From positions 1 through 39,918 of the forward strand of contig JAGBHD010000051.1 of NCBI GenBank assembly GCA_018110785.1: a stretch of DNA of 39,918 nt, in the 5' to 3' direction. This stretch comes from Oscillospiraceae bacterium. GTDB lineage: Bacteria; Bacillota; Clostridia; Oscillospirales; JAGBHD01. The stretch's first letter is position 1; each line of letters opens with the position of its first letter. Under the pieces are notes generated by a model. That model was not told the DNA's origin and ran no database searches. It was given only the letters and a program-made list of their open reading frames with translations. Positions 1 to 39,918 of this stretch are shown piece after piece. Position numbers and translations under genes: made by a program.

Positions 1-584
1 CGAACTGTATCATATTTTTTACCGACATTCAGCATAGTTTTAACAAAGTTTTTTCCGTTCTTTCCGAAAACCCAAGCTATGCGAACAATAAAATATTTAT
101 CCAAGTTTTCTCGAACTGCATTCTCGCCCATAAGCTTGCTTTGTCCGTAAACATTAAGAGGCTCAAAATCAGTACAGTCTTCTTCCCAAGGAGTTTCTCC
201 CTGACCGTTGAAAACATAGTCGGTACTGATATACATCATCTTGCAACCGAGCTGTTTTGCTGCAACCGCAAGATTTTCAGTTCCTCCGCAGTTAACCGCA
301 TAAACTGTATCCTTTTTATCCTCATCTTCCGCATCATCAACGGCAGTCCATGCTGCGCAATGAATAATAGCATCGGGAGAAAGAGCTTTAACTGCCTCGT
401 TTACAGCTTCTTTATCAGTAATATTGAGAGAAATATAAGGCGCGCTTTCGGCAAAAGAACCGTCTTTAATTCCGCTGTATTCGGGTGCTAAATCGGTTCC
501 TACCGCCTCAACTCCGCGCTTTATCAATTCATTAACAACATCGTGTCCAAGCTGTCCGCCGACACCGGTAACTAAAACCTTCAT
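1..584 (-). CDS. rfbD: dTDP-4-dehydrorhamnose reductase, partial (C-terminus off the left edge)
   Basis: This gene makes the last enzyme of dTDP-L-rhamnose synthesis, the NADPH-dependent reduction of dTDP-4-dehydro-L-rhamnose in the cytoplasm. I translated it by hand from the ATG at 584. The first ~194 residues start MKVLVTGVGGQLGHDV, a Rossmann GxxGxxG nucleotide-binding loop. They continue with the family's CAAWTAVDDAE segment, STDYVFNG, and the short-chain-dehydrogenase Tyr-x-x-x-Lys pair in YGQSK. The full family length is about 280-300 residues, so roughly the last third is missing beyond base 1. The gene starts directly next to the rfbB stop codon, which implies co-transcription with rfbA and rfbB. 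Function is confident from motifs and context. Confidence 0.93.
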   Translation of the reverse strand, partial: MKVLVTGVGGQLGHDVVNELIKRGVEAVGTDLAPEYSGIKDGSFAESAPYISLNITDKEAVNEAVKALSPDAIIHCAAWTAVDDAEDEDKKDTVYAVNCGGTENLAVAAKQLGCKMMYISTDYVFNGQGETPWEEDCTDFEPLNVYGQSKLMGENAVRENLDKYFIVRIAWVFGKNGKNFVKTMLNVGKKYDTV

Positions 585-1604
585 TTATCTGTTCCCATAC
601 ATCTTTTCATAATAATTCTGATATTCGCCCGAAATAATGGTTTCCCACCACTCGCGGTTATCTAAATACCATTTAATTGTTTTCTTTATACCATCTTTGA
701 ACATAGTTTCAGGAAGCCAACCAAGCTCATTATGAATCTTGGTAGGATCGATAGCATAGCGCATATCGTGTCCCTTTCTGTCTGCAACATAGGTAATAAG
801 GCTTTCGGGCTTTCCAAGCTCTTTACAAATAAGCTTAACTATGTCAATATTCTTCATTTCATTGTGTCCGCCGATGTTATAAACCTCGCCAACTCTACCA
901 TTGTGGATAACAAGGTCTATTGCTTTACAGTGGTCCTCAACATAGAGCCAATCGCGAACATTAAGTCCCTCGCCGTAAACAGGAAGGGGTTTATCTGCTA
1001 AAGCGTTTGCAATCATCAAAGGAATAAGCTTCTCGGGGAAATGATAGGGACCGTAGTTATTAGAGCAACGGCTGATACTAACGGGAAGCCCATAGGTTCT
1101 ATGATATGCCATAACCAAAAGGTCTGCGGCTGCCTTCGAAGAAGAATAAGGCGAAGAGGTATGAATAGGAGTTTCTTCTGTAAAGAAAAGGTCAGGTCTG
1201 TCAAGCGGAAGATCTCCATATACCTCATCGGTAGAAACCTGATGATATCTCTTAATTCCATATTTGCGGCAAGCATCCATCATAACCGCTGTTCCCATAA
1301 TATTTGTTTCAAGGAAAATACCGGGATCTTCGATAGATCTGTCAACATGGCTTTCTGCAGCAAAGTTTACAACCATATCGGGCTTCTCTTCCTCAAAAAG
1401 CTTATAAACCGCTTCTCTATCGCAAATATCCGCTTTAACAAAACGGAAATTAGGATTATCCATAACAGGAGCTAGGGTAGAAAGATTACCTGCATAGGTA
1501 AGCTTGTCCAAGCATATAATGCGATAATCAGGATATTTTTTCAACATATGAAAAACAAAATTGCTTCCGATAAATCCGGCACCGCCGGTAACTATAATAG
1601 TCAT
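585..1604 (-). CDS. rfbB: dTDP-glucose 4,6-dehydratase
   Basis: A 339-residue enzyme that converts dTDP-glucose to dTDP-4-keto-6-deoxyglucose, the second step of dTDP-rhamnose synthesis. The N-terminal NAD-binding loop is TGGAGFIG (residues 6-13). The Asp/Glu pair of the active site lies in STDEVYG (D126, E127), and the Tyr-x-x-x-Lys catalytic pair is Y153/K157 in SPYSSSKAAA. Family features such as AAESHVDRSI and the substrate-binding segment around RCSNNYGPYHFPEKLIP are present. Length is normal for the family. It lies 21 bp downstream of rfbA and abuts rfbD, the usual arrangement of a rhamnose operon. Confidence 0.97.
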   Translation of the reverse strand: MTIIVTGGAGFIGSNFVFHMLKKYPDYRIICLDKLTYAGNLSTLAPVMDNPNFRFVKADICDREAVYKLFEEEKPDMVVNFAAESHVDRSIEDPGIFLETNIMGTAVMMDACRKYGIKRYHQVSTDEVYGDLPLDRPDLFFTEETPIHTSSPYSSSKAAADLLVMAYHRTYGLPVSISRCSNNYGPYHFPEKLIPLMIANALADKPLPVYGEGLNVRDWLYVEDHCKAIDLVIHNGRVGEVYNIGGHNEMKNIDIVKLICKELGKPESLITYVADRKGHDMRYAIDPTKIHNELGWLPETMFKDGIKKTIKWYLDNREWWETIISGEYQNYYEKMYGNR

Positions 1605-1625
1605 AATATTTATTCCCCTTTTATT

Positions 1626-2519
1626 TTAAATAATGTCTATATATTTTCCGTCTAAAACATCTCTTAAATACTGACCATACTGGTTTTTCTTTAAAATCTC
1701 ATATTCGGCTTCGAGCGCTTCTCTTGTTATCCAACCGTTTAAATAAGCTATCTCTTCCAAACAAGCTATTTTTCTGTGCTGATGGGTTTCAACTGTTTTA
1801 ACAAAGTTTGTCGCATCAACCAAGCTCTCATGAGTTCCTGTATCAAGCCATGTAAAGCCTTGTCCTAAAAGCTCAACATTAAGTTCGCCTTTTTCAAGAT
1901 AAATGCGGTTTAAATCGGTAATCTCAAGCTCACCTCGCGGAGAGGGTTTAAGATTTTTTGCAAATTCCACAACTCGGTTATCATAGAAATAAAGACCTGT
2001 AACACAATAGTTACTACGCGGTTTTTCGGGCTTTTCTTCTATCGAAACTGCACGTCCGTTTTTATCAAACTCAACGATACCGAATCTCTCGGGATCATCA
2101 ACATAATATCCGAAAACGGTTGCGCCCTTTCCGCTTTTAGCATTCTCAACCGCTGCTTTTAAGCGCTTTTTAAGTCCGTGTCCCGCGAATATATTATCCC
2201 CCAATACCATAGCAACCGTATCATCGCCGATAAAATCAGCTCCTATAATAAACGCCTGAGCAAGACCATCAGGAGAAGGCTGAACAGCATATTGCAGATT
2301 AACGCCGAACTGAGAGCCATCGCCCAAAAGCGATTCAAATCGAGGGGTATCCTGAGGGGTTGAAATAATTAAGATATCTCTTATGCCCGCATTCATCAAA
2401 ACCGACATAGGATAATAGATCATCGGTTTATCATAGATAGGCAAAAGCTGCTTTGATGTAACCTCTGTTAATGGATAAAGTCTTGTTCCTGATCCTCCGG
2501 CTAAAATAATGCCTTTCAT
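1626..2519 (-). CDS. rfbA: glucose-1-phosphate thymidylyltransferase
   Basis: A 297-residue enzyme that joins glucose-1-phosphate and dTTP to give dTDP-glucose, the first and feedback-regulated step of dTDP-rhamnose synthesis. The nucleotidyltransferase signature [11 protein letters not shown] is at residues 8-18, followed by [15 protein letters not shown]. The metal-binding Asp is in the VLGDNIF segment, and EEKPEKPRS and [10 protein letters not shown] are typical RmlA blocks. Length is full. It is the first gene of the operon, with a GGAGAGG-type ribosome site before the ATG and a consensus promoter about 200 nt upstream. rfbC, the 3,5-epimerase, is not seen in this window and may lie past the left edge. 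Confidence 0.97.
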
Positions 2520-2583
2520 TAGAACCTCTCCTTTTTAAGTTAAAGATTTCCAAATTTGAAGCGAAACATAAAAAAAATACATC

Positions 2584-2689
2584 ATCTTTTCTGCGCAAAA
2601 CCTTCCGGCAATATTAATTCCGGAAGCTATCTCACCACACGACAGATAATGCACCTCCGATTTCGCACCAAGCTCTATGCAGAAAAGAT
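2584..2689 (-). ncRNA. candidate structured leader RNA of the rfb operon
   Basis: The 5' untranslated region between the rfb promoter and rfbA is about 200 nt and holds nested inverted repeats. An outer 11-bp perfect stem (2679-2689 with 2584-2594, ATCTTTTCTGC against GCAGAAAAGAT) encloses two clear hairpins. One is CTTCCGG...CCGGAAG (about 2602-2625, 12-nt loop) and one is TATCT...AGATA (about 2628-2650). A third, weaker element lies in 2651-2670. A run of eight T on the minus strand (about 2570-2577) follows the outer stem by a few bases. The layout is that of a multi-branch regulatory leader or attenuator. I do not recognise a known riboswitch class, so the function is inference. Confidence 0.4.
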
Positions 2690-2730
2690 AAAAATCTTAC
2701 CCGCAAAAAGCATATATACTCTTAGTAAGG

Positions 2731-2759
2731 ATTATACTATATTCATCGCATTTTGTCAA
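2731..2759 (-). promoter_or_regulatory. sigma-A promoter of the rfbABD operon
   Basis: Read on the minus strand, a perfect -35 TTGACA (2754-2759) is separated by exactly 17 bp from a perfect -10 TATAAT (2731-2736). Transcription should begin near 2724 and run left through the structured leader into rfbA. Both hexamers match the consensus, so this should be a strong, mainly vegetative promoter unless the leader attenuates it. Confidence 0.88.
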
Positions 2760-2784
2760 CTATTACAAGGTAATTGAAACGCAC

Positions 2785-2823
2785 AAAAAAGAACCTCTCT
2801 CGCTTGAAAGAAGTTCTTTTTTT
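2785..2823 (-). terminator. terminator after the LCP gene
   Basis: GAAC and GTTC arms flanked by A-rich and T-rich runs form an imperfect hairpin with a GCTT-type loop. There are A/T tracts on both sides, so it could end transcripts in either direction. It lies just past the LCP stop codon at 2861 and just upstream of the rfb promoter, separating the two minus-strand operons. Confidence 0.7.
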
Positions 2824-2860
2824 CTTGTTATTTTATCATTGGTTATTCGCTCTTTTGGCT

Positions 2861-4006
2861 CTAATTATCAGAGGTTTTCGATGAGGTATCCTCCAAAGGC
2901 TTTGAAGACTCTTCTGTTTTCGATGAGGAAGATGAAACAGGAGGCCTATAGGTTGAGCCTGCAGATGCTATTATCGCTTGACTTATCTCTTTAACATTAT
3001 CGGGAACTACATAATCTGTATCTCCGAACGCCTCTACATGAAGCCTTCTGACGCCCTCTTCCAAAGTATCGGGAATAACATAGGATATTCCGTTTATTGT
3101 CTTTGTGAATTTATCATAGGGCCAACCTATGCTTTCGGTAATATTAAAGCTTGTAAGAACAGGTATCATCGAAACAAAGTCCGACATTTTAAGATTTGTT
3201 GAAATCATCGGGAGCATTTTATCGATAAATGAGTTTATTTCAAGAAGTGATTTCGTCTTTAATTTATCAACTATCGCCGTAAGAACATCTCTTATTCTCT
3301 CTGTGCGCTTATAATCTCCGCCTGCAGTATATCTGATACGTGCATAAGCCAATGCCTGAACGCCATCAAGGGTATGCGTTCCGGCCACGGTTATCTGCTT
3401 AGAACTTTTTCCAAAAAGCGAGTTTAATTCTTTAATATAGCCGTTCATATGATAAACCTCTTCCGATGTTATCGGAATTGAAACGCCACCTACAGCATCA
3501 ACTGCCTCAATTACCGATTCGAAGTTTACCGTAACAAACTCTGTAATATTAAGATCGAGATTTTCATTAAGCATCTTCAAGGTAGCCTGAGCCGCTCCGT
3601 AAGAATAAGCGTGGGTAGCTTTATCAAGACCATGGCCTTCAATTCGCAAGTATGAATCTCGGTAAACACTTATAAGCTTTACCTCATTGGTATCATTATT
3701 GATACTGGCAATTATCATATTATCGCTTCTATTTCCCGTTCCATAACTGTCTCCTCTGGTATCAAGGCCCAAAATAGCTATGTTTCTATACCCCGTAAGC
3801 ACTTCGTTTTCCGAAACACTCAAAGAGCTGGTATCAATCTCAACCTGATCGAGCTTATCCACCTTTCCTTTTGCAAAAAGATAGACAGCAGAGCCTACTA
3901 TTGTAAGAAGCGCTAAAAGCACCGCTACAATAATTATAGCAATCTTTGTCGATTTCTTTTTTATCCATGGATGGGGTTTAACCCCATCTTGAAGCTTTTT
4001 CTTCAT
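2861..4006 (-). CDS. LytR-CpsA-Psr (LCP) family cell-wall polymer ligase
   Basis: LCP enzymes move lipid-linked wall polymers (teichoic acid, capsule or rhamnose polysaccharide) onto peptidoglycan at the outer membrane face. The 381-residue product has a basic cytoplasmic N-terminus and one membrane segment (about residues 24-46). The LCP domain shows NIAILGLDTRG, the conserved Arg/Asp block RSDNMIIASI, ISVYRDSYL, and the AVGGVSIPI stretch. The tail is Ser/Thr/Lys-rich. An upstream in-frame start at 4024 is possible, but GGAGG lies 9 nt before the ATG at 4006, so I choose 4006. It follows the carboxyltransferase genes after 34 bp and probably shares their transcript. Its natural partner may be the adjacent rhamnose operon. 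Confidence 0.9.
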   Translation of the reverse strand: MKKKLQDGVKPHPWIKKKSTKIAIIIVAVLLALLTIVGSAVYLFAKGKVDKLDQVEIDTSSLSVSENEVLTGYRNIAILGLDTRGDSYGTGNRSDNMIIASINNDTNEVKLISVYRDSYLRIEGHGLDKATHAYSYGAAQATLKMLNENLDLNITEFVTVNFESVIEAVDAVGGVSIPITSEEVYHMNGYIKELNSLFGKSSKQITVAGTHTLDGVQALAYARIRYTAGGDYKRTERIRDVLTAIVDKLKTKSLLEINSFIDKMLPMISTNLKMSDFVSMIPVLTSFNITESIGWPYDKFTKTINGISYVIPDTLEEGVRRLHVEAFGDTDYVVPDNVKEISQAIIASAGSTYRPPVSSSSSKTEESSKPLEDTSSKTSDN

Positions 4007-4040
4007 AATCTTGTTCCTCCACATAGTTTAAAATAATGCC

Positions 4041-5438
4041 TTAAAGCGGCATAACCTTATTTTCCTTGTCGCTGTGAGCTGTGTCAAGACCAACCTTTTC
4101 AGCGGCTCTTTTTTCAAAGAATTTAACCGCAACCTCGTTAAACTGAGCATAAGAAAGAACATCCTCTTCCTTTTCGGTATATTTACCGGCTTCAGCTTTA
4201 AAACGCTCGAGCTCAGGCTCAATCAAATCCGCAGGACGACAATCAATAGGCTCTTCGTCGCCTATAATCTTTTTGCGAAATTCTTCATCTATCTGAACAG
4301 GAGTTTTTCCGTATTCTCCGCGAACAAGACCTTTAAATTCATGTGTTACCATCTTGTAGCGTTCGCCCAAAATAACATTATAAACCGCTTGAGTTCCAAC
4401 TATCTGAGAAGACGGGGTTACCAAAGGCGGATATCCCGCATCTGCACGAACTCTCGGAACCTCATTTAACACATCATCTAAAAGGTCAGACTTTCCAGCC
4501 TGCTTTAATTGGCTTATAAGATTAGAAAGCATTCCTCCGGGAACCTGATATAAAAGAGTATTGGCGTTAACGCCCATCACCTTAGGATCTAAAAGTCCCT
4601 TTTCGAGGTATTTCTTATTAAGCTCAGCGGCATATTCGCGAATTACATTAAGCTTGGAAAGATCAAGACCTGTATCATATTCTGTTCCCTGCAAAGCCGC
4701 AACGATAGACTCTGTAGGTGCATGGCTCGTTCCAAGCGCCATGGGAGAAATTGCGGTATCAACAACATCTGCGCCCGCTTCAATAGCTTTCATTAAGGTC
4801 ATCGAAGCCAATCCGCTTGTATAATGGGAATGAACCTGAATCGGAATTTTAACAGTTTCTTTCAATGCCTTAACCAAATCATAAGCATCATAAGGCTTTA
4901 AAAGACCTGCCATATCCTTAATGCATATAGAATCTGCGCCCTCATTTTCGAGCTGCTTAGCATAGTTTGTATAGTATTCTAAGGTGAAAACCTCTCCCGT
5001 TGTATAGGAAAGACAAGCCTGTAAATGAGCGCCTACCTTCTTAGTTGCCGAGATAGCTGTTTTCAGATTGCGGATATCGTTTAGCGCATCAAATACGCGC
5101 AAAATGTCAATACCATTATCAACCGATTTTTTAACAAAATACTCAACAACATCATCTGCATAATGGCGATATCCAAGCATATTCTGTCCGCGGAAAAGCA
5201 TCTGAAGCTTGGTATTAGGCATATTTTCTCTGATAATTCTGAGTCTTTCCCAAGGGTCTTCATTCAAAAAGCGCAAACAAGAATCGAAGGTTGCGCCGCC
5301 CCAAACCTCTGCCGAATGGTATCCAACCTCGTCCATACTTTTCAGAACAGGAAGAATATCCTCCATCGGCATTCTGGTAGCAATCAAAGACTGATTAGCA
5401 TCTCTGATTAAAGTTTCCGTAATTTTAACCTTTGCCAT
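4041..5438 (-). CDS. oxaloacetate decarboxylase alpha / transcarboxylase 5S-type carboxyltransferase subunit
   Basis: This subunit moves CO2 between oxaloacetate/pyruvate and the biotin carrier. The 465 residues show the HMG-CoA-lyase-like TIM barrel with metal ligands D13 (LIRDANQS), H203 and H205 (VHSHYTSG), the carboxylated-lysine site K174 in ICIKDMAGLL, and the family's RGQNMLGYRHYADDVV block. The C-terminal conserved carboxylase region is present, but the fused biotinyl domain of classical OadA is missing. That domain is supplied by the separate gene just upstream, as in Propionibacterium transcarboxylase 5S. AAGGAG precedes the ATG. The direction of the reaction in this host is not visible from sequence. 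Confidence 0.92.
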   Translation of the reverse strand: MAKVKITETLIRDANQSLIATRMPMEDILPVLKSMDEVGYHSAEVWGGATFDSCLRFLNEDPWERLRIIRENMPNTKLQMLFRGQNMLGYRHYADDVVEYFVKKSVDNGIDILRVFDALNDIRNLKTAISATKKVGAHLQACLSYTTGEVFTLEYYTNYAKQLENEGADSICIKDMAGLLKPYDAYDLVKALKETVKIPIQVHSHYTSGLASMTLMKAIEAGADVVDTAISPMALGTSHAPTESIVAALQGTEYDTGLDLSKLNVIREYAAELNKKYLEKGLLDPKVMGVNANTLLYQVPGGMLSNLISQLKQAGKSDLLDDVLNEVPRVRADAGYPPLVTPSSQIVGTQAVYNVILGERYKMVTHEFKGLVRGEYGKTPVQIDEEFRKKIIGDEEPIDCRPADLIEPELERFKAEAGKYTEKEEDVLSYAQFNEVAVKFFEKRAAEKVGLDTAHSDKENKVMPL

Positions 5439-5461
5439 TTCTATAAGGCTCCTTTCAGAAT

Positions 5462-5863
5462 TTAAGCAAGCGTTACGAGAACAGCATCAGCGTTCACAAC
5501 ATCGCCTTTTTTTACCTCAACAGAGGCAACTACGCCATCCTCAGGAGCGGGAATATCGTTTTCCATCTTCATAGACTCCAAAATAACAACAGCATCACCT
5601 TTTTTAACCGAATCGCCGGGGTTAACCTTAACAGCAAGAATAGTTCCGTTCATAGGGGCTAAAACGCTGATAGAGCCTTTAGTTCCGGCAGGAGCAGGTG
5701 CAGGAGCTGCTTCGGGAGCGGGAGCCGGTGCTGCTGCAGGTGCAGGAGCAGGAACCGACGCGGGTGTTGCTACAGACGCTGCGGGAGCCGAAGCTGCAAC
5801 GCCGCTTTCTTCGATTTCAACTTCATAGGTAATTCCGTTTACCGTAACATTATATTTCTTCAT
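5462..5863 (-). CDS. biotin carboxyl carrier protein (1.3S / GcdC-MmdC type)
   Basis: A 133-residue carrier that shuttles carboxybiotin between the two flanking carboxyltransferases. The N-terminal ~20 residues (MKKYNVTVNGITYEVEIEE) are typical of decarboxylase gamma/1.3S subunits. A flexible Ala/Pro linker covers about residues 22-60, and the last ~70 residues are a biotinyl domain with the attachment lysine K99 in ESMKMENDI. The gene sits between the 12S-like and 5S-like genes with AAAGGAG before its ATG. The linker is encoded by GC-rich repeats that could vary in length by slippage. Confidence 0.95.
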   Translation of the reverse strand: MKKYNVTVNGITYEVEIEESGVAASAPAASVATPASVPAPAPAAAPAPAPEAAPAPAPAGTKGSISVLAPMNGTILAVKVNPGDSVKKGDAVVILESMKMENDIPAPEDGVVASVEVKKGDVVNADAVLVTLA

Positions 5864-5881
5864 CTCAATAATCTCCTTTAA

Positions 5882-7114
5882 TTATATAGAATGCTTCTTG
5901 GGAAGCGTTGTTTCTTTTTTAGCCGCGAGAACTTCGAGGTAATCCGCAAGCTTCATTTTCAAAGAAGCGGCATCGGTAACAAAAGAAATAAGTCCGTTTT
6001 CACACATTTTCTCAGCAGAAGCATATTCTGCGATATATTTCTCTGTAGCCGCCCGCAAAGCCTCATCCTCGCTATCTCCTTCCAACTCATCAGAGTAGAT
6101 AAGATAAGCTGCCGCTTCAGGCTTAGCCGCGCTGATAACTGCAGAAGAAAGAGCGATAGTAAAATCAGAGCCCGAAAGAACATATCCCGAAAGAACAGAG
6201 CCATAAGCCTTATCTAAAACTACGCTTACAGAAGGGCAGGTTGCCGAAGATATTGTTTTATAAAGGTCTGCATAAATCTGCATATTATCTTCCTCTGCTA
6301 ATGCTTCGGAAACTAAGGTTACTATAGGTAGAGAATAAGCATCAGCAAGACGAATCAAACGACTGTAAATATTAGCCGCTTTTGCGCTGATATCTCCAAA
6401 AAGCCCCAAAAGCATAGCGGGGGTTCCCTTTATCGTACAAAAATCAGCCGAAACGCCGCAGTCAGCATAAAGCGGAGTACTGCTGAACTCATCTGCTATT
6501 AAGGACATATAATCTGCCGCATTATCGGTTGCGGAAAAAGCCTTATCTGTCCATTCAAAAATATCCCCGTCAGAAAGATTATTACTGGGAAGCTTATCTA
6601 AAATACTTCTGACAGTTTCTATCGCTTCCTCTTCGGTTTCAGCCTTATACGAAACCTCTTTCTCATAAAGATCAGAGCCTTTAACCGCTACAACCAAATC
6701 AGCGGAGAAAGCCGCAATTGCCATACTGCCCATACAGCTACCTGAAACTAAAGCAATCTGCGGTATAACACCCGAAAGGCTTCCTATCTTTTTATAAATT
6801 TCTGCCATAGCTCTGAGCGATTCTTCGGTTTCTTCTACCTTAGCGCCAAAGCTATCATAAATTCCAACAACAGGATCTCCTGTTTTATAGGCTAAATCAT
6901 AAAGGGCTTTTATTTTTTCATAGCTACCCTTTCCGATAGCACCATTTTGGTTTTCTGCGTTCTGAGAGAAAGCATAAACTGTTTTTCCGAGAACAGTTCC
7001 CTTTCCGACAATAACCGACGATTTAGCGCTTAAAAAAAGCTCTGTAAAACTATTTTCATCAAAAAGCGCTGTAAGTCGCTGTGCCGCGGAAAGCGTTTTC
7101 TTTTCCGTATTCAT
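5882..7114 (-). CDS. divergent carboxyl transferase (MmdA / transcarboxylase 12S-like)
   Basis: Predicted acyl-CoA carboxyltransferase with the double crotonase fold. It has 410 residues against the usual ~510-525 for MmdA or 12S. Recognisable blocks in the first half are SGVIPQIALVSGSCMGSMA, matching the SGVIPQI...GPCAGG oxyanion region. In the second half there are IKGTPAMLLGLFGDISAKAA and LADAYSLPIVTLVSEA, where typical members have a D-x-PGF segment. The last ~100 residues carry the AAKPEAAAYLIY stretch, matching the family's GPEGA region. Several usually invariant Gly and Pro are replaced, so activity or substrate may differ from methylmalonyl-CoA. It is the first gene of the four-gene operon. 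The ATG follows GGGGAG. Confidence 0.72.
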   Translation of the reverse strand: MNTEKKTLSAAQRLTALFDENSFTELFLSAKSSVIVGKGTVLGKTVYAFSQNAENQNGAIGKGSYEKIKALYDLAYKTGDPVVGIYDSFGAKVEETEESLRAMAEIYKKIGSLSGVIPQIALVSGSCMGSMAIAAFSADLVVAVKGSDLYEKEVSYKAETEEEAIETVRSILDKLPSNNLSDGDIFEWTDKAFSATDNAADYMSLIADEFSSTPLYADCGVSADFCTIKGTPAMLLGLFGDISAKAANIYSRLIRLADAYSLPIVTLVSEALAEEDNMQIYADLYKTISSATCPSVSVVLDKAYGSVLSGYVLSGSDFTIALSSAVISAAKPEAAAYLIYSDELEGDSEDEALRAATEKYIAEYASAEKMCENGLISFVTDAASLKMKLADYLEVLAAKKETTLPKKHSI

Positions 7115-7198
7115 TAAGATTTAACTCCCCTTCTGACCTTAAAAGGTCTTTTTATTAAACGAGGCAGTTTTGCTACCTCTCAAAAATATCCAATTTAT

Positions 7199-7227
7199 AT
7201 TATACACATTCTTTTCGTCAATAGCAA
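7199..7227 (-). promoter_or_regulatory. promoter of the carboxyltransferase operon
   Basis: On the minus strand a perfect -10 TATAAT (7199-7204) lies 17 bp from a partial -35 TTGCTA (7222-7227). A better-looking TTGACG (7216-7221) is present but only 11 bp from that -10. With TTGACG a slightly shifted TATAAA would give 16 bp. The transcript start should be near 7193, giving a leader of ~80 nt that contains a GAGG...CCTC hairpin. Confidence 0.65.
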
Positions 7228-7228
7228 G

Positions 7229-7258
7229 AGCCGCGCAGCATTTTTTTGCTGCGCGGCT
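7229..7258 (-). terminator. GC-rich palindrome, probable terminator of the small membrane-protein gene
   Basis: AGCCGCGCAGCA (7229-7240) pairs perfectly with TGCTGCGCGGCT (7247-7258) around a six-base T loop (A loop on the minus strand). It lies 14 bp past the stop codon of the gene ending at 7273 and directly beside the -35 of the next promoter. No U-tract follows on either strand, so it may be a weak terminator or a transcript-stabilising or insulating hairpin. Confidence 0.55.
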
Positions 7259-7272
7259 TAAAATTTCATAAA

Positions 7273-7854
7273 TTATTCAACAATTTCAACATTTCCACCG
7301 AAAGCAAGGACAGGCGTTGCATTTTTGTCAACAAAACCTGAAAAAACAATTTCAACCTCGGTACTCTCATTCACCTTATCAAAAGCTACCAGTTCTCCGC
7401 CCTTATATATTCTGGTTTCGGAATTTACAATAACCTCTGCCTCAGAATAATCCATATATGCGGTTTTTTCTCCGATAACTGTCCATGTTCTGCTTTTCCC
7501 GTCTGCGCTTACTACTATAGAAAATATTCTTCCCCGTATAGATACTCTGTTGGATTCGTATTCTAAAATCAGCGCCTCAAGCTCATCAATGTAAAGGCCT
7601 TCATAGCTTAAGCCATATTCCGATGCTTTATTTTGAAGCCTTTTAAGCTCGTTATCAGCTTCTATTGCTTGTTTCTTGTTTTCAATTTCTGTTTCAAGCT
7701 CCTTTTTGGAAAGCCCACTGGGAGAAATTCCGTAAAGCGCTGCCTCCTCTGAGAGCGAATTATAATCTTTAATATAAACCGCGCCGTAAAGCCCGCCTGC
7801 AAAAAGCGCCAGCAAAACCGCTAAGCTTATAATTATTTTATAGCGAACATCCAT
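7273..7854 (-). CDS. membrane-anchored protein of unknown function with a duplicated helical motif
   Basis: I do not recognise this gene. The 193-residue product has a short basic N-terminus and one membrane segment (about residues 7-28). Next come two copies of a ~20-residue motif, A-x-x-YG-(I/L)-S-x-x-GL-x-x-x-ELE-x-x-I, at about 38-57 and 77-97, joined by a charged helix. The C-terminal region (about 104-193) is beta-rich and resembles a small OB-like barrel by pattern only. The protein is probably exposed outside the cell. A longer reading frame opens at 7905, but GGGAGGAG precedes the ATG at 7854 and a good promoter overlaps the extra codons, so the start is 7854. Confidence 0.75.
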   Translation of the reverse strand: MDVRYKIIISLAVLLALFAGGLYGAVYIKDYNSLSEEAALYGISPSGLSKKELETEIENKKQAIEADNELKRLQNKASEYGLSYEGLYIDELEALILEYESNRVSIRGRIFSIVVSADGKSRTWTVIGEKTAYMDYSEAEVIVNSETRIYKGGELVAFDKVNESTEVEIVFSGFVDKNATPVLAFGGNVEIVE

Positions 7855-7876
7855 TTTTTCTCCTCCCGTCTTTGTT

Positions 7877-7905
7877 ATTTTACCACGCATTGGCTTTCTT
7901 TTCAA
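7877..7905 (-). promoter_or_regulatory. promoter of the 193-residue membrane-protein gene
   Basis: Minus-strand -35 TTGAAA (7900-7905), 17-bp spacer, -10 TAAAAT (7877-7882) preceded by TGG, i.e. an extended -10. It points left into the ATG at 7854, 23 bp away. It overlaps the longer possible reading frame and so fixes the start codon. Confidence 0.7.
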
Positions 7906-7922
7906 GTTTTTCGATATTACTC

Positions 7923-7951
7923 TTTTAAATTCTTTATATATATGTTAAAAT
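7923..7951 (+). promoter_or_regulatory. weak promoter of the yfhO pair
   Basis: Plus-strand TAAAAT (7946-7951) with an upstream TG (extended -10) and only a poor -35 (TTTTAA, 7923-7928) at 17 bp. AGGAGG follows just before the ATG at 7987. The location between divergent genes supports it, but the hexamers alone are weak. Confidence 0.45.
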
Positions 7952-7986
7952 GTTTATTATAAACCCAAATAAAAGGAGGATTTTTT

Positions 7987-10317
7987 ATGCTTTTGAAAAA
8001 GGATCGGCGCTACAGAGATGTTTTTCTTCTATCTGCCGCAGTATCTTTTTTAATCTTTCTCCCCTTTTTGATATATGATAAAGGCATCTTCCTTTTCTAT
8101 GGGGACTATAATGTTCAGCAAATTCCTTTTTATCAAACAGCTGTTGAGGCTATTCGCAGCGGAAACATATTCTATAGCTTCAAAACCGATCTTGGAAGCG
8201 GCTTTTTGCCGTCATACAGCTTTTATCTTTTAGGCTCGCCCTTTTTCTATCTAGCCTGCCTTTTCCCCGCCTCTTTTACTCCTTATTTAATGGCACCATT
8301 ATATATATTGAAATTCGCCACCGCCGCTACTACAAGCTATGGATTTTTAAAACGCTTTACTAAAAATTCAGATGCCGCCGTTGTAGGCGCTCTGCTTTAT
8401 GCTTTTTCGGGCTTTAATATATATAACATCTTCTTTAATCATTTCAATGATGTTACAGCCTTTTTCCCGCTTCTCTTGATAGCACTTGAAGAGCTTATCG
8501 AAAATCGCAGAAAGGGAGTTTTTGCCCTCGCGATAGCTCTAATGGCTTCTGTAAACTACTTTTTCTTCTTTGGACAAGCCGTATTTTTAATAATATATTT
8601 CTTAGTTCGCTTGCTTTCAGGTGTCTGGAAAGAAAGCTTTAATTTCAAAACATTCTTATCCCTCGCATTGGAAACAGTTCTCGGCGTAACCCTTTCGGCA
8701 GTTATATTATTACCGAGCGTAGCATACGTTGTTTCCAATCCTCGAGTCAGCGATTTATATACAGGTATGAGCGCCCTTATTTATAATTACCCTCAGCGTT
8801 ACGGCGCTATTATACAAAGCTTCTTTTTCCCGCCTGAACTGCCCTCAAGGCCCAACTTTTTCCCCGAAGCAAATGCAAAATGGGCTTCGCTTTCCGCCTA
8901 TTTGCCCCTTTTCTCAGTATCGGGTGCGTTGGCATTTTTCAGCCGAAGAAGAAGACATTGGCTAACTCGCCTTTGCAGCATTCTCTTTGTTATGTCCTTA
9001 ATTCCTATTTTAAACAGTGCATTTTATGCCTTTAATGCGTCATACTATGCCCGCTGGTTTTATATGCTTATCTTGATGCTTTCTTTAGCAACTACCCTAT
9101 CTCTTGATAGCAACCATATAAATTTAACCCGCTCTATTACCTTTACCGCAGGCATAACTATAACCTTCTCGGTTATCGGAATCATTCCCGCAAAAAATGA
9201 TGAGGGCGTTTTAAAGTGGTTTTCTCTCCCGCCTTACCCTGAAAGGCTTTGGGTATATGTTGCCTTCGCGCTTCTTTCCTTGCTTCTTCTAACCCTTCTT
9301 ATCCGTTTTTACGGAAAAGAAAAGGAAAAATTTATAAGAGCTTCTGCTTTAGCCGTTTGCCTTATGACACTTTGCTATTCCATCCTTTTCATAACCTTAG
9401 GAAAAACCCATTCATACGACGATAGCTTTATATTAAATCAGCTTATAAATAAAGGCGATGAAATAGTTCTCGGTGATGAAGATGAGTTTTACAGAGTTGA
9501 TGAATTCGAGGGTATGGATAACACCCCTCTTTTCTGGGGCAGAAGAAGTATTCGCTTCTTCCATAGTTGTATCTCCTCTTCTATTATGGAATTCTATCCT
9601 ACAATAGGAGTTAAAAGAGATGTATCCTCTAAACCCGATTTTGATTTATATACCCTCAGAGCCTTCCTCTCAACCAAATATATTTTCTCTAAGGTCGACA
9701 AAGGTGAAACCCCCGAAACCAAGGGATTTAGCTTTATAGGAACTCAAAACGGATATTATGTTTATCAAAACGATAATTTTATTCCTATGGGCTTTGCTTA
9801 TAAAAGCTATATCTCCGAGGACGAATATTATAAGCTCAGCGAAACCTACAGGGAAAGGGTTTTAACCAAAGCTATAGTTCTTTCAGATGAACAAATAGAA
9901 CAATATGGCTCGTTTTTCACCCATCTTAATACGGATAATATAATATGGAGCTATGAGAATTTCCAAAAGGACTGCGATATGCTCAAAAATTCGGCGGCAA
10001 CCGACTTTTCAGAAACTAAACGAGGCTTTGAAGCCGAATTCCTTGCTAAAGAAGATACCCTTATTTTCTTCTCGGTTCCCTTTGATGAGGGCTTTAAGGC
10101 TTATGTAAACGGAAAAGAAACAGATATAGAAAAAGTAACGGTAGGATTTTCTGCAGTTAAGGTACAAGCAGGAGAAAACAAAATAGAATTCAAATATACC
10201 CCCGTAGGTTTAAAAGCAGGAATTATGATTTCTGTCGTTTCAGTTGCAGTTTTAGCCGCATACATGTTTATATGCAGAAAAAGGAGGACAAATGCTAAAG
10301 TCAAAGAAACAAAATAG
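7987..10317 (+). CDS. YfhO family membrane protein (first of two)
   Basis: YfhO proteins are large polytopic membrane proteins of Gram-positive bacteria; some are implicated in glycosylation of lipoteichoic acid or other envelope polymers. The 776-residue product begins with a membrane helix followed by the family's extracellular motif GDYNVQQIPFYQ (around residues 38-49). It has many further hydrophobic helices through about residue 480. A soluble extracellular domain follows, then FSVPFDEGFKAYVNGKE near the end and a last helix with a basic tail (CRKRR). A conserved YARWFYM block is present. AGGAGG lies 8 nt before the ATG. The last 26 nt overlap the next gene, so the two are translated together. 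Confidence 0.9.
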   Translation: MLLKKDRRYRDVFLLSAAVSFLIFLPFLIYDKGIFLFYGDYNVQQIPFYQTAVEAIRSGNIFYSFKTDLGSGFLPSYSFYLLGSPFFYLACLFPASFTPYLMAPLYILKFATAATTSYGFLKRFTKNSDAAVVGALLYAFSGFNIYNIFFNHFNDVTAFFPLLLIALEELIENRRKGVFALAIALMASVNYFFFFGQAVFLIIYFLVRLLSGVWKESFNFKTFLSLALETVLGVTLSAVILLPSVAYVVSNPRVSDLYTGMSALIYNYPQRYGAIIQSFFFPPELPSRPNFFPEANAKWASLSAYLPLFSVSGALAFFSRRRRHWLTRLCSILFVMSLIPILNSAFYAFNASYYARWFYMLILMLSLATTLSLDSNHINLTRSITFTAGITITFSVIGIIPAKNDEGVLKWFSLPPYPERLWVYVAFALLSLLLLTLLIRFYGKEKEKFIRASALAVCLMTLCYSILFITLGKTHSYDDSFILNQLINKGDEIVLGDEDEFYRVDEFEGMDNTPLFWGRRSIRFFHSCISSSIMEFYPTIGVKRDVSSKPDFDLYTLRAFLSTKYIFSKVDKGETPETKGFSFIGTQNGYYVYQNDNFIPMGFAYKSYISEDEYYKLSETYRERVLTKAIVLSDEQIEQYGSFFTHLNTDNIIWSYENFQKDCDMLKNSAATDFSETKRGFEAEFLAKEDTLIFFSVPFDEGFKAYVNGKETDIEKVTVGFSAVKVQAGENKIEFKYTPVGLKAGIMISVVSVAVLAAYMFICRKRRTNAKVKETK

Positions 10318-12616
10318 TATTCTTACCTCCTTTATATTAGCTTTAATTATAAGCTCCGCTCTTATAATACCCGCTATAATAAGGGGCAACGGGATTTTAT
10401 ATTTAACAAATGATTTTTCAACCCAGCAAAACCCATTTTATACCCTTTGCCATGAAGCTATCCGCTCAGGAAGCCTTTATTCCTATCTTACAGGCCTTGG
10501 CTCAAGTCTTATCGGCTCCTATTCGTTTTATACATTAGGCTCTCCATTCTTTTTAATAACGCTGCCTTTCCCAACATCTTTTTTGCCATATCTTTTAGGT
10601 CCGCTTTTAATTTTAAAGTTTTCTCTTTCCGCTTTAACAGCTTGTCTTTATATAAAAGAATATGTTAAAAACCAAAGCTATGCTGTACTCGCCTCCTTGC
10701 TTTATGCCTTTTCGGGTTATCAGCTTTTTAATATCTTCTATAATCATTTTGAAGATGTTTGCGTTGTAGCACCGCTGCTGCTATTCGCGCTCGATAGAGC
10801 TATGAAGGATAAAAACCGAGGTCTTTTCGCATTAGCAGTATTTTTAAATGCTTTAGTAAACTATGTCTTCTTTGTAGGAAGCGTTGTCTTCTGCATTATT
10901 TATTTTACTATTAAAATCATTTCGGGTGATTATAAACTTAATAAGTCCCGATTTGTAAGACTTGCTATAGAAGCTGTTCTCGGCTTTTCTCTTTCAGCAG
11001 TTTTGGTCCTCCCTGCCGTTTTATCTCTAATCTCTCATAATAGGGTTGATAATACTATTTCGGGACTTGATATGCTTATCTTTTCTCAGCCCGTCAGATA
11101 TCTCGAAATAATAAGAGCTTTTCTTTTTCCATCGGGAACACCTCATATAGAGCCATTCTTTTATAAAGGTGCAGGTGTTTGTTGGACAAGTCCCGCCCTT
11201 TATATCCCGCTTTTCTCAATAGCTCCCGCTATATCTCTTTATTATAAAAAAGGCAAAAGCTTTCTGAAGATAATCTTCCCTGTTCTCCTTGTGTTTATGT
11301 TTATACCTCTTCTTAACAGCATTTTTTCAGCGCTTAACGCTGAATACTATGCTCGCTGGTTCTATTTCCCCTCTCTTTTGTTAAGCTTAAGCGTTGCAAA
11401 AGTTCTGGAAGACAGCGAAGAGGATCCTAAACCATTATCCCGTTCTTCGGTTATTACCTTTTTTATAACTCTTTTTTCTGCCGTCGCCTTTCTTTTAATA
11501 CCAGTCAAGCTTGAAAGCGGAAAATTAGTTCCATTTATTTCGGTTAATGAAGATATCCCTTATACCATCTTTTATATCCTCTCTGCCCTTGTTGGTCAGG
11601 CTCTTTTGTTTGTTTTAATTAAAATAAGCTTTAATCACAATTTGCGAAGACAGCTTCTTTTAATTTCATCTGTCATTATAATTCTTACAGTCGGAACAGT
11701 TAATATAACAACCCTTTCCTATGCCTATCCTGACAGAGAAATATACAAAGAAAGCTTTATCGACGGCTGCGACCTTTTCGATTATGACGCCGATGATGCT
11801 TACCGAATTGATACAACCTATATCCATTATAACGCTCATATGTGGTGGAGAAAACCATCAATGGCAACCTTTAACAGTACAATAAGCTCCGGTGAGGTTT
11901 CCTTTTATCAGAACATTAAATACAACAGATATGTAGCAACACTTCTCGGCGAAGGCTATTTCTCTTTAAGATATCTCTTCTCGGTTAAATATGCCTTTTA
12001 CGACCAAGGCGAAGATTGTATGATGCCTGGCTTTAATTATGTAGGCGACTATAATGGATTTAGAGTTTATGAAAATGATTATTATATTCCTATGGGATTT
12101 ACCTTCTCAAAATATATGACCAAAGAAGACCTTGCCGCGGCAGACAATCTACCTTTGTCCCGATTATTTTTAAAAGCTCTGCTTTTAAATGAAGAGCAGA
12201 TAGAAAAATATTCCGCTTCGCTTTCAAAGCTTGATATAGAGCCTGTTTTAAAGTACAACAGTAATATAGGTCTTACTACTACAATAAATGATGCTAAAAT
12301 GCTCCGAAAAACTGCCGGATATTATTTCAAATGGGAAAATAACGGCTTTACCTCTAAGATAGAGCTTAATAAGGGCAATCTCGTATTTTATAGTGTTCCT
12401 TATGATAAAGGCTTCAAAGCATATGTAAACGGCACAGAAACACCCATAGAAAAGGTTAACGGAGGTTTTATGGCAGTTTATGCCCCCGCCGGAGATAATA
12501 CGATAGAATTCAGATTCTACCCTTCAGGATTAAAAACAGGAATTATAATAACCATTGTTTCTTCTGTTTTTCTCGCAGGTTATCTTATAATCTCTGGGCG
12601 CAAAAAGAATAAATAG
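10292..12616 (+). CDS. YfhO family membrane protein (second of two)
   Basis: A 774-residue paralogue of the preceding gene, alike along its whole length. It has TNDFSTQQNPFYTL in place of the GDYNVQQ motif, the shared LGSPFF and LLYAFSG blocks, YARWFYFPS, and FYSVPYDKGFKAYVNGTETPIEKV near the C-terminus. Topology is again a polytopic N-terminal half, an extracellular domain and a final helix. Its ATG lies inside the end of the first gene, with GGAGG at 10283-10287. The tandem arrangement suggests duplication and possibly a heterodimer or two sugar specificities. The exact substrate cannot be read from the sequence. Confidence 0.9.
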   Translation: MLKSKKQNSILTSFILALIISSALIIPAIIRGNGILYLTNDFSTQQNPFYTLCHEAIRSGSLYSYLTGLGSSLIGSYSFYTLGSPFFLITLPFPTSFLPYLLGPLLILKFSLSALTACLYIKEYVKNQSYAVLASLLYAFSGYQLFNIFYNHFEDVCVVAPLLLFALDRAMKDKNRGLFALAVFLNALVNYVFFVGSVVFCIIYFTIKIISGDYKLNKSRFVRLAIEAVLGFSLSAVLVLPAVLSLISHNRVDNTISGLDMLIFSQPVRYLEIIRAFLFPSGTPHIEPFFYKGAGVCWTSPALYIPLFSIAPAISLYYKKGKSFLKIIFPVLLVFMFIPLLNSIFSALNAEYYARWFYFPSLLLSLSVAKVLEDSEEDPKPLSRSSVITFFITLFSAVAFLLIPVKLESGKLVPFISVNEDIPYTIFYILSALVGQALLFVLIKISFNHNLRRQLLLISSVIIILTVGTVNITTLSYAYPDREIYKESFIDGCDLFDYDADDAYRIDTTYIHYNAHMWWRKPSMATFNSTISSGEVSFYQNIKYNRYVATLLGEGYFSLRYLFSVKYAFYDQGEDCMMPGFNYVGDYNGFRVYENDYYIPMGFTFSKYMTKEDLAAADNLPLSRLFLKALLLNEEQIEKYSASLSKLDIEPVLKYNSNIGLTTTINDAKMLRKTAGYYFKWENNGFTSKIELNKGNLVFYSVPYDKGFKAYVNGTETPIEKVNGGFMAVYAPAGDNTIEFRFYPSGLKTGIIITIVSSVFLAGYLIISGRKKNK

Positions 12617-12626
12617 GCTCTATGCA

Positions 12627-12658
12627 AAAAACCTCTTGGAAATTTCCAAGAGGTTTTT
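12627..12658. terminator. bidirectional terminator between convergent operons
   Basis: A perfect 16-bp inverted repeat reads AAAAACCTCTTGGAAA then its complement, with a T run on both strands. It sits 11 bp past the second yfhO stop and 12 bp from the stop of the convergent permease gene, so it should end transcription from both sides. Confidence 0.92.
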
Positions 12659-12670
12659 ATTGTTGTTATA

Positions 12671-13678
12671 TTATCCAACGATACCGCTTCGTTCAATGCC
12701 CTCAACAAACTGCTTTTGAGCAAATATGTAGAAGATAATCAGAGGTAGGATAACTAAGATAATACCGCTGCTCTTTATAATGTTTGCATAAGCATCATCA
12801 AATGTGTTGCTTCCACCTAAAACTTCGTTAGCAACCGTTGAGGCTAAAACCGTAAGCTTATTTGCAAGAAGGTCTGCAGTCTTTAAGAACCATTCCTGAT
12901 AGAATGTATCTGTCCAGGACCAAACGATGGAGAACATCGAAACAACGGTTAAAATAGGCTTCGCGCTGGGAAGCATAACCGACCAGAAGGTTCTTAAATG
13001 GTTTGCTCCGTCGATAAGAGCTGCTTCCTCGAGCTCTTTGGGAACTCCGCGGAAGAACTGACGAACCATAAAGATATAAAGTCCGTTTTTAAAGCCCATG
13101 CATGTAACTCCCATTACAACGAATGACCATATAGAATCCGTAAGGTTAATTCCTAAGCCGCCGTTAAACAAGCCGATTATTCCGAATATATCAAAGAAAC
13201 GGAAGTTAAGATAGGTCGGAATAATAATTGTTGTCGGAGGTACTAAAAGAGTAAATATAACCATTCCGAATAAAAGGCCCTTTAAGGGGAACTTAAAACG
13301 GGCAAATCCGTATCCTACAAGTGTGCAGGCTGCGATCTGACAAACCGTATTTAAAATTGTAAGTCCCAGTGTTGAGAAGAAGCTCTTAAGATAGTTTAAT
13401 CCTTTCCAAGCTCTCTCGTAGTTTATCAAGGTCCAGTTTCTGGGGATCATACCAACAGTTGTATCATAAACATCAATCTCTGCCATAAAGGAGGAGAAAA
13501 GCTTTGCTATCAAAGGATAAAGTATGTAATAGCAAATTCCTATGATGAGGATCGCGCGGAAAATTTTAATACCGATATCTAAGGTCTTAGCCTTAAGTTT
13601 TTTCTTCCTGACATAGGCGTTATATTCTTCGTCGTCAGTCAAAGGCTGCTTTTTAAACTTTTCAAGATATTTTATCAT
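12671..13678 (-). CDS. carbohydrate ABC transporter permease, MalG type (pair 2)
   Basis: Inner-membrane permease of a CUT1-type sugar importer, 335 residues. The N-terminal ~35 residues are charged and cytoplasmic, followed by about six membrane helices. The EAA loop that docks the ATPase reads LEEAALIDGANHLRTFWSVMLP (conserved EAA...G pattern), and the end has the family's FVEGIERSGIVG. The gene is last in the operon. AAGGAGGTGAGG precedes the ATG. No ATP-binding protein is encoded in the operon, so a shared MsmX/UgpC-type ATPase elsewhere is expected. Confidence 0.93.
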   Translation of the reverse strand: MIKYLEKFKKQPLTDDEEYNAYVRKKKLKAKTLDIGIKIFRAILIIGICYYILYPLIAKLFSSFMAEIDVYDTTVGMIPRNWTLINYERAWKGLNYLKSFFSTLGLTILNTVCQIAACTLVGYGFARFKFPLKGLLFGMVIFTLLVPPTTIIIPTYLNFRFFDIFGIIGLFNGGLGINLTDSIWSFVVMGVTCMGFKNGLYIFMVRQFFRGVPKELEEAALIDGANHLRTFWSVMLPSAKPILTVVSMFSIVWSWTDTFYQEWFLKTADLLANKLTVLASTVANEVLGGSNTFDDAYANIIKSSGIILVILPLIIFYIFAQKQFVEGIERSGIVG

Positions 13679-13693
13679 CAGATCCTCACCTCC

Positions 13694-14632
13694 TTAGTCA
13701 TAGTAGAATACAAGTCTTGAAATCAAGAGTACAAAAAGTCCCAATATAGCCGCAATTACCGCAAAGAATATAAGCGAGAACGCGATTGCAGTTTCCATAC
13801 CGTATATAGACTGATTGTTAACCGAGTCGATAACATTCATAAAGGTTGATGTATGAGAGGTTGCCGCATCTATAATGGTATAAACGGCATTTGTAAGAAT
13901 GTAGGGCGATAGCATCGGGAAGGTTATCTTCCAGAAGTTTTCCCAACCGGTTGCGCCCTCAATAGATGATGCTTCATAAAGCGAGGGAGAGATAGTCTGC
14001 AAAGCAGAAAGGAATATCAAAATCTGAACTCCCGACTGGCTTATAATCGCATAAATATTTGTCATTACAGTAGATATGGTCTCGCAGATAGAAGGCGAAA
14101 GACCTATTCCTATAAGGAAAGTCGTTATATCCATGCTGTTAATAGCATCAACTGTATCTCCTGCTTCCATAAGGCCTGCCAAAGCATTGGAGTTTTCAAC
14201 CTGTATAATACAACCCGATGCAATAATTACAGGTAAGAAGAGAATTGCTCTTGCCGCTGTTCTGCCCTTAAACTTCTGATTTAAAAGCAACGCCATAAAG
14301 AATGAGAAGAATATGATAAGCGGAATGTTATAAAGCATCTTTGTAACAGTACGCTGCAGTTCCCAAAGGAACCAACCTTCTTTTCTGATATTTGCAAAAA
14401 TATCCATTCCTACATATGTAAGCTCATAGCCCGTAGGAGTATTTGTTATCTCATGCGTACTGTAAATAAATGCATCAATAATCGACGGAATAAAAATTCC
14501 TATAAGACCTATTAAAAAGGGAAGAATGAAGAGATATCCCGAAACCGCCCTTTTCCCCATAAGGGAGAGATGACCTTTATGAAAATAAGTAGATTCTTTT
14601 AATTTTGCAAGTTCTTTTTTATCTTTTTTCAT
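13694..14632 (-). CDS. carbohydrate ABC transporter permease, MalF type (pair 2)
   Basis: A 312-residue permease, the partner of the downstream MalG-type gene. It has a cytoplasmic N-terminus of ~30 residues, a first helix (SGYLFILPFLIGLIGIFIP), and further helices. A ~60-residue extracytoplasmic insertion separates helices near residues 145-200. The EAA loop is YEASSIEGATGWENFWKITFP. Its ATG overlaps the stop codon of the upstream DUF5696-type gene (ATGA), which indicates translational coupling. The downstream gene follows after 15 bp. Confidence 0.92.
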   Translation of the reverse strand: MKKDKKELAKLKESTYFHKGHLSLMGKRAVSGYLFILPFLIGLIGIFIPSIIDAFIYSTHEITNTPTGYELTYVGMDIFANIRKEGWFLWELQRTVTKMLYNIPLIIFFSFFMALLLNQKFKGRTAARAILFLPVIIASGCIIQVENSNALAGLMEAGDTVDAINSMDITTFLIGIGLSPSICETISTVMTNIYAIISQSGVQILIFLSALQTISPSLYEASSIEGATGWENFWKITFPMLSPYILTNAVYTIIDAATSHTSTFMNVIDSVNNQSIYGMETAIAFSLIFFAVIAAILGLFVLLISRLVFYYD

Positions 14633-17244
14633 TTTATCACCTCGAAATCCTTAGCTCCAACCGTAACATCGCCGATGGTAACTTCATAATCATTATAGTT
14701 AACTATAACAATTCCGCCTTCATATGTTGTTTTATAAACATTATACTGAAGCTTTTCGTGCGCCGTAATTTCAGTTCCTATAAGGCCTTCTGCCTTTTCG
14801 GTAAGCTGCTTGTAATAATCAGCAGCTGTATCGACCCAGTCGCCGTAATAGAGAGAATAAAGCTCTAACGGCTCTTCGCCTTCCATATCCATAACTTCCG
14901 TATTATCGGAATATATCCATTTGAAATAAAGTCCTGCACCTGTTTCTAAAGCCTTAAGCATTTCTGTACGATCCTGACCGGAGGTATTGATAACTCTGCC
15001 AGTATAAGAAACCGAACCGGAAAGAACTATCGGGAAGAAAGGAACTTCTTCATCTGTCATACGGTTACCGGAAGTGGTAAGTGGGAGATTAACTATCTTA
15101 TCAGCATATTTCCATGCATAAACATTAGGGCTGTCAAGTCCGATGCTATCGGAATTGGAAGAAAGATAAGCTAACGATTCAACAATATAATCTTTTGCCA
15201 CCTGTCTGTCAACAACATTGTTTTTGCGGAAATCGGAGTTAAGATCAGCTGCCAAATCATCAAACCAAAGGTTTGAGATTTGAGTTTTTTCTACTCTGTT
15301 TAAATACTTCTCTATGTAAGAACGGAGGTATCGAGCGCTGATTGTATAATATTTGCTTCTTACCTGCTGATAGGTTGCAACATCATAGAAGCGCTGATTG
15401 GAAATCTGGTTATATGTTAGTCGGTTTGCATATGACCACTGATTGAAATTAGGAGCCGAATCATAAACATTGGATATCGGCGCATTAAGATAAACGGAAG
15501 AGCCTATAGCTGATAGATTTGTGCTTAAATCAAGCAAATCTTTTTTTCCTCCGAGCTTACCTGAAAGCGAAGCCTCGCTTGCTGCCGAAGAATAAAGTCC
15601 TGATCCGGATATCCAAGAGGAATATTTTATAGCTCCGTTTTTAATGCCTTTTTCATATAAAAGGTTTGCAATAATCTCAGCTTCCTCAAAAGTAGTAAGT
15701 GCTTCTTGAGTTGTAACGGGAACACCTAAGAAGCTTTTCTGGACCTTTGTCTGCCCTAAAAGCTCTGTTATAAAGGGAACTGTAGATGTATCTTTATTAA
15801 CTAACTCTCCATTGTCAGTAAGATATTTCTTATATTCTTTCGCCATGCCTACATAATCTGCAGACTCTGATTCAGTAAAGAGATATCTTATCGTACAATC
15901 GCCTTGATATGCATTGCCTTGATAACGGTTGTTATATTTCATACCTTTATTGGTAGAAACCGACATTGTATCTACAGGGCGAACATTAAATCGAGCATAA
16001 ACCTGATTAAAGGAATGTGTCTTACCCGAAATCTCTGCGCAAATAGTAGCGTGGGTATCGCCCTCTTCTATAACTGCCAAGAATGCGGCATCATTGTTTT
16101 TAATTCCAAATATCGGAGCTAAAACTGTAGCCGGTTCTTCATCAGAGCCTTCGCTTGTCTTATAGCTGGCGTCCTTGCTGTAAACAGGGAGATTATAAAT
16201 AGTTGTACTTGTTTTGCCGTTATTGAAATTAATAATTGATCCGCTTCCGTCAGGCATAAGCATATATCCCTGATCTTCGGTCGAACCTGCGCCAAAAAAC
16301 TCATTTAAGGTAATATGAGTAAGAGTATAGCTGCTCGGTCCTGTTATCTTAGATGTTATAACACGGGAGAGAAAATCTCCGCCATCAATTTCGAATTCTA
16401 TAGGAACAACAAACTGTACAGGCTCATTTATTTCAACCTCAATGCCGTTTTCCTCATTGTCCTTGTTGAAATCGTCCATTGTATATCCGGCATCCATAAA
16501 GAGACTGTTGTAAAGAGGCTCATACATATAAACCGGACAAAGGTTGTTTAAAAGATAATATTCTTTATTAACATCCAATGTAGGATAGCGGTCTATATAA
16601 ACCTGCTGCAAAAGCTCGCCTAAATCAGAAATTTTAGTTAAAGTATACTGACTTAAAAGGGTTTCTTTAGCTTTGTCGTTGCCCTCAAGGTTTTTAAGAA
16701 CAATATCCTCAAAGCGATTCTTATTTATAGCAACAGGAAGCATATCCTTTGTTATTGTTTTCTTACCGATAGTATAGGTAATGCGAATTCCCTTTTCAAT
16801 CGGCTCAATTTCAAATTGTTCGCCCTTAACAGCATATGAATAGCTGTCCATATAGAAAACTTCGCTATCCTTATTGTAATACTGCAAATAAAGCTGCGAG
16901 GACATACGGTTTTTAACATCTCCAAATGCAGATGTATCTTCTTTTAAAGGCATTGTAGACCAAATCTTTCCTGTTGCGCTATCGCCTATTGCAACATTAC
17001 AGTTAGTCTTATTTACATACATCGAAAGGTTACCCTCTCTGTATGCTAAAACAAAGCCTTCAGGAGCTGCTTCGTCTTCTGTAAACTCACGAACAACTGT
17101 AGGAGAAAGCTCTCCGGGAGTTCCGAAAAGGTTTCCCTTTGCAGAAGCCTTCAGACTCATTCCCGCAAACATTCCTGTAATGAGTCCTGCTAAAACTACA
17201 ATTACAACGACTAATGCTATAATTCTTTTCTTCGTTTTTGACAC
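14629..17244 (-). CDS. DUF5696-type secreted glycosidase-like protein
   Basis: An ~871-residue exported or membrane-tethered protein with a basic N-terminus and one hydrophobic helix. The body mixes beta-rich segments (residues ~40-480, with MPDGSGSIINFNNGK and GDCTIRYLF) with a barrel-like region (~500-780, containing SSWISGSGLYSS, ISNLWFDDLAADL and SPNVYAWKYADKIVNLPL). This matches my memory of DUF5696 proteins, which recur in Firmicutes sugar ABC operons next to Yip1 proteins; the fold looks like a glycoside hydrolase. WFDD could hold catalytic acids, but this is inference. The longest frame opens with GTG at 17253. GAGGTG lies correctly before a second GTG at 17244, which I prefer. Confidence 0.7.
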   Translation of the reverse strand: MSKTKKRIIALVVVIVVLAGLITGMFAGMSLKASAKGNLFGTPGELSPTVVREFTEDEAAPEGFVLAYREGNLSMYVNKTNCNVAIGDSATGKIWSTMPLKEDTSAFGDVKNRMSSQLYLQYYNKDSEVFYMDSYSYAVKGEQFEIEPIEKGIRITYTIGKKTITKDMLPVAINKNRFEDIVLKNLEGNDKAKETLLSQYTLTKISDLGELLQQVYIDRYPTLDVNKEYYLLNNLCPVYMYEPLYNSLFMDAGYTMDDFNKDNEENGIEVEINEPVQFVVPIEFEIDGGDFLSRVITSKITGPSSYTLTHITLNEFFGAGSTEDQGYMLMPDGSGSIINFNNGKTSTTIYNLPVYSKDASYKTSEGSDEEPATVLAPIFGIKNNDAAFLAVIEEGDTHATICAEISGKTHSFNQVYARFNVRPVDTMSVSTNKGMKYNNRYQGNAYQGDCTIRYLFTESESADYVGMAKEYKKYLTDNGELVNKDTSTVPFITELLGQTKVQKSFLGVPVTTQEALTTFEEAEIIANLLYEKGIKNGAIKYSSWISGSGLYSSAASEASLSGKLGGKKDLLDLSTNLSAIGSSVYLNAPISNVYDSAPNFNQWSYANRLTYNQISNQRFYDVATYQQVRSKYYTISARYLRSYIEKYLNRVEKTQISNLWFDDLAADLNSDFRKNNVVDRQVAKDYIVESLAYLSSNSDSIGLDSPNVYAWKYADKIVNLPLTTSGNRMTDEEVPFFPIVLSGSVSYTGRVINTSGQDRTEMLKALETGAGLYFKWIYSDNTEVMDMEGEEPLELYSLYYGDWVDTAADYYKQLTEKAEGLIGTEITAHEKLQYNVYKTTYEGGIVIVNYNDYEVTIGDVTVGAKDFEVIK

Positions 17245-17254
17245 AAGACTCACC

Positions 17255-19339
17255 TCACATTCTTATAACAATCTCGTTATATATCGAGATTACGAAAATA
17301 ATCAACTGCTGTAAAAGGTTATATAACAATACAACTAAGAATAATACCAAGAACATTCCGACAACAGTTACGATAATTGTAAGAATTGTCTGTCCGCCGT
17401 TATACTGATGTATTGTAAGCATTCCGCAGAATATTAAGAAAGCACTCCAAGCTAATGCAACTATATTAAGTACTGTTATGATGGAAGCCTCTTGAGCGGA
17501 AAGAAGATTTGTTAAAATAATAATCGGTATCTGGCAGATAGTATAAGGAACAAGCGCATAAGCGGTTGCCATTATAATTGCCTTCGGGCTACCGTCGCCG
17601 TCGAAAAGCGTTGTAACCGACCAGTTACATAAGCACCATAAGAACACCGGCAAAACAACCATTCCAATAACTGCTATAAGGTTAAATCTGCCTGTTCCGC
17701 CGAATGCAAAGCCTGTAAACTGCTCTTTGAGAATCATAACTGCCGCGAGCGCTCCGTAAATTATAAACGCAGAGCTCATATGTCCTTTTTTCTCATGCTG
17801 CATATCCCAGAATCCGTCAAACGGATGGAACATAATATATTTGCTGAATTTAAGGCCATTATACCAATCCTTATCCTTGAAAGGATTTTTTTCTTTAACC
17901 TTTTTATGTAAAAACTTGAGATAAAGAGCTATAAGGATAACCAAAACTAAAACAACTGCTAAAATCCAATAAATATAGGTTCCGATAAGATCTTTTCTGT
18001 AAGCTGAAAATGCTTTGGAATAATAGGTGGTTTCCCCACCGGTTTTTAAATATTCCATAGCCTCTTTATATTCGCTCTTAACAATAAGGTTTTTTCCAAT
18101 TCCTACATAAGCTATATCAAGACCTGAGTTCATCTTCAAAACCTGCTGCCACTTCTCTATGGAAGTATCATATTCGCCATCGAGATAAGCATTTTCTGCA
18201 TCAATTATCAATTTACCATAATCAGTAAATTCAAAAACTGTAATCGTTTCAGCATTTCTGTCAAGAACTAAAATACGATTGCCATATGATTCAATAGCTA
18301 TCGGCTCTGAGAAATAACCCTTTGTTTCTCCCTTTCCGCCGAACACGAAAAGGATTTCTCCCGCATCATTATAAACAAATACACGGTTTCTCTTGCTATC
18401 AATAACGCTGTATCCATATTCGTTGTTAACACTGATATCAACGAAAGCAGAAGGACCTGTTATCAAAGAATCGCTAAAGGGATAGTTAAAATCTCCTATC
18501 GGAACGCCAAGGTCGCCTGAACGAAGAATATTAATACCCTTAACAGTCTGTTTTCTTATGGGGTTATCACCTGCTGGATCGTATTGGCTAACGATTTTTG
18601 TAACGGTATAAATAAATCCGTTGCTATCAACATCAATATTATCGAACTCAACAGGGATAAGCTTCTGCATAGCAGAGCGGGATTCCTCTGTTGCAATCAA
18701 GCGGTAAAACATATCTCTTAAAGAAGGAGTTACCTTGTTTGCGCCGGCATATCCTACGAAGTGTCCCTGAATATCAAACTCCATAAGTCCGTCGAAAACG
18801 TTCTCGGCTACGATGAAAACGCGGCCTGCATAGTCAACTCCGACCTTTTCAGGAAGAAATACGAAATTATCCTTAAAGGTTTCTTTGCTTGTTGCTGTTA
18901 AAATTCTTTTTATAACTCTGTCTTTGCCAATAACATAAACGCAGTTTGCGCTCGTATCAGCAATATAAACTTCGCCAAATTCTTCATGGCAAAAAACGCC
19001 TTTTGGATTTTTTAAGGCTATTTCCTCGCCGGCTTCATTTATAACGCTTTTGATCTCTTCAACAAAGTGATAATTCTTATCGAGATGAACTATTCTCGCA
19101 TTGAGAGTATCTGCGATATAAACCTCTCCGGACTCAGAAATCTGAATATCCTCCGGACCGGAAAGGGTTCCCCATCCTGCATATTCATCGTCAACCAACG
19201 CTGCGACGGTAACCGCCTCAGGTGTTAAAACTGCTTCCTTTTTATAATTATAGGTATACGATTTTGCACTTGCAAAAACCGAAGAAAGAAGGATTGTCGA
19301 TAAAATAAGGGAAACGATAATTCTAAATTTCTTTTTCAT
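17255..19339 (-). CDS. NHL-repeat protein fused to a Yip1-type membrane domain
   Basis: A 694-residue fusion. It begins with a signal peptide (about 1-25). An NHL-type propeller follows to about residue 370, with repeats such as GPEDIQISESGEVYIADT and NPKGVFCHEEFGEVYIADT. Next comes a TPR-like helical stretch (AENAYLDGEYDTSIEKWQQV), one membrane helix near 450 (YWILAVVLVLVILIALYL), and a C-terminal Yip1 domain with about five helices starting at FDGFWDMQHEKKG. The propeller should be outside and Yip1 in the membrane. Its role with sugar ABC systems is not established. It may be a sensor or assembly factor for the transporter. GGAGG precedes the ATG. Confidence 0.8.
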   Translation of the reverse strand: MKKKFRIIVSLILSTILLSSVFASAKSYTYNYKKEAVLTPEAVTVAALVDDEYAGWGTLSGPEDIQISESGEVYIADTLNARIVHLDKNYHFVEEIKSVINEAGEEIALKNPKGVFCHEEFGEVYIADTSANCVYVIGKDRVIKRILTATSKETFKDNFVFLPEKVGVDYAGRVFIVAENVFDGLMEFDIQGHFVGYAGANKVTPSLRDMFYRLIATEESRSAMQKLIPVEFDNIDVDSNGFIYTVTKIVSQYDPAGDNPIRKQTVKGINILRSGDLGVPIGDFNYPFSDSLITGPSAFVDISVNNEYGYSVIDSKRNRVFVYNDAGEILFVFGGKGETKGYFSEPIAIESYGNRILVLDRNAETITVFEFTDYGKLIIDAENAYLDGEYDTSIEKWQQVLKMNSGLDIAYVGIGKNLIVKSEYKEAMEYLKTGGETTYYSKAFSAYRKDLIGTYIYWILAVVLVLVILIALYLKFLHKKVKEKNPFKDKDWYNGLKFSKYIMFHPFDGFWDMQHEKKGHMSSAFIIYGALAAVMILKEQFTGFAFGGTGRFNLIAVIGMVVLPVFLWCLCNWSVTTLFDGDGSPKAIIMATAYALVPYTICQIPIIILTNLLSAQEASIITVLNIVALAWSAFLIFCGMLTIHQYNGGQTILTIIVTVVGMFLVLFLVVLLYNLLQQLIIFVISIYNEIVIRM

Positions 19340-19357
19340 CTGTTTATCCTCCTATTC

Positions 19358-20248
19358 TTAGTCTTTCATACCTGATGTTGCCATCGTTTCTATCATCTGG
19401 CTCTGCGAGAATACAAATGTCAGAATCGGAACTAACATCATAATAACTGTAATCGCTGCTGATACACCTGCACGGGCAATACCTGTTGCAGTAATCTGGC
19501 TTAATGCGGTAGGCAGCATCTTGATTTCTTCGCTGAATATGTAGCCTGCGCCTGTAGAGTTCCAAAGGCTCTGAATGGTTAATATCATAAGGGTTAACCA
19601 AGCGGGTTTAACAAGCGGCATAACTATCTGTCCGAATATTCTTATTTCTCCGGCACCGTCTATACGAGCAGCCTCCAAAAGGCTATCATGGATAAGCTGC
19701 TCCATAAACTGCTTCATAAGGTAAAGACCTAAACTTGACTGAATAGCCGGTAATATAAGCGACCATGGAGTATCCAAGATTCCGAGTTTTGCAATAATTA
19801 AGAAACTCGGTATTTGTGTAACGGTTGCAGAGAACATAAGCGATAAAACAACCGTCTGGAACATAACGTTTTTTCCGGGGAAGTTGAATTTACAAAGCGC
19901 ATATGCCGCAAGCGACGAAATAAAGATATGCGCGATACCGCCTACAACAGTTACAAATACTGTATTAAAAAGATATCTCGAAATCGGCACCCACGATGTG
20001 GAAAGAACCGTAAATAAATCAAGATAGTTAGCGGTTGTAGGGTTTAAAGGGATAAATCTCGGAGGGAATACGAAAAGCTCATCGAAAGACTTAAAGGAGT
20101 TTCCGATAACATAAACCATCGGCAACACCATGAAAGCCGCCAACAATATAAGCATTATATCTATTCCGACATCTCCGGCTTTTGAACGGTTAAGACGCTT
20201 TGTCTTAACCTTTAAATGTTTATTTTTTACAGCATCATTCTGCTTCAT
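19358..20248 (-). CDS. carbohydrate ABC transporter permease, MalG type (pair 1)
   Basis: A 296-residue CUT1 permease with six predicted membrane helices. It has YVIGNSFKSFDELFVFPPRF after the first helix, typical of MalG-type permeases, and the EAA loop LLEAARIDGAGEIRIFGQIVMP. The C-terminus is SQMIETMATSGMKD, like the family's short cytoplasmic tail. A GTG at 20254 opens the frame, but AGAGG sits 7 nt before the ATG at 20248, so I use 20248. It forms a pair with the upstream MalF-type gene. Confidence 0.92.
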   Translation of the reverse strand: MKQNDAVKNKHLKVKTKRLNRSKAGDVGIDIMLILLAAFMVLPMVYVIGNSFKSFDELFVFPPRFIPLNPTTANYLDLFTVLSTSWVPISRYLFNTVFVTVVGGIAHIFISSLAAYALCKFNFPGKNVMFQTVVLSLMFSATVTQIPSFLIIAKLGILDTPWSLILPAIQSSLGLYLMKQFMEQLIHDSLLEAARIDGAGEIRIFGQIVMPLVKPAWLTLMILTIQSLWNSTGAGYIFSEEIKMLPTALSQITATGIARAGVSAAITVIMMLVPILTFVFSQSQMIETMATSGMKD

Positions 20249-20287
20249 AATCACACCTCTTCATTCTTTTCATTTTCGAAAACTTCA

Positions 20288-21223
20288 TTACGAACCAATC
20301 TTATTCAGAATTTTTCTGAAGAGCTGATTACATATGATCATGATTAAGAACATCATTGTTGCTATTGCACAAGCATAACCCATTTCATAACGCTCAGAAG
20401 CATAAGATCCCATATGCATTGAAATAAAGTATGCCGCGTATTCAACCGACGGGTTACCTGCCAGAGAAGCTCCAACGCCTAATGCTCCGGAAATTGTAAG
20501 AACCGCACCGAACATAAGCTGAGGCTTCATGCTAGGTAAAGTTACATACCATAACTCCTGCCAACGGTTTTTAATACCGTCAACCGCTGCTGCTTCATAA
20601 AGCGAGCGATCGCATCCCTGAAGACCTGCAACGAAGGATAAGAAGCTCGTTCCAAGCGAACCCCAAAGGGCAACAATAATAACAACCGGCATAATATATG
20701 TTGTATTTTCAAGCCAGGTTATAGGCTCATCGATAAAACCGAGATACATAAAGATACCGTTCAAATATCCGTATGAGTCGGACGAGAAAAGGAGCGTCCA
20801 GATAAATGCCGCGTTACCGCTGATTGCAGGCGCATAGAAAAGAAGAATAATAATTGCTCTTATCTTCGGAGTAATCTCATTTATAAACCAAGCAACCAAA
20901 AATGCCAGCATATATCCTACAGGACCTACACAAACCGCATAAACGAATGTGTTTTTAACCGCAGTTATAAACAAGTCGTCATTAAATATTAGGTTTATGT
21001 AGTTATCAATACCTACAAATGTAGGCCATTCTAACATATTAAAATATGTAAAGCTTAAAACAACCGCAACTAAAACGGGTAAAACGGTGAAAACGAAGAA
21101 CAAGATAAAGTAAGGGGCAGCGAAAAAGTATGCAACCTTGTTCTGCTTCGCAAGATAAGCCGCTGTCTTTTTCTTCTTCGGCTTAACTGCCTTGTTTGTT
21201 TTTGTCTTTGCTATAGTTGACAT
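20288..21223 (-). CDS. carbohydrate ABC transporter permease, MalF type (pair 1)
   Basis: A 311-residue CUT1 permease. The N-terminal ~25 residues are Lys-rich and cytoplasmic. The first helix (YFFAAPYFILFFVFTVLPV) and FVGIDNYINLI are standard for sugar permeases. The EAA loop is LYEAAAVDGIKNRWQELWYVTLP, and five further helices follow the first. It lies 14 bp after the broken solute-binding gene, with TAGGAGGGGG before its ATG. Pair 1 is thus directly behind the binding protein, whereas pair 2 is placed at the operon end. Confidence 0.93.
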   Translation of the reverse strand: MSTIAKTKTNKAVKPKKKKTAAYLAKQNKVAYFFAAPYFILFFVFTVLPVLVAVVLSFTYFNMLEWPTFVGIDNYINLIFNDDLFITAVKNTFVYAVCVGPVGYMLAFLVAWFINEITPKIRAIIILLFYAPAISGNAAFIWTLLFSSDSYGYLNGIFMYLGFIDEPITWLENTTYIMPVVIIVALWGSLGTSFLSFVAGLQGCDRSLYEAAAVDGIKNRWQELWYVTLPSMKPQLMFGAVLTISGALGVGASLAGNPSVEYAAYFISMHMGSYASERYEMGYACAIATMMFLIMIICNQLFRKILNKIGS

Positions 21224-21237
21224 TTATTTTCCCCCTC

Positions 21238-24117
21238 CTATTCCTGATATGTTGCAAGTCCGAATTCTTCGCGCTTGCGTGTAATTTCTTTATTGATATC
21301 TTTGGTATAATCAACCAAAAGCTCTCTGATTTCAGTTCCTTCGTTTATGGAAGTACGGAACGCATTGTTAAGATAACGTGTTATGTAATAAGAACCGGGA
21401 ACTGCAGGAACCGTTTTTGCCCAGTCAAGCTGCTTAGAAAGAAGCTCATATTCGCTTGTTGACCAAGGCATCTGAGCGAGAGCATCTAAGTTAATCGGAT
21501 AATAACGACCGGAAGGACCGAGCAGGTTTTCAAGCTCTCTTGCATATTCAACCTGTGCATCAGCGCCACAGAACCATTTAAGGAATGTCCAAGCATCATC
21601 GAGCGTTCCTCTCTCTTCGGCAAGAGCAGGAATTTCGTTAGCGTTAACGCTTAACATAACCGAATGATCAATGCTTCCGTCCTCTTTAGCAGTTCCGGGA
21701 ACTAAAGCCCAAGACCAAAGACCTTTAATCTGCGGAGCAAATATGCTTATCTGGCTGTAGGTTGTATAGTCTGCTATAAATACCGGCATTTCGCCCGAAC
21801 GGAAACGGTTGAGCGCGTTAAAGGTAAGCGGTAAGCCATAGTTGGAATAAAACTCTGACCATTGTTCCATAGAAGCAATTGCAACTTCTGAATCAAACAT
21901 TGCTCTTGTTCCCTCTTCATTATAGAAGGTTCCGCCCTGCTGATATAAGAACATTGCAAACGAACCTGCAGAGCCAACATCCGTTCCCATACCGAATTCC
22001 ATATTGTTTCTGGAAAGTATAGGAAGAAGCTCATATATATCGTCCCATGTCTCAGGAACTCCAACGCCGAGTTCTTCTAATACGTCTGCACGATAGAAAA
22101 GAACCTCAAACTGTCCTGTTGTAGGAATACCATAGGTTTTTCCTTCAAAGCTCAAAGGTACAAGCGCAGTCTTAGGATACCAAGATGAAACCTCTGAAAA
22201 ATCTTCAAACGAAGAAAGATCATAAAGCGCACCTCTAAGCGCCATATTAACGGTATCACCGCCGCCGAGAACAACATCGGGAGCAATACCTGCAACTATC
22301 GAGTTAATAAGAGAAACCGATGTAAGCTTTAAGTTTACATTTATTCCTGTTTCTGGAGTAAACTCAGAGTTAGACATTCTCTTTAAAATTTCAGCCTGGT
22401 CTCTACCGCCGTTCATCCAAACAGTAATGCTTCTTCCGGTATCAACAGAATCACCTATCGAAGAATAATCGTTATAGAAGGAAGCGATAAAGCATCTCCA
22501 TTCGTGAGCTATCTTCTGGAAGAAATTAGCATCGGGCTTGGGAAGAGCGGTTTCGTCGGTATGGATCATAAAATAGTCTGTGGAAATATCCATTTCCTGC
22601 ATATTTGTAATCCATGTTCCCAATGAAGCTAAGTTATTATAAAGGTTGTTTACCTCGTCCTGAATTTCATAGGGTTTTTCATGCATTCTTTCCATCTGAC
22701 GTTCGAATGTTAAAAGCAAAGAAGTAAATTCACTCTTCTCTCCTGCTATTGCAATAAGCCTTTCCTGAAGAGATCTGAACTGCTCTACTTTCTGTCCGAA
22801 GAGTTCTACAACCTCGGGAAGCTTATCCTGAAGCTCATAGTCGCGGTAAGGGTCAGGAGATGTTCCTGTTATAACGATTATTTTACGATAAGCCTCATTA
22901 AGCTCTGTTAAAACCTCGTTAACCTCGCTTACAACATCTGCAACTCTGCCTAAGCAGGATTCGATTCTGATAATATTTGTACCCTCTTTAAGGAATACAT
23001 AGTAGGGGGTTTCCCCGTTTCCAAGGGTTTTATTATAATATGTAGAGGAGTATTCAAATTCAAAAGCATCTGCCTCAATAAAAGGAACCTCGCCGTTTAC
23101 ATAAATACGACGCGCAACATTAATGCCTCGCGTTGCCGACTGCTTTGATTTAAAGGTTAAAACATAAAGTCCGTCAGCAGGAATATTCTCAATTTCATAT
23201 TCAGTCCAAAGACCTGCCGAAGAAAAGCTGTCTTCACCGATAACATTGAGTTTCAGACGAGCACCGTCATAAGGCTCAACATTAGGTGTGCTTCGGTCGT
23301 ACTTAGGAGAAAGAACAGGAGAAGACTTCGCATCGGGAGTTTCAGCCTGAATCTTTATAGGCTCCGTCATTCCTGTAGCAGGAGCATATCCTAAAGAAGT
23401 ATAATAATTATAATACTGCTCATAGGTCTGAAGCTCTTCTATAGGTAAAAACTTAATATCACCGAAAACTATCGGCTCCTTAACAGCCTCAATTTTCAAT
23501 GTGTGTTCGCCTTCGGTAAGATAGAAAGCAAAATTACCGTAAAAATCGGAAACATCTCTTGCAAAAACGGTTTCCAAACGATGCATTTCAACCTGCTTAG
23601 GAGTTTCATCATCGCCTTTAGCAGATGTTGTTATATCATTTTTGTTTTTCCAAAGACGGGAGAAAACGATATTGTTAGCCTCGGTAAAAGGAATCTCTCC
23701 GTCAATATAAACCTTGCGCTCAATATCGGTCGCATTTCCATCAATTGTATAACAATCAAAGGAAAGATTATAAAGACCGGTAGTAGGAACGGTAAAGGTA
23801 TATTCAATATAACCTGAAGCGCTCTGCTGTACAAAGGAGCCTGTAACACCGTCAACCTCTGTTAAAACAGCATCAACACCTTACTCTGCCAGATATTCTC
23901 CGGCATTTATTTTGATTTCGCTTACATCTCGGTTCTCTGAAGCATATTTAGTGCTGTATTCCAGATAGGAATCCGATGCGTAAATCAGCTTTGTTCCTGC
24001 AGAATCTGCAGAACCCTCGCCCGCGGCACCTATTTCCTCTGCCGAGAAATTCACACAGAAAACAGAGCACAACATAACGAGTGCTAAAACTGCGCTGAAA
24101 ACTCGATTCTTCTTCAT
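21238..24117 (-). pseudogene. CBM-fused extracellular solute-binding protein interrupted by an in-frame TAA
   Basis: One open frame of ~959 codons is broken only by TAA at 23881-23883. Before it (from ATG 24117, GAGGTGG upstream) are a signal peptide and ~55 residues. After it the frame continues without shift as two carbohydrate-binding-like beta domains, each with a YIDGE or YVNGE motif. A helical linker and a family-1 solute-binding domain follow (GGRDQAEILKRM, LTSVSLINSIVAGIAPDVVLGGG, ADYTTYSQISIF). The downstream piece alone would start at 23586 and lack a signal peptide, so it could not be exported. The cause may be a recent nonsense mutation (for example CAA to TAA), a base error, or readthrough. 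It is first in the operon and should deliver sugars to both permease pairs. Confidence 0.85.
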
Positions 24118-24226
24118 TTGCCAATCCACCTCTACTGAATTTTATGCATAGTTTTTTATCTTTCGGAAACTGCCGTTTCCTTCCAAAAACGCAGAATTAT
24201 CCAATCCTACACTTTTAGTTAGTATA

Positions 24227-24255
24227 ATCATACAACATTTCACAATTTATATCAA
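24227..24255 (-). promoter_or_regulatory. promoter of the sugar-uptake operon
   Basis: On the minus strand, -35 TTGATA (24250-24255), 17-bp spacer, -10 TATGAT (24227-24232). Transcription would start near 24220, giving a leader of about 100 nt. That leader carries a GGAAAC/GTTTCC hairpin at 24165-24180. No clear operator is seen over this promoter. Confidence 0.6.
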
Positions 24256-24328
24256 GCACATTTTTAACTTTTACTTATATTATTTTAACTTTAACACCGT
24301 TTTTGCCAAAAAAAATCGGAATTTTTAG

Positions 24329-24357
24329 GATGAAATTTCAAAGTTTCATCATTTTTT
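24329..24357 (+). terminator. terminator-like hairpin upstream of the LysR gene
   Basis: GATGAAA and TTTCATC (24329-24335, 24344-24350) form a stem followed by a six-T run on the plus strand. No plus-strand gene precedes it. It may end a small transcript or read-through from an unseen start. The rest of 24258-24490 is AT-rich and shows no convincing gene. Confidence 0.4.
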
Positions 24358-24494
24358 GTAAATTGTCAATAACAAACCTCCTAAGAATTTGGATATTTTC
24401 CCTCGGCTGGTGTTGTTTTTTGTCGTTAAAAGGATTAAAAAAGCATCTTTTCCCTTTTAAAGTTGGCAAAATGACAAATAGCCACCGCCTATAA

Positions 24495-24541
24495 TGGTAA
24501 TATTGCACAAACGATAGATTTGTTTTTGTGTAATTTTACCA
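24495..24541. promoter_or_regulatory. imperfect inverted repeat, likely LysR operator
   Basis: Arms TGGTAATATTGCACAAA and, on the other side, TTTGTGTAATTTTACCA pair at about 16 of 17 positions around an ~11-base centre. The element ends 28 bp before the lysR -35. Its centre lies near -87 relative to the expected start, a usual place for LysR-type recognition sites. Autoregulation is inference. Confidence 0.5.
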
Positions 24542-24569
24542 ATCGAGTTTTAAAATCTGCTCCGCATAC

Positions 24570-24598
24570 TTGTCCTTTTCTGTAAAAAGAAGTATAAT
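24570..24598 (+). promoter_or_regulatory. promoter of the LysR gene
   Basis: TTGTCC (24570-24575), 17-bp spacer, perfect TATAAT (24593-24598). GGAGG follows at about 24618, before the ATG at 24631. The leader is short, about 27 nt. Confidence 0.75.
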
Positions 24599-24630
24599 AT
24601 TAACAAGCTATAGGTTCGGAGGTCGTTTTA

Positions 24631-25554
24631 ATGAATATTGATCATCTGCGCTATGTTTTAGAAATAGCTAAAACAGGAACAGTTAAGGGTGCATCGGAAA
24701 ACCTTTTTATAAGTCAGCCTAATTTAAGCCGTGCTTTAAAGGAGCTTGAAACCTCTGTCGGGATTAAGCTTTTTAAACGCACTTCCAAAGGAATGATCCC
24801 AACTCACGATGGCGAGGAATTTTTATCCTATGCCGAGGAGATATGCGGGAAAATTGACGAAGTAACTGCAATTTATGGAAAAGGAAGCTCTCAGGGACGC
24901 CGATTTTCTGTATCTGTGCCTCGCGCCTGCTATATTTCGGCAGCATTCAGTGAATTTATCGCAAGCTTAGATAAATCCTTCCCTTTTGAAATATATTATA
25001 AAGAAACAAACTCTATGCGCGCTATCAATAATATCCTTGAATCCGATTATAAGCTTGGAATAATCCGATTTCAGGATATCTTCCGCCATTATTTCGAAGA
25101 GCTTTTGGAAAACAGAGATTTTACCTTCCGCGAGATAAACCGCTTTTCTTGTGTTGTTATTATGTCAGAGGATAGCCCCTTAGCGAAAAAAGAAATATTG
25201 GAAACCCGAGACCTCGCCGATTATACAGAAATTTCTCACCCCGATTCCTTTGTTCCCGCGCTTTCGGTAAGCGAAATGAAAAAAGCCGAGCTTACCGCAG
25301 GTGTAAGAAAACGAATATTCGTTTATGAAAGAGCAAGTGAGCTGGATCTTCTTTCTTCTCTGCCTGATACCTTTATGTGGGTTTCCCCCGCACCTGCAGA
25401 GCTTTTAAAGCGACACTGCCTTATTCAACGTCCTTGTATAGATAACAGCCGAGTTTATCTTGATTACCTTATATATAAAAAATCCTATCGTCTTTCTCCT
25501 CTCGATAAGCGCTTTATCGAAAAGGTAGAAGATGCCAAAGAATATTGTTTTTGA
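24631..25554 (+). CDS. LysR-family transcriptional regulator
   Basis: A 307-residue regulator. The N-terminal winged helix-turn-helix covers about residues 1-60, with MNIDHLRYVLEIAKTGTVKG, ISQPNLSRALKELE and GIKLFKRTSKGM, the LysR signature. Residues ~90-300 form the effector-binding domain, starting with FSVSVPRACYISAAFSEF. Ligand and targets are unknown. The gene is divergent from the sugar-uptake operon and upstream of adhE. A large inverted repeat lies before its own promoter. Half of that repeat recurs over the promoter of the GH74-like gene at 33930, a hint of a shared target. Confidence 0.92.
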   Translation: MNIDHLRYVLEIAKTGTVKGASENLFISQPNLSRALKELETSVGIKLFKRTSKGMIPTHDGEEFLSYAEEICGKIDEVTAIYGKGSSQGRRFSVSVPRACYISAAFSEFIASLDKSFPFEIYYKETNSMRAINNILESDYKLGIIRFQDIFRHYFEELLENRDFTFREINRFSCVVIMSEDSPLAKKEILETRDLADYTEISHPDSFVPALSVSEMKKAELTAGVRKRIFVYERASELDLLSSLPDTFMWVSPAPAELLKRHCLIQRPCIDNSRVYLDYLIYKKSYRLSPLDKRFIEKVEDAKEYCF

Positions 25555-25571
25555 TATATCAAAGCTAACTA

Positions 25572-25617
25572 ATATACCGCCGTTTATAGCTTTTAGAAAC
25601 GGTGGTATATCTTTTTT
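25572..25617 (+). terminator. terminator of the LysR gene
   Basis: ATATACCGCCGTTT pairs with AAACGGTGGTATAT (one G-T pair) around an 11-base loop, followed by CTTTTTT. It is a strong intrinsic terminator 17 bp past the lysR stop, separating it from the adhE promoter. Confidence 0.9.
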
Positions 25618-25643
25618 GATATACTGCTATGCGAAATAAATAC

Positions 25644-25672
25644 TTGCAAGCTGCCTGTCCACTTGTTAATAT
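25644..25672 (+). promoter_or_regulatory. promoter of adhE
   Basis: TTGCAA (25644-25649), 17-bp spacer, TAATAT (25667-25672). The -10 lies inside the Rex operator, so bound Rex would block RNA polymerase directly. Confidence 0.65.
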
Positions 25673-25680
25673 ATTAACAA
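25663..25680. promoter_or_regulatory. Rex operator of adhE
   Basis: TTGTTAATATATTAACAA is a perfect 18-bp palindrome that fits the Rex consensus TTGTTAANNNNTTAACAA. Rex is the NADH/NAD+-sensing repressor of fermentative genes in Firmicutes and leaves DNA when NADH rises. A partial third half-site (ATATTAACAG) lies just downstream, next to the ribosome site. Confidence 0.92.
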
Positions 25681-25705
25681 AGATATATTAACAGGAGTGA
25701 AAATA

Positions 25706-28306
25706 ATGAAAGAAAGAGCGATTGTTGCAGATGTTGAAGCTCTGGAAAAAGAAATCGTTAAGGTAAGAGATGCTCAGCGCATTTTCGCCGCCTTTTCTCA
25801 GAAACAAGTAGATAAGATTTTCCTTGCCGCCGCAACTGCTGCTGATAAGGCAAGAATTCCTTTGGCAAAGCTTGCCGTAGAAGAAACAGGTATGGGAATT
25901 GTTGAGGATAAGGTTATTAAAAATCACTATGCGAGTGAATATATATATAACGCTTATAAAGATACCAAAACCTGCGGTGTTATCGAAGAAGATAAGGCAT
26001 ATGGTATTAAAAAAATTGCCGAGCCTATAGGCGTTGTAGGCGCAGTAATCCCAACTACAAACCCCACCTCAACCGCAATATTCAAATGCTTGCTTTCTCT
26101 TAAAACGCGCAACGGAATTATAATAAGCCCCCATCCGAGAGCAAAAAATTCTACAATTGAAGCCGCTAAAATAGTTCTTGATGCCGCGGTTAAAGCGGGT
26201 GCTCCCGAGGGAATTATTTCTTGGATAGATGTTCCGAGCCTTGATATGACAAATCTTTTAATGCGCGAATCGGATATCATCCTTGCTACAGGCGGTCCCG
26301 GAATGGTTAAAGCTGCTTATTCAAGCGGAAAACCAGCTCTCGGCGTAGGCGCAGGAAATACCCCCGCTATTATAGATGATACTGCCGATATCCTTTTGGC
26401 TGTAAACTCTATTATTCATTCTAAAACCTTTGATAACGGTATGATATGTGCTTCCGAGCAGTCGGTTATCGTTATGGAGAATATATACGACAAGGTAAAA
26501 GCGGAGTTCAAAAAGCGCGGTTGCTATCTTCTGAACGAGGAAGAAACCGAAAAGGTTAGAAAAACAATTCTTATAAACGGTTCGCTCAATGCTAAAATAG
26601 TAGGACAAAAGGCTCATACTATCGCCGCCCTCGCAGGAGTTTCGGTTCCCGAAGAAACAAAAATCTTAATCGGCGAGGTTGAAAGCGTTGATATCTCGGA
26701 GGAATTTGCTCACGAAAAGCTTTCCCCCGTTCTCGCTATGTATAAGGCGAAGAATTTTGAAGATGCGCTTAGTAAAGCGGAGCAGCTCGTTGCCGACGGC
26801 GGCTTTGGTCATACATCTTCTGTATATTTAAATGCAATTACGGAACAAGCTAAAATCGACCTGTTCGCTTCCCGAATGAAAACCTGCCGAATCTTAGTTA
26901 ATACTCCTTCTTCACACGGCGGCATCGGCGACCTTTATAATTTCAAGCTTGCCCCCTCTTTAACGCTCGGTTGCGGCTCTTGGGGAGGAAACTCTGTTTC
27001 AGAAAACGTAGGAGTTAAGCATCTTATTAATATTAAAACAGTAGCGGAAAGAAGGGAAAATATGCTTTGGTTCAGAGCGCCCCAAAAGGTATATATCAAG
27101 AAAGGCTGCTTGCCTGTAGCCCTCGACGAGCTTAAAAATGTTATGGGTAAAAAGAGAGCCTTTATCGTAACCGATAGTTTTCTTTATGAAAACGGCTATA
27201 CCAAACCTATTACGGATAAGCTCGATGAGATGGGCATAGTCCATACAACATTTTTCAATGTAGCTCCCGATCCGACACTCGCCTCAGCTAAAGAAGGCGC
27301 GGCTCAAATGACCGCCTTTAAGCCTGACACTATAATTGCTTTAGGCGGCGGCTCGGCTATGGACGCTGCAAAGATAATGTGGGTTCTATATGAGCATCCT
27401 GAATCCGATTTTATGGATATGGCAATGCGCTTTATAGATATCCGCAAGCGTATATATACCTTCCCGAAAATGGGCGAAAAGGCTTATTTTATCGCAGTTC
27501 CTACCTCTGCAGGAACAGGTAGCGAGGTTACCCCATTTGCGGTTATAACCGATGAAACTTCGGGAGTTAAATATCCTCTCGCAGATTATGAGCTTTTACC
27601 CAATATGGCAATTATAGATACCGATTTTCATATGAGCGCCCCTAAAGGACTTACTGCCGCTTCGGGTATAGACGCTGTTACCCACGCTCTCGAAGCGTAT
27701 GCTTCTATGATGGCGACCGATTACACAGACGGTTTGGCTCTCAAATCCTTAAAGACTATCTTCGAATATCTCCCCAAAGCATATGAAAACGGATCGACTG
27801 ATGTCCAAGCCAGAGAAAAAATGGCTAATGCCGCAACGATGGCAGGTATGGCTTTCGCAAATGCCTTCTTAGGTGTTTGCCATTCTATGGCCCATAAGCT
27901 CGGCGCTTTTCATCATCTCCCCCATGGCGTTGCAAATGCTCTTATGATAAACGAGGTAATCCGTTTCAACTCCTCTGAGGCGCCCGTTAAGATGGGAACC
28001 TTCTCGCAGTATGACCATCCCCATACCCTCGCTCGTTACGCTGAGGTAGCAGACTATCTCGGTTTAGACGGAAAAACCGATGAAGAAAAGGTAGAAAACC
28101 TTATCGCTAAGATAAACGAACTCAAAGCAAAGGTCGGTATTAAAGATACAATTAAAGACTATGTTCCCGATGAAAAGGATTTCTTGGAGCGCCTCGATGA
28201 AATGACAGAACAAGCATTCGACGATCAGTGTACCGGCGCTAACCCCCGTTACCCTTTAATGAGCGAAATCAAGCAAATGTATCTCAATGCTTACTACGGA
28301 AAATAA
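25706..28306 (+). CDS. adhE: bifunctional acetaldehyde-CoA / alcohol dehydrogenase
   Basis: Reduces acetyl-CoA to acetaldehyde and then ethanol, oxidising two NADH. The 866-residue protein has an N-terminal CoA-acylating aldehyde dehydrogenase with the catalytic Cys C248 in NGMICASEQS. The C-terminal iron-dependent alcohol dehydrogenase starts near residue 450 and contains ALGGGSAMDAAKIMW for NAD binding and the His-rich metal region (CHSMAHKLGAFHHLPHG). Length is full for AdhE. A GTG at 25697 opens the frame, but it is part of the AGGAGTG ribosome site, so the ATG at 25706 is the start. The gene is under a perfect Rex operator, consistent with redox-controlled ethanol production. Confidence 0.97.
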   Translation: MKERAIVADVEALEKEIVKVRDAQRIFAAFSQKQVDKIFLAAATAADKARIPLAKLAVEETGMGIVEDKVIKNHYASEYIYNAYKDTKTCGVIEEDKAYGIKKIAEPIGVVGAVIPTTNPTSTAIFKCLLSLKTRNGIIISPHPRAKNSTIEAAKIVLDAAVKAGAPEGIISWIDVPSLDMTNLLMRESDIILATGGPGMVKAAYSSGKPALGVGAGNTPAIIDDTADILLAVNSIIHSKTFDNGMICASEQSVIVMENIYDKVKAEFKKRGCYLLNEEETEKVRKTILINGSLNAKIVGQKAHTIAALAGVSVPEETKILIGEVESVDISEEFAHEKLSPVLAMYKAKNFEDALSKAEQLVADGGFGHTSSVYLNAITEQAKIDLFASRMKTCRILVNTPSSHGGIGDLYNFKLAPSLTLGCGSWGGNSVSENVGVKHLINIKTVAERRENMLWFRAPQKVYIKKGCLPVALDELKNVMGKKRAFIVTDSFLYENGYTKPITDKLDEMGIVHTTFFNVAPDPTLASAKEGAAQMTAFKPDTIIALGGGSAMDAAKIMWVLYEHPESDFMDMAMRFIDIRKRIYTFPKMGEKAYFIAVPTSAGTGSEVTPFAVITDETSGVKYPLADYELLPNMAIIDTDFHMSAPKGLTAASGIDAVTHALEAYASMMATDYTDGLALKSLKTIFEYLPKAYENGSTDVQAREKMANAATMAGMAFANAFLGVCHSMAHKLGAFHHLPHGVANALMINEVIRFNSSEAPVKMGTFSQYDHPHTLARYAEVADYLGLDGKTDEEKVENLIAKINELKAKVGIKDTIKDYVPDEKDFLERLDEMTEQAFDDQCTGANPRYPLMSEIKQMYLNAYYGK

Positions 28307-28328
28307 TAAAGGAAAGGAACTAAAGCTT

Positions 28329-29066
28329 ATGAAAATCCTAACCGAGAACGATTTAAAGACAGTTTATCAGGATAGCTCTACCTGTATAAAACTTTTCCAC
28401 CATTCTGATAAAGCTCCTATTTTAAATGAAGCCCTTAACCACGCCCGCGCCGAAGAAACAGGACTTAATATTCCCCGTCTTTTAGAGGTTACTACAATTG
28501 ACAGCAAATGGGCAATAAAGATGGATTATATAGAAGGTAAAACCTTAGAGCAGTTAATGGAAGAAAACCCCGAAAAGGAAGATGAATATCTTAACCTTTT
28601 CGTTGACCTCCAGCTATCTGTTCACGAAAAAGTTTCTCCGCTGCTTACCAAGCTTAAAGACAAAATGAACAGAAAGATTGACGAAGCAGAGCTTGATGCA
28701 ACAACCAAATATGAACTCCATACAAGGCTTAATGGTATGCCCAAGCATAACAAGGTCTGCCACGGAGATTTCAACCCCTCAAATATAATAGTAAAAGATA
28801 ACGGTGAGGCTTTTATTATCGACTGGGCTCATGCAACTCAGGGCAACGCCTCTGCCGATGCTGCAAGGACTTATCTTTTATTCTGCTTGCAGAACAAAAA
28901 GACTTTAGCAGATAAATATTTAAAGCTCTTTTGTCAAAAAAGCGATACCGCCCGCCAATACGTTGAGAAATGGATGCCTATTGTTGCCGCTTCCCAATCT
29001 GTTAAAAAGAAAAAGGAAGAACGCGATTTCCTCCTCTCCTGGGTAGACGTTGTAGACTACGAATAA
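28329..29066 (+). CDS. aminoglycoside-phosphotransferase-fold kinase
   Basis: A 245-residue protein-kinase-like small-molecule phosphotransferase. The catalytic loop is CHGDFNPSNIIV with H145 and D147, and the metal-binding motif is FIIDWAHA with D165. An N-lobe lysine is likely in the WAIKMDYIEG segment. The family includes choline, homoserine and antibiotic kinases. The substrate here cannot be told, and genes of this type in gut Clostridia are usually not resistance genes. An in-frame ATG at 28287 overlaps adhE. GGAAAGGA lies before the ATG at 28329, which I prefer. It is probably co-transcribed with adhE. Confidence 0.82.
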   Translation: MKILTENDLKTVYQDSSTCIKLFHHSDKAPILNEALNHARAEETGLNIPRLLEVTTIDSKWAIKMDYIEGKTLEQLMEENPEKEDEYLNLFVDLQLSVHEKVSPLLTKLKDKMNRKIDEAELDATTKYELHTRLNGMPKHNKVCHGDFNPSNIIVKDNGEAFIIDWAHATQGNASADAARTYLLFCLQNKKTLADKYLKLFCQKSDTARQYVEKWMPIVAASQSVKKKKEERDFLLSWVDVVDYE

Positions 29067-29079
29067 GTATATTCGTTAT

Positions 29080-29114
29080 AAAAAGGACACTTCAAATGTG
29101 AAGTGCCCTTTTTT
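29080..29114. terminator. bidirectional terminator between convergent genes
   Basis: AAAAGGACACTTCA and TGAAGTGCCCTTTT form a stem with one mismatch and an AATG loop, with a T run on the plus strand and an A run on the other side. It serves the phosphotransferase gene and the GH74-like gene that ends at 29119. Confidence 0.88.
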
Positions 29115-29118
29115 CATT

Positions 29119-32100
29119 TTATCCTACAAGCTCTATATCGAAATTAAATTCAACATAGTTGTTCCAGCTTGATCCTGTTTTTGTTCCTATTATAACAGTC
29201 TGACCTTCATAAAGCTCAACTGTTGTTTCGCTAAGAATTAATCCGCTGCTTGTTCCGCTTGTTAAAAGATTCGTAGTGTTAATCTCTGTTTCCCCATTCG
29301 GTCCTATCGGCAGAGCCGTTCCTCCCGCAGTTACCGAGAAAGAGGTTCCTGCATCAGGATTTGTAAAATAGATGTTTGCCGTTTCGCCCGAATTTATATA
29401 GTTGGGCGAAATCTTATAAGTACCATTTTGGGGAGCGGTAAATTTAAGTTCATATTTGTTACCGTATTCAACATGCATCTTAACGCCATATGTTGTAATT
29501 CCAACAGTATTGTGGTTACAAATTGCTGTTCCGATACCACTTGAAGCAACAGAATCTATTGTCGCGTTATAGCTCTGATAGATATTAACATTACCAAAAT
29601 CAACTGCAAAAATATTTTTGCCTATTAAGCTTTGCAATGTTCCTGCTTCATTCATGCTAATCAGCGTATCAGATATCTCATCTCTGATATTCCAAGAAGT
29701 AATCGGAGTTAAATCCTCAATAAGGTTGATATCGAAGTTTACATATGCATTTCGCTGATTCCATTCAGACTGAGGCATAGTAATCGAGAACTGAACTATA
29801 TCGCCTTTGTTGAGAGCAATGGTGCCAAGGTCAGGCATATTAGCTGTCTGTCCGCTTGCCACTGTTAAAACAGTTGCGTCAGTTTCTGTGCTAATAGTCT
29901 GAGCTACTCCGTTAATTAAAACTTTAAGCTGCATTCCTGTAGTAAAGTTATTGTTGTACAAAGACTGTTTACCTGCAAAGGACTCGGCATCAAATATTGT
30001 ATAAATACCATCTTTAGGGGCTATAAAGTCGAAAATGTATGTCTGAGCATAGTAAACACCGAGCAATCTTATTCCATCATAGGAAGAAGTATCAGTAGCT
30101 ACTGCAACGCCGGGCTTATTATAAGAAGTAAGTCCTACAATTGTATATTCGCTAGCAGATTTTTCTATCTGAGTAAACGAAGTATTTGTTCTGAACAGAG
30201 TATTGATCTTATAATTTCCGAATGGATAATTAGCGTAAGCTTTGTCGGTAGGTGTAAGGGTTGTGCCGGAAGAATAATCAAGAGAAGCTAAATAGTTTCT
30301 CATATCATCCGCCATATTGTAGGTTTCGATAGGAGTTAAATCTTCCATAAGTTCAACCTTAAAGTTGATATACCATGTTTTATTAGCATATGATCCATTA
30401 AATATAAGCTCTATCGTCTCTCCGGCAGTCATTCTAATATTCTCGAGATTAGGTATCTCACCGGTAGTTCCCGCTGCAATCGTAGCAGTGTGAGCGGTTA
30501 CCCCTGCTATATTAATCTTAAAGGTTATATCTTTTTCACTTGTGTTGTTAAAGGATTCACCAAGCATATCAGCGGTAGTAGAAAGAGGAACTAAATCGTA
30601 AATACCGGTTTTAGGAGCAGTAAATATTATTTTCTGTTCTTCTTGAGCTAAAGCTCCTATTTGCAGTCCGCGATAACTTCCCGAACTCCAAGACGGATGA
30701 GCAATAAGATGCTCGTTATTTCTGTATCCGTTTATTCTAAGATTACTCTTAACAACAGAGGTAATAACTCTCTTGTAATCAGGATAGTTGTAAGGATGAT
30801 ACTGCATCGCACCAAAATTCACTGTATTAGCGTTAGGTGCGGTTTCATAGGTTAAGCTATCTTCCTCGCCGAGGAGAGTTAAAATTCCGTTTGCAAATTC
30901 ATCACCTGCGCTATAGGTTTTAATAGGAGTTAAATCTTTAATAAGATTAACATTAAAGTCGGTATAAACCTTAGTCGCCGAACCTTCGTTTGCCGAAGTA
31001 TTTGCCTGCATAGTAATAGTAAATTCTATAGTCTCGCCTGAGTTCAACTCAATTTTTCCAAGATCGGGAAGATTTCCTTCCGACTTAGTTGCAACAGTAG
31101 CAGAAACTACCTTACCATTTGCACTGATAGTAATAATGGCATCACGTTTTGTGTCGTTATAAACCGATCCATCTTTTCCGCTGTATGCAGCTTTAGGAAT
31201 TATAGTATAAACACCATCTTTGGGTGCTGTAAATGTAAAGCTAACAGATGGAGTATAGCTTTCAGACCATATTTTTGTAGCAAAAATCAGTCCGCTTGAA
31301 GTAGTCGGAGATTGCTGAACTGCCAAATAAGGATTATTGTACCAAGTAGTTTCCCAACTTTCAGTTCCTGTATTTTTCTTATTAGGTCTAAAAACATATT
31401 CGTTGCCAAGACTTTCAATTTCTTGTAATGTGGTAGAAACTGTAGTAGCAGTTGCATTTATAGAATTTATTCTGAATTGACCTAAATTATAATTGGAAAA
31501 AGCAGTTCCCAACGCTACATAAGATGCTTCACCGAAATCAACCGCGGAAACCGCACCTCTGATTTCATCTGCTATATTATAGATTTCAAGAGGTATGTCT
31601 AAATATTTCCAACCAAGTCCGCTTGATCCGATATAAACTCTGCCATACTGATTTTTAGAAGCATATACAGAACTTGTTTTAGCCAATGTATATTTATTAT
31701 AATCGGTTAGTCTTATAAAGCTTTGTCCTTTGTCCTCGGAATAATATATCGCGGGATTGTTATCCCCAATAATTCCGCAGAAATAAAGAACATAATCGTT
31801 ACCTGCTTTTGGCTTACCAAGAGTTATGTTTCCTCCGCTTAAAGAGCCTATTTTGGTAAAATTAACTCCGTAATCATCAGAATACCATATTCCGCCCCCG
31901 GAAGAAACCCAAACATCACCGGGTGCGTTCTCATATGTTAAAACTCTTATTCGACTTTCTTTAGAAGTCATAGAAGGAACGGTGCTTGATAAACTCCAAC
32001 TAGCGCCATAGTCTGTGCTCTTGTATAAACCGGTAGAATCCATCAAATAGAAAATATTTCCCGAATTCTTATCTGACTCTAAAGGACTGCTGCCATGCCA

Positions 32101-33930
32101 CATGTTTCCGGGAATAAAGGTAGATGGCAATGTTCCGCTCGATAAGTTCCATGTTGCGCCTTTATCGCTTGAATAATAAATTTTGTTTTCGAGCGTTACC
32201 ATAACAAGCTTGTTGGTATCGTTCGCCGAAACGGCTACATCTCCGGGATGCAACCATTCTTCTACCGTGTTGCCGTTTTCATCTGTATAAGTAATACTAG
32301 GCTGAGTATTAGTCCAGCTCTTACCGCCGTTTTCGGAGATATAAATATATCCACTCTTATCGTCGGGATTTCCGACAATAGCACTTTGCGAAGTATGTGC
32401 ACCAACTACAAAATTAGTATTATTTGCGCTATAATCAGCCTGTTGGAATATTCCGTAATTTGCAGAGCTGACAGAATATGATGGGTATGCATCTACCTCG
32501 TCATCATTTATTACAAATGCGTTCTTAGTATCTGCTGCCATAAACAAATTACTTCCGTTTGGAACGGAAAGTGCTGAAAAAGTAACTAATTCTTCTACGT
32601 TTTCAATATATGTTCTCCAACTGCGCGCAGAATCGGTTTCTGCCGAAACACTAGCCGTATAATAAACCTCACTCCAATCGGTCATCCATAAAGAATCGCC
32701 CTCTCCAAATGTAAGCGAAGCTACCGCGCCCATCGAATGAGAATATCCTTTCCATCCGCCTGCCATTTTTCTGGTATTTATAGGAGTAACATTTGTCCAT
32801 GTTGAGCCGCCGTCAGTAGTGTAATAAATCGGCGGACACCAAGAATTAGCCTGACCTGTTACAACGCCCGTGCCTACACCAACAATAACCCTATTGGGAT
32901 TATTTTTGTCTATTTCTAATGCGAAATAGGATGTATATCCGTTTTCGGGAAGATTTATTCCGAAATTTTCCCAAGTTCCGTCAGCTTTTAATCGGTAAAC
33001 GCCCTTTGTTACAGCCTCAGCTGCATTAGTTGACCTTGATTCTCCAAAGGTTATAATAACCCTTCCTTGAGAATCAATTTTCGCTTCGTGATAATAAGAA
33101 ACTGCAGGTAAACCCTCAACCTTAGCCCATGTTTCGCCTGCGTCTGTAGAGCGGTAAAGTCCGCCGACATTGGCATTATTTTCTATTATATTTACAACGG
33201 CATAAATAGTCTGACTCTTTCCTGCGTTTAAGCTGTTAGGATCATAAAATACGCATCTAACCTCTTCTAAAACGCCTCTTTCGCCGTATAGCTTCTTCTT
33301 AGTCCAGGTTTGTCCGCCATCGGTAGAATAATGAAGACCTGCTTCATATTCTTCATCGCGGTAACCTTGCATTGAGCGTGTTCCTACCCATAAAATGTTA
33401 GAATTATTCGGGTCAACTGCAATGCATTCGCCATCGCCGCGATTTTCTGCGTTTCCATGAAAACGAATAGTATAATCGGGAGATATATCTGTCCATGTGT
33501 CTCCGCGGTCTTCCGATTTCCATATTCCCGAGGTTTCACCAAATACCCAAGGCTGATCATTTCCGACGCAGATATAAACTATATCCTTGTTATTTTTATC
33601 GAGAGCAATACCATCAACTGCATATTGCCCCTCCAAAGGAAATGACGACATAAGCTGAGTCCAACTATTAGTGTCTGCTTCCCAGCGATATGCTCCGCCA
33701 ACATCTGTTCTGATATACATAATATCAGGGTCGTCAGGGTGCATCACATGGCCTGTTATATATCCACCTGAGCCTATAAGTACAGGTTCTAAATCGGTGA
33801 ATTTGTCTTCTGTAATAACAACATCGGTTGTTTCTGTGGTTGATATAGCGACTACTGTTTGAGCAGCAGTCGAAAAAACGAGTAAACTTGCTAATAGCGT
33901 CGATAAAATTCTTTTTATTTTTTTAGTCAT
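29119..33930 (-). CDS. secreted GH74-like double beta-propeller protein with four C-terminal repeats
   Basis: A 1603-residue exported protein. The signal peptide ends near residue 29. Residues ~45-780 resemble GH74 xyloglucanase/endoglucanase double propellers. They include IGSGGYITG, the catalytic-base region YIRTDVGGAYRW (D76), many Asp-box motifs (STDGGQTWT, SEDRGDTW), and AADTKNAF (D467) where GH74 has its catalytic acid (GDxxGF). Residues 782-1603 are four ~190-220-residue beta-rich modules, the first three ending in a NLIKDLTPI / LMEDLTPI / NLIEDLTPI block, probably sugar-binding. It lacks a membrane anchor, so it should be released. Ribosome site AAGGAGG; own promoter upstream. Function is well supported at superfamily level but not for substrate. 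Confidence 0.8.
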   Translation of the reverse strand: MTKKIKRILSTLLASLLVFSTAAQTVVAISTTETTDVVITEDKFTDLEPVLIGSGGYITGHVMHPDDPDIMYIRTDVGGAYRWEADTNSWTQLMSSFPLEGQYAVDGIALDKNNKDIVYICVGNDQPWVFGETSGIWKSEDRGDTWTDISPDYTIRFHGNAENRGDGECIAVDPNNSNILWVGTRSMQGYRDEEYEAGLHYSTDGGQTWTKKKLYGERGVLEEVRCVFYDPNSLNAGKSQTIYAVVNIIENNANVGGLYRSTDAGETWAKVEGLPAVSYYHEAKIDSQGRVIITFGESRSTNAAEAVTKGVYRLKADGTWENFGINLPENGYTSYFALEIDKNNPNRVIVGVGTGVVTGQANSWCPPIYYTTDGGSTWTNVTPINTRKMAGGWKGYSHSMGAVASLTFGEGDSLWMTDWSEVYYTASVSAETDSARSWRTYIENVEELVTFSALSVPNGSNLFMAADTKNAFVINDDEVDAYPSYSVSSANYGIFQQADYSANNTNFVVGAHTSQSAIVGNPDDKSGYIYISENGGKSWTNTQPSITYTDENGNTVEEWLHPGDVAVSANDTNKLVMVTLENKIYYSSDKGATWNLSSGTLPSTFIPGNMWHGSSPLESDKNSGNIFYLMDSTGLYKSTDYGASWSLSSTVPSMTSKESRIRVLTYENAPGDVWVSSGGGIWYSDDYGVNFTKIGSLSGGNITLGKPKAGNDYVLYFCGIIGDNNPAIYYSEDKGQSFIRLTDYNKYTLAKTSSVYASKNQYGRVYIGSSGLGWKYLDIPLEIYNIADEIRGAVSAVDFGEASYVALGTAFSNYNLGQFRINSINATATTVSTTLQEIESLGNEYVFRPNKKNTGTESWETTWYNNPYLAVQQSPTTSSGLIFATKIWSESYTPSVSFTFTAPKDGVYTIIPKAAYSGKDGSVYNDTKRDAIITISANGKVVSATVATKSEGNLPDLGKIELNSGETIEFTITMQANTSANEGSATKVYTDFNVNLIKDLTPIKTYSAGDEFANGILTLLGEEDSLTYETAPNANTVNFGAMQYHPYNYPDYKRVITSVVKSNLRINGYRNNEHLIAHPSWSSGSYRGLQIGALAQEEQKIIFTAPKTGIYDLVPLSTTADMLGESFNNTSEKDITFKINIAGVTAHTATIAAGTTGEIPNLENIRMTAGETIELIFNGSYANKTWYINFKVELMEDLTPIETYNMADDMRNYLASLDYSSGTTLTPTDKAYANYPFGNYKINTLFRTNTSFTQIEKSASEYTIVGLTSYNKPGVAVATDTSSYDGIRLLGVYYAQTYIFDFIAPKDGIYTIFDAESFAGKQSLYNNNFTTGMQLKVLINGVAQTISTETDATVLTVASGQTANMPDLGTIALNKGDIVQFSITMPQSEWNQRNAYVNFDINLIEDLTPITSWNIRDEISDTLISMNEAGTLQSLIGKNIFAVDFGNVNIYQSYNATIDSVASSGIGTAICNHNTVGITTYGVKMHVEYGNKYELKFTAPQNGTYKISPNYINSGETANIYFTNPDAGTSFSVTAGGTALPIGPNGETEINTTNLLTSGTSSGLILSETTVELYEGQTVIIGTKTGSSWNNYVEFNFDIELVG
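30300..31600 (-). repeat. internal protein repeat modules of the 1603-residue GH74-like protein
   Basis: Four diverged copies of one module cover residues about 782-1004, 1005-1202, 1203-1410 and 1411-1603 (bases roughly 31587 down to 29119; the interval given here covers the first two). Each starts with a Y/W-N-x-x-D-E-(I/M) type helix (YNIADEIRG, YSAGDEFAN, YNMADDMRN, WNIRDEISD) and contains FTAPKDGVYTI-like and L-x-x-G-(E/D)-x-(I/V) beta strands. They are degenerate at DNA level, so the expansion is old. Confidence 0.7.
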
Positions 33931-34111
33931 ATAATCTACGCCTCCTTATTATTTATTTGTTTATTAAAAACTCCTCCGTTTTTTGGCAAAAATAATTTTT
34001 CGCCGTTTTACCTCCTTTCTTAATTTTGGGAGAAAGTTTATTTCAAAATGTAACAAACTCGATATGTTTAGTGCACTTTCAACAATAAATTTATTTTTAA
34101 CATTCTTGTTT

Positions 34112-34146
34112 TGGTAATATTACCATACTATTTTCCCCCATGTCAA
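34112..34146 (-). promoter_or_regulatory. promoter with overlapping palindromic operator, 1603-residue GH74-like gene
   Basis: On the minus strand, a perfect -35 TTGACA (34141-34146) lies 18 bp from TAATAT (34117-34122). A perfect 14-bp palindrome, TGGTAATATTACCA (34112-34125), covers the -10, so a dimeric regulator there would repress. The leader of ~180 nt (33931-34111) has no gene; it carries three SD-like purine runs and a GGCGAAAAAT/ATTTTTGCC hairpin. The ten-base half TGGTAATATT also occurs in the inverted repeat before lysR. Confidence 0.6.
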
Positions 34147-34235
34147 TAGGAAATTTTTTCCAAAAAGGCTTTTTATGTGTAAATTATTATAATTTTTTAC
34201 AAAAAATTGAAGAAAATTTTATGCAAACAACAAAT

Positions 34236-34262
34236 AAAAGCGAACACGATGTGTTCGCTTTT
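34236..34262 (-). terminator. terminator of the membrane-anchored GH74-like gene
   Basis: AAAAGCGAACAC pairs perfectly with GTGTTCGCTTTT around a three-base loop, with a T run on both strands. It is 33 bp past the stop codon at 34295 and ends the long RiPP/GH74 transcript. Confidence 0.88.
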
Positions 34263-34294
34263 ACCATAAAATTTCTTTATTTTATTTCTTTATT

Positions 34295-36661
34295 TCATTT
34301 TCTTAACAATTTTTTTCGGAATATGAAGAATGCTATTCCGCCAATTATCGCTAATACTCCTGCTGCTGCGGCAACAATCCTTCCTATCGGATTTGAACTA
34401 CCGTCTGAAATGTCTGATAGGTCGGTATAACCCTCTTCGGCAGTATCCATATAAAGCCAGCCTAAACCGCTGCTTCCTAAATAAATTCTGCCGAAACGAT
34501 TTTTTGAAGCATATATCTTGCTGGATTTAGCTAAGGTGTATTTATTATAATCGGTAAGCTTTGTAAAACTTTTTGCCTTATCCTCAGATACATATATTGC
34601 CTTTTCATTGCTACCGAGAGTTCCCATAAAGTAAAGCGCATAGTTTCCATCTTCTCTGCCTTTACCTAAAGAAATACTTCCTTTAAGATCTCCAAGCCTT
34701 AAAAATGTATCGCCGTTATTTGCGGAATACCAAACACCCTGAGAAGATGATATCCAAACCTCGCCGGGTGCACCCTCATAGGTTAAAACTTTTATTCTGC
34801 TTTCACCTTTGTTCATTTTAGGTGTAAGATTTGTGATCTCCCATGTAACACCGTAATCTTCGCTTTTGTAAAGCCCCTCAGGCGACATCATATAGAAGAT
34901 ATTACCCGCATTTTTATCAGATTCTAACGGCTTACTTCCGTGCCAAATATGTCCGGGCAAAACACCCGTAGGGGCAGTTTCGGATTTAGTCCATGTAGTA
35001 CCGCCATCAGAGGTATAATAGGTTTCACCATCAAGTGTTGCTACAACCATTTTGTTTTTATCTTCAGATGAAATTGCGATACTTCCTGCATGATGTTTTT
35101 TGTCCCAATTAGGCAGCGCTTTCCAGCTTTCACCCGCATCTTCTGAAACATAAACAGTTCCCTCTGCTGATGCTAAATCATTCGACTGACTGGTATATGC
35201 GCCTACTACGAAATTGGGATCTTTCGCATAATAATCAGCCTGTTGGAAAGAACCTTTTTCCTTAGGATAAGAGGGATACGTATCCACCTCATCATCATTT
35301 ATAGCAAAAGCCGATTTTATGTCCGCAGCAGTAAATAAATTGTCGTTCTTTCCATTTGGAAGAGAAATAGCCGAAAAAGAAACCAATTCCTCGATATTTT
35401 CAATATATGTTCTCCAAGCTCTTCCCTCGTCTGTTTCAGCTGAAACATTAGCCGTATAATAAACTTCGGTCCAGTCGGTCATCCAAAGCTCATCGCCCTC
35501 CCCAAAGGTCAATGAACCGACACAGCCTGAGGAATGGGTATTCCCTTTCCACTCACTAGCCATTTTATCGGTATGTACGGGGGTAACATCTACCCAAGTC
35601 TTACCGCCGTCGGTAGTATAATAAATCGGCGGCTTCCAATAGGTATCTCCCGAATTTTCTACAAGTCCTGTTCCGACGCCTACCAAAACTCTATCGGGAT
35701 TGTTATCATCAACCTCTAAGGACATATATGTTGTAAAACCGTCATCGGGTAGATTTTCGCCGAAGTTTTCCCAAGCTCCGTCGGTATTAAGTCGCCAAAC
35801 TCCGCGAACGGAAGGTTCGGAAAGATTCTGTGTTCTTCTTTCACCAAAGGTCACTAAAACTCTTCCCTCAGAATCTAAATGAGCTTCGTGATAAATGGGT
35901 GCTTCAGGAATTCCTTCCATCTTTTTGAAGGTTTTTCCACCGTCTTCCGATTTATATAAACCTTCATATATAGAAAGAGCATAAACTATTTTACTCTTTC
36001 CGTCTAAAATGTCTTTACTATCATAAATAACGCAGCGAACCTCTTCTTTTCCATCAGAAAGAACTACCTTCTCCCAAGTTTTTCCGCCATCGGAAGTTTT
36101 ATAAAGTCCTGTTCCGCGAGTTCCAACCCATAAAACATTTGAATTATTGGGGTCAACAGCGATACATTCGCCATCCCCCCTATGCTCGGAGTTACCTTTA
36201 AATATTATATCGTCTTCAGGGGAAATCTCTGTCCATGTTTCTCCTCTGTTTTCGGATTTCCACACACCCGACGACTCTACATTATTTCCGCCTATGCAGA
36301 TATAAACCAAATCTTTATTATTAGGGTCTAATGCTATTCCGTCAACAGAATATTGGCCCTCTAATTTAAATGCCATCGAAAGCTGAGTCCAGCTTTTAGT
36401 TTCAGCTTCCCAACGATAGCAGCCGCCGACATCTGTTCTGATATACATAATATCATTGTCCTCGGGGTGAATAACAAGACCTGTTATGTATCCGCCGGAG
36501 CCTATAAGAACTGAATTTATATCGCAAAAACGTTCTTCTTTAACTAAAATATCATAAGGGGAAGATGGTTTTTCTTCTGCCATGGTTATCATCTCTGAAG
36601 TTTTTGAGAAAATGAATAAACTGAAAACTAAGAGTGATAAAAATTTTATTGTTTTTTTCAT
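34295..36661 (-). CDS. membrane-anchored GH74-like double beta-propeller protein
   Basis: A 788-residue paralogue of the neighbouring secreted protein. It has a signal peptide (about 1-28), then the same GH74-like double propeller: IGSGGYITG, YIRTDVGGCYRW (D77), AADIKSAFAINDDEVD (D447), and Asp boxes such as TSDGGKTWEK. The four C-terminal repeats are missing. Instead, a Ser/Asp-rich linker leads to one membrane helix (about 762-782) and the basic tail FRKKLLRK, with no LPxTG. It should display the propeller on the cell surface. Its ATG overlaps the stop of the upstream nucleotidyltransferase gene by one base, so it belongs to the RiPP-like operon. AAGGAG precedes the ATG. Confidence 0.82.
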   Translation of the reverse strand: MKKTIKFLSLLVFSLFIFSKTSEMITMAEEKPSSPYDILVKEERFCDINSVLIGSGGYITGLVIHPEDNDIMYIRTDVGGCYRWEAETKSWTQLSMAFKLEGQYSVDGIALDPNNKDLVYICIGGNNVESSGVWKSENRGETWTEISPEDDIIFKGNSEHRGDGECIAVDPNNSNVLWVGTRGTGLYKTSDGGKTWEKVVLSDGKEEVRCVIYDSKDILDGKSKIVYALSIYEGLYKSEDGGKTFKKMEGIPEAPIYHEAHLDSEGRVLVTFGERRTQNLSEPSVRGVWRLNTDGAWENFGENLPDDGFTTYMSLEVDDNNPDRVLVGVGTGLVENSGDTYWKPPIYYTTDGGKTWVDVTPVHTDKMASEWKGNTHSSGCVGSLTFGEGDELWMTDWTEVYYTANVSAETDEGRAWRTYIENIEELVSFSAISLPNGKNDNLFTAADIKSAFAINDDEVDTYPSYPKEKGSFQQADYYAKDPNFVVGAYTSQSNDLASAEGTVYVSEDAGESWKALPNWDKKHHAGSIAISSEDKNKMVVATLDGETYYTSDGGTTWTKSETAPTGVLPGHIWHGSKPLESDKNAGNIFYMMSPEGLYKSEDYGVTWEITNLTPKMNKGESRIKVLTYEGAPGEVWISSSQGVWYSANNGDTFLRLGDLKGSISLGKGREDGNYALYFMGTLGSNEKAIYVSEDKAKSFTKLTDYNKYTLAKSSKIYASKNRFGRIYLGSSGLGWLYMDTAEEGYTDLSDISDGSSNPIGRIVAAAAGVLAIIGGIAFFIFRKKLLRK

Positions 36662-37767
36662 TACTTATTCTCCTTTAAAACCTTTTTTAGTGAATCAAAT
36701 ATGGTATCTGCTTTAGTAAATATTGCTCTTATCCACCTGTAAACCCAAAGAAAGGGAAGCAACCAACGATGTTTTCCTAAAACAGGAAACATCTGCACCA
36801 TAAGTATCTCTGCAGGGAAAATTCGGCGAATTATGTATTTTAATCTAGCGCCTTTTACCCCATATTTCTCTCTTAACTTTATAGATATATCTGCATTAGA
36901 GTCAAAAACTCCGTGAAGTGAAGAGGTTTTTATAGATATTCCCATATCTCGGATTGTCTTATTTTCTTCGTTTAAATCTCCAAACCAGTATTCAGCGAGA
37001 GCCGCAGCATTATCGGCAAAGGATAACATTCCGCTTTTCTTTAAAGATTTTCTTACGAATTTATCTTCTAGCATTTCGGGATATTTGCGGTTTAAAAGAT
37101 AAATATCTAAAATTCTTCTTATTCCGCAGCCACGGGCAAAATAATGCTTAGCTGTATGTAAAACCGAGAAAAGATAAAAAGCTGTTTCAAACTTTTTTTC
37201 ATCTCCCGATATAATAAGCTCTTTTAAATAATCCGCTGAACGATCTCCGTCGGGCGAAAAATATGTATGCACCTCAACAAAAATGTTGGGCGGCAAAGAA
37301 AATTGGATTTCATTATCCATAATAATCTCAGTTTCATATCCCGTTGCTTTAAAAATTTCATTAGCCTTAAATATATTTTCACGGTCAATAATAAAATCCA
37401 AATCCGACATTGTTCTCATATCGGAAGATGGATAAAGCGGCTTTATTCTTGTTCCTTGCAATTCATAAAAGGGAATATTCGCCTTTCGGAACATATTCCG
37501 ATATTCTTCTGCCATCGCCGCTTGATTTATATCCTTAACGATAGCGTGGTCGCGAAGCTCGCGCCATTTGGTATATAGCGGCTCTTCAGGCTTGTTTTCT
37601 AATTTTTCAATAGCATAAAAAACTAAGTTTACTATCTCATGGGGTACACCAAGAGAAAAAATCTGCTGAAAGGTAATGCCATCGGGAATTTCCTTAGGTT
37701 TAGTTCCATTTACAGCAGAAGCCGCAAGATGTATTAAATAATCATATGCATCTTTTACTTTCAGCAT
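36661..37767 (-). CDS. nucleotidyltransferase-fold protein (NTP_transf_5 type)
   Basis: A 368-residue protein with the minimal nucleotidyltransferase core seen in RiPP and polysaccharide clusters. The block YELQGTRIKPLYP leads to the metal-binding motif SDLDFII (D122, D124), and the third acidic site is probably in NIFVEVHTY. The C-terminal ~60 residues are basic and hydrophobic (FPAEILMVQMFPVLGKHRWLLPFLWVYRW), suggesting membrane contact. In lasso-peptide clusters such as paeninodin a protein of this family accompanies a kinase and is thought to modify the peptide. The target here is not known. It follows the S26B-like gene after 4 bp, with AAGGGG as its ribosome site inside that gene's end. 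Confidence 0.8.
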   Translation of the reverse strand: MLKVKDAYDYLIHLAASAVNGTKPKEIPDGITFQQIFSLGVPHEIVNLVFYAIEKLENKPEEPLYTKWRELRDHAIVKDINQAAMAEEYRNMFRKANIPFYELQGTRIKPLYPSSDMRTMSDLDFIIDRENIFKANEIFKATGYETEIIMDNEIQFSLPPNIFVEVHTYFSPDGDRSADYLKELIISGDEKKFETAFYLFSVLHTAKHYFARGCGIRRILDIYLLNRKYPEMLEDKFVRKSLKKSGMLSFADNAAALAEYWFGDLNEENKTIRDMGISIKTSSLHGVFDSNADISIKLREKYGVKGARLKYIIRRIFPAEILMVQMFPVLGKHRWLLPFLWVYRWIRAIFTKADTIFDSLKKVLKENK

Positions 37768-37771
37768 CTTT

Positions 37772-38206
37772 TTACCCCTTCAAAATTTTTCTGTATGCTT
37801 TTTTAATAAAGAATATGATATGCCTTGGAATTAAGGTTACGCGCATTAAAAAAACATATGCCTTATATCCTTTATTTTTTTCACAGTCAATAAACTTCTC
37901 ACCGCGATAAAATCCCGACATTATTCCAAGTATCTGATCCCGTCTTACGCCGTATTCGATATTATAGCGATTATCGCCGCGAATAGCATATCCGTCTTTT
38001 TTTATAGCGATTATGCGGTGCATAACATATTGGCCGCTATCGCGCTTGTAAAGAACTGCATCGTTTATCTTAGGCTCTCTGGAAAGCTTTTCAATCAACA
38101 TAGCATCTTGCCGATATCTTAAAATCGGCATCATACTATCGCCAACAGGCAGTGTTAAAATCTTGCCTTCCTTTTCGAGCTGTTCTTCCATTTTTATATT
38201 AATCAC
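37772..38206 (-). CDS. S24/S26-like signal peptidase with a Ser/His dyad (S26B type)
   Basis: A 144-residue serine peptidase-like protein. The nucleophile is in LPVGDSMMPIL (S24), and the second block is QYVMHRIIAI with H63 where bacterial signal peptidase I has Lys. This Ser/His pattern is that of the S26B (SipW/ER) type. GDN follows at 77-79 (IRGDNR), another family block. The C-terminus (YVFLMRVTLIPRHIIFFI) is hydrophobic, perhaps a membrane anchor. In this cassette it may cut the precursor peptide leader. The start is a GTG that overlaps the PqqD-like gene's stop (GTGA). An ATG at 38191 is the alternative. Confidence 0.78.
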   Translation of the reverse strand: MINIKMEEQLEKEGKILTLPVGDSMMPILRYRQDAMLIEKLSREPKINDAVLYKRDSGQYVMHRIIAIKKDGYAIRGDNRYNIEYGVRRDQILGIMSGFYRGEKFIDCEKNKGYKAYVFLMRVTLIPRHIIFFIKKAYRKILKG

Positions 38207-38469
38207 TCTGCTAAAATTCCGCCTTCTTTAAGTTTGGAAATAAAGCCTTCTGCTGCTTTTTTCGCATCATCTTCCGAAATATCATATTTCGTGGTTAAAG
38301 CAGAAACTATTGCTTCAATATTAGTGTCTTCAGCTAAAAGGCTGAAAATAAATTCTCCCGTTTCATTTAAGTTTATCATGCCGTTAAATTTAGCATTATC
38401 CGCGCCCACAGCAACAGCAACCATTCTGTCTCCAACTTGGCGCACAACAAAATTATACTTAAGTTTCAT
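38203..38469 (-). CDS. PqqD-family RiPP recognition protein
   Basis: An 88-residue PqqD-like protein, a stand-alone RiPP recognition element that binds leader peptides and delivers them to modifying enzymes. It shows the family pattern: a beta-rich N-terminus (VVRQVGDRMVAVAV), LNETGEFIFSLL (residues ~34-45), a helical segment with SALTTKYDISEDDAK, and ending FISKLKEGGILAE. Length is typical. AAGGAG precedes the ATG. It is separated from the kinase gene by about 245 bp filled with palindromes, and overlaps the peptidase gene by 4 bp. Confidence 0.88.
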   Translation of the reverse strand: MKLKYNFVVRQVGDRMVAVAVGADNAKFNGMINLNETGEFIFSLLAEDTNIEAIVSALTTKYDISEDDAKKAAEGFISKLKEGGILAE

Positions 38470-38714
38470 AAATTCTCCTTCTCGCTTCGCTCGAAGTCGA
38501 AGCTAAATTACTCGCTTCGCTCGTAGCTAAATTTCCAAGGAAGCTAATCTGTGTCGGCAGTATGCCGACTTATCATTTTAAATTTCGTCTGCCTGAGGCA
38601 GACTCCGCATCTGCAAGCGTTAAGCTTGCAATTTACCTTCGCGGCAATGCCGCGAAATTTACCTGCCGCTTGAAGGCGGTAATTTAACTGTTCGCAAGGC
38701 GAACAATTTATCTG
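38470..38714. repeat. array of mutually different short palindromes with TAAATT spacers
   Basis: Between the kinase and PqqD genes about nine short inverted repeats follow one another. Clear ones are GTCGGCA/TGCCGAC (38553-38569), GTCTGCC/GGCAGAC (38587-38603), TGCAAGC/GCTTGCA (38612-38630), TTCGCGGC/GCCGCGAA (38638-38656), TGCCGC/GCGGTA (38664-38681) and TGTTCGC/GCGAACA (38689-38705). Most stems are 7-8 bp with 3-5 nt loops. On the minus strand the last four are each preceded by TAAATT, giving a ~25-bp period. The arms share no sequence between units, yet each is self-complementary. At the PqqD end a 13-bp motif (CGAGCGAAGCGAG) occurs twice (38481-38493, 38511-38523). There is no gene in it. 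Confidence 0.85.
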
Positions 38715-38741
38715 CTATTTTGCGGCTTTGCCGAAAATAGC
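38714..38741 (-). repeat. hairpin spanning the stop codon of the kinase gene
   Basis: GCTATTTT...AAAATAGC with an inner CGGC/GCCG and a TTT loop (12 pairs, one bulged G) overlaps the last seven codons and the TAG stop of the HprK-like gene. It looks like the first unit of the adjoining palindrome array, which would mean the array has entered or formed from the coding end. Confidence 0.6.
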
Positions 38742-39431
38742 ATCTGATGCTACTTCTGCGGCTTCGGGGTATGGGTTGCAATGAATTATCCAGAGTCTTG
38801 TATGCTTTAAGAGCCTATCAATAAGCTCTAAGGTTTTCATAGCAGCGATAGGATCAGAGGGAACTAAAATCTGATTCATAAGAGGATTTAAAGCCTTTTG
38901 AGGTATTATTCTCTCAATAGAATTTTCATCTGCTCTCTCTATAAAGCAAATGTCGGTAAGCTCGGTTTTAGAATTAACCTGAAAGCCTTCTTTTCCTGCC
39001 CAAGGTGTTCCATAGGCATAAGGGGTTCCATCTTCCGAAAAGCGAATAATGGGCTTGTCCCCGTTTATAATCGTCATATCCTCGCCAAAGCGCTGTTTCC
39101 ATAAAAGAGTGTGTGTTGTTTTTCCTGTTCCGCTTCGCGCCAAAAAAGCAATACCCTTATCTTTAACTGATATAACAGAACCGTGCATTAGAAAAGAATC
39201 TTTTTTAGGCAGCTGCAAAGCTAAATTCCTATAAAGACAAATGTTTTCTAAATAGCCAATAGGATATTCTCTTTCAGCGTGAAGACGCTCCTGCTGAATA
39301 TCGGCATCGGTCGCTACGACCTCGAAATCAACAGGAGCGTCCTTTTCACACTCATATTCAGCGCACTGACGAGCCGTAAATCCGTAACGATTTTTAAAAT
39401 CAATTAAGAAATCGGCTATTAAGCAGCGCAT
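38715..39431 (-). CDS. HprK/PEPCK-like kinase of the RiPP-associated type
   Basis: A 238-residue P-loop enzyme. Walker A is FLARSGTGKTTHTLL (G, K and T at about 101-106), followed by IINGDKPIIR (122-125, metal-binding Asp) and GTPWAGKEG (141-149), a typical block of this HPr kinase/PEP-carboxykinase-like family. FLMHGSVISV precedes Walker A, as in relatives. In paeninodin-type lasso clusters such a kinase phosphorylates the precursor's C-terminal Ser, so a small peptide rather than HPr is the probable substrate. AAAGGAG lies before the ATG. The final residues (IFGKAAK) fall in a palindrome. Confidence 0.82.
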   Translation of the reverse strand: MRCLIADFLIDFKNRYGFTARQCAEYECEKDAPVDFEVVATDADIQQERLHAEREYPIGYLENICLYRNLALQLPKKDSFLMHGSVISVKDKGIAFLARSGTGKTTHTLLWKQRFGEDMTIINGDKPIIRFSEDGTPYAYGTPWAGKEGFQVNSKTELTDICFIERADENSIERIIPQKALNPLMNQILVPSDPIAAMKTLELIDRLLKHTRLWIIHCNPYPEAAEVASDAIFGKAAK

Positions 39432-39446
39432 ATTTTTCTCCTTTGG

Positions 39447-39499
39447 CGAAAATTCCGAACTGAAGCCCGAAAACTCGGGCTTCAGTTTCGTTATTTTCG
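39447..39499 (-). repeat. long hairpin between precursor-like gene and kinase
   Basis: A perfect 13-bp stem (39458-39470 with 39475-39487, core CTGAAGCCCGA) with an AAAC loop is extended by a CG pair and by CGAAAAT/ATTTTCG (39447-39453, 39493-39499) across small internal loops. It starts 13 bp past the stop of the 47-residue peptide gene. No U-tract follows directly, so it is more likely a partial terminator or an mRNA-stabilising hairpin that keeps precursor mRNA in excess. Confidence 0.75.
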
Positions 39500-39512
39500 G
39501 GGTTTTCCGAAA

Positions 39513-39656
39513 TTAAGCATCTAAGTCGAGAAGAAGAGAGAAATCGTCATCGGGCATCTGAACGCCGCCACCTCCAGAAGTAGGAGATGTTGTAACAATG
39601 TCCTCATTTGCGAACTTGATTACTTCGATTTCGGGATTGGTAAAAATGTTTTTCAT
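39513..39656 (-). CDS. 47-residue RiPP precursor-like peptide
   Basis: Found by hand, with AAAGGTGGTG before the ATG. The N-terminal half has FTNPEIEVIKF and NEDIVTTS. Residues F5-x-x-P8-x-I10 fit a relaxed YxxPxL motif, the site PqqD-type proteins recognise in lasso leaders. The second half is a Gly-rich turn (SGGGGVQ) and an acidic-hydrophobic tail ending in FSLLLDLDA. It contains Ser and Thr but no Cys or Trp. It sits immediately upstream of the kinase and PqqD genes. Being a modified-peptide precursor is inference. It could also be a small regulatory or structural peptide. The TTA at 39513-39515 is its stop codon. Confidence 0.7.
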   Translation of the reverse strand: MKNIFTNPEIEVIKFANEDIVTTSPTSGGGGVQMPDDDFSLLLDLDA

Positions 39657-39705
39657 TTTTTCACCACCTTTAAAAAATATATCTAACTAATCAGCATATT
39701 TTAAC

Positions 39706-39918
39706 TTATTGGTTAACATATGCTGCAGCAGAATCACCATAAGCCATAAGAGCAACACAAGCATTAGCAAGAGCTGGATTCTCGCTATTATAGTTTCTTG
39801 CAACATAAGCCTCTACATTGTAAGAAACTGTTCCGCTTATAACTTCGCCATCTGCATTCTTTATAACTGCAGTTACTATCTTCTGCATCTCTGCAGGTGT
39901 TAAGTTAGTATATCTTGC
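39706..39918 (-). CDS. C-terminal end of a larger, probably secreted protein
   Basis: Only the last 70 residues are in the window, and the frame is open to the right edge. The stretch contains a beta segment (AVIKNADGEVISGTVSYNVEAYVARNY) and a helical end with ALMAYGDSAAAYVNQ. This end is like the YGAAAQ/YGDAA-type C-termini common in large surface proteins of gut Clostridia. It lies 49 bp before the precursor-like gene on the same strand, without a visible terminator between. It may be part of the same transcript or the end of an unrelated gene. Confidence 0.6.
   Translation of the reverse strand, partial: ARYTNLTPAEMQKIVTAVIKNADGEVISGTVSYNVEAYVARNYNSENPALANACVALMAYGDSAAAYVNQ

What the first reader, a model, noticed from the sequence alone, without database searches (positions are those of the whole stretch)
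38470..38741. Array of short palindromes whose arms all differ but whose frame is constant
At least seven adjacent hairpins of 6-8 bp with short loops lie in 245 bp. The arms are unrelated between units, yet each unit is self-complementary. Four units share a TAAATT header and a period of about 25 bp (minus strand). Ordinary repeats conserve sequence; here only the fold and spacer are conserved, so something keeps the arms complementary while they change. Possible causes are a hairpin-correcting copying process, a mobile palindrome family, or selection for a chain of RNA hairpins that sets the ratio of kinase to PqqD messages. One unit overlaps the kinase stop codon, and a 13-bp motif is repeated next to the PqqD ribosome site. 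I know no named element with this exact build.
Basis: partly seen in the sequence, partly recalled or inferred. Interest (0 to 1): 0.78.

Follow-up and report, generated by a model that had tools for sequence, protein, structure and literature searches.

The report
Orphan mobile hairpin array in Clostridia
A 270-base insertion between two operon genes of an uncultured Clostridia-type bacterium is one copy of a scattered family of DNA hairpin chains whose stems vary freely but stay paired, and relatives of these chains sit beside their own small partner protein (the S23 or 'four-helix bundle' family, whose function is unknown), which looks like an undescribed kind of mobile element.

Summary
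In detail: 38470-38742 holds seven adjacent hairpins with unrelated arms and regular AATTTA spacers, far beyond chance. It is not a local curiosity. The genome carries about ten such arrays in 601 kb sampled, in several spacer classes, four of them on one phage-like contig; related Clostridia carry many more. Arms differ between units yet stay complementary with strong compensatory change. In 264 distinct hairpins from related arrays the loop is conserved: C(GNA)G or C(GNNA)G on the strand pointing outward from the element centre. Polarity flips between the half arrays, and the RNA GNRA rule is not followed, so a DNA-level structure is favoured. Arrays lie next to S23 / 23S rRNA-IVP genes (PF05635, reported to resemble Avd of diversity-generating retroelements). 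The S23 tree follows the spacer class, not the host family, so each array class has a cognate S23. Outer ends sit flush on host hairpins, often made of the neighbouring gene's own 3' end and stop codon. Reverse transcriptases and Y1 transposases were not found in several array-rich genomes. Best reading: the window holds an orphan copy of an S23-associated mobile hairpin array. Class membership is well supported; active movement, and S23 as its agent, are inferred.

The parts
38713..38742 (-). Boundary hairpin (9 bp + 4 bp, loop AAA) made of the 3' end of the kinase gene; contains its stop codon 38715-38717
   Evidence: boundary hairpins that overlap the neighbour's stop codon recur at other arrays
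38630..38714 (+). Right half array: spacers AATTTAnCTG at 38630, 38656, 38681, 38705 alternating with hairpins 38638-38656, about 38664-38681, 38689-38705
38612..38630 (+). Hairpin TGCAAGC-gttaa-GCTTGCA at the edge of the core
   Evidence: this stretch falls in a gap of the alignment to the C37 copies
38551..38607 (+). Central core: hairpins 38553-38569 and 38587-38603 with TTTAAAT between; similar to the core of the C37 copies (GTGTCGGCA..., TTAAATcCCGTCAG)
   Evidence: alignment; similarity partial
38481..38533 (-). Left half array in inverted orientation: spacers GCTAAATT (= AATTTAGC on the minus strand) at 38502-38509 and 38526-38533, with two GAGCGAAGCGAG units
   Evidence: the same unit recurs in relatives' arrays (TGGAGCGAAGCGAGA)
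38715..39431 (-). HPr-kinase-like protein (no Pfam hit); upstream neighbour of the insertion
38203..38469 (-). PqqD-family peptide chaperone; downstream neighbour of the insertion
   Evidence: PF05402, 1.1e-14

Best explanation
The block is an orphan (partner-less, partly decayed) copy of a mobile hairpin-array element that inserted between a kinase gene and its pqqD gene. A full element has two inverted half arrays around a short core. In each half, short spacers of one class (here AATTTA with C/GCT; in relatives AATTCA, ATTTCAC, ATATCAC, ATATCGC, ATATCGA and others) alternate with hairpins. What is conserved is the spacer, the hairpin geometry (in the AATTCA class TG...CA at the stem foot, C-G closing pair) and the loop C(GNA)G or C(GNNA)G on the outward-pointing strand; stem letters are free. 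Some copies carry a cognate S23 (23S rRNA-IVP family) gene beside the array; most, like this one, do not. Proposed mechanism: when the DNA is single-stranded or cruciform, S23, probably a pentameric ring like its solved relatives, binds the hairpins by shape, loop and spacer. Host replication and repair enzymes then carry the element to a new hairpin (a terminator or a gene's 3' end). Fold-back copying there builds the boundary hairpin from host sequence, and such copying plus selection for folding keeps arms complementary as they mutate. Shown by computation: array class, compensation, loop rule and polarity, S23 neighbourhood and co-phylogeny, boundary hairpins, dispersed copies. Inferred: single-stranded DNA as substrate, S23 as agent, fold-back copying.
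For: Further arrays: own genome; 26 of 295 same-order genomes with the AATTCAT form, though a few of these are simple tandem repeats, against no match in the reversed-pattern control; at least 119 stretches in GTDB genomes for the AATTTAnCTG form, of which 54 loci held real hairpins. Near-identical copies (97.9-98.6% over about 142 bp) at different sites with different flanks in G207, and four copies on one phage-like contig. Compensation: 97% paired against 66% in shuffles, 116 double-change cells against 26.7. Loops: GNA 68 vs TNC 5, GNNA 55 vs TNNC 1, C-G closing 214 vs G-C 14; GNRA 29 to GNYA 26, while terminators of the same genomes give 12 to 2. S23: both own copies directly beside arrays; 4 of 4 S23 genes in the listed AATTTA loci within 14-340 bp of the array; 16 of 17 array genomes have S23 against 71 of 160 others, p=6e-5; S23 tree follows spacer class, 13 changes against 23.8 shuffled, 0 of 200. 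rlmD ends: the arrays with S23 sit on a fold-back hairpin of the gene's own end (MFE -22 to -29 in six of seven); empty sites do not. Kinase-pqqD gap is -11 to +20 nt in nine of eleven relatives, 245 nt here.
Against: No strain-level empty/filled pair, target duplication or excision product was seen, so movement is inferred. About half of the S23 loci sampled have no clear hairpin array; most of those form a separate clade, several with 7-8 nt tandem repeats. The window copy is degenerate: its right-half hairpins keep the C-G closing pair but not GNA loops, and no ATTTAGC-class S23 was found in its own (97% complete) genome. Some stop-codon overlap is expected from terminators that begin at stop codons (22 of 905 own ORFs). 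Hairpins from related genomes are not independent, so p-values are optimistic. GNYA versus GNRA is only p=0.033.
Confidence: 0.62

Rival explanations
1. The array is an RNA regulatory device: a chain of mRNA hairpins selected at this site to uncouple kinase and PqqD translation or protect the transcript.
For: It lies inside a co-directional operon and folds well as RNA (z -6.5). In most relatives the two genes overlap or nearly so, so the insertion must change the messenger.
Against: Arrays of the same build occur at many unrelated sites. Loops do not follow the RNA GNRA rule and the stable strand flips between halves. The relatives' kinase-PqqD pairs examined do not share the array.
Confidence: 0.13
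2. Neutral mutation alone: palindromes formed by chance are kept perfect by template switching (quasipalindrome correction), with no element and no partner protein.
For: Compensatory change and hairpins made of host gene ends fit fold-back copying.
Against: It does not explain conserved spacers, the inverted two-half layout, dispersed near-identical copies, the loop rule or the S23 co-phylogeny.
Confidence: 0.12
3. A REP/BIME-type repeat moved by a RAYT or IS200/IS605 (Y1) transposase.
For: Short, dispersed, intergenic palindromes with a neighbouring partner gene; the own genome has one Y1 transposase.
Against: No GTAG/CGTC tag at the hairpin foot; Y1 transposase not found in array-rich G207 (97% complete), G129 (99%), G253 and G127. 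The gene beside the arrays is S23.
Confidence: 0.05
4. A non-autonomous retroelement (DGR-like or group IIC-like) that needs a reverse transcriptase in trans.
For: PF05635 proteins are reported to resemble Avd (PMC10053308). DGR targets need a hairpin with sequence-free GC-rich stem and a GRNA loop, drawn with the target gene's stop codon boxed in it, and group IIC introns also target stem-loops (PMC3240598). The own genome has one reverse transcriptase.
Against: No reverse transcriptase found in array-rich G207, G253 or G016; tetraloops here are GNNA with T or C common at the second place, not GRNA.
Confidence: 0.08

Closest known systems
REP / BIME elements with RAYT (TnpA-REP)
   Same: Dispersed short palindromes, clustered copies, a small partner protein beside some copies, mostly intergenic.
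   Different: Partner is S23, not a Y1 HUH nuclease; no GTAG/CGTC tag; arms far more variable; two inverted half arrays with conserved spacers and loops.
IVS elements of 23S rRNA with S23/IVP gene (Coxiella, Leptospira, Xanthomonas)
   Same: Same protein family (PF05635/TIGR02436; closest solved relative 2RLD, profile hit to Xanthomonas 2GSC).
   Different: The gene lies beside hairpin arrays next to protein and tRNA genes; the loci examined are not inside 23S rRNA.
DGR target hairpin/cruciform with Avd
   Same: Stem needs structure and GC content but not sequence; short G..A loop is critical; hairpin overlaps the target gene's stop codon; Avd resembles the S23 family (PMC3240598, PMC10053308).
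   Different: No TR/VR pair or adenine mutagenesis seen; many hairpins instead of one; loops GNA/GNNA rather than GRNA; no RT found in several carriers.
MITEs
   Same: Small, non-coding, dispersed, inverted symmetry.
   Different: No conserved terminal inverted repeat sequence (only hairpin shape), no target duplication found, no parent transposase identified.
Double-hairpin and small palindromic elements of mitochondrial DNA
   Same: Mobile-looking hairpins between genes.
   Different: Those families share stem sequences (placozoan GGCGCC types, PMC7813641); no partner protein that I know of.

Membership tests
S23-associated variable hairpin arrays (class defined here) | Hairpins with differing arms alternating with a constant spacer, two inverted halves | tested here: met
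   left spacers GCTAAATT, right spacers AATTTAnCTG
S23-associated variable hairpin arrays (class defined here) | Loop rule C(GNA)G / C(GNNA)G on outward strand | tested here: inconclusive
   Met for the class; in the window copy only the C-G closing pair and the two GCGAAGC units fit
S23-associated variable hairpin arrays (class defined here) | Cognate S23 gene nearby or in the genome (a feature of full elements; most copies of the class lack it) | tested here: not met
   S23 genes of the own genome belong to other spacer classes; the window copy is an orphan
S23-associated variable hairpin arrays (class defined here) | Boundary hairpin flush with array and overlapping host gene end | tested here: met
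   38713-38742 contains the kinase stop codon
REP/RAYT | GTAG or CGTC tag next to the hairpin | tested here: not met
   No such tag at the hairpin feet in the window; definition from PMC3733652
REP/RAYT | Y1 transposase in carrier genomes | tested here: not met
   not found in G207, G253, G127, G129; present in own genome, G010, G016
DGR | Reverse transcriptase with template and variable repeats | tested here: not met
   No RT found in G207, G253, G016; TR/VR repeats were not searched for
23S rRNA IVS | Location inside a 23S rRNA gene | tested here: not met
   array lies between kinase and pqqD
MITE | Terminal inverted repeats of a known transposase and target site duplication | tested here: inconclusive
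   no sequence-conserved end beyond spacer and hairpin; target duplication was not tested systematically
Known structured RNA (Rfam 15) | Match above gathering score | tested here: not met
   nothing above threshold in six array loci, the window array included

The most novel reading that the evidence does not exclude
S23/IVP proteins are the trans-acting factor of a transposase-free class of mobile element that recognises DNA hairpins by shape and loop, moves with host replication or repair, and builds new boundary hairpins by fold-back copying of the host gene next to it, so that the array diversifies itself; Avd of DGRs would be a branch of the same hairpin-recognising family.
Probability: 0.3. 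Interest if true: 0.92.

Novelty: new variant of a known kind. Interest (0 to 1): 0.76.

Why it matters
S23 / four-helix bundle proteins have been known from rRNA intervening sequences for decades and are still described as having no known function (PMC4990558). A class-specific pairing between S23 clades and hairpin-array spacers gives that family a concrete, testable nucleic-acid partner. It would also add a mobile element in which structure rather than sequence is inherited, with a stem/loop rule close to DGR target hairpins, and would explain unannotated hairpin arrays in gut and rumen Clostridia genomes.

Tried and rejected
Rfam: only a weak Gut-1 match far below cut-off. Terminator-only explanation: rejected, units lack T runs and follow different loop rules. 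UNCG RNA tetraloops on the opposite strand: rejected by reasoning, the register would break the stem. Universal requirement for RT or Y1 transposase: not supported. The claim that every boundary hairpin is a new copy of a host gene end was weakened by the control: 22 of 905 own ORFs already have a hairpin across the stop codon; several boundary hairpins recur at many sites and travel with the array. The kinase's last codons may be natural or rebuilt: homologues end in a similar but not identical way, so this is undecided. IMG/VR hits of the AATTTA pattern were almost all non-hairpin tandem repeats. Literature searches (10, open library only) found no description of S23-linked hairpin arrays.

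Full report
WHAT IS THERE. The window is the whole contig C9 of a 1.4 Mb, 63-contig genome. On the minus strand an operon runs from an HPr-kinase-like gene (38715-39431) to a PqqD-family gene (38203-38469). Against Markov-3 sequence of the same size such arrays do not occur (5 in 601 kb observed, 0.0 per replicate expected), and the stretch folds far better than shuffles on either strand. In eleven related loci where a PqqD-like gene follows the kinase, the gap is -11 to +20 nt in nine and 81 and 173 nt in two, so the array is an insertion.

IT IS A FAMILY. In 601 kb of the same genome I found arrays of the same build at C5, C8, C16, C30, C37 (four copies, on a contig with terminase- and portal-like phage genes), C40 and C63, with different spacers: AATTTA-C/GCT, AATTCATG, GTGAAAT and GTTATAT. 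The pattern AATTCAT x3 with gaps hits 26 of 295 genomes of the order, with up to 31 hits per genome and no match in the reversed-pattern control; a few of these hits are simple tandem repeats. The pattern AATTTAnCTG x3 hits at least 119 stretches in GTDB species genomes; 54 of the loci examined held real hairpins, and the Clostridia carriers are mostly gut and rumen MAGs. The C37 core resembles the window core. In genome G207 five copies of one array sit at different places; three are 97.9-98.6% identical over about 142 bp while their flanks differ.

WHAT IS CONSERVED. In the AATTCA class the stem foot TG...CA is nearly fixed, while inner pairs take all four Watson-Crick types. For 75 distinct TGA units, 97% of cells pair against 66% when 3' letters are dealt out anew, and double changes number 116 against 26.7, never reached in 1000 shuffles. 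Slots keep their order across genera, for example TGAAATC/GATTTCA, TGAAAGC/GCTTTCA and TGAGTGC/GCACTCA. Loops are constrained. Reading each hairpin on the strand where it is flanked by ATT[CT]A, 264 distinct hairpins give a C-G closing pair 214 times and G-C 14 times; triloops are GNA 68 and TNC 5 of 159; tetraloops are GNNA 55 and TNNC 1 of 105. Among GNNA, GNRA and GNYA are equal (29, 26), while terminators in the same genomes show 12 and 2 (Fisher p=0.033) and no GNA preference (7 of 61 against 68 of 159, p=6e-6). From my own knowledge d(cGNAg) and d(cGNNAg) are the exceptionally stable DNA loops, and the recurring unit GAGCGAAGCGAG contains the DNA mini-hairpin GCGAAGC. Because the two half arrays are inverted, no single RNA can carry the favoured loops in both halves. 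This argues for recognition as single-stranded DNA or cruciform. The hairpins are not fully independent, so the significance is approximate.

THE PARTNER. The own genome has two PF05635 genes, and both lie directly beside an array. By automatic detection 11 of 30 S23 loci have an array within 400 bp; a few more are seen by eye and at contig edges. In the 80 listed AATTTA loci four carry S23, all within 14-340 bp of the array. By genome, 16 of 17 AATTCAT-array genomes have S23 against 71 of 160 without (p=6e-5). A tree of 39 S23 proteins groups by spacer class: all eight ATTTAGC together; five of six AATTCA together (100/99) although they come from four host families; ATTTCAC and ATATCGC pairs likewise; 13 label changes against 23.8 in shuffles, 0 of 200 as low. 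S23 proteins without hairpin arrays fall mostly in another clade, several with 7-8 nt tandem repeats. The fold is the S23 fold (2RLD 1e-27 alone; profile also 2GSC). PF05635 resembles Avd of DGRs (PMC10053308), and DGR target hairpins also need stem structure but not sequence, plus a G..A loop, and are drawn with the target gene's stop codon boxed in the hairpin (PMC3240598).

THE ENDS. Arrays end flush on a longer, often site-specific hairpin. Of 37 such boundary hairpins (at least 9 bp), 20 are entered by a long ORF; in 13 the stop codon lies inside the hairpin, against 22 of 131 own genes that have a hairpin across or within 90 bp after the stop (p=2e-5). In L111 the gene ends GTAGTAGATTATGCGAAGTAG and is followed by TTCGCATAATCTACTAC, the exact complement of its last 17 coding bases before the stop. 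The rlmD gene gives a natural comparison. Seven rlmD genes with array and S23 (L016, L031, L032, L080, L084, L293, L294; three spacer classes) have a fold-back hairpin at the gene's own end (MFE -22 to -29; L293 shorter, -15.7). L291, L300 and L301 have the hairpin with at most array remnants. Sites without arrays, including two of the same genus as L293/L294, do not have it (-14.0 or weaker). For L294 the S23 gene itself is cut off by the end of the fetched stretch and only its likely first codons are seen. In the window the kinase stop codon lies in the right arm of the boundary hairpin.

HOW IT MAY WORK. Shown: class, compensation, loop polarity, S23 pairing, boundary hairpins, dispersed copies. 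Inferred: S23 binds folded DNA; host enzymes do the chemistry, since reverse transcriptase was not found in G207, G253 and G016 and Y1 transposase was not found in G207, G253, G127 and G129; fold-back copying forms boundary hairpins and keeps arms matched. The window copy is an orphan: right spacer class, degenerate loops, no cognate S23 found in its genome.

KNOWN OR NEW. It works like REP/RAYT in layout (dispersed palindromes plus partner protein) but fails that family's tag and transposase tests. The protein belongs to the S23/IVP family, but the location is not rRNA. The open literature I could search holds no description of the pairing; subscription journals and preprints were not covered.

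Noticed in passing
window 37772-39660 (-): RiPP-like operon: short peptide ORF ending in GGGGVQMPDDDFSLLLDLDA (about 39513-39655), HPr-kinase-like protein, PqqD, signal-peptidase-like protein, nucleotidyltransferase NTP_transf_5.
   Followed up: partly
L064, L065, L069, L077, L087: S23 genes of another clade are flanked not by hairpin arrays but by 7-9 nt tandem repeats (TGCATTC, GTGAATA, GAGAAATTA, GGAATGCGGAGTGC).
   Followed up: partly
L016, L031, L032, L080, L084, L293, L294: rlmD (23S rRNA methyltransferase) is a recurrent home for array + S23, with at least three different spacer classes in different families.
   Followed up: partly
G000:C37 (L127, L128): Phage-like contig (terminase, portal) carrying four copies of the AATTTA-class array within about 8.5 kb.
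   Followed up: partly
L053, L149, L152: Three AATTTA arrays in different genomes are flanked by a shared sequence AACCCACTATGACA(C)TTTC, possibly another dispersed repeat or an outer part of the element.
   Followed up: no
L079 1880-2160: A 118-bp hairpin unit next to an S23 gene is repeated three times almost identically, a possible recent expansion.
   Followed up: no
L034, L090, L044: Outer ends of some arrays coincide with promoter-like TTGAAA/TTGACG-17-TATAAT, so the array would start at the transcription start.
   Followed up: no
L267, L276 and other IMG/VR loci: AATTCATG hairpin arrays also occur on viral contigs; L267 carries several in 5 kb.
   Followed up: no
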